Below, one piece after another: positions 1 through 64,000 of a DNA stretch of 64,000 nucleotides (its first letter is position 1; the number at the start of each line of letters is the position of its first letter). This DNA comes from Gimesia sp. (GTDB lineage Bacteria; Planctomycetota; Planctomycetia; Planctomycetales; Planctomycetaceae): NCBI GenBank assembly GCA_002706765.1, contig PAJV01000024.1:221562-285561 (forward strand), given 5' to 3'. Made by a program: the position numbers and the translations under genes. The notes under the pieces are model-generated. The model ran no database searches and had not been told where the DNA came from. It saw nothing but the letters and a program-made list of their open reading frames with translations.

Positions 1-3000
1 TGGAGTCTGATTATTTTGTCAGTATTTATCGTACTGAGCCTATCAGTGAGGTCTCACGCGGCGGACCCGTTTCAAAATGCAGAGACGGCAGGTGCTGAGT
101 TTGACCGTGTGATGGCACCCTTGATTGCGGCGCACTGTCTGGACTGTCATGCCGGCCTGGATCCCCGTGCCGGTTTTGATTTTTCCAATCGAAAGTCAGC
201 GTTTCAGGGTGGTGAAAGCGGGCCGGCACTTCAGACGGGAAAGCTGGAAGAAAGCCTGTTGTGGCAATATATCGAATCCGATGCCATGCCACCTGAGCAT
301 CCCCTGACAGCCAGGCAGAAACAGCTGTTCAAATTGTGGATTTCCGCTGGTGCCCCGTGGGGCACTGATCAGATCGATGCCTTCAGTAAAACCACTGAGA
401 AGCGGGGCGGCTATGACTGGTGGTCTCTGCAGCCTCTACAGAATCCGGTTATTCCCTCTCTGCCCGATGATGGCTGGGGACAAAATACGATCGATGCGTT
501 TATCTTAAGCAAGTTGCAGGAGCAGGGCCTTCAGCCTCAACCCGTGGCTGATCGTCGAACCCTGATTCGACGTCTTTCCTATTCAGTAACCGGCTTGCCT
601 CCCGAGCCGGAAGAAGTGGATGCCTTCCTGGAAAATGAGTCGCCAGATGCGTATTCGCAACTGGTTGATCGCCTGCTTGCTTCACCTCACTATGGAGAGC
701 ATTGGGCTCGTCACTGGCTGGATGTGGTCCGGTTTGGCGAGAGCAACGGCTTTGAGAGAGACCAGCCTCGTTTGAACGCCTGGCATTATCGGGACTGGGT
801 GATTGAGGCACTGAACCAGGATCTGCCTTATAATCGATTTGTGAAATTACAACTGGCGGGTGATCTGCTGGAGCCAGATAATCCACAGGCGATCAAGGCA
901 ACCGGATTCCTGGTGGCAGGCCCGCATGATGTCGTAATTCCCGTCAGTAAAACAATGCGGGCGACGATGAAACAGGATGAACTGGAAGACATGGTCGGCG
1001 TTGTCGGTCAGACGTTTTTAGGATTAACTGTCAACTGTGCCCGTTGCCACGATCATAAATTCGATCCGATCAGCCAGAAGGAATACTATCAGTTTGCAGC
1101 GGCACTCTCCGGTGTGGCCCATGGGGAACGGGGTCTGCCCGATCCCGTTTATGAAAATGCTCAGCGGGAACTGACGCAGACAAAAAAGACTCTCAATGAA
1201 ACTCAGAAGGCTTTGCTGGAATTAGAGACCGTTGCGCGCCAGAGAATACTTGCTTCACGTGTAGCAGAGGGAAAGACAGAGTCTGCTGGTGTATTGACGT
1301 CACCCATAGCAGCCTGGGATTTTCGGAAGAGCACACAGGACCTTGTGGGTGGTTTACAGGGAACGTTACATGGTTCCGCCAGGCAGACCGGGGAAGGGCT
1401 GTTGCTGGATGGAGATCAAGCCTATCTGAAAACGGAACCCCTCAAACAGGAGTTGACTGAAAAAACTCTGGAAGCCTGGGTTCAACTGGCAAATCTGAAT
1501 CAGCGGGGAGGCGGCATTCTGAGTGTGCAGACTGGGGATGGCACCATCTTTGATGCGATTGTATTCGGAGAACAGCAGCCGGGGCACTGGCTGGCTGGCA
1601 GCGATCACTTTAATCGTACGAAATCATTCCAGGGTCAGCCGGAACAGGAGGCGAATGAAAGGGAAGTTCAGATTGCCATTGTGTATGCTGCGGACGGCAG
1701 GGTCACCGCCTGGCGAAATGGAAAACCATATGGAAAGTCTTATCGGTCAAGTGGCCTGCAATCGTTTCCTGCAGGAAAAACGGAGGTGCTCTTTGGTTTG
1801 CGTCATGGCTCACCTGCTGGAAATCGACTTTTGAAGGGGCTGATCACGAAAGCGCGTTTATATGACCGGGCCTTGACTGCGGCAGAAATTCAGGAGTCTG
1901 CAACAGGCGAAGGGACCTTTTTCTCAGAGGCAGAACTGCTTGCAGTACTGTCTCCCGTAGAGCAGGCAAAACGAAACACATTGCAACGGGAACGAACTGA
2001 GTTGCAAAGCAGAATGAAGCAACTGCAGTCGGTTGAGCCGAAAAAAGCTTATGCGGCACTTTCCCGGAAACCGCCTGAAATGCATTTGCTGAAGCGAGGC
2101 AGTGTCACTGCGCCAGCCGGTATTGTGAGCCCTGGAGGCTTACAGGCCATTCAGGGGGTCGACGGAGACCTGGGGCTGGCGGCAGACAGCTCGGACCATG
2201 ATCGCAGAATCCGGTTTGCAGACTGGGTAACCAGTGCGAAGAACCCGCTGTTTGCCCGGGTGATCGTTAATCGAGTCTGGCATTATCATTTTGGGCGGGG
2301 GCTTGTAAATACTCCCAACGACTTCGGATTTAATGGAGGCGACTGCAGTCATCCGGAATTGCTGGACTGGCTGGCGCGCCAGCTGATTCAGAAAAACTGG
2401 AGTCTGAAATCATTGCACCGTCTGATTCTGCTCTCTGCCGCCTATCAGCAGTCAGCTCAACTCGACCTGGATGCGTTGAGTGTCGATGCCGACAACCAGT
2501 GGTTGTGGCGCAAGAGTCCGCAGAGAATTGAAGCAGAGTCGATTCGCGATTCCATTTTAAAAGTATCAGGACAGCTGAATGCCCAGGTCGGGGGTCGGGG
2601 ATACCAGGATGTGAAGTCCTATTTTTTCAAAGGGACGCAGTTTTATGAGCCGCTGGATCCGGTCGGCAGAGAGTTTAATCGTCGATCGATCTATCGATTT
2701 TCTGCAAGAGGCGGACGGCATCCTTTGCTGGAGACGTTCGATTGTCCCGATCCCTCGACTACCACACCGGACCGTGCCTCAACGACAACGCCCCTCCAGG
2801 CACTTTCGCTGATGAACACTTCTTTTGTTTTAAGAATGTCAGATCATCTTGCTGAACGCATTCAGCAGCGCGTCGGTACCGGACAGGAGAAACAGGTTGA
2901 AGAGCTGTTCTTACTGGCTTATCAGCGTCAACCGCAGCCTGCAGAGTTGTCAACAGCATGCGAGTTTTGCGAGCAACACGGACTCTCCGCATTATGCCGG

Positions 3001-3039
3001 GTGATACTCAACAGCAATGAATTTTTATATGTGAATTGA
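1..3039 (+). CDS. PSCyt1-DUF1549-LamG-DUF1553 secreted protein, 5' end cut by window
   Basis: Large exported planctomycete protein with a heme-binding domain. The frame is open to base 1, so the true start probably lies outside; a TTG at 16 is the first in-window candidate. Numbering from that TTG, a hydrophobic signal segment is followed by a CLDCH heme motif (residues 41-45) and a downstream MPP (91-93) that could give the axial Met, as in the PSCyt1 cytochrome domain. DUF1549 follows (about 155-370) with a second CxxCH (C341-H345, CARCHDHKFDP). A LamG/concanavalin-like stretch (about 430-620) and DUF1553 (about 725-1000) complete the usual architecture. The DUF1501 gene begins 8 bases after the stop, the standard planctomycete pairing. 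Role is unproven; the family is often linked to polysaccharide catabolism. Confidence 0.9.
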   Translation, partial: WSLIILSVFIVLSLSVRSHAADPFQNAETAGAEFDRVMAPLIAAHCLDCHAGLDPRAGFDFSNRKSAFQGGESGPALQTGKLEESLLWQYIESDAMPPEHPLTARQKQLFKLWISAGAPWGTDQIDAFSKTTEKRGGYDWWSLQPLQNPVIPSLPDDGWGQNTIDAFILSKLQEQGLQPQPVADRRTLIRRLSYSVTGLPPEPEEVDAFLENESPDAYSQLVDRLLASPHYGEHWARHWLDVVRFGESNGFERDQPRLNAWHYRDWVIEALNQDLPYNRFVKLQLAGDLLEPDNPQAIKATGFLVAGPHDVVIPVSKTMRATMKQDELEDMVGVVGQTFLGLTVNCARCHDHKFDPISQKEYYQFAAALSGVAHGERGLPDPVYENAQRELTQTKKTLNETQKALLELETVARQRILASRVAEGKTESAGVLTSPIAAWDFRKSTQDLVGGLQGTLHGSARQTGEGLLLDGDQAYLKTEPLKQELTEKTLEAWVQLANLNQRGGGILSVQTGDGTIFDAIVFGEQQPGHWLAGSDHFNRTKSFQGQPEQEANEREVQIAIVYAADGRVTAWRNGKPYGKSYRSSGLQSFPAGKTEVLFGLRHGSPAGNRLLKGLITKARLYDRALTAAEIQESATGEGTFFSEAELLAVLSPVEQAKRNTLQRERTELQSRMKQLQSVEPKKAYAALSRKPPEMHLLKRGSVTAPAGIVSPGGLQAIQGVDGDLGLAADSSDHDRRIRFADWVTSAKNPLFARVIVNRVWHYHFGRGLVNTPNDFGFNGGDCSHPELLDWLARQLIQKNWSLKSLHRLILLSAAYQQSAQLDLDALSVDADNQWLWRKSPQRIEAESIRDSILKVSGQLNAQVGGRGYQDVKSYFFKGTQFYEPLDPVGREFNRRSIYRFSARGGRHPLLETFDCPDPSTTTPDRASTTTPLQALSLMNTSFVLRMSDHLAERIQQRVGTGQEKQVEELFLLAYQRQPQPAELSTACEFCEQHGLSALCRVILNSNEFLYVN

Positions 3040-3046
3040 GAGCAGG

Positions 3047-4519
3047 ATGTCATTTCAGAAACAAGAACACTCCGTAACTGACGCTGGTTGCGAATCGATG
3101 TCGCGTCGTGAATTCTTTTCCTGGGCGCGCTCTGGTCTGGCGGGAACGGCCGTCATGGATTTGCTGTTGCATCAGAAACCGGTTCCCGCTGCAGAAGCGT
3201 CCCGGGAGGCATCAACGGCACCTCATTTTCCGCCTCGGGTCAAACGGGTGGTCCATATCTGCCTGATCGGAGGCCTGAGCCATCTGGACTCCTTTGACTA
3301 TAAACCTGCGCTGAAAGACCTGCACGGCAAAACGATGCCTGCTGATAAAACTCCCGAAACCTTTTTCGGTAAAGTCGGCCTGTTGCGTAAAAACGATTTT
3401 GAATTCCGCCAGCGCGGGGAAAGCGGTCTGTGGATTTCCGATCTGTTTCCTCACATCGCGGCCCAGGCAGATGAGCTCACGCTGTTGCGGTCCATGAAAG
3501 CAGATTCCGCCAATCACACTCCCGCCACCTTCCAGGAAAATACGGGATTCCGTTTGAATGGGTTTCCGGTCCTGGGATCCTGGCTTTCCTATGGGCTGGG
3601 ATGTGAAACCGATGAGCTGCCTTCGTTTGTGGTGCTGCCTGACGTACGCGGTTACCCCGCTGCAGGAACGATTAACTGGTCGAATGGCTTCTTACCCGCT
3701 CTGCACCAGGGGGTGCCTTTTCAATCTCAGGGGCCAGCGATACGCGATCTGTTCCCTGAACGAAACATCTCGAAAACAACGGAACAAGCCAGTCGGCGGT
3801 TATTAAACCAGTTCAACCAGGGCCACCTGGAGCGGATGGGCTCGAACAGCGATCTGGAAGCACGAATTCGCAGCCATGAACTGGCCGCCAAAATGCAGCT
3901 GGCGGTACCCCGGGTTACTGATTTGACCACTGAAACTTCTGCCACCCAGTCACTGTACGGTTTTGATTCCGAAGTCACAGCTCCGTTTGCACGTAACTGT
4001 CTGCTGGCGCGACGCTTACTTGAACAGGGGGTTCGTTTTGTGCAATTGTTTTCGGGAGGCCCGTTTGGATCACCGCGGATCAACTGGGACGGCCATGAAA
4101 ACGTGAAAGGCAATCATTTACGTGAAGCAGCCCGCATCGATCAGCCCATCGCGGGTTTGTTACAGGATTTGAGGCAGCGGGGCATGCTGGATGATACACT
4201 GGTTCTATTTTCCACGGAGTTTGGCAGGACACCGTTTACGCAGTCTGCTTCTGATCAGGTTGGTACCGGCCGTGATCACAATATGAATGGTTTTTCAGTC
4301 TGGATGGCAGGCGGCGGGCTTAAGCATGGAGCCAGTTATGGAGCGACTGACGAATTTGGCTGGAAAGCTGTTGAAAAACCGATTGCCTGGCATGACTATC
4401 ATGCCACCGTGCTCCATTTACTGGGGATCGACCATACCCGTCTCACCTGGTATCACAACGGGATTGAACGCCGCCTGACGAATGTGCATGGCGAAGTGAT
4501 TCATGAGATTCTTGCCTGA
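3047..4519 (+). CDS. DUF1501 family protein, Tat-exported
   Basis: 490-residue DUF1501 protein, a sulfatase/alkaline-phosphatase-like fold family abundant in planctomycetes. A twin-arginine motif SRREFF starts at residue 19, followed by a hydrophobic stretch ending near the AEA site, which indicates Tat export of a folded, perhaps metal-containing, protein. HICLIGGLSHLDSFDYKP and the late TEFGRTPF and GRDHN motifs are typical of the family. It follows the DUF1549/1553 gene by 7 bases and is surely co-transcribed. The start at 3047 has a GAGAGCAGG purine tract upstream; ATG 3098, immediately before the twin-arginine motif, is an alternative. Biochemical role is not known. Confidence 0.9.
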   Translation: MSFQKQEHSVTDAGCESMSRREFFSWARSGLAGTAVMDLLLHQKPVPAAEASREASTAPHFPPRVKRVVHICLIGGLSHLDSFDYKPALKDLHGKTMPADKTPETFFGKVGLLRKNDFEFRQRGESGLWISDLFPHIAAQADELTLLRSMKADSANHTPATFQENTGFRLNGFPVLGSWLSYGLGCETDELPSFVVLPDVRGYPAAGTINWSNGFLPALHQGVPFQSQGPAIRDLFPERNISKTTEQASRRLLNQFNQGHLERMGSNSDLEARIRSHELAAKMQLAVPRVTDLTTETSATQSLYGFDSEVTAPFARNCLLARRLLEQGVRFVQLFSGGPFGSPRINWDGHENVKGNHLREAARIDQPIAGLLQDLRQRGMLDDTLVLFSTEFGRTPFTQSASDQVGTGRDHNMNGFSVWMAGGGLKHGASYGATDEFGWKAVEKPIAWHDYHATVLHLLGIDHTRLTWYHNGIERRLTNVHGEVIHEILA

Positions 4520-4576
4520 AATTCATTTGAATTTGTTGTTTCCAGGCAGAACACCCTGAATTTTCAAGAAGATATT

Positions 4577-4604
4577 TTGTGTGTGTAGACGAATCGACTA
4601 GAAT
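4577..4604 (+). promoter_or_regulatory. Candidate sigma70 promoter for ndh
   Basis: TTGTGT at 4577-4582 and TAGAAT at 4599-4604 are separated by 16 bases, about 90 bases before the NADH dehydrogenase start. Each hexamer matches consensus only partly, so this is a candidate by spacing and position. Confidence 0.35.
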
Positions 4605-4691
4605 GGCTATAGTGTGTTTTCTTAATCGGCATCAAAGGGGCGCTTACTTCTGTCTGATTGAATGGAACGTCCTGTCTAAAAAATTAATGAA

Positions 4692-6038
4692 ATGAATACT
4701 TTACAGAACCCTCGAAGCAAGTCCGACACCAGACGGGTACTGATCATCGGCGGTGGTTTCGCCGGATTGAATGCGGCACTGGAACTGGGGGGAGTAGCCG
4801 GAGTGGAAGTCACCCTGGTGGATCGCCATAACTATCACCTGTTTCAACCGCTGCTCTATCAGGTGGCGATGGCCGGGCTCAGCCCCGCAGATATTGCCAC
4901 CCCCATTCGCAGCTTGCTTTCCGCTTATCGCAATACCAGTGTTTTACTGGGGGAAGCGGAGTCGATCGATCTTCCCGGACAAAAAGTCAAATTCGATTTC
5001 GGCGAACTGGAGTTCGACTACCTGGTACTGGCCTGTGGTGCGACACACAGCTATTTCGGTCATAATGAGTGGGAAAAATATGCTCCCGGCCTGAAGACAA
5101 TCTCACAGGCAACAGAAATCCGAAAACGGGTCCTGTCTGCCTTCGAGCATGCGGAACGCGTAACCGATCAGGATGAGCAAAAGAAGTATCTGACTTACGT
5201 GATCGTGGGGGGAGGCCCTACCGGGGTGGAACTGGCAGGTGCCATCGGGGAGATGAGCCGCTTTACGCTCTCACGGGATTTTCGACGAATCAATCCCAGT
5301 CATACCCGCGTCATTTTAGTGGAAGCAGGCCCCAGAATCTTGCCCATGTTTTCCGAGCAGCAGTCAAACCGGGCGGCCCGTGATCTGGAGAAGCTGGGAG
5401 TTCAGATCTGGACCTCATCTGTGGTAACGAATATCAATGCCGAGGGAGTGGAACTAGGGGATGAGCGAATCCGGGCTGCCACGGTGTTGTGGGCGGCAGG
5501 AGTTGAGGCTTCCGAACTCGGACAGGCAGGAGGCATGCACGTCGATAATCGTGGCCGGGTGCTTGTCGAACCGGATTTGAGCCTGGAAGGACATCCGAAT
5601 GTATTTGTGGCCGGCGACCAGGCCAGTTATACCCATCAGACAGGCAGCCCACTGCCGGGAACTGCTCCCGTTGCCTTGCAGCAGGGGCGATTCATCGGGA
5701 AAACGATTCGCAATGAAGTCAAAGGCAAGCCGCGCAGCAAGTTCCATTTCCGGGACAAAGGTCAGATGGCTACCATTGGACGCAGTCGCGCCATTGTCGA
5801 AATGGGGCGGTTCAAGCTGGCTGGTTTTTTTGCCTGGGTCGTCTGGCTGGTCGTGCACGTGTTTTATCTCACCGGCTTTAAAAACCGGGTACTGGTGGTG
5901 ATGCAGTGGGCCTGGTCCTATCTCAGTTTCAGGCGGGGCGCCCGATTGATTGTTGACCGGGGCTGGGTTCCTGCTGATGAACAGGATTCGGCAACAGAAA
6001 CCGAAGAAGAGGAAGTTCCTGTACCTTCAGAGCATTAA
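4692..6038 (+). CDS. ndh: Type II NADH dehydrogenase (NDH-2)
   Basis: 448-residue FAD-dependent pyridine nucleotide-disulfide oxidoreductase of the NDH-2 type, which passes electrons from NADH to quinone without pumping protons. The FAD Rossmann motif GGGFAGLNAA lies near residue 20 and the NAD-binding GGGPTGVELAGAIGE near 175; a conserved VFVAGDQA near 305 contacts FAD. The QPLLYQVAMAGLSP segment after the first motif is typical of NDH-2. A hydrophobic C-terminal segment (about 375-410) fits membrane attachment, and the end is Glu-rich. In this window it would feed the menaquinone pool made by the mqn genes. It is transcribed alone and converges on the metal transporter operon. Confidence 0.9.
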   Translation: MNTLQNPRSKSDTRRVLIIGGGFAGLNAALELGGVAGVEVTLVDRHNYHLFQPLLYQVAMAGLSPADIATPIRSLLSAYRNTSVLLGEAESIDLPGQKVKFDFGELEFDYLVLACGATHSYFGHNEWEKYAPGLKTISQATEIRKRVLSAFEHAERVTDQDEQKKYLTYVIVGGGPTGVELAGAIGEMSRFTLSRDFRRINPSHTRVILVEAGPRILPMFSEQQSNRAARDLEKLGVQIWTSSVVTNINAEGVELGDERIRAATVLWAAGVEASELGQAGGMHVDNRGRVLVEPDLSLEGHPNVFVAGDQASYTHQTGSPLPGTAPVALQQGRFIGKTIRNEVKGKPRSKFHFRDKGQMATIGRSRAIVEMGRFKLAGFFAWVVWLVVHVFYLTGFKNRVLVVMQWAWSYLSFRRGARLIVDRGWVPADEQDSATETEEEEVPVPSEH

Positions 6039-6096
6039 TGAATACAGGCTTCCGGGCCTGGAATGTCTGACGCTGGGGGGGGAAGCCGGATCTTCC

Positions 6097-7437
6097 TCAG
6101 TTGGTGAGTTCTTCGGGAGGAATAGGACTGCCGTGGGGATCCTGGTCCGTCTCGTTCGTATCCTCATTCAACTTTTCACGTAACTGGCGATCGGTAAAGT
6201 GTTCCAGTCGTTCGGCCTGTCTGTGAATGGTTTCTGTCGACATGCCCGCGTGTTCGACCAGGTAGTGTTCCCAGAGACGATGTGAACGAACCAGTTGACG
6301 TTCCCGATCACGGCCCGCTTCAGTCAATTCAAATTGACCATCTGATCCAGCAATCTGGTTCTGGTGTGTCAGGTAATAGAGTGTGAGACGGGTGGGCCAG
6401 GCGCGGGAGAATAGAATCTCGCGCAAATAGCCGGCATCCGGTTTAAGGTCCGGGTCACGTTCTTCAATACGATACATGAGCGCGATGATGTCTTCTGCCA
6501 GTATTTTCCAGGCCAGGAACTGCCTTCGAACAAAAATGACCAGAATTCCATGCCGAGGGCCGGACAGGGCAGCCAGAACAAACAGCAGACCCGCGGCGAC
6601 GGCCATCATCCCGGCGGTAGAAGTACTGCCATAACCGAACCAGTGTGGAACGGTTATGGCGCTGATGTGTCCCGTGATGGCAGCGATGACAGCCAGTATC
6701 ACACTGATAACAATCATGCGTCCCAGGCGATCGGTAAGCATGTAGGCGGCAGCGGGGGGAACCACAAACATTGCCACAACGAGAATATTGCCCACTGTTT
6801 CAAAACTGGCGACGGCCGTGATCGCGACCAGTGTCATGAGCGTGTAATGGATCAGTGTGGCGTTAAATCCCGTGGTCGTTGCGAGAGCCGGGTCGAATGA
6901 ACTGAGTTTGAGTTCCTTGAAAAAGCAAATCACAAACAACAGGTTGATTAACAGAACAATCGAGAGCACGGCGACAACCCGGGGGATTTCCCAGCCGGCA
7001 ATCAGAACCGTATCGAGGGGAGTCAGTTCAATTGCACCGTAGAGTACGCAGCCCGGATCCAGGTCAACATGGTCCGCAGCCTGCACAATCATGACCAGAC
7101 CCAGCGCAAACAGTGATGTGAAAACCACTCCCATGGCAGCGCCTTCGTCCACTTTTCCGAAGCTGCGAATCCACTCTGTGAACAGGGCTGTTAAAATTCC
7201 CGCGATGACCGCACCGACAAACATGGGCAGACTGCTGCGGCTGTCACTGATGAAAAACGCGGCAGCAAGACCGGGCAGGATGGCGTGCGTAATCGCATCA
7301 CCCAGCATACTCATTTTTCTCAAGACCAGAAAATTTCCCAGCAGGGCTGTTGCGACAGAACAGAGAATTCCCGCGACAATGATCCAGCCATCCAGATACC
7401 AGTTCCACTGGCTCAATGCTTCTCGAATGACATTCAT
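6097..7437 (-). CDS. Metal ABC permease 2 fused to MntR/DtxR-like domain
   Basis: 446 residues. The first ~285 form an ABC-3 family permease (MntB/ZnuB type) with about eight membrane segments and the conserved MLGDAITHAILPG near the N-terminus. The C-terminal ~130 residues are soluble and resemble an iron/manganese-dependent repressor: a degenerate winged helix (AEDIIALMY onward, ending ELTEAGRDRE) then a dimerisation helix with HRLWE and ERLEH. H386, E409, E412 and H413 line up with MntR metal ligands H77, E99, E102 and H103, and the ED before IIALMY matches MntR E7-D8. It overlaps the upstream permease by 4 bases (ATGA), so the two are translationally coupled. The layout resembles chlamydial YtgC-YtgR. 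Confidence 0.88.
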   Translation of the reverse strand: MNVIREALSQWNWYLDGWIIVAGILCSVATALLGNFLVLRKMSMLGDAITHAILPGLAAAFFISDSRSSLPMFVGAVIAGILTALFTEWIRSFGKVDEGAAMGVVFTSLFALGLVMIVQAADHVDLDPGCVLYGAIELTPLDTVLIAGWEIPRVVAVLSIVLLINLLFVICFFKELKLSSFDPALATTTGFNATLIHYTLMTLVAITAVASFETVGNILVVAMFVVPPAAAYMLTDRLGRMIVISVILAVIAAITGHISAITVPHWFGYGSTSTAGMMAVAAGLLFVLAALSGPRHGILVIFVRRQFLAWKILAEDIIALMYRIEERDPDLKPDAGYLREILFSRAWPTRLTLYYLTHQNQIAGSDGQFELTEAGRDRERQLVRSHRLWEHYLVEHAGMSTETIHRQAERLEHFTDRQLREKLNEDTNETDQDPHGSPIPPEELTN

Positions 7438-8930
7438 GAACCAGGCCTCCCGGATTGAGAGACCGATGAATCCGTGTTTCCCGGATCGATCTCCAGCGTG
7501 TGAGGGCTGGCTAAAATATCGGAGGACGCCTGTTGAATCAGTAACGCTTCCAGCTCAGCAATGACTTCCGGTTCCAGGACATGTTCGATGGCATCGGCGT
7601 CCCGATCGACCTTACTCGACGCCACGTCGGCATAGGTGATGAGGTACAGTTCCCAGAGTCGATGCTCGTGAACGACCCGTGCGGCTTCGGTCAGACCCAG
7701 GGGTGTCAATCGTATCTGATCACCGGAAACGGTCTCAATTAAGTCATTCTGTTCGGCACGCCGGATGATTTTGTGGAGTGCTGTTGGCGACCAGCTGCGC
7801 ATCTGGTAGAGGGCAGTGACGGGCACCGGTTTGATCTGTTTTTCTGCCAGCATGCGATGCGCTTCCAAGTATTCATAGATGCTGCGCAACAGGTGTTGTC
7901 GATTGACTTTAGTATTCAGTTGATAGCGTCTGACTTTGCGGATCAGAATGCCCCGGGGAATTCCAAAAACCATGCTGACCAGAAACATGCTGGTTGCCAC
8001 CAGTACAATCATCGCACCGGAAGGCAGGTTGGGGAAAATCGCGCTCATGGCAGAGCCTATCATTCCACTGAGCGCTCCGAGGACTGTAGCGACGAGCGAG
8101 AGGTAAAAGATCTTTTCTGTCCAGAAGCGGGCTGCCGCGGGGGGAATCACCAGGAGTGAAATCATCAGAATCAGACCAACCGCCTGGAGACCAATGATCG
8201 TCACTACCACAACCAGTCCCATCAGAATCATATCGAGAAAGACAACGGGGAAGCCCCGTGAGTGCGCAAAGCCTTCGTCAAAACAGAGTAGTGTGAGTTC
8301 CTTATACAGGAAGATAGAGATCAGCATACAGGTCAGACCCGCGCTGCCAATCAGCCAGGCATCGCTGGCGACCATTGATGCGGTCTTACCGTAAATAAAA
8401 GATTCGAGTCCGGCTGCGTGACCCGTCTGCATCTGCTGGACAATTCCCAGTAATGCGACTCCCGCTCCAAAAAAAACACTGAGCACAATTCCCAGGGCGG
8501 CGTCTTCTTTTAAACGGGTTAAATTACGAATCAGCAGAATGGATGCGATCCCCAGCAATCCGCTGATGGCAGCTCCCGACAGCAGCACAGGCAGGGTTTT
8601 GCCATTCATGCCCAGTGATGTCGCGAGAATAAAAGCCAGTGCTATGCCGGGCAGGGTGGCATGGCTTAAAGCGTCCCCCATCAGGGCTCGTTTTCTCAGC
8701 AGGGCAAAACTGCCGATCATGCCGGCGGACATGCCCAGTAATGTCGTGCCCAGAATGACGATGCGCGTGTTATAGTCCTCTAAAAAGAAAACCCGTCTCC
8801 AGTCTTTCCATTCAGGAAGGGAAATGCTGCGGTCTGTAATGGATTCCTGGGAAATAGAGGGCTCGGCTGCGAGCAGCGCAGGCGCAGGACAGAGACTCAG
8901 CAGCAGAACTATCATGGCAAACAGTCTCAT
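7434..8930 (-). CDS. Metal ABC permease 1 fused to MntR/DtxR-like domain
   Basis: 498 residues. A cleavable-looking signal (MRLFAMIVLLLSLCPAPALLA) and a short periplasmic stretch precede an ABC-3 permease with the conserved MGDALSHATLPGIALAF. From about residue 340 a soluble DtxR/MntR-like module follows: winged helix (SIYEYLE, then VTALYQMRSWSPTALHKIIRR as helix-turn-helix) and a dimerisation domain (HRLWELYL, AIEHVL). H423, D446, E449 and H450 match MntR H77, E99, E102 and H103, but the N-terminal D8 and E11 equivalents appear to be His and Arg. Its start overlaps the ATPase stop by 4 bases. Of the two fusions this one keeps the better helix-turn-helix and is the more plausible DNA binder. 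Confidence 0.88.
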   Translation of the reverse strand: MRLFAMIVLLLSLCPAPALLAAEPSISQESITDRSISLPEWKDWRRVFFLEDYNTRIVILGTTLLGMSAGMIGSFALLRKRALMGDALSHATLPGIALAFILATSLGMNGKTLPVLLSGAAISGLLGIASILLIRNLTRLKEDAALGIVLSVFFGAGVALLGIVQQMQTGHAAGLESFIYGKTASMVASDAWLIGSAGLTCMLISIFLYKELTLLCFDEGFAHSRGFPVVFLDMILMGLVVVVTIIGLQAVGLILMISLLVIPPAAARFWTEKIFYLSLVATVLGALSGMIGSAMSAIFPNLPSGAMIVLVATSMFLVSMVFGIPRGILIRKVRRYQLNTKVNRQHLLRSIYEYLEAHRMLAEKQIKPVPVTALYQMRSWSPTALHKIIRRAEQNDLIETVSGDQIRLTPLGLTEAARVVHEHRLWELYLITYADVASSKVDRDADAIEHVLEPEVIAELEALLIQQASSDILASPHTLEIDPGNTDSSVSQSGRPGS

Positions 8931-9742
8931 AAAGACTGCTCCCGGCGACGCATGGTCTCGGTTGCTTCTTCCAGCAGAGTCAGTCTGCCGCCATAGGTTT
9001 TCTGCAGATTTTCAGGCGTGAAAACATCTGCGGTCAAACCATGATCGATCACCCGCATATTCAGCAGGATGACATAGTCAAAATATTCCGGTACGGTCTG
9101 GAGGTCATGATGGATCACCAGCGCCGTTTTACCGGACTCTTTCATTTCCTGCAGGATCTGGACGATTGCTTTTTCTGTAGCGGCATCCACGGCTGCGAAG
9201 GGTTCATCCATCAGGTATAAATCAGCATTCTGCACCAGGGCGCGGGCCAGGAAGGTCCGCTGTTGCTGTCCCCCTGAGAGCTGGCTGATCTGGCGGCGGG
9301 CATAGTCGGCGATTCCCACACGCTCCAGTGCTTCCATGGCACGAACTTTATGTTTTTTGCGAACAGGCAGACACCAGCCAATTTCTTTATAGAGTCCCAT
9401 TGTCACCACATCCAGGGCGTCCACGGGAAAATCCCAGTCGACACTTTCCCGCTGGGGAACGTAACCCACACGGTGTCGATTTTTCTGATACGACTTGCCA
9501 AAGATCTGAACCCGTCCGGATGCTTTCGGTATCAGATCCATGACGGCTTTCAGCAGTGTGCTTTTCCCTGCGCCATTGGGGCCAATGATCCCAATCAGCT
9601 TACCCGGCGGGATATCAAAGCTGACGTCCCAGATCACAGGCTTGCGATGATATGCCACTGTCAGATCATAGACCGAGAGGGGGATCGCAGCGTTTGAAGT
9701 ATCGTTTTGCCGGTCGGGGGAAACACTGTTGCTGGTATTCAT
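8927..9742 (-). CDS. Metal ABC transporter ATP-binding protein
   Basis: 271-residue ATPase of the Mn/Zn/Fe importer family (MntA/ZnuC/YtgB type). Walker A is GPNGAGKST, the ABC signature is LSGGQQQR, and Walker B reads LYLMDEPFAAVD. The RVGYVPQRESVDWDFPV stretch is typical of manganese/zinc importer ATPases. It is the second gene of the operon: 77 bases after the binding lipoprotein and 4 bases overlapping the first permease. It energises import of the metal delivered by the lipoprotein. The ATG at 9742 lies outside the nucleotide-binding core, consistent with a complete protein. Confidence 0.93.
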   Translation of the reverse strand: MNTSNSVSPDRQNDTSNAAIPLSVYDLTVAYHRKPVIWDVSFDIPPGKLIGIIGPNGAGKSTLLKAVMDLIPKASGRVQIFGKSYQKNRHRVGYVPQRESVDWDFPVDALDVVTMGLYKEIGWCLPVRKKHKVRAMEALERVGIADYARRQISQLSGGQQQRTFLARALVQNADLYLMDEPFAAVDAATEKAIVQILQEMKESGKTALVIHHDLQTVPEYFDYVILLNMRVIDHGLTADVFTPENLQKTYGGRLTLLEEATETMRRREQSL

Positions 9743-9819
9743 AAGATCGAAACGATTTCATTGAATGTATGCTGGATATAAGAGTCAGATAAATACGGTC
9801 AGGATGTGAGGGGGTTGAG

Positions 9820-10812
9820 TCACGGGGTGAGTTTGCCCTGCATTCCTTTTTCAGGGGCGGTGCCGCCGAGCGCTCTGGCAACGATCGTGAAATTATGATC
9901 CAGCATGCCCATGTAACTCCCTTCGTAGCTGCCTGCTTCTCCCATGGCATCAGAGAACAATTCGCCGCCAATAATAATCTCATGACCTTGCGCTTTCGCA
10001 CCATCGATCAACGCTGTGATATTCTTTTTAGAGACACTGCTTTCCACAAAGACAGCTTTGACATCTTTCGCGACCAGTAAATCAACCAGTTCGTTGATCC
10101 GTTTCAGACCGGCTTCTGATTCTGTAGAAATCCCCTGAACTCCCAGCACTTCCAGTCCATAAGCCCGGCCAAAATAATTGAAGGCATCATGCGAGGTGAT
10201 TAAAATTCGACTGTTCTGCGGTATGGACTGAATCACTTTCAATCCATACTCATGCAGCGTATTGAGTTGCTGTTTGTAGTCGTCAGCATTCTTCTGATAG
10301 TCAGCGGCGTGCCTGGGGTCATACCGGCTCAAAGCGTCTTTCACCGCATCAACACAGAGTGACCAGGTGGCGACATCCATCCAGACGTGGGGGTCGTAAT
10401 GACCGTTGAAATCGTCCGGTTCCAGTAAGGTTTTCTGGTCGATCAACTCCGTGACTGCAAAGACAGGTTTGTTGCGAGCGACCTTGATCAGGGTGTCCGC
10501 CATTTTTCCTTCCAGCATCAGTCCAGAATAAAAGACCATGTCGGAATTCATGATTGTCTGCACATCATCACGGCTGGCTTTATGCATGTGGGGGTCGACC
10601 CCCGAACCCATAATTTGTGTGACGGCCACATATTCTCGTCCTACATTTTTCACCAGATCTGCGACCATCCCCACGGTTGCGGCTACCGGAATCGGATATT
10701 TTAACTGCTTGTCTGACTGCTGATCAGAGGATTCTTCAGGAACCGAATCCTGCCTGGACTGGCAGCCTGCCAGTATGCCTAACATCAGGCTGAATGCGAG
10801 AAGCTTTCGCAT
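9820..10812 (-). CDS. Metal-binding lipoprotein of ABC importer (cluster 9)
   Basis: 330-residue substrate-binding protein. The signal ends in a lipobox (LGILAGC), so it is tethered to a membrane by lipidated Cys17. Candidate metal ligands are His in DPHMHKASRDD, His in YDPHVWMD, Glu in VFVESSVS and Asp in GGELFSDAMG. This His2-Glu-Asp set is that of Mn/Fe-type PsaA/MntC proteins, and the long His-rich loop of zinc-specific ZnuA is absent. Substrate as Mn or Fe is therefore inference. The ribosome site AGGAG lies 9 bases before the ATG. It is the first gene of the operon, directly behind the palindromic operator. Confidence 0.92.
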   Translation of the reverse strand: MRKLLAFSLMLGILAGCQSRQDSVPEESSDQQSDKQLKYPIPVAATVGMVADLVKNVGREYVAVTQIMGSGVDPHMHKASRDDVQTIMNSDMVFYSGLMLEGKMADTLIKVARNKPVFAVTELIDQKTLLEPDDFNGHYDPHVWMDVATWSLCVDAVKDALSRYDPRHAADYQKNADDYKQQLNTLHEYGLKVIQSIPQNSRILITSHDAFNYFGRAYGLEVLGVQGISTESEAGLKRINELVDLLVAKDVKAVFVESSVSKKNITALIDGAKAQGHEIIIGGELFSDAMGEAGSYEGSYMGMLDHNFTIVARALGGTAPEKGMQGKLTP

Positions 10813-10852
10813 TGATGATCTCCTGGTAGAGAATGTGTGTACAATGAATGTT

Positions 10853-10874
10853 AAATGTAGCCTAGGCTACATTT
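10853..10874. promoter_or_regulatory. Perfect 22-bp palindrome, candidate metal-repressor operator
   Basis: The 22 bases form a perfect inverted repeat with half-site AAATGTAGCCT and no spacer. The centre TAGCCTAGGCTA resembles the TAGSCTA core of DtxR-type boxes. It begins 6 bases downstream of the predicted -10 hexamer of the importer operon, so a bound dimer would cover the transcription start. It is 41 bases before the lipoprotein ATG. Confidence 0.75.
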
Positions 10875-10880
10875 GGTTTT

Positions 10881-10908
10881 ATTTTAGCAGAGTCCATGAT
10901 GGTGTCAA
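10881..10908 (-). promoter_or_regulatory. Strong sigma70 promoter of the metal importer operon
   Basis: On the minus strand a perfect TTGACA (10908-10903) is followed after 16 bases by TAAAAT (10886-10881, five of six matches). The start would fall in or beside the adjacent palindrome, a classical repression geometry. The promoter lies between the upstream hydrolase gene and the lipoprotein gene, so the importer is an independent transcription unit. Confidence 0.7.
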
Positions 10909-10929
10909 CACCAGCGGTGATTGTTGTAC

Positions 10930-13701
10930 TCAGGGTTTCAAGTGGCGATCAAAGAAGCCGATCACGGCAGGTCTGAGATCCTGCTGGCTGGGTTGCAGAT
11001 GGAAACTGTGCGGAGCACCTTCAATAATCAACAGCTCAGAGGGGAGATTCTCTTTCTGGAGTGCTGACTGCAGAACTTCTGACTGTTCCACGGGGACGGT
11101 TGTATCCTTTGTTCCATGTAAGATCAGGAAGGGGGGATCGTCTTTTGTGAGGTGTGAAACGGCCGAAGCCTGTTGGCTGAGTTCTTTCTCCTCTTTGGTG
11201 AAGGAGTCCAGCAGATCGCGTGATTTTGCCAGGGTCATCAGGTCATGTGCGCCATACATGGGGACGACGGCCTGAATTTTCGTAGAAAAATCGGTATAGG
11301 GACCTTCCGGATCGAGTTGAGGATCATCGCCGGTCACCGCCAGCATGGCGACCAGATGTCCTCCCGCTGACCCGCCAATGGCGCCGATATGGTCAGGATT
11401 AATCTGATACTGCCTGGCGTGCTTTCTTAAATAACGGACCGCGGTTTTACAGTCCTGCAGATTGCCCGGCCAGACCTGCTTGAGATTCTCTGTAAATTTA
11501 GAGTGCCGTCTGGCGAGTTGATAATTAATACTGGCGCAGACGTAGCCGGCTTTGGCCAGATTATTTCCGATGTTCAACTCGCGGCGGGCTGCTTTATCAC
11601 CGCCGTGCCAGCCTCCGCCGTGAATGATCACGACAGCCGGATAAGGGCCGCTTTGAAATTGAGGATCGGGCAGATACAGGTCCAGTTTTTCGCTGCGTCC
11701 ATCGCCCAGATAATCGAGATCTTTTTTGATCTGGACCTGGGACAACTCCTGTTTCACACGTTCGCTGGGATCCAGGAATTTTACTTTATCTTTTCCGGCC
11801 AGCGCGACCAGGTCTTTGATATCAAACTGCTGCAGTAATCCAAAGCAGAAGAGTTCCGGTGCCTGATTGACAGATTGATCCTGTTCAATCACTTCTTTTA
11901 ACGAACCCAGAGAGCCTTGTAGTTCAACGCCGGAGAAGACCTGCGGATCGATGGCGGCTGCTATGAGAGTGAACAGGCTGCTGCGGGGGCCGACAGACTG
12001 AATTTTGACGGAAGTCTGTTTTTTCTGATCACGTAACCAGTGTGCAATCGAAGTTAACTGGCTGGCCTGGATTCCCAGGGGGCGCTCTCCCACTGCGGCG
12101 ACCAGCAGTCCGTACAGAAAGTCACGTTGACTGATTTTCGATTCGCCAAAGTAAAAGGGATCGACGGCCAGCACCGTTTCTCCCTGTGACAGTAACTTCT
12201 GAACCTGTTCTGCCAGACTTTTGCGACCTGCATCTGCTACGAGGATTGTCGTGGATTCCGAAGGGCCGTTGGAGAATTCTACTGCGGGGACGGTCCAGCT
12301 TTTGTCGATTTTCAGTTTCCAGAATGTGACTTGAGTTTTGCCTGTTGTTGTCTGGCTGGATTGTGTGGCCTTAAGTGGAGACTCTGCGGGCTCGAAGTGC
12401 ACGACCTGTTTGAGTGCAGCGCGCTGTTTTTCCGGAGTGGATTTCGTACGCCGGGGCAGATTCTGGCAGAGCTTGAGAGCCAGTGTATGGAAGTCGGCAT
12501 TATTTTCAGGTAGTTCGACTTTGAGTTCCTCTGCTGATTTGAGTTCGGCGTTACATTCGATTTCCTTGACCGGTAAGGGATTGCCCGGTTCCGAAAAATG
12601 AGCCGACAGCATGCGATAGAGGGCTTCGCGATTGTCCTGGAGGAAATTATGATCGCCGGGATCGTCGTTGACGTGTTTCTGCAGATTGTTTTCTTTGTCA
12701 TAGAGTTTAAAGATCGGGAAGGCTGCCTTTAAAAGCGGGGGTTGTGCATAACCCGATTCAAAGCAGCAGTTGTCTTTGGAGTTGTTGGTGAGCAGGGTGG
12801 GACGGGGAGCCCGCATTGCGGTCAAATGGGTGTAGTCAGCATAGACGGCCAGGTCATTGGGGGTCTGTTCGGAATCCCCCAGATCTTTTGTGTGATCAAC
12901 GCGTGTCAGGAAGCTGGAATAGCCGGCGACCGGGTTGGAAAGCGTCACTCGTTCATCCAGCGAACTGATGAAAATGGTCTGCCAGCCACCGCCTGAAAGG
13001 CCGGCCACCGCGACACGATTCGGATCAGCATGGGGGTGCGATAAGAGGACATCCAGGCCCCGTTTCATGGACAGATAAAAAGGGGCCAGGCCGCTTGTAC
13101 CACACAAGTCGAGCTGGTTCATTTTATAATGTGTAAAACCGGAAGCATTGAGCTGCCCCATGCCCAGCCATTCGATGTTGATCGCCAGCATGCCCCGCTT
13201 CGCCTGGTTGATACAGCGGACCTGCTTGTAGTCAGCCGCTTTTCCGTTGCGGTCATGACCATTCACATTCATGACGACAGGAACTTTTCCTGTCAACTTG
13301 TGGGGAACATATAATACCGCGGGCACCCAGAGGCCGGGCAGTGCTTCAAAGCGTAACTTCTGGATTTTATACTCGGGGCCGCCCTCGATTGTTTCGAGCC
13401 AGACGACTTTCAGTTTAGCGTCCCGCCATTTTTCGGCTTCTCCACGAAAAACCACTTTATTCAGAACGTTGCTGCGGACTTGCGAAATATATTTTTCCCA
13501 TTCCTCAACGCTGCTGATTTCCGGCATGCCGGGAACACGCGGCGCAATGAAGGCCTGCACTTCTTTCCAGGGAAGATCTTTTTCCAGCACCGGCTGAGAT
13601 AACAGACTTTTCAGATCGGGTTCAGCCGCCTGTGAGAGGGTGAGCCCCGTTAGAAACAGGCACGAGAGCAAAAGAATGGTACGGACTGGCAGGGTAAGCA
13701 T
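10930..13701 (-). CDS. Exported double alpha/beta-hydrolase (acetyl-esterase-like plus BD-FAE-like)
   Basis: 923 residues with two hydrolase modules. The chosen ATG at 13701 has GGGAG upstream and starts a clear signal peptide (MLTLPVRTILLLSCLFLTGL...SQA); the frame extends 31 codons further without one. The first module (about 60-420) resembles acetyl-xylan-esterase/AXE-type planctomycete hydrolases: VNGHDRNG, nucleophile in GLSGGGWQ (Ser236), and a late His in DDPGDHNF. A linker of about 250 residues (430-680) looks like a degenerate hydrolase. The last ~240 residues form a BD-FAE/carboxylesterase-like module with oxyanion HGGGWHGG, GGSAGGH (Ser778), Asp in HGTKDTTVP and His in GAPHSFH. Likely deacylates polysaccharides outside the cytoplasm; substrate unknown. 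Confidence 0.82.
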   Translation of the reverse strand: MLTLPVRTILLLSCLFLTGLTLSQAAEPDLKSLLSQPVLEKDLPWKEVQAFIAPRVPGMPEISSVEEWEKYISQVRSNVLNKVVFRGEAEKWRDAKLKVVWLETIEGGPEYKIQKLRFEALPGLWVPAVLYVPHKLTGKVPVVMNVNGHDRNGKAADYKQVRCINQAKRGMLAINIEWLGMGQLNASGFTHYKMNQLDLCGTSGLAPFYLSMKRGLDVLLSHPHADPNRVAVAGLSGGGWQTIFISSLDERVTLSNPVAGYSSFLTRVDHTKDLGDSEQTPNDLAVYADYTHLTAMRAPRPTLLTNNSKDNCCFESGYAQPPLLKAAFPIFKLYDKENNLQKHVNDDPGDHNFLQDNREALYRMLSAHFSEPGNPLPVKEIECNAELKSAEELKVELPENNADFHTLALKLCQNLPRRTKSTPEKQRAALKQVVHFEPAESPLKATQSSQTTTGKTQVTFWKLKIDKSWTVPAVEFSNGPSESTTILVADAGRKSLAEQVQKLLSQGETVLAVDPFYFGESKISQRDFLYGLLVAAVGERPLGIQASQLTSIAHWLRDQKKQTSVKIQSVGPRSSLFTLIAAAIDPQVFSGVELQGSLGSLKEVIEQDQSVNQAPELFCFGLLQQFDIKDLVALAGKDKVKFLDPSERVKQELSQVQIKKDLDYLGDGRSEKLDLYLPDPQFQSGPYPAVVIIHGGGWHGGDKAARRELNIGNNLAKAGYVCASINYQLARRHSKFTENLKQVWPGNLQDCKTAVRYLRKHARQYQINPDHIGAIGGSAGGHLVAMLAVTGDDPQLDPEGPYTDFSTKIQAVVPMYGAHDLMTLAKSRDLLDSFTKEEKELSQQASAVSHLTKDDPPFLILHGTKDTTVPVEQSEVLQSALQKENLPSELLIIEGAPHSFHLQPSQQDLRPAVIGFFDRHLKP

Positions 13702-13941
13702 GGTTGTCTCTCCCGGTGGATGCAGGCGGGTATGATTCAAAGCTGTTTTCTGGTGCTGACATGACTCCAGAGATTCGACTTGGAACGGGGGCACGGAACA
13801 GACCTCAGGTTACCCCGGTCCCATTTTACTCTGAAGGCATCCTTTTATTTTGAGAGATGGATACAGTCAGCACAAGTTGGATCATAAAATTAAAGAATGT
13901 CTGGTGATAAAAACCGAGCTTCAGCATCCCGTTCGAGAGAG

Positions 13942-14763
13942 TTATCCTTTGCCGAGTTCTATGGAGCGGTTTGTTGCCGCGCTGACTGCGTTCATCAGGC
14001 TGTTTCTTAATCCGCCGGCTTCCAGCGCGTGAATTCCCGCGATCGTGGTTCCTCCGGGGCTGGTCACCGCGTCTTTGAGAGTGCCGGGATGTTCGCCTGT
14101 CTGCAGGACCATTTCAGCGGCCCCTTTCACAGTCTGGGCAGCCAGTTGTGTGGCGATGTGACGTGGCAGCCCCACGCGGACTCCACCATCGCTGAGGGCT
14201 TCAATCACCTGGTAGATATAGGCAGGGCCGCTGCCTGACAGGCCGGTGACCGCGTCAAGTTGAGACTCGGGAACTTCAAAAGCGATCCCGACCGTCGAAA
14301 GTAATGTCTCCACCAGCTGCGCATCTTCTGTCGATGCCTGTCCGCCACGCGCAAAAGCAGAGGCACCCTGTTTGACCAGGCAGGGGGTGTTGGGCATTAC
14401 ACGGATCATGCGAGTGGATTTTCCCAGGGTATCCAGAAACAGAGCAAGTGGGCAGCCGGCCGCGATGGAAATCAGGAGGTGCTGGGTGGTCACAGCTGAT
14501 TTGATTTCCCGAAGCACGTCGGGAATCTGCTGGGGTTTGACCGAGAGAATGATGATCTCTGACTGTTCCAGGACCAGCTGATTCGAGGAAACTGACCGTG
14601 CGCCGGTCTCCTGGACGAACTTCTGCCTGGCAGCTTCATAAGTGTCGCTGGCACAGACATGGTCTTTTGTTGTGAATCCAGAGGAAATTAGTCCTCCTGC
14701 CAGAGCGGTTGCCATACGACCAGATCCGATGAAGCCGACCCGGGAGAGACTCTGTTCTGTCAT
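13942..14763 (-). CDS. proC: Pyrroline-5-carboxylate reductase
   Basis: 273 residues, normal length for ProC, which reduces pyrroline-5-carboxylate to proline with NAD(P)H. The N-terminal Rossmann motif is VGFIGSGRMATAL, followed by SVKPQQ; RVMPNTPCLVKQGASAF and the C-terminal signature segment (LKDAVTSPGGTTIAGIHALE) are family-specific. It is transcribed divergently from mqnA. Proline synthesis is a housekeeping function, and nothing in the sequence looks unusual. Confidence 0.95.
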   Translation of the reverse strand: MTEQSLSRVGFIGSGRMATALAGGLISSGFTTKDHVCASDTYEAARQKFVQETGARSVSSNQLVLEQSEIIILSVKPQQIPDVLREIKSAVTTQHLLISIAAGCPLALFLDTLGKSTRMIRVMPNTPCLVKQGASAFARGGQASTEDAQLVETLLSTVGIAFEVPESQLDAVTGLSGSGPAYIYQVIEALSDGGVRVGLPRHIATQLAAQTVKGAAEMVLQTGEHPGTLKDAVTSPGGTTIAGIHALEAGGLRNSLMNAVSAATNRSIELGKG

Positions 14764-15051
14764 GCTGTTACTGCTTTCTGCTGCCTGTAGTTATGGTGAT
14801 CACCTGCGGCAGGACGCCAAATTTGGTCTGTCCTTGGATTTTCAAGTGGATATTCCCTGATTGAGGGGGCATAAACTGCTAGAATAAGATAATGTATGCC
14901 AAGTTACGTACGGAATTGTAACACCTGTAGTCAGAATGTGCACGAGAGCGCGTTCTCTGAATGATTTACCATAGTGTGAGCTGATTGCGAGATGAAGACT
15001 GCTGGCTATAATAAGTTGGACAATGCAACCGGAAATGAAAGCCAAACGATA

Positions 15052-15873
15052 ATGTCTGACTTGATTCCACCCCCAATCCGTGTGGGGGCGGTCTCCTATC
15101 TCAACTCGAAGCCTTTGATTGAAGATCTGGAAGCGCTCGCCGAAAATACTGAACTGATGTTGGATTATCCCAGTCTGCTGGCGGATGATCTGGCTGCCGG
15201 GCGTATCGATGTGGGTTTGATTCCTTCGATTGAAGTGATCCGCAGTTCTGAATATGAAATCATATCCAATGCCTGTGTGGCCACCCAGGGTCCGGTTTTG
15301 AGTGTTAAAATGTATAGCAGAGTGCCTCTGGGGCAGATTAAAAGGCTTGCGCTGGATATGGGTTCGCGAACGAGCGCGACACTGGTTCGGATTATGCTGG
15401 CAGAGCAATATGGCGTTTATCCGGAAGTCGAGCCGCTGCCCATCGAGAAGACGATCGAAGCCAGTACGGCTGATGCCATTTTATTAATCGGGGATCGTGC
15501 CATCCACACCCCGGAGACAAGCTTTGCAGCGACCTGGGATCTGGGAGAAGAATGGTTACGCTGGACGGGTCTTCCGTTTGTATTTGCCATGTGGGCCGTT
15601 CGACGCGATCAGGAAACGGGTTCGCTGGAATCGGCGCTGTGTCAGGCGCGGGATAAAGGCGTGTCGCTGCTGGATGAAATTGCCCGCCGGGAAGCCCCGA
15701 AGCTGGGCATTGACGAATCGGTAGCCAGAAGCTATCTGAAAAATAATCTGAGTTTTTATCTGGGGCCCGCGGAACGTTGCGGGTTACGTTTGTTTCAAGA
15801 ATTAGCTATTAAAACGGGACTTGCGCCCGAGGGGGTTCCTCTTGTCTTCCGAAATTGCATCTCTGCTGGATAA
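15052..15873 (+). CDS. mqnA: Chorismate dehydratase, futalosine pathway
   Basis: MqnA dehydrates chorismate to 3-enolpyruvyl-benzoate, the first step of futalosine-dependent menaquinone synthesis. The N-terminal VGAVSYLNSKPL, the DVGLIPSIE segment and LALDMGSRTSATLVRI match the MqnA/MqnD periplasmic-binding-like fold. The ATG at 15052 gives a normal ~273-residue protein; an in-frame ATG at 14992 would add 20 residues without domain content. It overlaps mqnC by 32 bases, so expression is coupled. Nothing is missing from the expected motifs. Confidence 0.92.
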   Translation: MSDLIPPPIRVGAVSYLNSKPLIEDLEALAENTELMLDYPSLLADDLAAGRIDVGLIPSIEVIRSSEYEIISNACVATQGPVLSVKMYSRVPLGQIKRLALDMGSRTSATLVRIMLAEQYGVYPEVEPLPIEKTIEASTADAILLIGDRAIHTPETSFAATWDLGEEWLRWTGLPFVFAMWAVRRDQETGSLESALCQARDKGVSLLDEIARREAPKLGIDESVARSYLKNNLSFYLGPAERCGLRLFQELAIKTGLAPEGVPLVFRNCISAG

Positions 15874-16972
15874 AGCGGTCGCCGGCGAACGACTGAACCG
15901 AGAAGAGGGACTCAAGCTGATGGAGTCTCACGATCTGGTTGCGCTGGGTCGTGCGGCAAATGAAGTCACAAAACGTCTGCATCCGGAACCATATCGCACT
16001 TACAACATTGATCGGAATATTAACTATTCCAATTCCTGTACGGCGGTCTGTGATTTTTGTGCCTTTTATCGCAATCCCAAATCTCCCGAAGTCTATGTAC
16101 TCAAACCCGAGCAGTTGTATCAGAAGATTGAAGAGACGATCGAACTGGGCGGCGATCAGATCCTCCTGCAGGGGGGGCTGCATCCCACGCTGAAACTGGA
16201 ATGGTATGAGGATCTGCTGCGCGATCTGCGCGAACGCTATCCCACCATTAATGTCCACGGTTTCAGCCCTCCTGAAATTCATCACTTCACAAAAGTCAAT
16301 AAGCTCTCGCTGCGTCAGGTGCTCGAACGGCTTAAGGCTGCTGGCCTGGGAAGCGTACCCGGCGGCGGGGGAGAGATTCTCGTCGATCGTGTGCGGAAAG
16401 AGATCACACGAGGCAAAGTCCTGACCGATGAATGGCTCGACGTGAATCGTGTCTGGCATGAACTGGGGGGCATCTCCAGTGCTACGATGATGTTCGGCCA
16501 TATCGAAACACTGGCAGAACGCATCGAACATCTGGATCGTCTGCGTGAACTTCAAGATGAAACGCATGGCTTTTCTGCTTTCATCTGCTGGACACTTCAG
16601 CCGGATCATACGGACATGGATTATGTTCCTCCAGCGGGGGCGTTTGAGTATTTAAAGACACAGGCCGTGAGTCGACTGTACCTGGATAACTTCCAGAATA
16701 TTCAGTCATCCTGGGTCACCCAGGGAGAAAAAACCGGTCAGATGGCACTCTTTTTTGGTGCCAATGATATGGGCAGCCTGATGATCGAAGAAAATGTGGT
16801 TTCCCAGGCCGGGACCACCCATCATCTGACTGTTGAGACGATTCGACGCTGTATCACCGAATCGGGTTATATTCCTCGGCAGCGGAATGTCTTTTATGAC
16901 TATATCGATGATCCCGATTCCAGCGGTCCTGCCAAAGGAGCAGGTCACGTTCCTCTGCCCGTGCTCAACTGA
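15842..16972 (+). CDS. mqnC: Cyclic dehypoxanthinyl futalosine synthase, radical SAM
   Basis: MqnC is a radical SAM enzyme that closes the ring of dehypoxanthine futalosine. The 4Fe-4S cysteines sit in NSCTAVCDFCAFYR (C66, C70, C73, CX3CX2C). DRNINYSN before them, LLQGGLHP and FSPPEIHHF distinguish MqnC from MqnE. The start chosen is TTG 15842, which has GAGGGGG seven bases upstream; another TTG at 15821 lacks a ribosome site. The start lies inside mqnA. mqnE, mqnB and mqnD are not in the window, so the remaining steps must be encoded elsewhere. Confidence 0.93.
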   Translation: MSSEIASLLDKAVAGERLNREEGLKLMESHDLVALGRAANEVTKRLHPEPYRTYNIDRNINYSNSCTAVCDFCAFYRNPKSPEVYVLKPEQLYQKIEETIELGGDQILLQGGLHPTLKLEWYEDLLRDLRERYPTINVHGFSPPEIHHFTKVNKLSLRQVLERLKAAGLGSVPGGGGEILVDRVRKEITRGKVLTDEWLDVNRVWHELGGISSATMMFGHIETLAERIEHLDRLRELQDETHGFSAFICWTLQPDHTDMDYVPPAGAFEYLKTQAVSRLYLDNFQNIQSSWVTQGEKTGQMALFFGANDMGSLMIEENVVSQAGTTHHLTVETIRRCITESGYIPRQRNVFYDYIDDPDSSGPAKGAGHVPLPVLN

Positions 16973-17128
16973 CAGAAAATTGATCATACACTCAGCTCAG
17001 GTCAGCCGATTCGCGGTGATAGGCTATGCTTACCTGTAATAATAACGTATAAGTAAGCCTCTCTACTCGGTTGATTGGCGCGATGCTGATCGTCTGATTT
17101 ACGCGGGCATTTGGGATAATGGACGGAT

Positions 17129-17890
17129 ATGATTCACGTCGAAGGTCTGAGCAAAAGTTTCGATGATTTGCGTCGTGGCAGTATTGTCGCGCTCGACTCG
17201 GTGAGCTTTGATGTTCAGGCGGGAGAAATCTTCGGCTTACTGGGACCTAATGGAGCCGGCAAGACGACCTGCCTGCGGATGCTGAGTACGGTACTGCAGC
17301 CGACGGGCGGAACGGCAATTGTCGCCGGCTACAATGTCGCGACCCATCCCCAGGATGTGCGTGGGCAGATTGGATTCATGTCCTGCAACACCGGTATCTA
17401 TGATCGGATGACTGCCTGGGAGATGGTAGAATACTTTGGTCGACTCTACGGCATCGAGGAGCAGGAACTCCAGGAGAGGCTGGATCGCATTTTCACCACT
17501 CTGCAGATGCAGGACATCAGGGATATGCTCGGTTCCAAAATGTCGACCGGCATGAAGCAGAAAGTCTCCATTGCCCGCACGATCATTCATGACCCACCCG
17601 TGCTGATCTTCGACGAACCCACAACAGGACTTGATGTTCTGGTCGCGCGTGCCGTCTTGAAAACAATAGAAGCGTTGCGCGAGGAGGGCAAGTGCATTAT
17701 TTTTTCGACTCATATCATGCGGGAAGTTGAAAAGTTATGTGATCGCGTCGCGGTGATTTACAAAGGAAAAATTCTGGCGATCGGTAGTATCCCGGAACTG
17801 GAAGAACAATATCACGAGTCGGATATGGAAGAGTTGTTCTTCAGTTTAATTCAACAGCATGAAGACCAGCTGGCGATGAAGGCTCAATAA
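17129..17890 (+). CDS. ABC exporter ATPase, NatA-like
   Basis: 253-residue ATPase with Walker [10 protein letters not shown], a signature reading [14 protein letters not shown] (LSGGQ replaced by MSTGM, common in NatA/ABC-2 exporters) and Walker [13 protein letters not shown]. The [21 protein letters not shown] segment is the usual H-loop. It precedes the membrane partner by 5 bases and is clearly co-transcribed. NatA-NatB couples export sodium in Bacillus; here substrate is inference only. The ATG has GGACGG just upstream. Confidence 0.9.
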
Positions 17891-17895
17891 TTCAG

Positions 17896-20319
17896 ATGAT
17901 ACAGTGGAAGAACATCAAGCTGATTTTAATGCGTGAACTGCGCGACCAGATGCGCGACCGCCGCACCCTGTTTATGGTGGCAGTCCTCCCGCTGCTGCTC
18001 TACCCGGCGATGGGGATCGGCATGGTGCAGATGACCGTGTTGTTTTCCGAACAACCCCGGACTGTAGTCTTGCTTGGTGCCGATGAATTGCCAAAACAGC
18101 CTCAGTTACTGGACGGGGATCAGTTTGTTTCCAACTGGTTTACGATTCCCTCAGATGCGGACAAACTGCGCGTTATTACGGACAGCCAACCTGAGAACAC
18201 TGATTCTGAGTCTACAGATACTGAAACCAATTCCGAACGTGAAGAGATTCTGAAGCAGGCCCATCAGCTGGAGCTGGAACTGAAACAGCATCAGAGTCTG
18301 CTGGACGAATGGGACAAGTTGAAAGGCAAGGAAGACAGTAGCGAAGCTGAGCTGCTGCTCCATGAAATTACTGAAACCAAGGAACGGCTGAGTAAACAGT
18401 TTGCGGAAAGCAAGATCCAGGTTCTGATTATTATACCAAAGGGACTTTCAAAAGAACTGGAGCAAGTCAGTGCGAAGCTGGCGCTTCACGAGCCAATAGA
18501 CTTTGATCCCGCAGTTTCGTCCAGGCCATTGATTCTGAGAAACAGAGCCGATGAGAAATCGAAACTGGCCTTTATCCGGGTTCAGGAAGCGATGGATGCG
18601 TGGGAAAAAGCGATTTTACGTGCCCGGCTGAATCGAGCCAGGCTTCCTGTTTCTTTACCAACGCCAATCAATCCGGAAGTGATCGATCTGGCGCAGGATG
18701 ATCAGCTGGCAGCGAATCTCTGGAGTAAACTTTTTCCCGCCCTGTTGATTATCATGGCAGCTACAGGTGCCTTTTATCCGGCGATTGACCTGGGAGCGGG
18801 TGAGAAAGAACGGGGCACGATGGAAACGCTGTTAATCTCACCTGCGAAGCGAACAGAAATCGTACTGGGTAAGTTTTTAACAGTGTTGGTTTTCAGTGTG
18901 TCGACGGCGTTGTTGAATCTGGCCAGTATGGGATTTACCGGCAAACATATGGTCAATGTGGCGGGAACGGGGGCGCTTTCCAGAATGGGGGATCTGTCGT
19001 TTCCTTCGTTTTCGGCCCTGTTCTGGATTGTGGTACTGCTGATTCCCCTGGCAGCGCTCTTCAGCGCCTTGTGTCTGTCGCTGGCCACGTTTGCCCGCAG
19101 CAGCAAGGAAGGGCAGTACTATCTGACACCGTTATTGATGGTCACGATCGGCCTGACCGTCTTCTGTTTATCGCCGGCAGTGGAGATCAATCCCTTTTAC
19201 AGTCTGATGCCGGTGGTCGGCGTTGCCCTGCTGTTGAAGGGGATGTTGTTATCGACGGTCAACGCGGGCATTTTGTACGTGTATGCGATTCCGGTCCTGA
19301 TTACGAGTATCGGATATAGTCTGCTGGCACTCTGGTGGGCCATCGACCAGTTTCAACGTGAGGATGTCTTATTCCGCGAGGCCGAACGCTTCGAGGTTGG
19401 TCTCTGGCTGAAGCACCTGATGCGTACCAAGGATTCACTGCCCAGTTTTGCCGAGGCGGGTTTCTGTTTTGTGATCATCATGCTTCTGCAGTTTGCTGTC
19501 ATGAATACCATGCGAGACGCCATCCAGATGGCGACCACGGCAGAGCGTCCCACGCGAATGATGCAGCTGCTGATGATCCAGCAACTGGCGATCATTGCGA
19601 CGCCGGCGCTGATGATGGGTATTATGCTGACGACGAGCATGCGAAAGACGTTTCGTCTCTATCTGCCTCGCTTCAGTTTCTGGATCGTGGCGACGATCCT
19701 GGCGTTTGCCCTGCATCCCCTGTCGCAGGAACTGGTTTCCAGTTTACGGTGGTTCTTCCCGGCTTTGCCGAAGGGAACCGTTGCCGTCCTGCAGGATATG
19801 TCAGATCCCAATCAGTCGATCTGGCTGATTTTACTGGCGTTTGCCCTGGCACCTGCAGTCTGTGAAGAGCTGGCATTTCGAGGTTTCATTTTAAGTGGCT
19901 TTGGTCGACGTGGTCGTGCCTGGCTGGCGATTATCCTGTCCAGCCTCACCTTCGGCGCCATGCATATGATTCCCCAGCAGGTGTTTAATGCGACCCTGGT
20001 TGGTCTGGCACTGGGTATGATTGCGGTTCACAGTCGCAGTCTGTTTCCGGGGATTGCCTTTCATTTTATCTATAACGCCCTTTCAATCTACCGTGGTCGA
20101 GTACCTGAAAAATGGGTTCCCGAACATGGTCTGCAGTATTTTGTCAGTATGGGACCGGAGGGCCTGCGTTATTCCTGGCCTCTGCTGCTGATTTGTGCCG
20201 TGTTAGCGATTGCACTGCTGCGATGGGTGACACTGCAGTCCAGGACTGCTCCCGGTGAGCAGACAGAGTCGTTGACGTTGTCTGCCTTTGACCGCCGGCT
20301 CACAGATTCCACAAATTAG
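17896..20319 (+). CDS. NatB-like ABC-2 permease fused to CPBP intramembrane protease
   Basis: 807 residues in two parts. The N-terminal ~500 residues are an ABC-2/NatB-type permease: one membrane helix near 25-50, then a large extracytoplasmic region with a Glu/Lys/Gln-rich coiled coil (about 110-175), then several helices including GAGEKERGTMETLLISP, a family hallmark. The last ~200 residues are a CPBP (CAAX-type Abi) protease with EExxxR (E657, E658, R662), H690 in FGAMHM and H723/N727 in HFIYN. All presumed catalytic residues are present, so the protease should be active. The partner ATPase is directly upstream. The target of the protease is unknown; a peptide or prenylated substrate handled by the exporter is a guess. 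Confidence 0.88.
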   Translation: MIQWKNIKLILMRELRDQMRDRRTLFMVAVLPLLLYPAMGIGMVQMTVLFSEQPRTVVLLGADELPKQPQLLDGDQFVSNWFTIPSDADKLRVITDSQPENTDSESTDTETNSEREEILKQAHQLELELKQHQSLLDEWDKLKGKEDSSEAELLLHEITETKERLSKQFAESKIQVLIIIPKGLSKELEQVSAKLALHEPIDFDPAVSSRPLILRNRADEKSKLAFIRVQEAMDAWEKAILRARLNRARLPVSLPTPINPEVIDLAQDDQLAANLWSKLFPALLIIMAATGAFYPAIDLGAGEKERGTMETLLISPAKRTEIVLGKFLTVLVFSVSTALLNLASMGFTGKHMVNVAGTGALSRMGDLSFPSFSALFWIVVLLIPLAALFSALCLSLATFARSSKEGQYYLTPLLMVTIGLTVFCLSPAVEINPFYSLMPVVGVALLLKGMLLSTVNAGILYVYAIPVLITSIGYSLLALWWAIDQFQREDVLFREAERFEVGLWLKHLMRTKDSLPSFAEAGFCFVIIMLLQFAVMNTMRDAIQMATTAERPTRMMQLLMIQQLAIIATPALMMGIMLTTSMRKTFRLYLPRFSFWIVATILAFALHPLSQELVSSLRWFFPALPKGTVAVLQDMSDPNQSIWLILLAFALAPAVCEELAFRGFILSGFGRRGRAWLAIILSSLTFGAMHMIPQQVFNATLVGLALGMIAVHSRSLFPGIAFHFIYNALSIYRGRVPEKWVPEHGLQYFVSMGPEGLRYSWPLLLICAVLAIALLRWVTLQSRTAPGEQTESLTLSAFDRRLTDSTN

Positions 20320-20390
20320 CTTTAATCTGATATCATCTGATCTGGTCGTGATTTCACCTGCCATCATCGTTTATTAGACAAAGTGATATT

Positions 20391-21617
20391 TTGGAACGTC
20401 AGATCTTAGCAGCGCGCTGGGTATTTCCCGTTGAGGGACCTCCACTGGAACGGGCCATCGTTGAAGTGGAAGGCTCCCGGATTGCCGCCGTGTACCAGGG
20501 AGAACATCCCCGGGCAGTCGATCTGGGCAATACTGCTCTGATCCCCGGACTGGTGAATACGCACACTCACCTGGAATTCAGTCAGCTGGAATCTCCGCTG
20601 GGACCCACAAAGCCGTTTGCCGCGTGGATTCGCTCGATCATGAAATCGCGGTTCACCTGTACTGTTCCCGCAGGTCAGAGGATCCAACAGGGAATCGAGG
20701 AGAGTTTGAAAGCCGGGACGACCTGCCTGGGAGAAATCGCAACCAGTTCAGAGAGTTTGCAGCTGTTGTCTGCAGATGACAGGAAACCCTCTGCGGTCGT
20801 TTTCCGCGAATGTCTGGGTTTCACACCAGATCGGATTGAAAAGCAGCAACAGATTGCAGCAGATTATCTGCAGCTGGGAACGGATCTCGAGTTGAGTGAT
20901 GCCGTGGGCCTGGGAATCAGCCCGCATGCGCCTTACAGTGTGAATCCCGATTTATATCTGAATCTGGTTCAACAGGCGCGTGATCAGGGCGTGCCCGCCG
21001 CCGTGCATCTTGCGGAGACAGAAGATGAACTGGAATTTTTGACTCAGAAATCGGGTCCCTTTGTAGATCTGTTAGCTGAGCTGGGGCTCTGGGATCCGCA
21101 GATATTGCGAGACGGGATGCGCCTGTATGATTACCTCGCACCACTGGCGGAACTCACATCTGCGCTGGCCGTCCATGGAAATTATTTTGGTGATGCCGAG
21201 ATCGAATTTCTGAAGCAGGCCCCGCAGATTTCTGTTGTTTACTGCCCGCGTACCCATCATTATTTTGGCCATCGCCCCCATCCCTGGTTGACTTTGATCA
21301 GTCAGGGAATCAATGTGGCACTGGGGACGGACAGTCGGGCTTCCAATCCTGACCTCAGCCTCTGGAAAGAACTGCAGTTTCTCCGTGAACAGTTTCCCAA
21401 TGTCTCGACAGATCTCATTCTGGAGTGTGGCACTTTAGCGGGCGCCCGTGCACTGGAGCTGTCAGACCGACTGGGATCGCTGACTGTCGGGAAACGAGCA
21501 GATCTGGCTCTGATCCGCCTGACTGATGACCTGGTTTCCGATACGGGAGGAGCGCATTTGTTGAATTCCCGGTCCTATGTTTCAAGAGTCATGTTGAATG
21601 GCGTCTGGATCAATTGA
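20391..21617 (+). CDS. Metal-dependent amidohydrolase/deaminase (TRZ/ATZ-SAH deaminase type)
   Basis: 408-residue amidohydrolase superfamily member. Metal ligands appear in NTHTHLEF (HxH), VHLAETEDE, LAVHGNYF and LGTDSRASN (Asp), the arrangement of the ATZ/TRZ and methylthioadenosine/S-adenosylhomocysteine deaminase group. Because mqnA and mqnC lie 4 kb upstream, deamination of aminodeoxyfutalosine is an attractive inference, but an ABC exporter separates them. Start TTG 20391 is used because no ATG or GTG precedes the conserved start of the fold; the ribosome site is weak. Guanine or other aminopurine deamination is an alternative. Confidence 0.8.
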   Translation: MERQILAARWVFPVEGPPLERAIVEVEGSRIAAVYQGEHPRAVDLGNTALIPGLVNTHTHLEFSQLESPLGPTKPFAAWIRSIMKSRFTCTVPAGQRIQQGIEESLKAGTTCLGEIATSSESLQLLSADDRKPSAVVFRECLGFTPDRIEKQQQIAADYLQLGTDLELSDAVGLGISPHAPYSVNPDLYLNLVQQARDQGVPAAVHLAETEDELEFLTQKSGPFVDLLAELGLWDPQILRDGMRLYDYLAPLAELTSALAVHGNYFGDAEIEFLKQAPQISVVYCPRTHHYFGHRPHPWLTLISQGINVALGTDSRASNPDLSLWKELQFLREQFPNVSTDLILECGTLAGARALELSDRLGSLTVGKRADLALIRLTDDLVSDTGGAHLLNSRSYVSRVMLNGVWIN

Positions 21618-21784
21618 TTTCAGCAGAAATACCGTTACCCTATTATCACCAGTCGGCGCATTTTATGTAGTAGTCAAGGGGGCCAACCCCTTATTAGAAA
21701 CATCCGGGTTCGGTGATGCGCGAAACCGACCTGAAGCTCAACTGTTGCAGGTGAAATTCTCAATTGTTGTTGGGGAACCCATTC

Positions 21785-23689
21785 ATGGAAAAAACAATGT
21801 CAATCGAATTTGGTCAATCTGTGGCACAACAGTTGTTTACTGTTTCTGATGAAGAATTTTTGCAGTCGGTACAATGGAAATCAAAGCCGACGGGCGATTT
21901 GATGAAGGGCGCACAGTCAGGTGAATTGGGCCGGTTCTGTAAGGGACTGGCATCCACCCTGAAATCCATTGGCAAACAGAAGCGATCAGGAAAGCTGTCT
22001 GCTGAAATGCCGTGGTCTACGCTCTGGTCGGTTGAGTCGGTAGATGAAACCTGTCGCACTTCGGATTTGATCAGCCTGATTGGTTCCGCGAGAAAATTGC
22101 TGGCTCGGCCCAAAAAGAAATCAAAGACTGCGAAACGCAAAGAGACTCCTGAATTGAGCTGGGATGAAATCAGTCGCCTGCTGGTCGGCTGGATTGATCA
22201 GATTTCCGCCTCCGATCCCTTACAGCCTTTTGAATTGTTGCTGTTGATCGAAATGCTGGAAAATCTGGGTACTCGCCTGGCACCGGCTGCGCTCATCAGT
22301 GTCTGGCGGGCCTGCCTGTTTTCTACGGTGACGCTTTGTTTCAAGCTTGAAGAAACTGACTTCTCAGGGATACCCGAAGATCAGGTCGCACTGATTTCGG
22401 GAGAAGTTCCCTGGCGTGCCGGATTATTCTTCTCGGAGATTTCCGGGGCAAAGAATTTCCGTCAACTGGGTCAGCAGAATTTACGAGACAGTTTTTTCGA
22501 TCGCACTGATAACGATGGAACTCCGCACGCGGATTTCTTTCCCCGACTGGATTACTGGTTGATTACCTTGACCAGGGCGACTTATGCAGGCCAGGTCTGG
22601 GGCAAAAAATTATGGGATCAGGAAGCCCTGGATCGTTTCCAGTTATCGGTTGAGAAAATCACAGCAGCCTGCGATGCCAGTGGTCAGATTGCGCTGTGCC
22701 CCACGCATACAGTTTCGCATCTGGAATTACTGTCAGCAGCAACCAGTATTGCAGGACTGCCGTCCCGAAGTGCAGAGCGATTATATTTAAAATCGCTGCA
22801 GAGAGAAAAAAAGCGCTCCGGGTTTTTCATTCAGTCAGAAGAATGTGCTTCGACCCAGTCAGACTGGGCTGCCTATGCTTTGATGAGAAATTACTGGTCT
22901 GATACATCCAATCTGCTGGTGGTGAACTGGAACGGGGAACTCCCGGTCGTCAGCCTGACGGCAATGGGAAAATTACTGTTGCAGGGAACCTGGGAATTTT
23001 CATTGACAGTCAACGGCGAAAATCTGACGGGCGATGGTGAATGGAGTTGTGTCTGCTGGAATTCAGATGAAGATGCGGACTACCTCGAATTACAGATGGA
23101 CCTGGATTCCGGTTTTCGGCTGGAGCGTCAGCTGTTGCTTCCCCGCAACCAGCACTTTGCTTTTCTTTCAGATATTGTGACCGGGACCGAAGCTGCCAAC
23201 ATTGAATATCGATCGATACTGCCGGTCTCTCCCGAATTGACGGGCAGTGTAGACAGCGAAACACATGAAATGATGCTCAAAACCAAAGGACTGACGGCAC
23301 GGATCTTTCCGATCGGCTTATCCCAGGAGCGGGATTTCTTTCAGCCGGGCAGCCTGACTTTTAATGAACAGCATCAACTGATTTTGCAGCAGCAGGTTTC
23401 GGAAGCATCGGCACTGTATGTCCCACTGGTGATCGACTGGGAACCCGATCTGAAGCGCAAAGCGGCAGACTGGTCTCGACTGACCGTGAGTGAAGCAGGG
23501 AAGATTTCTCCGCGGGATGAAGCAGCCGGACATCGATTACGGATCGGAACACATCAGTTACTGGTGTATCGCAGTCTGAAAAAAGCGGACCAGGCACGGG
23601 CCGTGCTGGGCCATCATACCAGTTACGAATCTGTGATCGGTCGCTTTGATACTAATGGTGATTTAAATCCGCTCCTGTTTGTAGAGTAA
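21785..23689 (+). CDS. Uncharacterised protein, possible heparinase-II/III-like C-terminal sandwich
   Basis: 634 residues from ATG 21785 (GGGG 9 bases upstream); ATG 21797 is also possible. No signal peptide or membrane segment is visible. The N-terminal ~300 residues are largely helical with a short basic stretch (RPKKKSKTAKRKE near 110). The C-terminal half is beta-rich with alternating hydrophobic residues, as in the sandwich domain of heparinase II/III-like proteins (ELQMDLDSGFRLERQLLL, then FAFLSDIVTG), but lyase catalytic motifs are not evident. I do not recognise the family with confidence. It stands alone between the amidohydrolase and the TPR-like gene. Confidence 0.75.
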   Translation: MEKTMSIEFGQSVAQQLFTVSDEEFLQSVQWKSKPTGDLMKGAQSGELGRFCKGLASTLKSIGKQKRSGKLSAEMPWSTLWSVESVDETCRTSDLISLIGSARKLLARPKKKSKTAKRKETPELSWDEISRLLVGWIDQISASDPLQPFELLLLIEMLENLGTRLAPAALISVWRACLFSTVTLCFKLEETDFSGIPEDQVALISGEVPWRAGLFFSEISGAKNFRQLGQQNLRDSFFDRTDNDGTPHADFFPRLDYWLITLTRATYAGQVWGKKLWDQEALDRFQLSVEKITAACDASGQIALCPTHTVSHLELLSAATSIAGLPSRSAERLYLKSLQREKKRSGFFIQSEECASTQSDWAAYALMRNYWSDTSNLLVVNWNGELPVVSLTAMGKLLLQGTWEFSLTVNGENLTGDGEWSCVCWNSDEDADYLELQMDLDSGFRLERQLLLPRNQHFAFLSDIVTGTEAANIEYRSILPVSPELTGSVDSETHEMMLKTKGLTARIFPIGLSQERDFFQPGSLTFNEQHQLILQQQVSEASALYVPLVIDWEPDLKRKAADWSRLTVSEAGKISPRDEAAGHRLRIGTHQLLVYRSLKKADQARAVLGHHTSYESVIGRFDTNGDLNPLLFVE

Positions 23690-24100
23690 TACCAGCCAAA
23701 CGAGGCGATTCTTTGCTTTCTGAAATGTCTGGGGGGTACTCAGGGCGGCCCGGATTTCTTACAATGAGAATCAGAGAGTGTCTCGTTAAACTCTGGCGTC
23801 TCCAGGGGTATGGGGACCGGGTGTAAGAGATTGAGAGAGGCTTTATTTGCATGCGAGGTACTCTCGGATCAGCCTGTCTGTATAACGTTACGTCTAAATT
23901 TTATGAGTCAGGCTGTCGGGTACTGAACTAACTGTAAGTGGATTGAATTCCGCCCGTTTTAGTGTGATCATGTTATCAGGCTGGATCAAACACTGTTTGC
24001 CGGCCTGCGATCATAGAGTTTGTGTCGAACAGATCACTCGAGAGTATAATCAGAAGAATCGCATCACTAATCTGAAACGATCAAGGACAAGAGAATTATC
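23690..24100. other. Intergenic region with candidate promoter
   Basis: 411 bases without a convincing gene. A perfect TATAAT at 24045-24050 is preceded by TTGTGT (24020-24025) at a long 19-base spacing; it lies about 50 bases before the next start and is the likely promoter of the following gene. No clear terminator was seen for the preceding gene. One 80-codon reading frame crosses into the next gene out of phase and is judged spurious. Confidence 0.5.
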
Positions 24101-25282
24101 ATGTCAGCAGACGCCTTTGCCGCTTTGGAAGAATTACAGCAGCAGTCACCGCAAGCCGTTTTGGATCGATTGGTTGAAACTCTGACTACGCAGAAAAATT
24201 ATCATCGACTGTTTGATGCCCTGTTAATGCAAAAGAAACTGGCGCTGGGCATGGGTCTGTTGAAGCCAACCAGTTTTGACAATGTACCGGAAGCTAAAAA
24301 GAAAGAGTTCGAGGAAGCATATATCGATGCGGCCCGTCAAGTCGGTAAGTTATTCCTGGAAGAGAAAAAGTATTCCGATGCCTGGTTATACTTCCAGACC
24401 ATTCAGGAGCCCGAGCCGGTTGCAGACGCCTTGAAGAAAATCAATCCGCGCACGGTACCGGAAGAGAAAGTGGAAGAGCTGATCCAGGTTTGTGTTTATG
24501 AAGGGGCGAATCCGGAAAAAGGATTTGAGCTTATGTTGCAGGTCAACGGCATCTGTAACACGATCACCGTATTTGACCAGATGAATGCACAGCTGAGCCC
24601 GGAGGGGCGACAAAAGGTTGCCTGCCTGCTGGTTGACCAGTTGTATGCAGATCTCGTTCACTCTCTGCAATATCAGGTACAACAGAAAGTTCCCATAGCT
24701 CCTCCCACAGACAATCTGCGGGAACTGATGGCGGGACGGGACTGGATGTTTGAATCCGGCAGTTATCATATCGATGTTTCGCATTTAAATTCGGTGGTTC
24801 GTTTTGCCCGCCTGCTGCCTGACAATGATCCTCATCTGTCAAAAGTGATTGAATTGTGTGAATATGGATCCCGGTTAGACAGCCAGTTTCAGTATCCGGG
24901 AGAGACTCCGTTTGAAGACTTTTATCCGGCACATATGCACTTTTTCAAATCCCTCGTGGGAGATGAAAATGATCAGAAAATGGGGATTGCCTATTTCGAA
25001 AACAAACTGGAGCAGGAACCGGATGAAGACGACAAGCAGATGATTGCATATGCAATGATTGATCTTCTGACGCGATTGGGACGAAATGACCGGGCCATCG
25101 AACTGGCGGAAACCTATCTGAGTCAGTTTGAAGATCCCAATACCTTTTCCTTCACTGATCTGTGCCTCAAAACAGACCATCTGGATGTCCTGCAGCGAGT
25201 GGCACGTGGTAAAGGAGACCTGGTCACCTTTGCCGGGGCGTTACTGGATTCACAGGCTGAAACACAGCCGCAGGAATCCTGA
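24101..25282 (+). CDS. Conserved-looking cytoplasmic helical-repeat protein, function unknown
   Basis: 393 residues, acidic, helical throughout, without signal or membrane segments. Repeated amphipathic helix pairs (YSDAWLYFQTIQ; DLLTRLGRNDRAIELAETYLSQF) suggest TPR-like solenoid folds. A KKEFEEAYIDAARQVGKLFLEEKKY stretch near 70-95 looks like one such repeat. An AAGGAC ribosome site precedes the ATG and a TATAAT promoter lies about 50 bases upstream. No enzymatic motif is visible, so a scaffold or binding role is the most that can be said. The methyltransferase begins 28 bases after its stop, and the two may be co-transcribed. Confidence 0.8.
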   Translation: MSADAFAALEELQQQSPQAVLDRLVETLTTQKNYHRLFDALLMQKKLALGMGLLKPTSFDNVPEAKKKEFEEAYIDAARQVGKLFLEEKKYSDAWLYFQTIQEPEPVADALKKINPRTVPEEKVEELIQVCVYEGANPEKGFELMLQVNGICNTITVFDQMNAQLSPEGRQKVACLLVDQLYADLVHSLQYQVQQKVPIAPPTDNLRELMAGRDWMFESGSYHIDVSHLNSVVRFARLLPDNDPHLSKVIELCEYGSRLDSQFQYPGETPFEDFYPAHMHFFKSLVGDENDQKMGIAYFENKLEQEPDEDDKQMIAYAMIDLLTRLGRNDRAIELAETYLSQFEDPNTFSFTDLCLKTDHLDVLQRVARGKGDLVTFAGALLDSQAETQPQES

Positions 25283-25310
25283 TCGATAGATCTGAAACCG
25301 AGCCTTCCGC

Positions 25311-26108
25311 ATGTCCCACCTGCCTCATAACCGTGCTGCCTGGAATCGACTGGCGGAAGTTCGCAGTCAGTTTACCAAAGTCGCGACCGATGAAGAGTGT
25401 CGAGCACCCTTACAGACACTTGATTCACGGGGCTGGCTGCCTGAATCTGTCACTGGCAAACACGTGCTGTGCCTGGCGTCGGGAGGTGGCTGGCAGTCGA
25501 TCCTGTATGCATCTGCGGGGGCGCAGGTCACCGTCGTTGATCTCAGTAATAAAATGCTGCAGCTGGACGAACAGGAAGCCCACAGGCGAGGCCTGCAGGT
25601 AAAAATCGTTGAAGCATCCATGGATGATCTGTCTGATTTGCGGGATGCGCAATTTGATATTGTGCATCAGCCTGTGAGTACCTGTTATGTTCCCGATGTG
25701 GAAGAAGTCTACCGGGAAGTGGCGCGCGTACTGCGTCCGGGAGGGCTCTATATCAGCCAGCATAAAACTCCCACGAGTCTGCAGATTACCAGTCGAAATC
25801 AACAGCATGAATACGTTGTCGGTCTGGAGTATTATCAGCAGGGGGCACTGCCGAAAACGGATGACCGGTCTTACCGGGAAGACGGTGCGACCGAATACCT
25901 GCACCGCTGGGATCAACTGGTGGGGGGCTTGTGTCGTCAGGGGTTTGTGATTGAAGATCTGCGCGAGCCGGTACGCGCGGATCCGAGCGCACCGGTGGGC
26001 CATTTTCGTCATCGGGGTCGCTTTGTCGCACCCTATGTTCGCATCAAAGCGCGACGCATCGAACAGCAGTCACAGGCAGACGTGCCGGCGGCGATCTGGG
26101 TTCCCTGA
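25311..26108 (+). CDS. Class I SAM-dependent methyltransferase
   Basis: 265 residues. The glycine-rich SAM motif I is VLCLASGGGWQ (about 48-58), followed by acidic VTVVDLSNKML, motif II-like QFDIVHQPVSTCYV and VARVLRPGGLYI, giving a methyltransferase-11 type Rossmann core. HQP in place of the usual S/D-x-x-L after the third strand is a minor variation. The start at 25311 is close behind the helical-repeat gene, so they could form an operon. Substrate cannot be deduced. It converges on apt with 1 base between the two stop codons. Confidence 0.88.
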   Translation: MSHLPHNRAAWNRLAEVRSQFTKVATDEECRAPLQTLDSRGWLPESVTGKHVLCLASGGGWQSILYASAGAQVTVVDLSNKMLQLDEQEAHRRGLQVKIVEASMDDLSDLRDAQFDIVHQPVSTCYVPDVEEVYREVARVLRPGGLYISQHKTPTSLQITSRNQQHEYVVGLEYYQQGALPKTDDRSYREDGATEYLHRWDQLVGGLCRQGFVIEDLREPVRADPSAPVGHFRHRGRFVAPYVRIKARRIEQQSQADVPAAIWVP

Positions 26109-26109
26109 T

Positions 26110-26643
26110 CTATTCTGCGTCATAATGAATGAGTGAGTAGACATCACAGCCATTCATTTTTTTGCGTCCGTTGAGGAATGCGAGTTCGATCAGAAAGGCA
26201 CAACTGACGACTTCCGCCTGTGAGTGATTTGCCAGTTCGATACAGGCGGAGATTGTCCCTCCCGTTGCCAGCAGGTCATCCACAATCACCACCCGGTCAT
26301 CAGAGTGAATCGAATCGGTATGCATCTCAAGAGAATCAGAACCGTATTCCAGTTCGTAGTGGAAGGCTTTTGTTTCAAAGGGAAGTTTTCCGGGCTTCCT
26401 AATGGGGATGAAGCGGGCTCCCAGCGCAAGTGCCAGGGGGGCTGCGAAGATAAAACCGCGCGCTTCCGCGGCAAGCACAGCAGTGATCTGTTTATCGCGA
26501 TAGTAATCAGTCAGACGGTCAATGACTGCCTGAAACGCTGTGGGCTCAGCGAGCAGGGGCGTGATATCTCGAAACAGGATTCCCGGTTTGGGAAAATCGG
26601 GGATTTCACGAATATAGTTTTTCAAGTCGAGTTTTTCATTCAT
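26110..26643 (-). CDS. apt: Adenine phosphoribosyltransferase
   Basis: 177 residues, normal for Apt, which makes AMP from adenine and PRPP. The PRPP loop [13 protein letters not shown] is intact, with [13 protein letters not shown] and [10 protein letters not shown] typical of adenine specificity. It overlaps the end of the Ser/Thr kinase gene by 8 bases (ATG at 26643, kinase stop at 26636), so translation is coupled. Its own start has no separate strong ribosome site. In cells using the futalosine route, adenine or hypoxanthine salvage has extra relevance, but that link is inference. Confidence 0.95.
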
Positions 26644-28387
26644 TATTTGTGTTCTCTTTCTGAGAGTCTGTTTCCGAAAGTGCAGCCTGTTTGAGTTGGG
26701 GAAGCGTCTCGAGTTTTTGCCTGGCTTTCCTCACCATATCCTGGGCAACTTCTGCCTGGTCCTGTTCATAGAGTATGATCAATGCTTTCCACACACGAGC
26801 AGCTTCCTCAAATTTCTGCTCTTTAACGAGGTTGTCCGCATTGGCCATGGATTGCGTGAGCATGATAAAGCGTTCTGCGGTTCGAGAAGAGTTATTCTGC
26901 AGCTCATTCAGCATTTGCCGGGCGAGATCTCGCATTTCATCCTGCCTGCTGTTGTCGCTGTCATCTGAATTCTGGTTGAGTATGTCAACGAGTGCAGAGA
27001 GTATAATCTCCGCCTGCGCCATATTGCCTGTTTCCAGATAATGTTGTGCCAGCAGCATAAACCTCTGGGCTTCATTTTGCGGGCCGGTACGTGATCTGCG
27101 TTTTGCGGTCATGCCTGCCCGGGAACGGATTTCGTAGACTTTAATTCTTTCCAGAAGTGGCTGGACCTCAGTTTCCCATTGCTCCGGATCCGACTCCAGG
27201 AGTGGTAACAGAAATTTATCTCGTGCCGTATACCATTCCGGGCTTTCGGGCTGCTGTAATATTTGACGCCCCTGTGTGAACATCTCCTGGGGAGTGAGTT
27301 CACGCTCCTGAAACCAGAAATAACCGCCGGCAATCAGGAGTACCAGAATCCCCAGCAGCACGTAGGTATTGTCTAAGAGCTGGCTCAGTTTTGAACCAGT
27401 GCTCTCTGATTCCAGCTGCGCCCGCATCAGGCCCTGCATTAAAGTGCCTGCCCCGGCTTCAGGCTCTGCTCCCGAATGTACCATGGTCGGAGTCACAGAG
27501 GCATCGCCCGTTCCTGAGAGTGCATAGGTGTCTTCAGAAGTCGACATCTCATATTTGTTGATCACATCCTGCAGGCGGCGGGAGAGAACGTAGGCATCCG
27601 AATATCGTTTCTGGGGCTCTTTTTCGAGCAGCTTACAGACAATTTCTTCCAGCCAGATGGGGAGATCATCTACGTATCTGCCGGGTTTATCAAACTGGCC
27701 GTACTTCTGTTTCTGAATGATGGCCAGCATGGTTTTCCCACTGAAGGGAGGTCTGCCGGTGAGCATGACATACATCACCGCACCCAGGGAATACAGATCG
27801 CTTTGCCTGGTAACACGTTTGCCTTCTGCCTGTTCCGGTGACATGTACTCAGCGGTGCCGATAATCCCTCCGGTCACGGTCAGCTTTTCCGTCGCGAACA
27901 ATTGTGCGACGCCGAAGTCAGCCAGCTTGACAGTATCATCGTCTTTGAGAATCAGGTTGGAAGGTTTGAGGTCCCGGTGAATGATGCCGGCGTCATGCGA
28001 GGCTTTGAGCGCGGAACAGATCTGAATTGAGATGTTGACGACGGTTTTCCAGTCGATGCGTTTTTCGCGTCGGAGTCGATTGGTTAAAGTTTCGCCATCA
28101 ATATACTCCATGACATAGTAGTAAATCTCGTTTTCGACGCCGCTGTCATAAAATTCGATGACATACGGATTATGCATTTTTTTTAATGCTTCGATTTCAC
28201 GATGAAAGCGTTCTACAAAGCCGGGCTCGCGTGCCAGTGCGCTGGGGAGAATTTTGATAGCGACCAGTTGATCGGTGTGGATGTTCGTTGCCAGGTATAC
28301 CGAACCCATTCCACCGGCGCCGATTTTTTTTCCGATCAAATATTCGCCTAGCCTGTCCGGGGCGGATTCATGTTCGTGGGTATTCAA
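26636..28387 (-). CDS. Membrane Ser/Thr protein kinase, PknB-like
   Basis: 583 residues. The kinase domain (about 15-275) has [12 protein letters not shown], the VK-equivalent VAIKIL, catalytic [14 protein letters not shown] in LADFGVAQ, and the MSPEQAEG activation segment, so it should be active. A single membrane helix ([18 protein letters not shown], about 343-360) is followed by a ~220-residue helical C-terminal region resembling TPR repeats ([40 protein letters not shown]). The kinase is therefore cytoplasmic with an external helical domain, the usual planctomycete layout. It overlaps apt by 8 bases. Substrate unknown. Confidence 0.93.
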
Positions 28388-28644
28388 AGTCGTTGCTCGA
28401 TATTGAAGTGAACCAGTGGCCGCTGGTTCGAGTCGTTCTGTAAATGAAAAACAAGAGTTACTTGTACAGTGTCTGAAGTGCAGTAGAAGTCTATAATCTC
28501 AGGAAGCATTTTGTAAGGTTAGTGCTTCGTCAAGCTGGAAATTGAGGGTTGGGGGTGTTGATCACCTGCTCCGTTGTCGCGATCTCGTGATATCTATCAA
28601 CCCAAAATTAATAATGACACTCTATTACTTTATTTCTTTCTATT

Positions 28645-29049
28645 ATGGTTGAATCCATGTCTGATGCAAGAACGAAGGCGGTTCTGTTAATTGCCCATGG
28701 CAGTCGACGAGACGAAGCGAATCAGGATCTGGTGAAACTGGCGGCCATGTTGCGCGAACGCTGCCAGTACGCTGTGGTTGAACATGCTTACCTCGAACTG
28801 GCTGAACCTGACATTCCAGCAGGAGCCGCCCGCTGTGTGCAGGCTGGCGCTGAGGAAGTATTGATGCTGCCTTATTTTCTCTCAGCGGGAGTCCATGTTC
28901 AGAACGACCTGGAAGAATTTCGGAATGAATTCAGCCAGGCTTATCCTGAAACCCGGTTTCAGCTCTGTGAACACCTGGGATTGCATCCTCTGATGCTGGA
29001 GATCGTCCTGGATCGATTGCAGGGCGCAGCTGATCAGAGTACCAAATAA
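28645..29049 (+). CDS. CbiX/sirohydrochlorin chelatase-like protein
   Basis: 134 residues, the length of a small CbiX (one chelatase lobe). LIAHGSRRDEANQD holds the conserved catalytic His, and LPYFLSAGVHVQNDLEEF carries the second His of the class II chelatase fold. Such proteins insert Co or Fe into sirohydrochlorin, for cobalamin or siroheme. The second ATG (28657) is an equally good start. No cobalamin or siroheme genes are beside it, so the metal and pathway are open. Confidence 0.88.
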   Translation: MVESMSDARTKAVLLIAHGSRRDEANQDLVKLAAMLRERCQYAVVEHAYLELAEPDIPAGAARCVQAGAEEVLMLPYFLSAGVHVQNDLEEFRNEFSQAYPETRFQLCEHLGLHPLMLEIVLDRLQGAADQSTK

Positions 29050-29079
29050 AACAGGACGCTCCGAAGAACGCCCTGTTTC
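29050..29079 (+). terminator. Candidate terminator after cbiX-like gene
   Basis: AACAGG (29050-29055) pairs with CCTGTT (29072-29077), with a CG pair set inside and TTT following. Stem moderate, U-tract short. It lies directly after the stop codon and just before the 83-bp palindromic repeat. Confidence 0.5.
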
Positions 29080-29104
29080 TCGCAATGAAAAATCAGCTTA
29101 GAGT

Positions 29105-29187
29105 GTGTCCAGTTTTACTGTAGCATCTTCAAGGCCATTTGGGCCGAGTATCATAGATCGAGAGACGCTATGGTTCAATCTGATTCG
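29105..29187 (+). repeat. 83-bp palindromic repeat, copy A
   Basis: One of three 83-base copies. Its outer arms carry GTAGCATCTTC and GAGAGACGCTA, and the centre has GGCCATTTGGGCC, which can form a hairpin. It sits between convergent genes (cbiX-like and DUF1573), 9 bases from the latter's stop. By eye it differs from the copy at 43096 at 12 of 83 positions. Confidence 0.8.
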
Positions 29188-29196
29188 CTCTGGATA

Positions 29197-30210
29197 TTAG
29201 TTGGTTTTCGTTTCAGAAATCTTACCGAAGGCTTTGAAGGTGATTGGTTCACCCCGTCCGGCGATGGTCACGGTGAATTCTTCTGAATAGTCACCTGGTT
29301 TGTTCGGTGGAACAATTGTCAGTGGCAGCACGTGAATGGGCTGGGTTGTTTTAGGCATCCGAATTTTGAATGCTTCGTCGTTGGACTCACATTCAATTTT
29401 ATTGATCTCGAATGGCTTCTTACCACGCAGTACCACGTTGACTGTCTTTTCCTGACCTGGAATCATCATACCCAGTGAAACCACCTGGGGTGTGATGGTG
29501 ATGTCGGATTCCACTTTTGCTTCTACCAGCAGAGGCACAGTGGTGAAATTGACATCGTTGGTTTGCAGCATGACCTGTTCGCGGATTGGTCCCAGTGGTG
29601 TTTCGGGCGCCAGTGTCAGAACCAGGTTGTAGTTAACCCGTCCGCCACCACGGGCTGTTTCAACAGCTTTGACGGTCAGAGAAGGGTCTTTGGATTGAAT
29701 CGCGGTAATCGCCCAGTCATCCCGGCCAGCATACGCGAGTGCGACTGTGGTTTCAGCACCTTTGCCGACTTCCACAGAACCGAAGTTCGCAGAACCGGGA
29801 GTGAAGACCACGTCTGTTCTGATGTAAGCCGTGATCGGAATCCGAACTTCTGCATACTGTGGTGCGTCGATGGTGATAATGACGTTGGAATCTTTACGTC
29901 GTTGAAAACGGGCGGTATCCATTTTGACCTGGATATAGCCTTCTTCGCCGCTCTCCAGGATGTTCTTGGAAGGTTCGGCTGCCGAACAGCCACACGTGGT
30001 GCGGACATTGGAAATGTGCACGGGACTGGGGTAGATATTTTTAATTTTCAGACGGAATTGAGCATCTGACCCGCGGGCAATGACCCCGAAATCGATCTTG
30101 TCTTTGTCGAACATTTTCTCAGCCCATTCCTGACCGAATGAACTTGAGGTACTCAGCATTAACAGACAGGCACTCAAAAAACCAAATCGGAAACTGCTCT
30201 TACTTAACAT
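29197..30210 (-). CDS. Secreted DUF1573 protein
   Basis: 337 residues with an N-terminal signal (LSACLLMLSTSSSFG). It begins with the DUF1573 pattern IDFGVIARGSDAQFRLKIKN and VRTTCGCSAAEPSK, where TTCGC is diagnostic of the family; two further Ig-like repeats follow (SANFGSVEVGKG, QVVSLGMMIPGQ). Such domains occur on exported planctomycete and Bacteroidetes proteins and are probably adhesive or structural. Monocistronic: a gene-free kilobase lies upstream and a palindromic repeat downstream. The upstream DNA shows no strong promoter. Confidence 0.9.
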   Translation of the reverse strand: MLSKSSFRFGFLSACLLMLSTSSSFGQEWAEKMFDKDKIDFGVIARGSDAQFRLKIKNIYPSPVHISNVRTTCGCSAAEPSKNILESGEEGYIQVKMDTARFQRRKDSNVIITIDAPQYAEVRIPITAYIRTDVVFTPGSANFGSVEVGKGAETTVALAYAGRDDWAITAIQSKDPSLTVKAVETARGGGRVNYNLVLTLAPETPLGPIREQVMLQTNDVNFTTVPLLVEAKVESDITITPQVVSLGMMIPGQEKTVNVVLRGKKPFEINKIECESNDEAFKIRMPKTTQPIHVLPLTIVPPNKPGDYSEEFTVTIAGRGEPITFKAFGKISETKTN

Positions 30211-31208
30211 TATTGAATCTCACTTCTGCAAAAAAAGAATTAACTTCGATGTATTAATTAAGTCGAGGCACTGAGATTGGTTGATTAGGCAGGAACGTTT
30301 ACCGACTATCAGCACACCACTTTACATCGTCTAGTGCAGAATCCATTCACAGAGACGTTTCACACTTCTTGTAAAATCGGGCTTTCACAACGGTTACATT
30401 TTTCAAAAGTCTCGAAAATGCAATCATTTATCAAACCTGAATCAGGTTGCCAGCATTATACTGAGTTTATGTGTCCGAGATCAAATTTGATATTCAGAAC
30501 GTCAGATATATTGGCTTGTGTGACAAATACATCAGTCGGCATCGACACTTTGGTCATGGCAATTTAGTTCTCATTAGTTGAAAAGTCAATGTTGTCTGTT
30601 CCCGGTCACTACTGCTATCCCCAGGCGGAGCATACGGTGTAATCCAACCTGTTATCTTCGCTCTGACTGGCTTTATTATGATGTCGCAACCAGTTTCTAT
30701 AACTGGGTTTGGGGGAATACTGCGTCTGCCTGGTTTATTCAGTGTAACAGGTGAAAATTCATTCAAACGGATTGTTTTACCAGCAGTAACCGTCCGATTT
30801 TGACATGCTTGTCCAGGCGGACTGATGCGGATTTCTTTCCGGTTCGACAGGACGCTTCGAGCTGTTCAACTCAATTCCCCCAACTTCGACTTTCTGCGAT
30901 TTCTATCCGGCGCTTTTATGGGGGCGTGATACGCTTTGGCTAAGAGTGTCTTTCCCGTGAAAGCATTCTGGCAAATACACAAAGCTGACAGCCGGGCAAC
31001 TGAGTTTGCCTGGTTGAATGATAAGGAAGACAGGAGTTCTTTCATTATCAGACTGGTTTGATTTTCGTTTTGAAAAACAACTGGTTCGTTTCACACATAA
31101 GAGAGTGCTTTAGATTTCTGAGACAATGTTGATGAGAAATTCACCGGTCGCACAGTTCTGAAGAGAACATGAAGCCGGTCTCATTATTACAGGGAGCAAC
31201 GGGTTAAT
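30211..31208. other. Gene-poor intergenic kilobase
   Basis: About 1 kb between divergent genes with no convincing product. Reading frames of 60-77 codons occur on both strands (for example 30554-30766 minus) but lack a recognisable ribosome site, a family motif or clear codon bias. The DNA near 30220-30270 and 31060-31110 is AT-rich, as expected for promoters of the two flanking genes. TTAATTAA at 30256-30263 is a small palindrome. A non-coding RNA or decayed gene cannot be excluded. Confidence 0.5.
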
Positions 31209-31994
31209 ATGAAAAAGAAATTGACTGCCCGGGCAGGTCTTACCGGAATATTGATTCTGAGTCTGATCTGCCTGGCGATACCAGGCCAGCTGGAAGCTGG
31301 ACATAAATGCGGACATGGTCACTGTAAAGGAGGCGGGCTGTCACTGTTTCATTCAGGAAAGTGTTGCAGTCCCTGGAAGCTGGGCCATAAACATAAATGT
31401 AAACCAGGCTGCGGGGGAGGTTCCTGTGGCAGTGGATCACTTGTCGATCAATACTATCAGGGAGCCGTCTATGGTATGGGAAACAGTTCGCGCGGCGGTT
31501 GCCAGTCGTGCCAGTCTGGAAGTGATATTGCTGATTTTGATGGGCTGCCAGCCGGTGATCTGTCGCCGCAACCAGACTTGCAGATGATGCCAGTGCAGTC
31601 GCCGCCGATGCGTCCCCGGATTCTGCACTACCCGGGAACAATGGGCACCGCTTACATGCGTCCCACCCGGATGATGCCCGCCGATGGTCCGGAAGGTCAT
31701 CCACGGGATGCGGGGCTGGATGTGTATGCACCCGGGGCTACCGATATTCGCGTCGTCGCTTTGAATCGACAGCGGGATGAGATGATCGGATATCGGAGCC
31801 CTGAGAACGAAGATATCTGGGAATTTGTGACGAAGCGTCCCCTGATTCCCGGTATTCAACACGTCTACCAGGTGTATGCGATTTATCCTGAAACGGGTCG
31901 TGTTCCCCAGACGCAACGCGTCAGGCTGATCATGGGACGAATTGTAGAAGTAAGCTATAAGAAGTACGAATCAGGTCAGACGAGACCTCATTGA
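31209..31994 (+). CDS. Secreted Cys/His/Gly-rich protein, function unknown
   Basis: 261 residues. A signal peptide (MKKKLTARAGLTGILILSLICLAIPGQLEA) is followed by a strikingly Cys/His/Gly-rich segment (residues 31-75) with GHKCGHGHCKGGG, GKCC, HKHKCKPGCGGGSCGSG, which looks metal-binding. A CQSCQSG patch follows, then a Met/Pro-rich linker, then a compact C-terminal domain (about 175-255) with VYAPGATDIRVVAL and a Tyr-rich beta pattern. The ribosome site GGGAG is strong. I do not recognise the family; the amino-terminal segment may bind copper, zinc or nickel (inference). Confidence 0.8.
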   Translation: MKKKLTARAGLTGILILSLICLAIPGQLEAGHKCGHGHCKGGGLSLFHSGKCCSPWKLGHKHKCKPGCGGGSCGSGSLVDQYYQGAVYGMGNSSRGGCQSCQSGSDIADFDGLPAGDLSPQPDLQMMPVQSPPMRPRILHYPGTMGTAYMRPTRMMPADGPEGHPRDAGLDVYAPGATDIRVVALNRQRDEMIGYRSPENEDIWEFVTKRPLIPGIQHVYQVYAIYPETGRVPQTQRVRLIMGRIVEVSYKKYESGQTRPH

Positions 31995-32060
31995 GAGTGT
32001 ATTTATTTCTGAGAGAATATTTGGTCCTCTTACTGTGAGGCCCGAATATTCAAGTAAAAC

Positions 32061-32160
32061 CACGCCCTGTTGAGAGCAGGATAGTAGATTGTGTTACTGA
32101 GTCTGGCTGCTGATTAGCCAGATGGTAACGACTCGGCTATCATGTTTTGAGCAGGGCGTG
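32061..32160. repeat. 100-bp nested palindrome upstream of lpxK
   Basis: Four nested pairs are readable: CACGCCCTG (32061-32069) with CAGGGCGTG (32152-32160); GATAG (32080-32084) with CTATC (32137-32141); GTTAC (32093-32097) with GTAAC (32125-32129); TCTGGCT (32102-32108) with AGCCAGA (32116-32122) around a 7-base loop. This gives one long imperfect hairpin in the 228-base gap between the Cys-rich gene and lpxK. It could be a structured leader, a terminator or a mobile palindrome; no U-tract follows. Confidence 0.65.
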
Positions 32161-32222
32161 TTCTTTGTATTGGCACCGCCGACGACTTATTTCACATGAC
32201 ATAGATGCAGGCAGGCTGATTC

Positions 32223-33269
32223 GTGGACGAAGTGGAATATTTGAGGGTCATCTCGGGCCAGCGACAGGACTGGTGCGCCCGTCTGCTTTATCTCCCCGGT
32301 CTGCGGTGCTTGAGTCTCTTATATCGAGTTGGAGTGGGCGTTCGTAATCGGATGTTCGACTGGCGGCTTCGAACTGTCAGAACCGTCGCTGTGCCTGTGG
32401 TCAGTCTCGGAAACCTGACCACGGGAGGTACCGGAAAGACTCCCTTTGTCGCCTGGCTCACCCAGTGGTTTCTAAATCGTGAAACACAGGTTGCACTCCT
32501 GAGCCGCGGATATCGGGCGTTGCCTGGTGAAGTGAATGATGAAAAACTGTTGCTGGATCGACTCTGTCCCGGCGTGCCTCATTATCAGAATCCGGACCGT
32601 TGTGCATCCGCTGAAAAGGCCCTCCATGAAGGGGCACAGGTTCTGATTCTGGATGATGGGTTTCAGCATCGGAAACTGGGACGAACTTTGGATCTGGTGT
32701 TAGTCGATGCGGTTTGTCCCTGGGGACACGGCTATCTTCTTCCGCGGGGACTGCTGCGCGAGCCCCCCGCTTCGCTCCGACGCGCGGACTTCGTCATTCT
32801 GACTCGCGTCGATCAATGCCCTGATGCAGAACTTGCGCAGTTGAACCAGGCGTTGATCAAATTCGTACCCGCGGACCGCATTGCCAGTGCAACGTTTCAA
32901 CCGCAGTCATTGATCAATGTAGCCAATGAGAGGCTCTCCCTGGATTCCGTCAGGGGCAAGCGTGTCTGGGCATTCTGCGCGATTGGAAATCCCGCCGGTT
33001 TTCGACTCACACTGGAACAGGCGGGATTTGATGTGGCGGAGCTGCAGATCTTCGCGGATCATCATCATTATACACATGAGGAGCTTCAGGAAATTGGAAA
33101 CCGGGCCCGGCAGGCGAACGTTGATCTGATTCTCACGACCTGTAAGGATCTGGTTAAAACAAGTGAACCTATGTTTTATGGCGTTCCGGTCTGGGGGCTT
33201 GAAATCGGTGTTGAGATCCGCGACGGCAAAGAGTTGCTGGAGCAGTTATTGCAGGGTCTTGCTCTTTAA
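32223..33269 (+). CDS. lpxK: Tetraacyldisaccharide 4'-kinase
   Basis: 348 residues, normal for LpxK, which adds the 4'-phosphate to lipid A. The P-loop is GNLTTGGTGKTP (about 60-71), followed by LSRGY, NPDRCASAEKALHEG, LILDDGFQHRKLGRTLDLVLVDA and LPRGLLREP, all LpxK-specific. The initiator is GTG at 32223; no ATG precedes the conserved N-terminal segment. Its presence supports an outer membrane with LPS. No other lpx genes are adjacent. Confidence 0.95.
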   Translation: MDEVEYLRVISGQRQDWCARLLYLPGLRCLSLLYRVGVGVRNRMFDWRLRTVRTVAVPVVSLGNLTTGGTGKTPFVAWLTQWFLNRETQVALLSRGYRALPGEVNDEKLLLDRLCPGVPHYQNPDRCASAEKALHEGAQVLILDDGFQHRKLGRTLDLVLVDAVCPWGHGYLLPRGLLREPPASLRRADFVILTRVDQCPDAELAQLNQALIKFVPADRIASATFQPQSLINVANERLSLDSVRGKRVWAFCAIGNPAGFRLTLEQAGFDVAELQIFADHHHYTHEELQEIGNRARQANVDLILTTCKDLVKTSEPMFYGVPVWGLEIGVEIRDGKELLEQLLQGLAL

Positions 33270-33612
33270 ATGTCTTTCGCAGGGTGAGATGTTTTATTCG
33301 GAGCCGATTTCAGAACCGTTTTTTGGGCTCTAATTCCCGGCAGTCACAGCATATTGGCAGCTTTTGATCCTGAAAATTGATGTAATCCTGTTTCATAGAT
33401 ACTTGATTTTGGTAGTTTGTTGTGTCATCCTGAAGAGGTAGATCAAATACACACAGAGCGGGTGTTTTGTAGAGAATACGGATCTCGCTTGACTTGTTAC
33501 CTTCCTACAGTGCGGCTTTCCCGGTTTGAAGCAACAGCGTCAACACGGTTTTCCGTGCTCCTTCCCCACGATGTTCAGTACAATCATATTCAATAGACGA
33601 GGAATTTTAATT
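33270..33612. other. Intergenic region before cupredoxin-like gene
   Basis: 343 bases without a supported gene. The reading frame of the next gene extends back to 33526, but only the ATG at 33613 begins a signal peptide. A small CACGG/CCGTG hairpin sits at 33543-33556. I could not place a convincing promoter. Confidence 0.4.
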
Positions 33613-34383
33613 ATGCGAAAGTTGAATCCTAACCAGATATTTTTAGCGGCTCTTCTGATTTCTGGTTTCTTTTTCCTCTCACCTGCAGCAGTTTCTGCAG
33701 CTGGCTGGGGTTCGGTAACAGGCCGGTTTGTCTATGATGGTGAGGCTCCCAAGCGAACCGTACAGCGTGAAAAAGGCGATCCTGCTGTCAAAGATCCGGC
33801 AGTCTGTGCTGCCTCAGATCATTTGAATAACGATCTGGTCGTCAATCCCGATAACAAGGGAATTGCAAATGTCTTCATGTATATGAGACGCGCCAAAGAA
33901 ATTCATCCTGATTTGAAAGAATCGAAAGAGAAGACCGTCGTGTTCGATCAGAAAGGCTGTACTTTCGAGCCACACGCACTGATTGTACGCACCGATCAGA
34001 AAGTGATCGTCAAGTCAAATGATCCCGTCGCTCACAACACTCATACATTTCCGATCAAAAACCAGGCCGTGAACTTTATTCTGGCTCCCAATGATCGTGA
34101 AGGCAAAGAAGTTGAAAACGTCATTCCCGAAATTCTGCCGATGCAGGTAAAGTGCGATATCCACCCCTGGATGACCGCTTACTGGTTTGTTGTAGATCAT
34201 CCTTATGCCGTTGTCTCTGACGAGGATGGAAAATTTACGATTGAAAATCTGCCCGAAGGAAAAAATGAATTTCGTATCTGGCAGGAAAAAGCGGGTTACC
34301 TGGATCGTAAATTTACTGTGAACATCAAGGCGGGTGAAACAGTGGATCTGGGTGAAGTGAAATTCAAACCAGCCCAGTTTTAA
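33613..34383 (+). CDS. Exported cupredoxin-like protein
   Basis: 256 residues from ATG 33613, preceded by GAGGA and starting a clean signal peptide (FLAALLISGFFFLSPAAVSA). The frame extends 29 codons upstream but without a signal. The middle resembles a cupredoxin: copper-ligand candidates are His in NTHTFP and the Cys-x-x-His pair in VKCDIHPWM, near residues 145-185. The C-terminal ~65 residues (SDEDGKFTIENLPEGKNEFRIW) are a carboxypeptidase-regulatory-like beta sandwich. A Rho-independent terminator follows. Likely a periplasmic electron carrier or copper protein; partners unknown. Confidence 0.85.
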   Translation: MRKLNPNQIFLAALLISGFFFLSPAAVSAAGWGSVTGRFVYDGEAPKRTVQREKGDPAVKDPAVCAASDHLNNDLVVNPDNKGIANVFMYMRRAKEIHPDLKESKEKTVVFDQKGCTFEPHALIVRTDQKVIVKSNDPVAHNTHTFPIKNQAVNFILAPNDREGKEVENVIPEILPMQVKCDIHPWMTAYWFVVDHPYAVVSDEDGKFTIENLPEGKNEFRIWQEKAGYLDRKFTVNIKAGETVDLGEVKFKPAQF

Positions 34384-34422
34384 TGGAAATCAGAACTCTC
34401 TGAATTTGAGAAGTTTCAGATC

Positions 34423-34452
34423 AGGACACGTCTACCCGGGCGTGTCCTTTTT
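34423..34452 (+). terminator. Rho-independent terminator after cupredoxin-like gene
   Basis: AGGACACG (34423-34430) pairs with CGTGTCCT (34441-34448) around a 10-base loop, followed by TTTT. Perfect 8-bp stem, good U-tract; 40 bases after the stop codon. Confidence 0.85.
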
Positions 34453-34509
34453 AATGCCTGTTACCTGTGCCTGTCATTTGTGGTTGTAAAGGGCGAGGAA
34501 TTCAGAACC

Positions 34510-36669
34510 ATGCAAATACTTCGCGGTTGCATCGCTCTTTTTGTATGGGGCGCGTTCACTTTCTCCACTGAAATCATGCTGGCGCAACCGGAACCGCAGG
34601 TTATATCGTCCCGCTTTCGAGAGTCGGTCTCACTGGATGTAAATAATACGGTGCTCAAGAAAATGGGCTCCGTCCGCGATTATCTTTCCGAACAGCAATG
34701 GGAAGATGCGGTGAAAATTCTCATTCAGATCTCTGATGAGTATGGCGATTCGCTCTATCCCGAAGCACCCGGGCGATATTTACGTGTCTCTGAATACTGT
34801 CAGAATCTGCTGGCCGGCTTTCCTCCTGAAGCGATTGCCATTTATCGAGAAAAAGTCGACCCCCGCGCAAAACGCTGGTATGAAGAAGCGTTAGCCGGCT
34901 CAGGCAGGCAACCCCTGGTCAACATCACCGAACAGGCATTGATGAGCAGTTACGGGGATGATGCTCTGAACCTGCTGGGAGAGATGGCCTGGGAAGAGGG
35001 GCAACTGGCTGAAGCACGCTCCCTCTGGCGTAAGCTGATTCCGCGGACGGCTTCTGATTCTCCCGTGTATGATACCGGACTGTTTCATTACCCCGATACG
35101 GATTTACCGGTTCCCGAAATTCTGGCTCGCCTGATTCTGGTCAGTTTTTTTCAAGGAAATTTCAGTCAGGCTGATTTTGAGCAGGGTCAGTTCCGCAAAA
35201 AGTATCCGCAGGCCACCGGCAGACTCGCTGGGAAAGAGGGTAACCTCTCAGACTTGCTGGCAGAGATTCTCGCTGACCCCAGTCGCGTTTCACTGCCTGA
35301 TAACCGCAGCGAACTGAAAACTTTTGCCGGACATCAGACGCGTAATTTCAAAGCAGCGCAGCCACCGGAGATCGGCGCTGTTGACTGGTCTTTCCCGGTC
35401 CCCCTGGTCTGGAGTCAGGAATTTACAGCAAAACCGGCTTTTGGATTTCGTGTTCCTCCCGGACTGTTTCCCGTGGTGCACCAGGAGCATGTCTTCTTCA
35501 ATGACGCCGAGCGTATCTATGGCTTGAACTGGAAAACAGGATTACCCGCCTGGTCCCAGGATCCCCAGTCCAGTCCGATCTTGTATCCTTCTGCCAGCCA
35601 TCGAGTAAGCAGACTGCCGTTCCGGCCGGTCGTCGGCGTGCCCCGCTATACTTCTACGATTGCAGGAGGCCGCCTGTATGCGCGGATGGGATCGCCGGTC
35701 ACGTCCGTTGCCAAAGACGAACGGTTGGGGCTGTTTTCTGATCTGGTCTGCCTGGATCTCGACCAGGGGCAGGGCAAGCTGTTATGGAAAATTTCATCCG
35801 CCCAGCTGCGAGAGCAGAACTTTGTCTGGTCGTTTGAAGGGGCACCAGTCGTTTCAGGCAACCGGTTGTACGTGGTATTGCATCGGGGGTTTCCGGAAGT
35901 GCAGACGAATGTCGCCTGTTTCTCCGCGGATACAGGTGAAATGATCTGGAATCAGAAAGTCTGCCTGGCATTAAGAAGTATTGAGGAAGGCGTCAATTAT
36001 ATCAGCCATCTATTGCTGACTCTGGGTGAAGATCAGCTGTATCTATCAACTGATATGGGAGCAATTGCTTCTCTGAATACCGTGAATGGAAAATTGAACT
36101 GGCTGGTGACATACCCTTCCCAGGATAAAACGGACAAAGAGGAATTGAGTAATCATATGAAAACAGGGCTGGTCCCCTGTCTCTATGATCGCGGGATTCT
36201 GTTTGCTGCGCCGCAGGATTCATCGCAACTGATGGCCTTCGATGCAGAATCCGGATTACTGCTCTGGCAGCGTCCCTGGCCGGAGCAGATTCGAAACCTG
36301 TTGGGAGCCACCCAGTCCACACTGGTTGTCAGTGGAGACCGATTGTTTGGGCTCGATCGTGCTACAGGCAGGATCAACTGGAAAACCGGTTATCATGACC
36401 CGGAAGGTTTTGGTTATGGCAGAGGAATTTTAGCCGGCGATTATACCTACTGGCCTTTGAGAGAAGAGATTCTTGTTGTTCATACAGAGCAGGGATACCT
36501 GAAGCGAAAGATCTCTCTGCGGAAGCGGTATGGTGCGACAGGCGGCAATCTGGTGATCGCCGGGAATCAACTGCTGATCGCCTCGCCGCGAAGATTGACG
36601 GCATTCGGAACTGATGGCCAGATCCCGGCAAATGAGTCGAAAAAAATATCTGCGTTAAGTATTAAATAA
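34510..36669 (+). CDS. Exported PQQ-like beta-propeller protein with N-terminal helical repeats
   Basis: 719 residues from ATG 34510, preceded by GGCGAGGAA and followed by a signal peptide ending near MLAQ. The first ~250 residues are helical repeats of TPR type (YLSEQQWEDAVKILIQI; LAEARSLWRKLI). The rest is a PQQ-like quinoprotein propeller with recurrent blades: YGLNWKTGLPAWSQD, LDQGQGKLLWKIS, FSADTGEMIWNQK, NTVNGKLNWLV, FDAESGLLLWQRP, LDRATGRINWKTG. It lacks an obvious PQQ-dehydrogenase active site and is more likely a scaffold or sensor. It shares the layout of the giant protein at 38479. Confidence 0.87.
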   Translation: MQILRGCIALFVWGAFTFSTEIMLAQPEPQVISSRFRESVSLDVNNTVLKKMGSVRDYLSEQQWEDAVKILIQISDEYGDSLYPEAPGRYLRVSEYCQNLLAGFPPEAIAIYREKVDPRAKRWYEEALAGSGRQPLVNITEQALMSSYGDDALNLLGEMAWEEGQLAEARSLWRKLIPRTASDSPVYDTGLFHYPDTDLPVPEILARLILVSFFQGNFSQADFEQGQFRKKYPQATGRLAGKEGNLSDLLAEILADPSRVSLPDNRSELKTFAGHQTRNFKAAQPPEIGAVDWSFPVPLVWSQEFTAKPAFGFRVPPGLFPVVHQEHVFFNDAERIYGLNWKTGLPAWSQDPQSSPILYPSASHRVSRLPFRPVVGVPRYTSTIAGGRLYARMGSPVTSVAKDERLGLFSDLVCLDLDQGQGKLLWKISSAQLREQNFVWSFEGAPVVSGNRLYVVLHRGFPEVQTNVACFSADTGEMIWNQKVCLALRSIEEGVNYISHLLLTLGEDQLYLSTDMGAIASLNTVNGKLNWLVTYPSQDKTDKEELSNHMKTGLVPCLYDRGILFAAPQDSSQLMAFDAESGLLLWQRPWPEQIRNLLGATQSTLVVSGDRLFGLDRATGRINWKTGYHDPEGFGYGRGILAGDYTYWPLREEILVVHTEQGYLKRKISLRKRYGATGGNLVIAGNQLLIASPRRLTAFGTDGQIPANESKKISALSIK

Positions 36670-36672
36670 AAT

Positions 36673-36755
36673 GTGTCCTGTTTTACGATTGCGTCCCGAG
36701 GGGGAGTGGGAACGATTCACTCCGTTCGGGAGATGCTCTGGTTCAATCTAATGCG
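36673..36755 (+). repeat. 83-bp palindromic repeat, copy C
   Basis: Same length and end sequences as copy A (GTGTCC...GTTTTAC; GCTCTGGTTCAATC) but a different centre: GGAGTG pairs with CACTCC inside CCCGA/TCGGG. The ability to fold is kept although the bases changed, which argues for structural selection. It starts 3 bases after the stop of the propeller gene and ends 57 bases before the peroxiredoxin start. Confidence 0.75.
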
Positions 36756-36811
36756 TTCAAAAGTGCTGTTTACAAAACATGATTTTATTCTTTTTAGACA
36801 AGGTGAATGAC

Positions 36812-37417
36812 ATGAAGTATTCGTATCGTGAATTACTCGGTTCGATGTTAAGTGTGGCCTGTATCTGTGGACTGACTGCGAATGCCTTCGGTCAGGTCAA
36901 TGCCCCTCCCGGCAAACTGGAAGTGGGTGACAGTGCGCCCGCGTTTACGGCGAAAGATGACCAGGGTAAAGGCTGGAAATCAACGGACTATGTGGGCAAG
37001 AAAATCCTGGTCGTTTATTTCTATCCGGCTGATTTAACCGGAGGCTGTACCAAGCAGGCGTGTGGTTTTCGTGATGATATGAAAAAACTGCAGGGCGAAG
37101 ATGTGGAAGTGATTGGCGTCAGTGGAGATTCTGTTCGCAATCATCAGATCTTCAAAAAAGAGTATGATCTGAATTTCACTCTGCTGGCTGATGAAGATGG
37201 CGGCGTAGCCAAAAAGTTTGGTGTGCCTTTGAAAGAGGGCGGTTCGATCAAACGTACCATCGATGGTAAGGAAGAAACCTTAACCCGCGGTGTCACAGCG
37301 GCACGCTGGACTTTTGTGATTGACAAAAATGGCAAAATTGTCATGAAAAACACCAAAGTCAAAGCGGCCGATGACAGTAAAGCAATTCTGGAAGTAGTTG
37401 ATCAACTGAAATCGTAA
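36812..37417 (+). CDS. Exported peroxiredoxin (Bcp/PrxQ type)
   Basis: 201 residues from ATG 36812 (AAGGTG upstream); the frame begins earlier at 36779 but without signal features. A signal peptide (CICGLTANAFGQ) is followed by an AhpC/TSA domain. The peroxidatic Cys is in PADLTGGCTKQACGF, with a second Cys five residues on, as in PrxQ/Bcp proteins. VIGVSGDSVRNHQIFKKEY and LADEDGGVAKKFGV complete the family pattern. It likely detoxifies peroxide outside the cytoplasm, next to redox-flavoured genes. Confidence 0.92.
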   Translation: MKYSYRELLGSMLSVACICGLTANAFGQVNAPPGKLEVGDSAPAFTAKDDQGKGWKSTDYVGKKILVVYFYPADLTGGCTKQACGFRDDMKKLQGEDVEVIGVSGDSVRNHQIFKKEYDLNFTLLADEDGGVAKKFGVPLKEGGSIKRTIDGKEETLTRGVTAARWTFVIDKNGKIVMKNTKVKAADDSKAILEVVDQLKS

Positions 37418-37682
37418 ACACGATTTTGGCTGAAAAGTAAGCAAAAACCCTCTAATTCAGGCGACTGACTCACCCGCAAAAATCCTCTTTCGTACTCGAC
37501 AGCTAATGTGCCGGCGGCGTACAATTGAGACTGCGGGTGAGGTCGTTTCTGCCTGCCAGCCTGTGTTCAGGTTTATTGTCGTCTCTCAAGGAATAGCGGG
37601 GCCGTGTAAAATCTGCCGTGTAGATTGATCGAGAGAAGCTGCGATAAACTGTGCTGCCCTCTCGTGTGAAAGGAATTGAGTT

Positions 37683-38372
37683 GTGCCTGTGGTCCGTGTT
37701 GCCAGAATGCTGTCGGCTGTCACTTTCGGTTTCTTATATTGTGTCGTATGTGTGACAGGGTGTGGAAATTCCGGACAGGTGACTGGTTCACAGGACGATC
37801 ACTCAGCAACAGTGGCCGCCTCCAGCGCAGAGGAAATCGAAACAGAAGATTCTGAGAATAATTCAGATCAGAAGAATACGGAACGGGTGACCTATCAGTC
37901 AGGCATGGAAATTGGCGCGATTCCGCTCCCCTTTGAAGTCTCTGATGTGACCGGTCCCAATAAGGGAAAAACATTGTGTTACCGCTGCCTGTATGGGGAG
38001 CGGCCTGTGGTGGGAGTGTTTGTCAGAGAACTCGATGAATCGACGACAAAACTGATTCAGGAACTGGATGCTGAAGTCGACGCGCATCAGGACGAGAAAC
38101 TGGCTGCCTTCGTTGTGATGTTGACTGAGACACCCGCTGAAGTGAAGCCGAACCTGGAAAAAATCGCTGCGAAGTATCACATTCAGCATGTGCCGTTAAC
38201 CGTTTATGAGGGGGCAACAGGCCCGCCCGGGTATAATGTGAAGCAGGACGCCAGCGTCAATGTGATGATGTGGGAAGGCGTTGTCAAAGCAAACCGGGCC
38301 TATCAGGCAGGACAGTTAAAACCGGAAGAAATCAAAGAAGTCATTGCAGATACAAAATTAATCATTCACTAA
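37683..38372 (+). CDS. Thioredoxin-fold lipoprotein, function unknown
   Basis: 229 residues, starting at GTG 37683 (AAGGAA upstream). The signal ends in lipobox VTGC, so it is a lipoprotein; a Ser/Glu/Asp-rich spacer follows. The rest resembles a thioredoxin-like fold: FEVSDVTGPNKGKTLCYRCLYGERPVVGVFVRE, where LCYRCLYG is a CxxC motif, and HIQHVPLTVYEG with the cis-Pro position. It could exchange thiols with the neighbouring peroxiredoxin (inference from position only). Confidence 0.8.
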   Translation: MPVVRVARMLSAVTFGFLYCVVCVTGCGNSGQVTGSQDDHSATVAASSAEEIETEDSENNSDQKNTERVTYQSGMEIGAIPLPFEVSDVTGPNKGKTLCYRCLYGERPVVGVFVRELDESTTKLIQELDAEVDAHQDEKLAAFVVMLTETPAEVKPNLEKIAAKYHIQHVPLTVYEGATGPPGYNVKQDASVNVMMWEGVVKANRAYQAGQLKPEEIKEVIADTKLIIH

Positions 38373-38404
38373 CGCAGAGGCTGCGTTCCTCAAGCAGGAC
38401 GACA

Positions 38405-38437
38405 GGTTTCGATGCCCGCCTGAAACCGGTCTTATTT
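38405..38437 (+). terminator. Candidate terminator after lipoprotein gene
   Basis: GGTTTC (38405-38410) pairs with GAAACC (38422-38427), followed a few bases later by a T-rich stretch. Short stem, so moderate confidence. Confidence 0.45.
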
Positions 38438-38478
38438 TTAATTCAGAATTACGGAAAGTAGAACTCCTTCATTTGCCT

Positions 38479-41400
38479 ATGGTTTCTCAAATATTCTCAT
38501 TCCGACTTTCCAGAAGTAGCCTTCATTACATTGCTGTACTGACGATGGTTCTGCTGCAATGTCTTGTGTTCCAGGCGAATTGTCTTGCGCAGCCTATGCG
38601 GAATGATGGTCCTGCCTATGGAATTATGGAAGGGGATCCGCATGCGCTGTTTCCCACCAGTCGTGAGTATTCAAAAAGTTTTCAGGATGCAAAGCAGTTG
38701 CTCAGCGAGCAAAAGTATCCGGTTGCGGTACCGGAGCTGCAGTCCATTCTGGACGCCCCCGAAGATTACCTGAAGAGTGATTCGACCACTGGTTTTGAGA
38801 GCCTGAAAGAAGCTGCGCACCAGTTGATTGCCACGCTTCCTGATGCCGGCAGGCGTTATTACAGTCTGCAATATGGCCCCACTGCCGAACAGATGCTGCA
38901 ACAGGCAGAGGCCCTGGATGATAACAGTCTGCTGCGCGAAATTGTTCGTCGTTATTTCTTTACCAAGGCAGGTGCAGAGGCGGCTTATGCACTGGGGGGA
39001 TATTACTTCGAACGGGGAGATTTCCTCGCAGCTACAGAAATCTGGGAAATGCTCAGTACCCAGCATGAACTGGCTCTCTCCAAAGAACCGCATCTGACAT
39101 TTAAACTGGCCGTGGCCTGGTATCATCTCGGCAACATGGGAAAATGCCGCCAGGCACTGATGCAGTTCTCGCGCCTCATGGACAAGCCTGTTTACGAGTT
39201 TCCCAATGGTACCAGGGTTCCACTGTTTACGGCGGATGAAAATCCAGTGGAGTGGTTATCTCGTCTGACAGGCAGACTGGATCTGCAGGTTGCGCGGGAA
39301 CAGGATAACTGGACCATGTATCGAGGCAGTCCTGCCCGGACGGCCTCTGCGGAATTTGTAGTCCCTTCTGCCAAACCCCTCTGGGAGTTCTCCACGATTC
39401 AGGAGCCCTTTCTGCAACTGCTGAAAGACCCTCCTCCTGTCGAGGATATGTTGCAAAAACTGGGAGAGCATCGCCGAAAGAATCAGGCAGGCGTTTTACC
39501 GGCCGCCAGTCCTGTTGTGATTCGAGATCAGGTGATTTTCAGAACACATCGCAATCTGAAATCGGTATCGTTGAAGACGGGCCAGTTAAACTGGGAGACG
39601 ACCGTTTCGGATGCGTTATACCAGGAATTACTCAAAGATCCTCAAAACGAAGATGAAGAATTTTTAGGCACTCCACAAACGCCACTGGAAAAATATCTGA
39701 CCCAGCGCGCCTGGCAGGATTACACGGCCGGGCATTTAAGCACTGATGGAAAGCTGGTCTACTGTGTGGAAAATGTAGGATTCATTGCCGGCTTTTATCA
39801 TTTCAGCCGGCTTGACCGTGAGCATGTTCTCGTGCCCAATTCCTTTAACCGGCTGATGGCATTTGAAGCAGATACCGGCAAATTTGTATGGGAACTGGGC
39901 GGCCCCCGTCTGCAGAATCCGATTAACTTCTCCGGCCATTATTTTCTGGGAGCTCCCTTACCACTGGATGGGAAATTGTATTGCCTGGCAGAGGAAGGCC
40001 GTGAATTTCGTCTGCTGGTTCTGGATGCCGCTACAGGGCAGACAATCTGGACTCAGTCATTGTATCGCAGCGACAATCCCATAGCCCGCGATTATACCAC
40101 AGATCGGCGCACCCTGGATCATATTCGCCGCAGGATGGGATTGAGTCCCTCCGCCGCGCATGGGGTGCTGGTCTGCCCCACGGGTTCGGGTTGCACGATC
40201 GGCATTGATCTCATTCAACGTAAGCTGCTCTGGAGGCACGTTGATACCGGCGGTAAAGAGATTTCCATGTTTGCCGCTTTTGCCCGCGATTCCAATGATA
40301 ACCAGGAAGGCTGGGCTGAGTTCACTCCCGTGATTGTCGGGAACCGTGTACTGATTGAATCCAGAAAGTCACAGACACTGCAATGCCTGGATCTGTTCGA
40401 CGGGCGCTTGATCTGGTCTCGTCCCCGAGGTAATAACCTGTTTATCGCCGCGGTGCATGAAGGGAATATTCTACTTGTCGGAAATGATCAGATTGAAGCA
40501 TTGAAGCTGAGCGATGGTTCTCTTGCCTGGCCGAAACCACAGCGCATCGGGGCACCCAGCGGCCGCGGGATTGTGGTCAAGAACACCTATTATCAGCCAG
40601 TTGAGACCGGAGAAATCTTAAGTATCCGCCTGGATGATGGACTGGTGCTGGCCAGGACCCGCGTGGAAACGGAAGCATTGATCGGGAACCTGGCAGCAGC
40701 GGGAGGCATGCTGGTCTCGCAGAATGAAACTGAAGTGGTCGGCTTCCCGTCGGTCACCGCAATCGAGGAGCAGATCCGACTAGCGAGCCAGTCTACACGT
40801 CCTGAAGACCAGGCGATTGCCCAGTTGCTGAAGGGAGAGTTGAAACTGTTTGCCGGGGACGTCACCCAGGCGATGCATTTCATCGAGAGGTCACTCCAGA
40901 TCAATCCGACACTGCGTGCCCGGCGACTGTATGCAGATATCTATCTGGAAAACCTGGATCATGATTTTATACCGAATGAAAAACAGATTTCCCAGATGCA
41001 AAAGCTGCTGGTAGACGATGTCCAGCAAAAGAGATTTTATCAGATCCTGGCAGTGAACTATCAGCGGCGTGGAAATTTACAGGAAGCACTTCAGAATTAT
41101 ATCAAACTGTCTGAGCTGAAAGGCCTGTTGGAATCAGAAGCTGTCAAAGGGGGCGGATTTGTCCGCACCGACCGCTGGATAAGGGCTCAGTTAGATCTGC
41201 TGACTCTGCGGGCGTCTGAGGAAGATCGGAAACAGATCGCGGAATTCTTCACCCGATATTATTCACAGAAGCTGGTCGACGCCGATCGTGCCGCCCTCGA
41301 ACGATTTCTGCAATGTTGTGGAAATCTGCCTGAAACTCAGCAGGCACGCATGGCGCTGATTGCCAGGCTGGAGCAGGAGATCGATTCGGCCCCGGCAGCA

Positions 41401-43059
41401 AAGCAGGCTTATCTGCAGAGCTCAATGATGCGGCACCTGGAGCGGCTTCGTTCGTCGAAGAAGTCTGTGGTCGCGGCTTATGCGACAGCAAAACTGACAG
41501 AGATTTATCTCACTGCCCGGCGTCAGACCCAGGCTGGGGAATATATTGAGGAGCTGCGCACCCGCTGGCCGGACGTGGTCTGCATGGATGGGAAAACCGC
41601 GTCACAACTGGCCGAACAGTGGGAATCACAGCTGGAGTCCACACAGTCAAAACAGGCATCACCCTGGCAGGGAAAGACGGTTCAGGTTTACCGGGGAGAG
41701 CAGGACAAGGGGCAGAACACTTCACTGACCGTTGAGATCGTCGGCCTTTCCAATGCCTTGTTCAATAATTATCGTCTGGAAGTCGGGCCTGCGAAAGAAT
41801 GGCTCCTGGCTTACGATGGTCAGGGGCAACTGCAATGGTCCTTCTCGCTTCTCAAAGCCGAGATTGAAGTACCACAACAATCCTTCTTTTCCGCGCGGGT
41901 GTTTCAGCAATATCTCGTGGTCGATTTTGGTTCAGAGTTTTTTGTACTGGATACCTTGAATCGCGATTCAGAAGACCGGCCCGTGTTGTTGTGGAAACAG
42001 ACTCTCATGGCCGGGCCCCCCAGTGTTCGTGATTATATTACGATTGAACGTACCGGGGTGGCACCTGTGTTACGCGAATATGTTACGCGAAATGCGGATC
42101 GGGAATTACTGGGGCGAATCGGAACGATCAATGAAGATTTCATCTGTTATCAGATCGGTTCGGAACTGATCGCCGCAGATCTGTTGACGGGGGAAGTCAT
42201 CTGGAAACGACAGGGAATCGGCATCAGCAGCCGGCACTATGGCGATGCAGAACATGTGATCGTCATAGCGGGGCAGGTGCAATCCGAGCAGTGGTATGAG
42301 GTCTTAAGCAGTCAGAACGGGGATGTGATCAATACGTTCAAGCTGAAGGAGGGGGAGGCGCCGATCTTTGCATTTGAACGCTACCTGCTCACGCTGACGA
42401 TCGAAGAAGATAAATCCCGACTCCTGCATCTGAAGGACCTGGTGAAAAATGAGGAAATCTGGAACACGTCACTGAGCGAGTCTTCCATTTATACGCTGGG
42501 ACAGGATTATGAAATTGTCATGATGCATCCGGACGGCACGATTGCTGTTCTGGATTTAATGACGGGCGAACAGAAATTTGAAGTCAAAGGGCAGCCTGCG
42601 TCCAAGATGCTCAATCTGCTGGTGCTGAAGAATTCACGGCAATACCTGGTATTTGTCAGTCTGCCTTATGTCGCTAAGAGCAGAGTGACATTTCGCTCGC
42701 TGAGCCTGACTTCATTTCTCTTCAGTGGAATGGCCTATTCCATTGATCGCCAGACGGGAGAATTAATGTGGTCGCTGCCGGTGGATGCCCAGGGGATTGA
42801 TTTCTCCCAGTTTCTGGATTTACCCGTGATGACCTTTGGCATTCGCAGAGTCAGCGGAGTGGCTTCTGCCGATGGTACGCAGGTTGATCTACAGGTTGTC
42901 GACCTGCGGAACGGCGATGTGGTACTCAAGGAAACGACGACCAGTAACCGCCTGCGGATCTGGACTGTTCCCGATCTTGAGCAACAGGACATTCTGATCG
43001 AACCGTTTCAGATCCGCCTGAGTTTTGAAGAACCTCCGCTTACGGCAAAAAAACCGTAG
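38479..43059 (+). CDS. Giant exported PQQ-like propeller and TPR protein
   Basis: 1526 residues from ATG 38479 (a TTG two codons upstream is possible; the ribosome site is weak). A signal peptide (YIAVLTMVLLQCLVFQANCLAQ) precedes helical repeats (about 55-250), then a PQQ-like propeller (about 275-760; SLKTGQLNWETT, FEADTGKFVWELG, LDAATGQTIWTQS, CLDLFDGRLIWSRP, ALKLSDGSLAWPK). A second helical region (about 765-1060) includes a TPR-like segment (LLKGELKLFAGDVTQAMHFIERSLQINPTLRARRLYADI is one unit). A second propeller completes the protein (about 1100-1500; DLLTGEVIWKR, DRQTGELMWSLP). It parallels the shorter protein at 34510 and looks like a duplicated, extended relative. Probable periplasmic scaffold; no catalytic site recognised. 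Confidence 0.87.
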   Translation: MVSQIFSFRLSRSSLHYIAVLTMVLLQCLVFQANCLAQPMRNDGPAYGIMEGDPHALFPTSREYSKSFQDAKQLLSEQKYPVAVPELQSILDAPEDYLKSDSTTGFESLKEAAHQLIATLPDAGRRYYSLQYGPTAEQMLQQAEALDDNSLLREIVRRYFFTKAGAEAAYALGGYYFERGDFLAATEIWEMLSTQHELALSKEPHLTFKLAVAWYHLGNMGKCRQALMQFSRLMDKPVYEFPNGTRVPLFTADENPVEWLSRLTGRLDLQVAREQDNWTMYRGSPARTASAEFVVPSAKPLWEFSTIQEPFLQLLKDPPPVEDMLQKLGEHRRKNQAGVLPAASPVVIRDQVIFRTHRNLKSVSLKTGQLNWETTVSDALYQELLKDPQNEDEEFLGTPQTPLEKYLTQRAWQDYTAGHLSTDGKLVYCVENVGFIAGFYHFSRLDREHVLVPNSFNRLMAFEADTGKFVWELGGPRLQNPINFSGHYFLGAPLPLDGKLYCLAEEGREFRLLVLDAATGQTIWTQSLYRSDNPIARDYTTDRRTLDHIRRRMGLSPSAAHGVLVCPTGSGCTIGIDLIQRKLLWRHVDTGGKEISMFAAFARDSNDNQEGWAEFTPVIVGNRVLIESRKSQTLQCLDLFDGRLIWSRPRGNNLFIAAVHEGNILLVGNDQIEALKLSDGSLAWPKPQRIGAPSGRGIVVKNTYYQPVETGEILSIRLDDGLVLARTRVETEALIGNLAAAGGMLVSQNETEVVGFPSVTAIEEQIRLASQSTRPEDQAIAQLLKGELKLFAGDVTQAMHFIERSLQINPTLRARRLYADIYLENLDHDFIPNEKQISQMQKLLVDDVQQKRFYQILAVNYQRRGNLQEALQNYIKLSELKGLLESEAVKGGGFVRTDRWIRAQLDLLTLRASEEDRKQIAEFFTRYYSQKLVDADRAALERFLQCCGNLPETQQARMALIARLEQEIDSAPAAKQAYLQSSMMRHLERLRSSKKSVVAAYATAKLTEIYLTARRQTQAGEYIEELRTRWPDVVCMDGKTASQLAEQWESQLESTQSKQASPWQGKTVQVYRGEQDKGQNTSLTVEIVGLSNALFNNYRLEVGPAKEWLLAYDGQGQLQWSFSLLKAEIEVPQQSFFSARVFQQYLVVDFGSEFFVLDTLNRDSEDRPVLLWKQTLMAGPPSVRDYITIERTGVAPVLREYVTRNADRELLGRIGTINEDFICYQIGSELIAADLLTGEVIWKRQGIGISSRHYGDAEHVIVIAGQVQSEQWYEVLSSQNGDVINTFKLKEGEAPIFAFERYLLTLTIEEDKSRLLHLKDLVKNEEIWNTSLSESSIYTLGQDYEIVMMHPDGTIAVLDLMTGEQKFEVKGQPASKMLNLLVLKNSRQYLVFVSLPYVAKSRVTFRSLSLTSFLFSGMAYSIDRQTGELMWSLPVDAQGIDFSQFLDLPVMTFGIRRVSGVASADGTQVDLQVVDLRNGDVVLKETTTSNRLRIWTVPDLEQQDILIEPFQIRLSFEEPPLTAKKP

Positions 43060-43095
43060 CTGGTTGGACGTCAGCCCGCTGATGATGTCTTAGAT

Positions 43096-43178
43096 CGCAT
43101 CACATTTAACCATAGCGTCTCTCAATCTAATCTACTCGGGCCAAATGGCCCTGGAGACGCTACAGTAAAACTGGATAC
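43096..43178 (-). repeat. 83-bp palindromic repeat, copy B
   Basis: On the minus strand it matches copy A at about 71 of 83 positions. The centre GGGCCATTTGGCCC is a perfect hairpin with a 2-base loop, and the outer arms GTAGCGTCTC and GAGACGCTA also pair. It lies between the convergent giant propeller gene and the MoxR gene, 5 bases from the latter's stop. Confidence 0.8.
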
Positions 43179-43182
43179 AGTC

Positions 43183-44178
43183 TTAGTACTGATCCTGGTC
43201 GTCATCGTCGTCGTCGTAATCCAGGTCATCAAAATCATCATCGTCATCATCACGGTCCGGATGTAGCGGGTTATCCGGGGCAAAAAAGAAATCGCCCAGT
43301 CCCATCGGCATCATATTTCCGCCCAGGTTCTGTGTGCGTTTTTCAGACAGCGATTCAAGATCCAGGGCATCTTCACCCAGGCAGGCCTTGAGTGCTTCCA
43401 GCCAGAGGACATCTTTACTGAGGGGATGATCTTTATCCTGGGCGGCACGTTTTAGAGCCAGCCGCAGGACGTTGATGCCGTCACGACTGGAAAAGTCGAG
43501 TTTCAGACTGTGCGACTGCTGCAGAAAGTCCACGGTCAGGTCGAGCATGTGTTCGTCTGCAAAGGGGAGATGATAGTGGAGAATCATCTTTTCATCTTCC
43601 CGATTGGGATGCTCCAGCGTGATGCTGGGCTGCAGGCGGCTTAGAATATAGTCGGGGATTTCGAAGGTGGATTCGTCTTCGTTCATCGTGACAGCACAGC
43701 GGAATTCAGGATGTGCGGGAATGGTTACACCGGCCACGATGGATTCCACGTAGCGGCGGTGATCCAGCAGCGGTGCCAGGCTGGCCCATGATTTTTCATT
43801 CATGCGGTTGCCCTCATCCAGCACGCAGATCCCTCCACGAATCATGGCGGTTACCAGGGGGGAAGCATGGTACGCAATCTTGCCACTCTCTGCCAGCACG
43901 GGGGTGACCAGCAGATCTTCCGGTCGGGTATCAGCCGTGCATTGATAGATGTAAAGCTCCTGGTTTCGGGTGCGTGCACCTGCAATCGCCAGGGACGTTT
44001 TTCCAATCCCGGGAGTCCCCACCAGGCGCGGCGTCAGGGGCATGTCTTTTTCATCAATCACCAGCCAGCAGGCCAGGAGTTGCTTGAGCGCTTCGTGTTG
44101 ACCAATCCAGTCACTGGTGGTCTGGTCGGCTCGTCCCAGGTGCAGCCCAACCCCGTCAATTTCCTCTCTGCGCGACAT
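43183..44178 (-). CDS. MoxR-family AAA ATPase with acidic tail
   Basis: 331 residues. Walker A is [10 protein letters not shown] (about 54-63), Walker [13 protein letters not shown], and sensor 1 [10 protein letters not shown]; the layout is that of MoxR/RavA-type AAA ATPases, chaperone-like proteins that often act with a VWA-domain partner. No VWA gene is adjacent. The C-terminal ~30 residues (from about 303) are almost all Asp, with a few Phe, Tyr and Gln, encoded by GAT/GAC runs. Such a tail is unusual for the family. It is transcribed alone, divergently from the CBS gene. Confidence 0.87.
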
Positions 44179-44628
44179 TTGATTAATTTCTATTGTTTGG
44201 ACAGTCAGTATTGTTGGTGAAGCTGATACAGAAGCTGAATTCCTGTTGGAAAGAATCAGCTCTGATTATAGGCGTCTCAGGTCGTTTCTGATAAGTCTGG
44301 TCTTCCTTCTCTTCTGAGATGATTGACAAATTCGAAGTCCGAATTTCGCAAAGTATTTTTGAAGAATTCTTTAAGTGCTTGCCTTGGAAGAAGATATCGC
44401 CGCTAAAGCTTAGTGAACCAGTAGGTGATCAGTGGGAATGTTTTTGAGAAACCGTTTTCCGGTTGGTAGAATAAACATCTTTCCCGCACATGAAACCAAT
44501 GACGCAGTCGCGTTAATACATATCTGAAGTGAGCACGCACGTCCTCAGCAGTTTGGAAAACATTTCTTTCGCAGTGTGTCTCATTTATCTTGTGTTTCTA
44601 AACGCCAATTTAGAAGGAGGGAGGAGCG
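44179..44628. other. Divergent intergenic region
   Basis: 450 bases between the MoxR gene and the CBS gene; no gene seen. It should hold both promoters. AAATTCG (44328-44334) and CGAATTT (44340-44346) form an inverted repeat overlapping a TTGACA hexamer (44323-44328), a possible operator, though no good -10 follows at normal spacing. The CBS gene has a strong AGGAGGGAGGAG ribosome site. Confidence 0.4.
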
Positions 44629-45108
44629 ATGGATAAACCAATTCTCGCTAAGGATATTATGGTCACAAAGTTGATCACGTTAACTCCGGATATGGATGTT
44701 CTGGAAGCAATCGGGATGCTGCTGAATCATCGGATTTCAGGCGCACCTGTGATAGATGCCGAGCATCGGATTCTCGGTGTGTTTTCTGAAAAATGCTGCA
44801 TGGATGTGCTGATTAAAGCCAGCTATGAGCAACTGCCTTCGTCGCAGATCTTTCCGTTCATGGATACCGAGGCCCGTTGTATATCGGAAGACATGGATCT
44901 GTTGACCATCGCCCAGATCTTTCTCAGCACTCCCACCCGCAGGTTACCTGTAGTGAGTGAGGATCGCACGCTGCTGGGTCAGATCAGTCGTCGTGATCTG
45001 CTGCAGGCGGGAAATAAAAGTCTGCAGTTTCGTACCAATCTCCCGCAGGAGAAAAATCTGCTGTATTTGAGCGGAATTATGAATCGCGAAGAATCGCCAA
45101 TTTCATGA
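44629..45108 (+). CDS. Tandem CBS-domain protein
   Basis: 159 residues made almost wholly of two CBS domains. The first contains DIMVTKLITLTPDMDVLEAIGMLLNHRISGAPVID and the second begins at MDTEARCISEDMDLLTIAQIF and ends RRLPVVSEDRTLLGQISRRDLLQ. Such pairs (Bateman modules) bind adenosine nucleotides and sense energy charge. No catalytic partner is fused or adjacent, so its target is open. The ribosome site is very strong and a Rho-independent terminator follows, making it a monocistronic unit. Confidence 0.92.
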   Translation: MDKPILAKDIMVTKLITLTPDMDVLEAIGMLLNHRISGAPVIDAEHRILGVFSEKCCMDVLIKASYEQLPSSQIFPFMDTEARCISEDMDLLTIAQIFLSTPTRRLPVVSEDRTLLGQISRRDLLQAGNKSLQFRTNLPQEKNLLYLSGIMNREESPIS

Positions 45109-45151
45109 ACCGTTACCGATAGTGATGGGGATCGACCCTGGATGAATGACT

Positions 45152-45190
45152 GAGAAAAGCCAGCTGGACCTGATTCAGCTGGTTTTTCTC
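45152..45190 (+). terminator. Strong Rho-independent terminator
   Basis: A 15-bp stem, GAGAAAAGCCAGCTG (45152-45166) with CAGCTGGTTTTTCTC (45176-45190), has a single G-U pair and a 9-base loop. The paired A and T tracts make it bidirectional in principle. It ends the CBS transcript. Confidence 0.9.
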
Positions 45191-45362
45191 GTTCCTGAGG
45201 TTTGATTTTAGCAGCCTGTCAACTAAAATCAGTGCCGCTTCCGCTTCCAGGCAGAGAACAGGCCAGTCGTCTGAATCAGCTCTCGCAGCGGCGTTTCCAC
45301 GATATAATTGAATAATTGACGAATCTACTCAGGTAAAGCTATCTATTTGAAGGACTTGCAGC

Positions 45363-45923
45363 ATGGACCAGGCAGAAATTTTACTCGACGCGGAAGAGAG
45401 AATGGACAAAGCGGTTCACGTGTTCCAGGGGCAATTGCAGGGTATTCGAACAGGACGCGCCACTCCGGGCCTGGTCGATTCCGTCCGTGTAGACTATTAC
45501 GGCTCCCCGACCCCTTTAAAGCAGATGGCCAATGTCAGCGTGCCGGAACCACAACAGATTCTGATCCGCCCTTTCGACGCCGGCATGGTGGGAGAAATTG
45601 CCAAAGCGATTACCGCCAGTGATATGGGCCTGGCTCCCAACACGGATGGGCGTGTGGTGCGATTGAATATTCCGCCCCTGTCTACAGAACGACGGCGGCA
45701 GATGGTATCCCGGGTCAAAGAACTGGCTGAAGAAGCCCGGATTTCCATCAGAAACATTCGCCGAGATGCCAACAAGCACGCGGATCAGTCAGAAAAAGAC
45801 AAAGTGATGGGGGAAGATGAACGTGACGATACCAAAGACCAGGTTCAGGAACTGACCAAAAAATTCGAAGGTAAAGTCAACAGCATGGCCGATGCGAAAG
45901 AAAAAGATGTGATGGACGAGTAG
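45363..45923 (+). CDS. frr: Ribosome recycling factor
   Basis: 186 residues, the standard length of RRF, which splits the post-termination ribosome together with EF-G. The signature GIRTGRATPGLVDSVRVDYYGSPTPL and IRNIRRDANKHADQSEKDKVMGEDERDDTKDQVQELT regions are intact. The ribosome site AAGGA lies upstream of ATG 45363. The usual pyrH/tsf neighbours are absent; pgk follows after 129 bases. Confidence 0.97.
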   Translation: MDQAEILLDAEERMDKAVHVFQGQLQGIRTGRATPGLVDSVRVDYYGSPTPLKQMANVSVPEPQQILIRPFDAGMVGEIAKAITASDMGLAPNTDGRVVRLNIPPLSTERRRQMVSRVKELAEEARISIRNIRRDANKHADQSEKDKVMGEDERDDTKDQVQELTKKFEGKVNSMADAKEKDVMDE

Positions 45924-46052
45924 TCTGCAGAACATCCAGTTTCGCTGGCATCAATGTCGAATCATTCAGGATGACTTCAGGTTGGCTTGAGGGCATCGTT
46001 TTCAATACACAACATTCAACCTCTGTAAGATAAGAGACTGGTTCAAGTTTCC

Positions 46053-47240
46053 ATGGCTAAGAAGACAATCGAGAACGTAGACGTTGCAGGTAAAACCGTT
46101 TTAATGCGAGTGGATTTCAATGTCCCCTTGAATGATGAACTCAAGATTACCGATGATCGCCGGGTGCGGATGGCGCTGCCTTCCATCAAGTCGGTGATTG
46201 ACCGGGGAGGCCGATTGATCCTTATGAGCCATCTCGGTCGTCCGACGGGAGAAGCCAGTGATTCCAAATACAGCCTGAAACCTACAGCAGGCTGCCTGGC
46301 TGAACTGCTGGGACAGGATGTGGCCTTCGCGACCGATACCGTCGGTGAAGATGCCAAAGCGAAAGTCGACGCGCTGCAGGACGGCCAGGTGCTGATCCTG
46401 GAAAACCTGCGGTTCAACGCCGGGGAGAAAAAAGGGGACGCTGCTTTCGCCGGCGAACTGGCTGCTTTCGCCGATGTTTACTGTAACGATGCCTTTGGAA
46501 CCTGCCATCGAACCGACGCTTCCATGGTAGCCGTTCCTGAAGCGATGGCGGGAAAACCCAAAGTGGTCGGCTTCCTGGTCGCCAAGGAAATTCAATATCT
46601 GACCGATGTGATTGCCAGTCCCGAGCGACCCTTTGTGGCGATTCTGGGAGGGGCCAAAGTTTCCGACAAGATTAAAGTCATCGATAACCTGCTGGGAATC
46701 TGCGATAAAGTTCTGATTGGCGGCGCGATGGCTTACACGTTTGCACTGGCGCAAGGCGGGAAAGTCGGCGACAGCCTGGTGGAGAAAGACAAAGTCGATC
46801 TCGCGAATGAGTTAATCGCCAAAGGCGGCGATAAGCTGATGCTGCCGGTTGACACTCACTGTGGTGATGACTTCAACAGCAACTGTAATAAGCAGGTTGT
46901 CAAAGCGGGAGAGATTCCCGATGGTTTTGAGGGTCTGGATATCGGTCCCGAGACCGCAAAAATCTATGCCGAAACCGTCAAGTCGGCGAAAACGGTTGTC
47001 TGGAATGGTCCGATGGGCGTCTTTGAAATGACCCCGTTTGACGCCGGAACCAAAGCGGTCGCCCAGGCGATCGCGGACAGTGATTCGACCAGTATCATCG
47101 GCGGGGGAGACAGTGCCGCCGCAGTTCAACAGCTGGGATTTGCCGACCAGGTCTCGCATGTCAGCACCGGCGGTGGTGCCAGTCTGGCCATGCTGGAAGG
47201 TCAGGAATTCGCCGCCGTCAATCTGCTGGACGAAGCCTGA
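46053..47240 (+). CDS. pgk: Phosphoglycerate kinase
   Basis: 395 residues, normal for Pgk, which transfers phosphate from 1,3-bisphosphoglycerate to ADP in glycolysis. [48 protein letters not shown] and the C-terminal GGGDSAAAV loop are all present. A terminator hairpin lies 32 bases after the stop. No unusual substitutions seen; the usual gap or tpiA neighbours are absent. Confidence 0.97.
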
Positions 47241-47272
47241 TTCTGTACTTTGTCCGCATTTATGAACTATAC

Positions 47273-47311
47273 ACAAAACACAGTCTGTTCGTTAACGGGC
47301 TGTGTTTTTGT
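47273..47311 (+). terminator. Rho-independent terminator after pgk
   Basis: ACAAAACACAG (47273-47283) pairs with CTGTGTTTTTGT (47300-47311) around a 16-base loop; the T-tract is part of the stem and continues beyond it. Confidence 0.8.
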
Positions 47312-47411
47312 TTTGGGGGAAGGAGATGCTCGAAATCCGTGAGCAAACAGGTTAAAATGAATGTAATGTTTCCCTTCAGGAGGGACTGTGTACTAGCCTG
47401 ATAAAAATCAG

Positions 47412-47547
47412 GGGTGCCACTGTCGGCTTGCCCGACAGTGTGAATTGTGTAGAGACATTCAATGAGAACAGTCTCCGTAACGGGATGATTTGAGTATTGG
47501 TTGCCGAGAAGGATTCGGCACTGTTGGACCAGCCAACAGTGGCACCC
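47412..47547. repeat. GGGTGCCAC inverted-repeat element, full copy
   Basis: 136-base element bounded by GGGTGCCACTGT and its complement ACAGTGGCACCC. Inside are perfect hairpins: CACTGTCGG/CCCGACAGTG at the left end, GCCGA/TTCGGC and CACTGTTGG/CCAACAGTG at the right end. The first ~90 bases recur at 47652-47741. No coding capacity is believable; it looks like a MITE or related palindromic repeat. Confidence 0.7.
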
Positions 47548-47652
47548 TCGGTTAATCAAATCAACTCTGTGATTTTAGTATTTATATGAGCTGAGAAAGA
47601 CTGTCGGCAGTTGCCAACTGAAGCATCCATTCGTTGATCGAGTTACCTGTCT

Positions 47653-47746
47653 GGGTGCCACTGTCGGCTTGCCCGACAGTGTGAATTGTGTAGAGACATT
47701 CAATGCGAATAGTCTCTGAAACGGGATGATTTGAGTATTGGCACCC
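47653..47746. repeat. GGGTGCCAC element, shortened copy
   Basis: Second copy, about 94% identical by eye to the first over 90 bases (roughly 5 differences). It ends directly in GGCACCC, lacking the ~41-base right-hand hairpin region of the full copy, as if deleted between repeated TGG/GG(C) bases. Same orientation as the first copy, 241 bases apart. Confidence 0.7.
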
Positions 47747-47818
47747 TCCGTCTTTCGATTTTTAATCAGCTTCCTTGGCACATGAATTCAAGTTCTGTTT
47801 GACTATGGGGGAAGTGAG

Positions 47819-48616
47819 ATGAGCGCGGCGTTATTAGATGCAAAACAGGTTGCTGCGTTTCAGAAAGATGGATTTCTGATTGTGGATTCGCTCTTCAGTC
47901 AGGAAGAAGTGACTTTGTTAGGTCAGATTGGTCGAGCTGATCTGGCCATGCAGCAGGCGACCTTCAGTCGAGCCGATGGGGAAGGGGGCTCGGTCAAACT
48001 GAATGTCGAGAATGAACTGCACGATGATATCTATGGTGCAATCGCCTCCTGCCGACGCGTCGTGGACCGCATGGAGGCGTTGCTGGGAGATGAAGTCTAC
48101 CACTACCATCACAAGATGATTCAGAAAGAAGCGAAGGTGGGCGGGGCGTGGGCCTGGCATCAGGATTACGGCTACTGGTACAACAACGGCTGTCTCTCCC
48201 CGGATATGGGCAGTTGCATGATCGCCGTGGATCGTGCGACGGTCGAAAACGGCTGCCTGCAGGTACTGCGGGGAAGTCATCTGCTGGGGCGCATCGATCA
48301 TGGAAAAGTAGGCGACCAGACGGGCGCCGATCCGGAACGGGTTCAGGCAGCACTTGAGCGGCTGGAATTGTTTTACTGTACCTTGAAGCCGGGATCTGCC
48401 ATCTTTTTTCATTCCAATCTGCTGCATCGTTCTGATCAGAATAAGAGCGAACATCCGCGGTGGGGTTTTATCTGCTGTTACAATACGCGTCATAACAATC
48501 CCTATAAAGAATCGCGGCATCCCCGTTATACCCCGCTGCAAAAACGGGACGACGCTGATGTTCTGAGCGCAGGACGCACTCAATGGGAACAGATGCAGGC
48601 TCATCCCTCGCTCTGA
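47819..48616 (+). CDS. Phytanoyl-CoA dioxygenase family protein
   Basis: 265 residues of the PhyH Fe(II)/2-oxoglutarate oxygenase family. The iron triad is His and Asp in WHQDYGYW and a distal His in LLHRSDQN; Arg in the later CCYNTRHNNPY segment may bind 2-oxoglutarate. The ribosome site GGGGAAG is good. Such enzymes hydroxylate diverse small molecules; the substrate is unknown here. The two GGGTGCCAC repeats lie upstream, and queG starts 25 bases downstream, perhaps in the same transcript. Confidence 0.9.
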   Translation: MSAALLDAKQVAAFQKDGFLIVDSLFSQEEVTLLGQIGRADLAMQQATFSRADGEGGSVKLNVENELHDDIYGAIASCRRVVDRMEALLGDEVYHYHHKMIQKEAKVGGAWAWHQDYGYWYNNGCLSPDMGSCMIAVDRATVENGCLQVLRGSHLLGRIDHGKVGDQTGADPERVQAALERLELFYCTLKPGSAIFFHSNLLHRSDQNKSEHPRWGFICCYNTRHNNPYKESRHPRYTPLQKRDDADVLSAGRTQWEQMQAHPSL

Positions 48617-48641
48617 AAAACGATCGGCTTTTGAGAAAATT

Positions 48642-49811
48642 ATGGGAGATGCAACGGGGGTCACAGCCGAGGATCAGAGCAGGCAGTCTGCTGCCATCAA
48701 GCAGATGGCTTACGAGTGTGGCTTCGACCTGGCAGGCCTGGCACCGGCGATCACTCCTGCAGGCTATCACCACTTTCTGGAATGGTTGAATCAGGGCTAT
48801 GCGGGTGAGATGAATTATCTCGAACGCCGCAAAGACGCTTACCAGCACCCCGCACATGTGATGAGTTCCGTCCGCAGCGTAATGATGTTAACGCTGAATT
48901 ACCGGACCGAAGATCCGCCGCCAGTCTCGGGAACGGAAGCGCGGGTCTCGCGTTATGCCTGGGGCAGTACGGACTACCATAAAGTGATCCGGAAAAAACT
49001 CAAGCAACTCTCCCGTCTGATTCGCGAGCAGTTTCCCGATTGTGAAACGCGGGGCGTCGTTGACACGGCTCCCTTACTCGAACGGGATTTCGCACAGCTG
49101 GCCGGCCTGGGGTGGATCGGGAAAAATACATTGCTGCTCAATAAGACAGAGGGGAGCTGGTTTTTTCTGGCAGGGCTGCTGCTGAGCGATGAACTGGATT
49201 ACGATGAGCCCCATCATTCTTCGCATTGCGGCACCTGCACACGTTGCCTGGATGCCTGTCCCACCGATGCCTTTGTGGAAGGCGGAGTTCTGGATGCGCG
49301 GAAGTGTATTTCTTACCTGACCATTGAACTACGCGATCAGCCGATCCCAAGCGAATTACGACCCGGTTTGCAGGACTGGGCGTTTGGCTGCGATGTCTGC
49401 CAGGATGTCTGCCCGTGGAATCGCAAAACGCCGCTGAGCCGTGAAATTGCGTTTCAACCCGTGGAATCGTATTCCCCCCTGGATGCCTGTGAATTATTGA
49501 CACTGGATGACGCGCAGTTTCAGGAACGATTTCAGAGTACCCCGATGTCGCGCTCGGGACGGGCGGGTTTATTACGCAATGCAGCCATCGTGCTGGGCAA
49601 CCGGGGAGATCAAAGTGCCGTGCCCGTTTTGAAAAGAGTACTCAGTGACACAGAGCCTTTAATCCGGGGCGCGGCAGCCTGGGCCCTGGGACAGCTGGGA
49701 GAAACGGAGACGCTGGACTCGCTGGCAGCACAATTGTCAGTCGAACGGGAATCGAGTGTCAGGCTGGAACTGCAACAGGCGATTACCAGCATTAAAGCGT
49801 CAGGTAAATAA
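48642..49811 (+). CDS. queG: Epoxyqueuosine reductase
   Basis: 389 residues. QueG reduces epoxyqueuosine to queuosine in tRNA wobble positions and needs cobalamin. The two 4Fe-4S clusters are in CGTCTRCLDACPTDAF and CDVCQDVCPWN; VDTAPLLERDFAQLAGLGWIGKNTLL holds the catalytic Asp. The C-terminal ~80 residues are HEAT-like repeats (SAVPVLKRVLSDTEPLIRGAAAWALGQLG), as in full-length bacterial QueG. The cobalamin need gives a weak link to the CbiX-like gene at 28645. Confidence 0.95.
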   Translation: MGDATGVTAEDQSRQSAAIKQMAYECGFDLAGLAPAITPAGYHHFLEWLNQGYAGEMNYLERRKDAYQHPAHVMSSVRSVMMLTLNYRTEDPPPVSGTEARVSRYAWGSTDYHKVIRKKLKQLSRLIREQFPDCETRGVVDTAPLLERDFAQLAGLGWIGKNTLLLNKTEGSWFFLAGLLLSDELDYDEPHHSSHCGTCTRCLDACPTDAFVEGGVLDARKCISYLTIELRDQPIPSELRPGLQDWAFGCDVCQDVCPWNRKTPLSREIAFQPVESYSPLDACELLTLDDAQFQERFQSTPMSRSGRAGLLRNAAIVLGNRGDQSAVPVLKRVLSDTEPLIRGAAAWALGQLGETETLDSLAAQLSVERESSVRLELQQAITSIKASGK

Positions 49812-49943
49812 ACTGAAAAATGACGGGGGAAAGTGTCAGGCGCTAATGGAAAAAACAGGGGGCGTCGATTACGATCATCAGAAGCAGCCGTGTCCAGTCA
49901 CACGGACAGATACAATCTATAGCAAAGAGAACGGGAGTCAGAG

Positions 49944-50747
49944 ATGGGCGATCAACTACTCATAGGCGTGAATGGAGCCGCTGGTCGAATGGGGCAGCGC
50001 GTGGCAGTTCTGGTCTATCAGGATCCGGATTTGAAGCTGGGAGCCGCACTGGAATCAGAAAATTCACCGGCGCTCGGCAAAGATGCTGGCGAAGTCGCAG
50101 GCATCGGCCCCATCGGGATCGAGATTCAGTCAGAGTTGACGGATCGTGTGGATGTGATCATCGACTTCTCCTTGCCAGCCGGTCTGATCAAAATTGCCGG
50201 TATCTGCGCCGAACGACAGATTGGCCTGGTCGCCGCGACCACGGGGCTGACACCCGAGCAGCGGAATGAAGTCCTCACCGCTTCACAGACCACGCCCCTG
50301 ATTCTGGCCCCCAATATGAGCCTGGCAGTGAACCTGATGATGAAACTGGTTCGTGAAGCCTCGCACTCACTGAAAAATTCGCCGGGGGGAGTCGATGTGG
50401 AAATCATCGAACGTCACCATCGATTCAAAGAAGATGCTCCCAGTGGAACCGCATTGCACTTCGGTGAAATCGTGGCTGATGAAATGGGCCAGACGGACCA
50501 CGTTCATGGCCGGGAAGGGCGCCCGGGACCGCGACCCATCTGCGAGATTGGCTACCATGCGTTGCGCACGGGCGATAATGTCGGCGAGCATACCATTGTC
50601 TTCGGCATGATGGGGGAAACGATTGACCTCACCGTGCGTGGGCATACCCGCGACAGCTATGTGTATGGTGCATTGGCTGCTGCAAAATACCTGGTGACTC
50701 AAAAGCCTGGCCTCTACACCATGGCGGATGTACTCGGGTTAAATTAG
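49944..50747 (+). CDS. dapB: 4-hydroxy-tetrahydrodipicolinate reductase
   Basis: 267 residues, normal for DapB in the lysine/diaminopimelate pathway. The N-terminal VNGAAGRMGQRVA is the nucleotide-binding loop. The catalytic segment ERHHRFKEDAPSGTAL has the expected His and Lys, and LAPNMSLAVNLMMKL and GEHTIVFG complete the family pattern. The ribosome site GGGAG precedes the ATG. Presence of dapB suits a lineage with meso-DAP peptidoglycan. Confidence 0.96.
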   Translation: MGDQLLIGVNGAAGRMGQRVAVLVYQDPDLKLGAALESENSPALGKDAGEVAGIGPIGIEIQSELTDRVDVIIDFSLPAGLIKIAGICAERQIGLVAATTGLTPEQRNEVLTASQTTPLILAPNMSLAVNLMMKLVREASHSLKNSPGGVDVEIIERHHRFKEDAPSGTALHFGEIVADEMGQTDHVHGREGRPGPRPICEIGYHALRTGDNVGEHTIVFGMMGETIDLTVRGHTRDSYVYGALAAAKYLVTQKPGLYTMADVLGLN

Positions 50748-51046
50748 CCTGTAACCCGGTTTCCCGTAGTCGCTCCAGGGGCATGTAAGACAGACATCAT
50801 TGAACAGTGCCGCTCTGGTAAAGTGTGTGCGCAGCAGTCACTCATTCTGCCAGGGCTTCCTGTTTTACCAAGTCCGTGAAATGGTCAAGAGCCCTACACC
50901 CCGCAACCGATACAAGAAGAGCGCTGACTGCGTCTCTATAGAGCAGGTAACGAAGGAACCGGTGATTTGATTACTGGTTCTGATACTCAGGAATCGGGTA
51001 TTTATCTGTCAATAATCAGGTTATTCAGCTCTCGAAGGAACGAGTG

Positions 51047-51601
51047 ATGAGTTGGCTTAAGTCCATCAATTATAAGCATTTTCTGCAATTAATATCGAAA
51101 AGATATGCGACGTCTGCGCCCCGTTTTCTGTTCCGCTGGAATCAGACGACTAAGGTCTTTACAGGACTGCTGGCGAGCGTCTTCACCATGATGGCGTTGT
51201 TGTCGTTTTTCGGTTCACTGGAAGACCCGAAAGAAGAACCGGCTCAATCGCTGGCGCCTGTTCTCGGAGCCAGTGATGAACTCTCCATGGAGTTTGGTCT
51301 GGACGCGAAATTGCCTTTGCAGGCCCCGGCCCTGGCAGAACCAGACGCGCAGAGCACGGGTCAGCAGGAGTCACTGATTCAAACGGTCTCAGTCGATCAG
51401 GCTCCCCTCGCCGGGACAGATCAGGCTTCCGTTTTCCATGCCCTGGGACAGCAGTCGGGAAATCCTCACGGGCATATTCAGCAGGTTGGCGGAGATCATC
51501 CGATCTATGTGTCCCCCAGAAGGTCACCGGGAAATCAGCCCGTTTTACAGGATACAGAAGCGGCAGCCTGGCTGACAGGGGAAATCGAAACGCTGGAGTA
51601 A
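51047..51601 (+). CDS. Single-pass membrane protein, function unknown
   Basis: 184 residues from ATG 51047 (AAGGA upstream). A basic N-terminus precedes one membrane helix (VFTGLLASVFTMMALLSFFGSL, about 37-58), so the rest, rich in Gln, Pro and Ala and probably disordered, lies outside. No recognised domain. The ExeA-like ATPase starts 94 bases later, and the pair resembles secretion or pilus-associated gene sets in layout only. Confidence 0.65.
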   Translation: MSWLKSINYKHFLQLISKRYATSAPRFLFRWNQTTKVFTGLLASVFTMMALLSFFGSLEDPKEEPAQSLAPVLGASDELSMEFGLDAKLPLQAPALAEPDAQSTGQQESLIQTVSVDQAPLAGTDQASVFHALGQQSGNPHGHIQQVGGDHPIYVSPRRSPGNQPVLQDTEAAAWLTGEIETLE

Positions 51602-51695
51602 TCGTCGGTAAACCAAATACATTATCTACTCTTAATCAATCAATTAAGTGTCAGTAAACACTCCGACACTGAAACATACGCGGGAATCAGAGTTT

Positions 51696-52523
51696 ATGTA
51701 TCAGACCTACTGGAATCTGAAAAGTGGTCCCTTTGAAGAAAAGATGGACGCTTCTTTTTTTTACGACAGCAATCCGCATCAGGCTGGCTTGTTAAAGCTG
51801 GAATATCTGATTGAAAACTGCAAGGGTGCCGGTCTGCTGGTAGGCGGTTCAGGAGTCGGAAAGTCTTATCTCTGTCATGTGCTGAAAAGTCAGCTGGATG
51901 AGATTCATCAGCCATTCGTGCATCTCGTGTTTCCCCAGTTGTCGCCGATCGAACTGATTTCGTACCTGGCAGTCGAACTGGGAGCGGAAGAAGCCGGGAT
52001 TGAACCGATGGTTCCAGGCAAAGACCGGATCGTCCGGGCCCTGCATCGACAGTTGCAGATATTGTGTGAACAGGGTTACAAGCCGGTGATAGTCATCGAC
52101 GAAGCGCATCTGATTGTCGATCAGCGGATCTTCGAAACATTGCATCAGCTGCTCAACTTTCAGCAGACTTCCGATATCGACTTCACACTGCTGCTGGTGG
52201 GCGACCAGTTACTGCTCAGCCATCTGCAGCGCTCGTCACAACTGGATAATCGGATTGCCGTGCGTTGTCTTCTGAAATCGTTTTCCGAAGAAGAAACGCA
52301 GAGCTACGTGGAACATCGACTGCAGGTCGCAGGCCGTTCTGAACCGGTCTTTGAACCAGAGGCATTCCAGACACTGTTCGAGCTGACACAGGGAAACCCG
52401 CGCAAGATTAATCGACTCTGCGACCTGGGTCTGCTGGTCGGTTACGCCGATGAACTCTCCCTGATTACTCCGGACGTCCTGGAAGCCGTCGCCGAAGAAC
52501 TGGTGACATCGATCCCGGATTAG
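51696..52523 (+). CDS. ExeA/MSHA-type AAA ATPase
   Basis: 275 residues from ATG 51696. MYQTYWNLKSGPFEEKMDASFFYDS matches the start of ExeA-like proteins; an upstream GTG (51648) adds only 16 residues. Walker A is VGGSGVGKS, Walker B VIVIDEAHLI, and FTLLLVGDQLLL is sensor-like. In Aeromonas ExeA works with ExeB to build the type II secretin; no ExeB or secretin is seen here. The C-terminal peptidoglycan-binding domain of true ExeA is absent, so this is a shorter relative. Confidence 0.85.
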   Translation: MYQTYWNLKSGPFEEKMDASFFYDSNPHQAGLLKLEYLIENCKGAGLLVGGSGVGKSYLCHVLKSQLDEIHQPFVHLVFPQLSPIELISYLAVELGAEEAGIEPMVPGKDRIVRALHRQLQILCEQGYKPVIVIDEAHLIVDQRIFETLHQLLNFQQTSDIDFTLLLVGDQLLLSHLQRSSQLDNRIAVRCLLKSFSEEETQSYVEHRLQVAGRSEPVFEPEAFQTLFELTQGNPRKINRLCDLGLLVGYADELSLITPDVLEAVAEELVTSIPD

Positions 52524-52551
52524 AAAAAGGTGTCTGCAAACACTTTACCGC

Positions 52552-53331
52552 TCAGTTTTTGTCGGACAATAACTTTGCCGTCTTTGTTTTATTCCTGCAG
52601 AGAGCATACGTTTCAGCTGTCTCTCCATCGCTGCAGACATGCTGAGGATTGGCACCTTTTTTGAGAAGCAGTTTTACAATTTCATAGCTCTGATCATCAT
52701 CTAATGAATTTGATAAAGCACACAACTCAAGTGGTGTTGTATCATCGACATCAAATTGATTCAGATCAGCACCGTAGGAAATCAACAACGTTATGGCCTC
52801 ATAATGTCCATATAAAATTGCCAAATGGAGCGCTGAGAAACCCTGATGTAGATTATTTATCTCCTGAGTGCATGATTTGAGGAGCTCACTCAAAGTGGAT
52901 ATTTCACCTTCACGTGCTGCAATTGCGATACGAGAGGCTCGGCGGACTTTTTTCCTGTCATCAATCAATTCATATTGAATCAAGGCATCTGTATCGGCTT
53001 TTAAATATATTTGTTTGCCATCCAGATCTAACTCAAACCCATCCTCTCCCACACCATCGTCAAGCTGAGCGACAGTAAATTCCTTTAATTTCTCCACCAT
53101 CTCGTCGCTGAAGTTTTCTGGAACTGTATATGTAACTTCAAAGCCACTTCTATCATCCTCAATCCAACATCGGATAACTCCACCTGTGACTCCCAGATCT
53201 GCTAATTCGGAATCCAGGTAATCGGCTAACCTCTCTTCCGTAACTTCCGATTGATTTAAAGTCAGTAATGCTCTCTTGCCTGATTCTGATTCGTTAGAAA
53301 TTTCTGCAAGCAGATAAAATGTCAAACGCAT
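52552..53331 (-). CDS. Ankyrin-repeat protein
   Basis: 259 residues with lower G+C than its neighbours. The C-terminal ~110 residues hold about three ankyrin repeats (FSALHLAILYGHYEAITLLISYGADLN; TTPLELCALS...YEIVKLLLKKGANPQ; ETAETYALC). The N-terminal ~140 residues are acidic and of unknown fold. Such proteins often serve as partners or immunity factors, but no toxin gene is next to it. It faces the ExeA-like gene tail to tail, at the left edge of the accessory patch. Confidence 0.8.
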   Translation of the reverse strand: MRLTFYLLAEISNESESGKRALLTLNQSEVTEERLADYLDSELADLGVTGGVIRCWIEDDRSGFEVTYTVPENFSDEMVEKLKEFTVAQLDDGVGEDGFELDLDGKQIYLKADTDALIQYELIDDRKKVRRASRIAIAAREGEISTLSELLKSCTQEINNLHQGFSALHLAILYGHYEAITLLISYGADLNQFDVDDTTPLELCALSNSLDDDQSYEIVKLLLKKGANPQHVCSDGETAETYALCRNKTKTAKLLSDKN

Positions 53332-53378
53332 GTGATGACAACCTCATAATTTAATGCAACCAAAATGCAATTAAGTTA

Positions 53379-54341
<963 letters not shown>

Positions 54342-54518
54342 TGCAATCCTCATTTCTATAAACGTGTATATCGGGAATTGCCGTTATATGTGATAAAAAA
54401 TTACGGTTCTTTCCGTATGATCTCGGCAAGAGCGCTGATGGTTAATTGAAAGGTCAAGCCACGTTAACCAGATATACTTGCGAACTTCCTCGGGAAGTTG
54501 TTTTACCATGTTGAACTG

Positions 54519-54624
54519 CTCAAAACTTAGCGTCTTCGTTCCGTGCCGCGGCCAGTCTCTTGTCAATTTGCGAATCCCGCTCGATCTCAGCGATCAATTC
54601 ACCAGGATGGATGTGTGCTTCGTT
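54519..54624 (-). pseudogene. Possible 3' remnant of an unknown gene
   Basis: On the minus strand one frame reads PNEAHIHPGELIAEIERDSQ onward for about 35 residues to a stop at 54519. It has protein-like composition but no start; upstream it runs into a repeat-like sequence (54637-54667). It may be the tail of a gene cut by that repeat. No family recognised. Confidence 0.3.
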
Positions 54625-54694
54625 GGGACCTGAAAAAGGTGTCAGGAAACAGAAAAGGTGCCATTCGGCCCAGACACTTTTTTGGCTTCCGATC
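54625..54694. repeat. Short sequence resembling the IS4 element ends
   Basis: GTGTCAG (54639-54645) and GTGCCATTCG (54658-54667) also occur at the ends of the insertion sequence at 55187-56909. This may be a decayed end or a target motif. The match is short, so it is only a candidate. Confidence 0.3.
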
Positions 54695-55108
54695 CTATCG
54701 CATGAATGGAATCATCACTGCATCTCTTAGACATATTGCGCCATTATGCTCATAGAAATCTCCTCCTGCCTCAAGAATCTGTATCAATGGTTCATAAACA
54801 CTTACCTCGTTCGGTTTTAATCCTAAATCCATTGAATGCAATTCTAGTAAATACCAGTAACAAATATGTTTAGTCGTTGGGGCATAATCTTTTTTATTGC
54901 TTAGAAATGCTTCGAGTCTCTCTTTGACATCTGTTGCTAATTCAATTTCAAAATTTCCAGATACATTGAAAATGGGTGTGTCGTGAGTAATTCGTCGAAT
55001 TACACGTAAATATTCTTTCACACAAATGGCATATTGTCGTGCTAAATCATAATTAAATTCAGCAGAAATTGCTTCTAACCGAGAAATACCACGGGCAAGT
55101 GCGTTCAT
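54695..55108 (-). CDS. Orphan AT-rich gene, function unknown
   Basis: 137 residues from ATG 55108, preceded by AGGATGAG; two upstream ATGs (55117, 55135) are also in frame. The product is helical, soluble and has no signal; segments YDLARQYAICVKEYLRVI and KHICYWYLLELHSMDLGL suggest a small all-alpha fold. No family recognised. It is AT-rich compared with the core genes. The insertion sequence ends 78 bases upstream of its start and may have separated it from its promoter. Confidence 0.6.
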   Translation of the reverse strand: MNALARGISRLEAISAEFNYDLARQYAICVKEYLRVIRRITHDTPIFNVSGNFEIELATDVKERLEAFLSNKKDYAPTTKHICYWYLLELHSMDLGLKPNEVSVYEPLIQILEAGGDFYEHNGAICLRDAVMIPFMR

Positions 55109-55186
55109 TGTTCTCATCCTGAAAAATCTTTCCACCTCTGAAGCTGTCTTTCATTCATTTTACCTGTCCAGGAAAATAAAAGGTTC

Positions 55187-56909
55187 CTGACACGAATGGC
55201 ACTGCCGCTGATTTTTTGAGATGTAGCTGCGCAACGATCCCTTAGTGACGCTGTCACGTGTTTAATTTTTTGATTATTTGCCAGTTCGCTGGAAATTGAG
55301 TTTGGCAAAACCTCTCCTGGCATTATGCTGCGTTCTGGCAAGGCCTTCCCTGGGTTGTTCTGGGAAAGATATTTGACCAGGGAAGGTCCTATGCCATTTA
55401 TATCAAATTCCCGTTTGAATGCTGCATCATTTTCCATTTTCAAACGCTCAATGCTGCAAGATGATTCACTCCCGCTGACAGATGTGATCGATGATCAGCG
55501 CTGGCAGCAGGTGTTTGACAAACACGATATCCATTTTGGTTCCGACCAGGACGCCGTCTACACACCCGCGATCACTCTCTGGGCGCTGCTCTCTCAGGTA
55601 TTTTATTGTCAAGAGCATCGCAGCTGTAAAGCTGCCGTCATCCGTGTTGCCAGTTTATGGGTGGCGCTGGGCCGACGTGTCTGCAGCACCAATACGGGTG
55701 CTTATTGTCGGGCGCGACTCAAACTTTCCTTCACTGCGATCCGCGAAATTGTCCAGCAAATTGCAGCCGATGCCGAAGCCGCCTGCGAGCAGAACTGTGT
55801 CCAGACCAGAGAACAGTCGGCTGACCGTCTGAGCCCTCCCGCCGTGGCCGATGCGAAGTCGCAAGGTATCAGCGGTCGCATCCTGCTAGTCGATGGCTGC
55901 ACCATCACCACGGCCGACACTCCTGAGAATCAGCGGGCCTATCCGCAGAACCCGGTTCAGAAACCGGGGCTCGGGTTCCCCGTGCTACGCTGCGTTTCTC
56001 TGATCTCGATGACCACCGGACTGCTGGTCGATCTGGTGAGCGGGTCTTACAGTGGTAAAGGCAGTGGTGAAACGGTCCTGCTCTGGCAAATGCTCGATGT
56101 ACTCCGACCGGGAGATACACTGGTTGCGGATTCGTATTACTGCACGTACTGGCTGGTGGGTGCGTGCCGTGCGCGGGGCGTTCAAATACTGATGAAGAAT
56201 CATCACCTGCGTGACGATCATCCCCAAAATGCACGGCGGTTGAGCAAACGGGAGAGACTGGTGACGTGGTCACGTCCTCCCGTCTGTCCTGACTGGATGA
56301 GTAAAGCTGAATATTGGCAACAGCCGGAGACACTGACCGTGCGCCTGGTTGATGTGCAAGTCAGCCAACCGGGATCTCGTGCCAAAACATTTACGATCGC
56401 TACCACGATTACAGATCGGAAAGCATGCCCGGCACACTGGATCGCCGCCGTGTATCAGAGCCGCTGGCTGATCGAACTGGATATTCGCAGCATCAAGTGT
56501 TCTCTGGGCATGGATATCCTGCGTGCGAAAACGCCTGCCATGGTGCTCACCGAACTCTGGTCGTGCCTGCTGGCGTACAATCTGATTCGGTTGAAGATGC
56601 TGCAGAGTGGCATGGCAACAGGCCGTGATCCGCGCTCACTTTCTTTTACCACCACGCAGCAGCTGCTGGGGACAAACTGGTTGCCAGGGATCGTTACCGG
56701 CATCTGCGCTGAGTTAGCCGCACTCGGACAGCAGGTTCCCTGCAGCGAACGTGTGGGACAACGCGCCGGGCGCGTAGAGCCTAGAGCCAATAAACGCCGC
56801 CCTAAAGTGCTGGCTTTGCTGAAGGTGCCCCGGTCTCATCATAAAATGCAGAGGGCACTAGTATGAACCTAAACCATTACACCACAACAGGCAGTGCCAT
56901 TCGTGTCAG
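55187..56909 (+). mobile_element. IS4-family insertion sequence, apparently intact
   Basis: 1723 bp bounded by perfect 20-bp terminal inverted repeats, CTGACACGAATGGCACTGCC at 55187-55206 and its complement at 56890-56909. One transposase gene fills most of it. Flanking bases (TAAAAGGTTC left, ATACCAATCC right) do not repeat, so no target duplication is seen. IS4 members usually leave 8-12 bp, so either the duplication is lost or the true ends lie a few bases off. Confidence 0.88.
55391..56866 (+). CDS. IS4-family DDE transposase
   Basis: 491 residues from ATG 55391, preceded by GGGAAGG; the frame extends 22 codons further upstream but without a ribosome site. DDE residues appear as Asp in LLVDGCTITTADTPENQ, Asp in TLVADSYYCTYW, and Glu in YQSRWLIELDIRSIKC, which fits the Y(2)R(3)E(6)K signature of IS4. 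No frameshift or internal stop, so it should be active. G+C resembles the host's, so acquisition need not be from a distant donor. Confidence 0.92.
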   Translation: MPFISNSRLNAASFSIFKRSMLQDDSLPLTDVIDDQRWQQVFDKHDIHFGSDQDAVYTPAITLWALLSQVFYCQEHRSCKAAVIRVASLWVALGRRVCSTNTGAYCRARLKLSFTAIREIVQQIAADAEAACEQNCVQTREQSADRLSPPAVADAKSQGISGRILLVDGCTITTADTPENQRAYPQNPVQKPGLGFPVLRCVSLISMTTGLLVDLVSGSYSGKGSGETVLLWQMLDVLRPGDTLVADSYYCTYWLVGACRARGVQILMKNHHLRDDHPQNARRLSKRERLVTWSRPPVCPDWMSKAEYWQQPETLTVRLVDVQVSQPGSRAKTFTIATTITDRKACPAHWIAAVYQSRWLIELDIRSIKCSLGMDILRAKTPAMVLTELWSCLLAYNLIRLKMLQSGMATGRDPRSLSFTTTQQLLGTNWLPGIVTGICAELAALGQQVPCSERVGQRAGRVEPRANKRRPKVLALLKVPRSHHKMQRALV

Positions 56910-56920
56910 ATACCAATCCA

Positions 56921-57055
56921 TTAATCACGATTGCCGGGCGGTGACGCATTACGAACGGAACAGAAAAGGAGAGTCCGGCCGTCTGCAGTTATGTCTCCAC
57001 CCAGGTCAAAATTCCGAGAATTAATGACGGGACCAGATTCTTTTCGATTTACCAT
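56921..57055 (-). pseudogene. Remnant of a PD40/WD40-like propeller gene
   Basis: The minus strand reads SGPVINSRNFDLGGDITADGRTLLFCS, close to the blade pattern of planctomycete PD40 proteins (ITADGLTLLF), then stops at 56921. Only one blade is visible and no signal peptide or kinase part accompanies it. A longer frame to 57286 exists but its upstream part is not recognisable. It lies 11 bases from the insertion sequence. Confidence 0.4.
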
Positions 57056-57643
57056 TTCCAGTCGCATGAAGCAGGTTGGCAGCCGATGCCTGCAGGGAAG
57101 GGCGGAAAGGTTGTGTTCCGCAGAAACCTCAGGTTCCTGCAACGTGACATCAGTGATTTCTACCTCGTTTTGATCTGGTAGTGAATCACTCAACGATGTA
57201 CATTGTTCGCCGCGATTCTTGAGCGAATCACACGGCTGGCGATTACACCGACGCAGGTTAAACAACATGAAGCTGAAGTGGATCAATTAATTGAAAACGG
57301 GGTTTCTCTCGCGGAAAGTCTACACAGAAACAGTATTGGTCGCAGAATAATAATTTGCTCGACAGCGCTTCTCGGATTTCAACAAGAGAATGACAGCAGA
57401 AGTGGAAAAAATCACTTCGTTTTAGACATGAGAAACAGCAATTGTTACAATCCATGCCTTGAGTGGCTCCTATCCGACCTACTATGTGAAATCTTAGATT
57501 AACTTATGACGATCTGCGGGATCAAACCCATATCAATCATTAATTGGAAAATCCATGTGACCGCAATGGGAGAGCAAAATGCTCTTATTCGCTTAATCAG
57601 CTAGTGACGATTGGGGAAACATGTTCATGACTGGAGGAAGATA
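57056..57643. other. Intergenic region right of the IS
   Basis: About 590 bases without a convincing gene. A 99-codon plus-strand frame (57203-57502) lacks a ribosome site and family motif; it is treated as unsupported, though it could be a decayed gene. The final ~100 bases must hold the promoter of the kinase operon, but no clear hexamers were found. Confidence 0.4.
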
Positions 57644-59458
57644 GTGACTATTCGTAATACCTCCATGTCTCCGAATTGGTCCATTGAGCAATTGAACCAG
57701 TGGTTCAAGGTTCGAACGGCAACTATTGCGGCTGCATATGCAATTTCAGGCATTCTCTGGATCTTATTTTCGGATAGAATTCTGATCGCCGTTGTGTCTG
57801 ATCCCTCGCGGGTTGCTCTTTTAGGAACCTACAAAGGCATTGCGTTTGTTACAGTGACGACTTTACTGTTGGTCATTCTCCTGAACAGAACTTTTAAAAT
57901 TGCCAGTCAGGCTTATCGCGCTCTCAGTGAAGTTAAAGAGGCGTTACGGAATGAAAAAATATTTGCTGACACGATGATCGAGTCCATGCCGGGGATCATT
58001 TATTTCTACGACTCCGCGGGTTTATTCCTGCGCTGGAACAAAAACTTCGAGACTGTTTCCGGCTATTCTGACAGCGAGATCCTACATCTGCATCCTCGGG
58101 ATTTTTTCCATGGGAACGATATTTTGCGAGTCGAAGAACGCATTCAGGAAGTATTTGCGCATGGAGAATCTTTTCTGGAAGCAAGATTTATCGACAAACA
58201 GGGGACAGCAACCCCGTATTTTTTCACTGGCAGTCGCGTACTTTATAAAGGCAAACTGTGCCTGGTAGGCATGGGAATTGATATTTCCGATCGGAAACAG
58301 GCAGAAATCCAACTGGCCAGAAGCGAGCATAAGTATCGAGAACTGGTCGAACAGGCCAACAGTATTATTCTGCGTTGGGATCGAAGCGGTCGAATTCAGT
58401 TTATGAATCGTTTCGGGTGCGAATTTTTCGGATACTCCTATGGCGAAATTGTCGGTCAGAATGTGATGGGGACGATCGTGCCCTCCACGGAAAGTAATGG
58501 ACGTGATTTGAGTTTACTGATCGAAGAAATCTGCAATTCTCCAGAGACACACGAACACCTGGTCAATGAGAATATATGCCGCAACGGGAAACGTGTTTTG
58601 ATCGATTGGACGAACCGGGTTCAACATAACGATCATGATAATGTCACCGAGATTCTGAGTATTGGAACTGACATTACGGACCGCAGGCGAATCGAGGTGG
58701 AACGGCAAATGCGAGAGCAGGCCGAGGCTGCCGACCAGGTTAAATCGGCATTTCTGGCGACAATGTCTCACGAATTGCGGACCCCGTTGAATTCCATCAT
58801 CGGGTTCACAGGAATCATTCTCCAAGAGATGGCAGGTCCTCTCAATCAGGAGCAGCAAAAGCAACTCACCATGGTTCAAGACAGCGCCCGTCATTTACTG
58901 GCACTCGTCAACGATGTTCTGGATATTTCAAAAATCGAAGCAGGACAACTCGAAGTCTGTCAGGAATTTTTCGATATTCGTCAGTCGATCGAAAATGTGC
59001 TCAAAATCATGCGTCCCCAGATCGATAACCAGAACCTGACCCTGCAGACTCACCTTCCACCCGAGTTGAACCAGTTAAAAAGTGACCGACGACGCTTTGA
59101 GCAAATTCTGTTGAATCTGTTGAGTAATGCCGTCAAATACACTGAGCAGGGGGAAATTCAGCTTGAAGCCGTTATCCTCTACGACAATTCCCGGACAGAA
59201 TCTGCGAAAGAAATCTTACAGATCAAGGTCTCTGACACCGGAATTGGAATTAAACAGGAGGACCTGGAATACGTGTTTGAACCATTCCGGCAGATTGATT
59301 CGGGAACTTCGCGAAAACATGATGGAACCGGTCTGGGACTGGCAATTTGCAGGCGCCTGGTTGAACTGATGGGGGGAGCGATTGACATCGAAAGTCAATG
59401 GGGTTATGGCAGCACTTTAACCGTGAAATTACCACTTACTCCTGCGGAGAAAATATGA
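57644..59458 (+). CDS. Membrane-bound PAS histidine kinase
   Basis: 604 residues from GTG 57644, which has GGAGGAA 5 bases upstream; a TTG at 57611 is an alternative. Two membrane helices (about 30-50 and 65-90) frame a short loop. Two PAS domains follow (about 110-230 and 240-355). HisKA carries the phospho-acceptor in FLATMSHELRTPLNS (H376), and HATPase has LNLLSNAVKYT, VSDTGIGI and GTGLGLAI. No receiver domain is attached; the next gene supplies it. The stop overlaps that gene's start by 4 bases. Confidence 0.93.
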   Translation: MTIRNTSMSPNWSIEQLNQWFKVRTATIAAAYAISGILWILFSDRILIAVVSDPSRVALLGTYKGIAFVTVTTLLLVILLNRTFKIASQAYRALSEVKEALRNEKIFADTMIESMPGIIYFYDSAGLFLRWNKNFETVSGYSDSEILHLHPRDFFHGNDILRVEERIQEVFAHGESFLEARFIDKQGTATPYFFTGSRVLYKGKLCLVGMGIDISDRKQAEIQLARSEHKYRELVEQANSIILRWDRSGRIQFMNRFGCEFFGYSYGEIVGQNVMGTIVPSTESNGRDLSLLIEEICNSPETHEHLVNENICRNGKRVLIDWTNRVQHNDHDNVTEILSIGTDITDRRRIEVERQMREQAEAADQVKSAFLATMSHELRTPLNSIIGFTGIILQEMAGPLNQEQQKQLTMVQDSARHLLALVNDVLDISKIEAGQLEVCQEFFDIRQSIENVLKIMRPQIDNQNLTLQTHLPPELNQLKSDRRRFEQILLNLLSNAVKYTEQGEIQLEAVILYDNSRTESAKEILQIKVSDTGIGIKQEDLEYVFEPFRQIDSGTSRKHDGTGLGLAICRRLVELMGGAIDIESQWGYGSTLTVKLPLTPAEKI

Positions 59459-59841
59459 AGTCACGTCTGCTGATCATTGAAGACAACCCCAATAATCGTT
59501 ACCTGGTAACCTTTCTGCTGACGAAAGGTGGGCATGAAGTATTTGAAGCCGAAACCGGATCAAGTGGATTAGACATGGCCATCAAAATCAAACCGGATTT
59601 GATACTCCTTGATATCCAACTGCCCGAGATGGATGGATATTCTGTGATGCGTCACTTAAAACAGCATCCACAATTGAAATCGATTCCTATTGTGGCCGTC
59701 ACATCCTATGCGATGCCTGGTGATCGGCAGAAGTGTCTGGATGCGGGAGCAGAAGGATATATTGAAAAACCGATTGACCCCAGTTCATTCGTTTTCGAGG
59801 TCGAGCAATTTCTTGAAGCATCAGACAAAGGGGGCCGGTGA
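59455..59841 (+). CDS. Single-domain response regulator
   Basis: 128 residues from ATG 59455 (GGAG upstream), an upstream frame start at 59398 being inside the kinase. A lone receiver domain with acidic pair ED in LLIIEDNPNN, phospho-acceptor D53 in LILLDIQLPEMDGY, conserved Thr in VAVTSYA and Lys in YIEKPID. No output domain, so it is a CheY/DivK-type phosphotransfer or signalling protein. Overlaps the kinase by 4 bases and the hybrid kinase by 1. Confidence 0.94.
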   Translation: MKSRLLIIEDNPNNRYLVTFLLTKGGHEVFEAETGSSGLDMAIKIKPDLILLDIQLPEMDGYSVMRHLKQHPQLKSIPIVAVTSYAMPGDRQKCLDAGAEGYIEKPIDPSSFVFEVEQFLEASDKGGR

Positions 59842-62800
59842 TGAGTCATATTTTAATTGTTGATGACGATGAAAGAAATCTTTATTTTCTCAGAGTCATA
59901 CTGCAAGGAAGTGGTCATCAGGTCGAAGAAGCAAAAAACGGCCAGGAGGCGCTCACCTGTGCTGAGCAGAACACTCCCGACCTGATCATTTCTGATCTCC
60001 TCATGCCTCAGATGGATGGTTATGAACTGCTCCGTAAGTGGAAATCCCGGAAACAACTGCACTCCATTCCATTCTTTGTTTACACGGCAACCTACACAAC
60101 TACAGAGGATGAACAACTGGCACTTGAACTCGGTGCCGACGCTTTTCTGATCAAACCAGCTGAGCCTGACCTGCTTAAAGCAAGAATTGATGAACTTCTC
60201 TCCCCAGATTTTCCCGAGACGAAACAGCTAAAAAAACAGTCAATCAACAGCCCAAAAATACTGGAACAATATTCCAGTGTCTTAGTCCACAAGCTGAATG
60301 AAAAGGTCCAGCAGTTATCGCAGGCCAACCACTCCCTCGAACAGCTACTGGAGCAGCATCGAGAAACCGAAGCGTCGCTTCGTGAAAGTGAAGCACGCTA
60401 CCGGGGACTGTTCAATTCGGTTACCGATCCCCTGTTTGTTTACGACAGGGAAACGCTTCGCTATCTGGCAGTCAACGATGCTGCAGTCGATTCTTACGGG
60501 TACACCCGCGAAGAGTTTTTGACGATGACAATCGAAGAAATTCGGCTTGCCGAGGAAATCGCGCGTCTTAAAGAGATGCTGGCTAAATCAGGAACTGGCA
60601 AAGAACAACGAGGAATCTGGAAACATCAGCGTAAGTCGGGTGAAATATTTGAAGTCGAGATCTTTGCGTATGGATTGGAGTTCGCAGGACGTCCCGCCTG
60701 CCTGATCCAGGCTAGAGATCTGTCAGAGCAACGTCAGGCAGAAGCTAAAGCAACCCAGACATCAGAATTGTTACAGGCCGTTGTCAATGGTGTCAATGAT
60801 GCTGTCTTCGTCAAGAATCGCGAAGGACGATATCTGCTGTTCAATCAGGCCGCGGCAAAATTCGTCGGCAAACCGATACAGGAAGTTATCGGAAAGGACG
60901 ATACGGAAGTCTTTCCTGTACCAGATGCACAGCGAATTATGGAAAATGATCGCAAAGTCATGGAGTCGAACGAACTCCAGACGATCGAAGAAATTTTGGT
61001 AACATCCGAAGGTTCAAGAACATTTAGTGCCCACAAAGTTCCTTATCGTGACCAGTACGGCAATGTCATCGGTACCATTGGAATCTCACGAGATGTCACT
61101 GAACAACGCGAAGCAGAACTGGCCAGACGAGAAACCCAGGAGCGATTCCGACAACTCGCCGAGAATATTGAAGAAGTCTTCTGGCTGAGTGTTCCCAGCA
61201 CTTCCGAGATACTCTACATCAGTCCCAGCTTTGAACGGATCTGGGGATATCCCTGTCATGAGCTATATGAAAATCCCAATTTGTGGCTGGAAACGATTCA
61301 TCCGGACGACCTGCCTCGAATTCAGCAGGTTATACAAAATGAAGCCCTTACAGGGTACAATGTCGAATACCGCATCATCCGTCCCGATGAATCGATCCAC
61401 TGGATTTCTGACAAGGCGTTTCCCATCCGAGATCAACAAGGCAATGTATTCCGGGTCGCCGGGGTTGCTCAAGATATCACGGAGCGTAAAGAAGCCAATA
61501 TAGCTCTCGAAGCCAATGAAGCGAGATTTCGACTACTCACCAAAGCGACCAACGATGCCATTTGGGATTGGGACCTGAAAACTCAATCGTTGTGGTGGGG
61601 GGATGGCTTTGAGACCCTCTTTGGATTTTCTCGTGACGATGTCGAGCCGACGATCGAATCGTGGTACAACCGAATCCATTCAGATGACAGAGCCTGGGTC
61701 ATCGATCAAGTCCATCAGGCCATCGAGTCGGGTGTTGAATCCTGGGAAGGAGAGTATCGATTCCTCCGCAAAGATGGCTCCTATGCCTATGTGCTTGACC
61801 GCGGGCATGTGTTGCACGATGAAAACGGAGTCGCAATCCGTATGATCGGTGGCATGATGGACTTGACGGAACGAAAACTGGCCCAGGAAACACTTCATCT
61901 GCGTGATCGGGCCATTCAGGCGGTTTCACAGGGAATTCTGATAACAGACGCCAGTGATCCTGATAATACGATCGTCTTCGCCAGCAAGGGTTTTGAACTG
62001 ATTACGGGATACACGGCACAGGAAGTCCTTGGCACGAATTGCCGCTTCCTTCAGGGAGCCAGAACGAATCCGGAAACCGTAACGCAAATCCGTAATGCGA
62101 TTCGTGATCGCCGCAAGTGTGATGTCGAGATCTTAAACTATCGAAAAGATGGCACGGCTTTCTGGAATCAACTTTCGATATCCCCTGTTTATTCTCCCGA
62201 AGGAAAGTTGTCCCACTTTGTGGGTATTCAAACCGATGTCACGGCCCGGAAAAATCTGGAAGAACAGTTTCATCAGGCCCAGAAAATGGAAGCTGTCGGG
62301 AAACTAGCTGGGGGAATTGCTCACGATTTCAACAATCTGCTCACCATTATCAACAGTTACAGCGAAATGCTTCTCGACGATCTAGGAGAGGATTTCCCGT
62401 TACGGGAATGGATTTCGCATATCCTGGATGCAGGTGATAAGGCGGCAGGACTCACGAAGCAGTTATTGACTTTCAGTCGGCAACATGTCATCGAACCCAA
62501 ACTGATCGACCTGAACGAACTGATCCGCGGCACGGAAAATATGCTGCGCAGGTTGATTGGTGAAGATATTCTGCTTCAAGTCTCCCTGGAACGCAGACTA
62601 GATCAAGTGAAAATGGACCCCAGTCACCTCGAGCAGGTGCTACTCAATCTGGCAGTGAACGCCCGCGATGCCATGCCTCGTGGCGGAACACTCTCAATTG
62701 CCACCTGCATGATGGATCTGGACGAGACTTATTGTCAGCTCATCCCGAATCTCCAGCCAGGCCGCTTTGTTCTACTTACCATGAGCGATAGCGGTTCGGG

Positions 62801-63407
62801 TATTCCTGAGGATGTTAAACCTAAAATTTTTGAGCCGTTTTTTACAACGAAAGATGTCGGTAAGGGATCTGGGTTGGGACTTTCAACAGTCCATGGCATA
62901 GTGAAGCAAACTGGTGGAACTATAACCGTTTACAGTGAGATAGAGCAGGGAACGACATTCAAAGTCTATCTGCCGGCTACGATAACGTCTGGTGCTGAAT
63001 ATGATCCAAAAGCAACAACACTTTCAGTTTCTCGCGGCACAGAAACGATTCTGATCGCAGAAGATGAAGAAGCGGTCAGAACGCTTACCGCTCAGATTCT
63101 GAATAACTACGGGTACACAATTCACCTGGCGACCAATGGCAAAGAAGCGCTCGAATTCATGCAAATCAAGGGAGATGCCGTCGATCTGCTCATCTCTGAT
63201 GTCGTGATGCCTCATCTGAGCGGGCGCGAACTGGCTGAGAAAGTTCATCAGATCCACCCCGATTGCAAAATTCTGTTCATGTCAGGCTACACCGACGACG
63301 CGGTGATTCGACATGGCGTCTTAGCAACAGAGTTCACCTTCCTCCAGAAACCATTCTCACCATTGAAGCTGGCACAAAAAGTCCGCCACATGCTCGATCA
63401 GAAATGA
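59841..63407 (+). CDS. Hybrid histidine kinase: REC, five PAS including a LOV, HisKA, HATPase, REC
   Basis: 1188 residues from ATG 59841 (AGGGGG upstream). An N-terminal receiver has D52; a coiled coil links to PAS domains at about 185-300, 310-420, 435-550, 560-680 and 690-805. The fifth carries GTNCRFLQG (C734), the flavin-adduct motif of LOV photoreceptors, plus [11 protein letters not shown] and FVGIQTDV, which hold the usual FMN-contacting Asn and Gln. HisKA follows with H828 in GGIAHDFNN, then HATPase (GSGLGLST), then a second receiver with D1120. No membrane helices: a cytoplasmic, probably blue-light sensing, kinase. Translation is coupled to the response regulator. Confidence 0.93.
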
Positions 63408-63564
63408 CCAGACGATCATACGGTCGGCAACAGAGTTGCGGCCTTCATCCTTTCACCTGCTTTCTCAGGAAGACCCTGCCTGTCAGTAATGACCACGGCA
63501 TTGATTGTTTTTTCCATGACCTGTTTCAGGGTTCGGATGCTGATTGAATTATCAGAGGTTAATT

Positions 63565-64000
63565 TCATGAATGGATGTGATCACCTTCCTTGATCTGGCT
63601 GACAATCGCTTCCAGTTCGTCAGAAGATAAAGGCGGGGTGCGTAGAATTTCGGTCATCTGATTGGTTTTTTCAATGGCGGTCAGAAAGACATCCTGCGCT
63701 TCCATTCTTCCTTTCTGGTAATACTCGGCTAACAGCTGATTTACTCTCAGGATACGCTGAGGGACAGGTTGGTCACACATTTCCGCGAAGGCTTCTGCAA
63801 CCCGCATACAACGTACCAGCCCCTGTGTCATGATGGGCAGATTCAAGTCGTTCGCATCCCTGTGATGTGCATACACGGGCTGCACGATGGAGTACGGGAA
63901 ACCCCAGGATTGCAGAACCGCTGCCGAGACCATGCCATGATCCGTATTGGTAACCAGATTTTCGGAGGTGATGAACTGCAATGTGGGAATCGTGCGAACT
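63565..64000 (-). CDS. HDOD-domain protein, 5' end beyond window
   Basis: The frame is open to the window edge, so only the C-terminal ~144 residues are present. DHGMVSAAVLQSWGFPYSIVQPVYAHHR is characteristic of HDOD, an HD-related domain that lacks the metal site and acts in signalling. The remainder is helical. It converges on the sensor kinase operon with about 157 bases between stops; HDOD proteins often pair with response regulators, so a functional link is possible. Confidence 0.82.
   Translation of the reverse strand, partial: VRTIPTLQFITSENLVTNTDHGMVSAAVLQSWGFPYSIVQPVYAHHRDANDLNLPIMTQGLVRCMRVAEAFAEMCDQPVPQRILRVNQLLAEYYQKGRMEAQDVFLTAIEKTNQMTEILRTPPLSSDELEAIVSQIKEGDHIHS

Follow-up and report, generated by a model that had tools for sequence, protein, structure and literature searches.

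Both permeases of a manganese/iron-type ABC importer in Gimesia carry the metal-binding core of a DtxR-family repressor, a possible metal brake on transport

Introduction

Which role does the metal-binding part of a transcriptional repressor play when it is fused to both permeases of a metal importer? This question is raised by an operon of Gimesia sp. (contig PAJV01000024.1), located in a stretch of 64,000 nucleotides which is called the window here. Chlamydia YtgCR (CT069, ytgABCD) shares with it the fusion of a DtxR-family domain to the C-terminus of an ABC-3 type permease, the setting in a metal-import operon and the origin from PVC bacteria. In Chlamydia, YtgC is the fused permease, and its released domain is described to bind DNA with iron, or with zinc in another study (PMC5599777). 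In contrast, both permeases are fused in the operon analyzed here, the DNA-binding head has degenerated and the genome also encodes a separate MntR. Searches of the open-licence PMC literature, judged by titles and abstract openings, gave no report of a permease-DtxR fusion from organisms other than Chlamydia. The fused domains were taken to be an autorepressor as a starting hypothesis, which was set back by the decay of the winged-helix region and by an operator that tracks the separate MntR.

Organization of the importer operon

The following features were identified:

9820..10812, minus strand: SBP, substrate-binding lipoprotein of the ZnuA/PsaA family (PF01297, 1.2e-73)
8927..9742, minus strand: ATPase subunit (PF00005, ABC_tran, 6.6e-32)
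7434..8930, minus strand: P2, ABC-3 permease with a DtxR-family metal-binding domain, 498 aa (PF00950, 7.7e-58; PF02742, Fe_dep_repr_C, 3.9e-12)
7713..7919, minus strand: P2 degenerate winged-helix segment, residues 338-406, with H346 in helix 1 (PF01325 match in 0/14; phmmer alignment to DtxR 10-146; drift)
7497..7712, minus strand: P2 metal-binding and dimerization domain, residues 407-478, with H423, E427, D442, D446, E449, and H450 (PF02742, ligand counts)
6097..7437, minus strand: P1, ABC-3 permease with a DtxR-family metal-binding domain, 446 aa (PF00950, 1.8e-44; PF02742, Fe_dep_repr_C, 5.6e-20)
6334..6528, minus strand: P1 degenerate winged-helix segment, residues 304-368, with D316 in helix 1 (PF01325 match in 0/14; drift)
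6118..6330, minus strand: P1 metal-binding and dimerization domain, residues 370-440, with H386, E390, H405, E409, E412, and H413, followed by DPHG-x2-IP (PF02742, ligand counts)
10853..10874, no strand: perfect palindrome of 22 bp, AAATGTAGCCTAGGCTACATTT, the probable box of a separate MntR
10881..10908, minus strand: promoter-like hexamers TTGACA-16-TAAAAT (11/12 consensus positions; a consensus match only)

SBP, ATPase and the two ABC-3 permeases are encoded in one operon, as in importers of the ABC-3/ZnuA type. Judged by these matches, the system is a manganese/iron-type ABC importer, both permeases of which bear the sensing and dimerization core of a DtxR-family repressor on a predicted cytoplasmic C-terminal helix. 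Manganese is suggested by the MntR-type box and by several manganese-related NCBIfam matches, which stand beside zinc-related ones (AztC). SBP is most similar to AztC, EfaA, and MntC and the ATPase to the manganese protein MntA (6e-63), with all NCBIfam matches below their cut-offs.

The permeases belong to the same ABC-3 family as the manganese importers PsaBC and MntBC (P1 to 7kyo, 1e-28; P2 to 7kyp, 5e-30). These are described as homodimeric (PMC11779740), whereas two different permeases with DtxR-family domains are present here, and the 7kyo and 7kyp chains, with their 282 and 290 residues, leave no room for such domains. According to a crude hydropathy topology, the fused domain is attached at the apparent equivalent of the C-terminal helix of MntBC. 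For MntBC of B. anthracis, this cytoplasmic helix is described as required for import (PMC8487065).

Conserved metal site and decayed DNA-reading segment

An ABC-3 permease with a C-terminal PF02742 domain, the architecture of YtgCR, was found in 14/14 P1 and 14/14 P2 proteins. The metal site is well conserved. In the alignment of 80 P1 rows, H386, E390, E412, and H413 are each present in 80/80, and position 409 holds glutamate in 49 and aspartate in 10 more. For P2 the counts are 72/77 for H423, 72/77 for E449 and 73/77 for H450, and position 446 holds aspartate in 60/77 and glutamate in 14 more. Helix 1 provides a further ligand candidate in each protein, D316 in P1 (67/80 rows) and H346 in P2 (46/77 rows, otherwise mostly asparagine or aspartate), which we place, by an alignment made by eye, at the positions of DtxR M10 and MntR D8.

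The fused proteins share the PF02742 domain and its ligands with standalone MntR (PRK11050) and DtxR/IdeR. Unlike them, they do not keep PF01325, the DtxR DNA-binding model, and the conserved recognition region: PF01325 matches 0/38 fused proteins, including P1 and P2 of the window, compared with 10/10 standalone regulators as positive control. The decay is also visible within the genus. Over the same 11 genomes for all four proteins, and with the DNA-reading segment defined as the 35 residues that precede the metal domain, the mean identity of this segment is 64% in P1 and 54% in P2 vs. 88% and 84% in the metal domain, which itself nearly matches the membrane part (P1 0.88 vs. 0.91, P2 0.84 vs. 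0.91). Standalone MntR shows 96% in the DNA-reading segment vs. 81% in the metal domain, and standalone DtxR 93% in both. Outside the genus the corresponding values are 17 vs. 46% for P1, 23 vs. 50% for P2, 51 vs. 53% for MntR and 43 vs. 54% for DtxR. Larger, unequal within-genus sets, into which two loci had been entered twice, gave a closely similar picture.

The winged-helix region has not decayed evenly. Helix 1 is more conserved than the rest of it (P1 0.41 vs. 0.17, P2 0.35 vs. 0.23). In P2 the stretch is still homologous to the winged helix of DtxR, as phmmer aligns it to DtxR 10-146 (E 6e-9), and R378 and W380 are kept in 63/77 and 59/77 rows. With this similarity retained, P2 may bind DNA or protein.

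In a tree of 93 metal domains, built from 59 columns and with an unsettled bootstrap, one branch (100/99) sets all 55 fused domains apart, together with 2/38 rows taken as standalone. These two DtxR-labelled rows are on long branches; L090 is a true standalone regulator with PF01325, and the other is L107. The tryptophan of the motif HRLWE marks the fused metal domains, occurring in 155/157 fused rows vs. 2/38 others.

Most of what the sequence-only reading had described for this locus is thereby supported. Its importer of SBP, ATPase and two ABC-3 permeases, both with a DtxR-family C-terminus, is borne out by the Pfam matches. The ligands it named (H386, E409, E412, and H413 in P1; H423, D446, E449, and H450 in P2) are at these positions and well conserved over the 80 P1 and 77 P2 rows, while the helix-1 candidates had been overlooked. 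Its winged-helix features are weaker than it had described: homology is still seen in P2, but PF01325 recognizes neither protein.

Distribution of the double fusion

The double fusion was present in 13/13 related loci, which were found with six search peptides, two of them from the P2 domain, so that the search leaned to fused P2. A further search covered 392 Planctomycetota genomes. Of the loci chosen from it, 80 regions from 75 genomes were fetched, and 50/80 carry the double fusion; as the queries for both the 13 and the 80 loci included the fused domain, 13/13 and 50/80 are no measure of prevalence. Five further genomes encode fused P1 and fused P2 at separate places (L051/L052, L060/L061, L063/L064, L065/L066, L085/L086), and in one relative P2, domain and P1 are joined into one open frame. 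In 13/80 fetched loci just one of the two permeases is fused, so the pair of P1 and P2 domains is not universal. P1 is matched by 1275 of 72,556 plasmid records, none of which covers at least 80% of it; these records thus gave no plasmid-borne fusion, and a spread by plasmids was set aside.

Operator, promoter and the separate MntR

The palindrome at 10853 is located just downstream of the promoter-like hexamers, where transcription would start; 0.5 such hexamer pairs are expected by shuffling. It recurs at the importer in 17/17 genomes of the genus with all 18 fixed positions kept. E. coli has a similar site, AAACATAGCCTTTGCTATGTTT, immediately upstream of mntH, presumably an MntR box, which the E. 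coli record does not mark. The Gimesia site has the TAGC-N4-GCTA palindrome with flanking A and T, and the genome encodes a separate E. coli-type MntR (score 170), which makes this protein the probable binder of the site.

The presence of the site follows that of MntR. Among the 70/81 loci (the 80 and the window) with an SBP hit, from the SBP domain of which the scan was placed, TAGC-N4-GCTA was found upstream of SBP in 18/28 loci from genomes with an E. coli-type MntR vs. 3/42 others (Fisher 4e-7). Outside the genus the counts are 9/19 vs. 2/41 (2e-4), and among double fusions alone 18/25 vs. 2/25 (6e-6), with all of these tests ignoring shared ancestry. E. coli-type MntR was called at a score of at least 143 bits, a line drawn after the scores were known, with the next lower score at 122 and 4 of the 37 such genomes among the matches listed just below the curated 153. 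G227 was counted as MntR-negative despite an MntR fragment (56-aa open frame), and the site of L075, found by a scan from the open-frame start, was not counted. The site is absent from 10/28 loci of MntR-bearing genomes.

A separate MntR or DtxR gene is encoded within the fetched stretch in 20/50 double-fusion loci (13 MntR, 7 DtxR). In G344 and G357 the two fused proteins are the only PF02742 matches among the matches listed; hence control of the operon there must come from something other than a free DtxR-family regulator or else from the fused domain. An imperfect TAGC-N4-GCTA site is present at the locus of G344.

Function of the fused domains

In an autorepressor of the YtgCR kind, the C-terminal domains, cleaved off or tethered, would repress the operon by metal-dependent binding to the 10853 palindrome. 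Chlamydia offers the precedent, as YtgR is described to be freed from YtgC and to repress the ytg promoter (PMC5599777, PMC7755916), and the position of the palindrome relative to the promoter-like hexamers, the homology still detectable in P2 and the genomes G344 and G357 agree with it. We nevertheless regard this mode of action as unlikely. The DNA-reading segments drift within a genus in which the operator stays fixed, PF01325 is absent from all 38 fused proteins examined, and the box among double fusions goes with the separate MntR; from sequence, the fused domains thus do not appear to contain a functional DNA-binding domain for this operator. Moreover, one relative has the domain enclosed in a longer permease frame. 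A free domain made from an internal start was also rejected, since SD-like internal starts occur in only 4/14 P1 and 2/14 P2 proteins, at differing places, and none is conserved. Of the doubled YtgCR-like system put forward in the sequence-only reading, the two permease-DtxR fusions with their ligands and dimerization domain therefore stand, while the repression of the own gene is not supported. Its further suggestion that the domains sense the cargo and form a heterodimer is plausible from these same conserved parts.

Without DNA binding, the domains could still act through a partner, as transporters signal to regulators in other systems. Tethered at the membrane, they would dimerize with or sequester free MntR or DtxR according to metal flux. 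A conserved dimerization domain next to a decayed DNA head and the separate regulator genes near double fusions speak for this, but the fused metal domains branch off on their own and are marked by their tryptophan, and the neighboring regulators are of two kinds, so no fixed partner is seen, and we consider this distinctly unlikely. Somewhat more room is left for a metal buffer, chaperone or assembly domain, which would pick up metal where it leaves the transporter on the cytoplasmic side, or just join the permeases, with import unregulated. A conserved metal site and dimerization surface would suffice for it. However, helix 1, the link between membrane helix and metal site, is better conserved than the rest of the winged helix, which fits coupling and not storage, and the loci with a single fused permease indicate that pairing does not require the domain; this role is rather unlikely as well. 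Finally, the decayed winged helix could mark the whole domain as a functionless vestige of an old permease-repressor fusion, but a metal domain whose conservation within the genus comes close to that of the membrane part, with most ligands near-invariant in the loci examined, makes this highly improbable.

Proposed mechanism and significance

The metal domain is held, the DNA head drifts and the operator tracks a separate MntR, which argues for a brake on the importer rather than for autorepression. We give an even chance to a division of labor in which the importer carries an allosteric metal sensor for product feedback and the separate MntR acts on transcription. The P1 and P2 domains would form a heterodimer beneath the transporter and bind metal as its cytosolic level increases. 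Metal binding would clamp helix 1, which provides D316 in P1 and H346 in P2 as ligand and lies close behind the last membrane helix, and the permease pair would thereby be held in the resting state, so that import stops by trans-inhibition. Transcription would be handled by MntR through the 10853 palindrome.

Such a brake resembles the trans-inhibited importers MetNI and ModABC, the C-terminal regulatory domain of which is described to dimerize and to bind the imported substrate (PMC10710835). P1 and P2 have a C-terminal, presumably cytoplasmic domain with metal ligands, which may dimerize and bind the substrate. In MetNI and ModABC, however, the domains are located on the ATPase, have other folds and were shown to inhibit, whereas here they are located on two permeases and originate from a transcription factor, and inhibition is what we infer. 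The complete proposal is held more tentatively, at somewhat less than an even chance: planctomycetes would have recruited a metal-dependent repressor as an allosteric brake that acts on both importer halves, with the sensor on the permeases instead of the ATPases, a P1/P2 heterodimer and transcription left to MntR. It would be the first ABC importer of transition-metal cations with direct product inhibition.

The fused domain and the repressor of the operon appear to be different proteins here, in contrast to the work on Chlamydia YtgCR, which joins both roles. The proposal can be tested through a single operon and point mutants. If it is true, an importer that bears the sensing core of a repressor would answer an argument made in print, in which regulators are named as complex enough to specify their metal.

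Organization of the importer operon

The importer is encoded by an operon of the following genes:

9820–10812, minus strand, substrate-binding lipoprotein (SBP)
8927–9742, minus strand, ATPase
7434–8930, minus strand, permease P2 with ABC-3 and Fe_dep_repr_C domains (Pfam, over cut-offs)
6097–7437, minus strand, permease P1 with ABC-3 and Fe_dep_repr_C domains (Pfam, over cut-offs)

The genes for the ATPase, P2 and P1 are joined by 4-base overlaps. The Pfam matches confirm the proposal, made from the sequence alone, that both permeases of the importer carry a metal-repressor domain. In P2, the first ABC-3 helix comes after an initial stretch resembling a signal peptide and some 30 soluble residues (8850–8930).

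Distribution of the double fusion

The double fusion recurs in planctomycetes. A P2 peptide search returned relatives in Gimesia sp. and other planctomycetes, with both permeases fused in 13 of 13 related loci. Since the P2 domain supplied two of the six peptides used, the search favoured fused P2, and the count for P1 is the less biased of the two. A fused-domain profile matched at least 191 of 392 planctomycete genomes, standalone regulators counted in, and 80 regions from 75 genomes were fetched for the best matches. Both permeases are fused in 50 of these 80 regions, which gives no prevalence, since the loci were selected; one fused and one unfused permease were found in 13, only a single fused permease in view in 16, and none in one. 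Ten of the 16 single-permease regions are P1-like and P2-like halves from five genomes in which the genes lie apart. No plasmid copy of P1 was detected, as 0 of 72,556 plasmid records cover at least 80% of it. In one locus (L062:61-2643), P2, one metal domain and P1 lie within a single open frame of 861 amino acids, for which a stop codon lost in the draft genome may be an alternative source.

Conservation of the metal domain

In P1, H386, W389, E390, E412 and H413 are invariant in 80 rows, H405 is found in 79 of them, and position 409 is glutamate in 49 and aspartate in 10. The P2 counterparts are likewise conserved among 77 rows (H423 and E427 in 72 each, D442 in 64, D446 in 60 with glutamate in 14, E449 in 72, H450 in 73). 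In helix 1, D316 is present in 67 of 80 P1 rows, and H346 in 46 of 77 P2 rows, with asparagine in 14 and aspartate in 12; we take these positions to be the place of the DtxR M10 and MntR D8 ligand. A tryptophan follows HRL in 155 of 157 fused rows versus 2 of 38 others.

A tree of the metal domain (93 rows; 59 columns, bootstrap not settled) places all 55 fused rows and two long-branched DtxR-labelled rows on one side (support 100/99), a grouping which suggests, but does not prove, that the fused sensor had one origin. Elsewhere, a 557-amino-acid frame adjoining a DtxR gene (L107:5349-7019) combines an HRLWE-type metal domain with two FeoA matches and has neither an ABC-3 nor a PF01325 match.

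Decay of the DNA-binding segment

All 38 fused proteins analyzed (14 P1, 14 P2 and 10 more divergent) contain PF02742. The DtxR-family DNA-binding model PF01325 was found in none of them at E up to 10, a scan in which HMMER filters discard most matches above about 0.1, and 10 of 10 standalone regulators matched both models. Within the genus, the same 11 genomes were compared for all proteins. Mean identity of the 35 residues ahead of the metal domain is 64% in P1 and 54% in P2; the metal domain itself averages 88% and 84%, and the membrane part 91% in either protein. In standalone MntR and DtxR this segment reaches 96% and 93%, and the metal domain 81% and 93%; larger, unequal sets agree. Beyond the genus, identity in this segment of the fused proteins drops to 17% (P1) and 23% (P2) versus 46% and 50% for the metal domain, the values being 51% and 53% for standalone MntR (n = 17) and 43% and 54% for DtxR (n = 19). 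P2 is recognisably homologous to DtxR across residues 10–146, which argues that the segment, judged from its sequence, is a winged helix-turn-helix (wHTH) that has decayed and not some unrelated linker.

The operator and MntR

The palindrome at 10853–10874 lies directly after a promoter-like hexamer pair. The sequence AATGTAGCCNNGGCTACATT occurs without mismatch exactly once in all 17 genomes compared from the genus, each time about 3.2–3.5 kb from the P2 domain, as in the window. The MntR of the window genome scores 170 bits, above the NCBIfam cut-off of 153 for the E. coli type. In E. coli K-12, AAACATAGCCTTTGCTATGTTT immediately precedes mntH, and TAGC-N4-GCTA sites lie ahead of mntS and mntP; we assume these sites to be MntR boxes, the record carrying no such marking. 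In E. coli, MntR is reported to act as a repressor of mntH and mntS and to be associated with mntP induction (PMC4361602).

Among 70 loci with an SBP, counting a genome as MntR-positive at 143 bits or more among the matches listed, a TAGC-N4-GCTA-type site lies upstream in 18 of 28 loci with E. coli-type MntR versus 3 of 42 others (Fisher 4e-7). The corresponding numbers are 9 of 19 versus 2 of 41 outside the genus (Fisher 2e-4) and 18 of 25 versus 2 of 25 for double fusions alone (6e-6), all p values being only a guide because related genomes are not independent. One of the three site-bearing MntR-negative exceptions (G227) has an MntR fragment, and the site is absent upstream in 10 of 28 loci with MntR. 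Of the 50 double-fusion loci, 20 include a separate regulator gene in the fetched stretch, 13 of them for MntR and 7 for DtxR; two genomes (G344, G357) have only fused PF02742 matches among those listed. By these sequence comparisons, the operator is probably a box of the separate MntR.

The same operator also occurs in a second set, present at all eight loci inspected in the genus (L135:5836-7320 on G000:C39, and L136–L142), as two TGTAGC-N4-GCTACA copies 27–29 bp apart. Downstream of the copies comes a gene for a DUF1559 protein whose N-terminus is of the prepilin type (by Pfam in L135, by eye in the other seven), followed by a small lipoprotein-like gene; the two may form a metal-starvation surface protein pair. 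Two near-identical contig ends of the window genome (G000:C2:176-871, L004; G000:C12:835-1530, L003) carry a DtxR-like gene with the altered metal motif QLEPSASD and a variant of the operator upstream, and on its contig C21 a fragment of a similar gene adjoins transposase-like frames (by eye). Furthermore, three genomes (G140:C52, G183:C36, G323:C32) each contain two MntR matches inside one frame of 309–345 amino acids, possibly single-chain MntR dimers.

Autorepression and proposed product feedback

That the fused domains repress their own operon, as the sequence-only reading had proposed, has a precedent in Chlamydia, where the fusion is an established DNA-binding repressor (PMC5599777, PMC7755916). 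No permease–DtxR fusion from other organisms turned up in the titles and opening abstract text of the open-licence PMC literature searched. P2 also keeps R378 and W380 in part, near the start of the putative recognition helix. Autorepression is nevertheless considered improbable, as the wHTH is degenerate and the operator tracks MntR, and it is replaced here by the proposal of a sensor acting on the importer itself.

In both permeases the domain is attached behind the final hydrophobic segment, after a short positive stretch (RRQFLAWK in P1, RKVRRYQLN in P2). Helix 1 continues from there and is better conserved than the remainder of the wHTH. For Bacillus anthracis MntBC, truncation of the C-terminal helix, which is modelled as a cytoplasmic extension, is reported to have abolished activity (PMC8487065), and by analogy the attachment site of the P1 and P2 domains may correspond to this helix. 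Every step beyond the conserved metal site on the permease is conjectural: metal binding would clamp helix 1, which gives the first ligand, onto the dimerised cores, and the clamped helix would act on the membrane helices as product feedback on import. Such feedback would be comparable in logic to that of MetNI and ModABC (PMC10710835). With confidence evenly balanced, we propose that the fused domains may be a feedback sensor on the importer.
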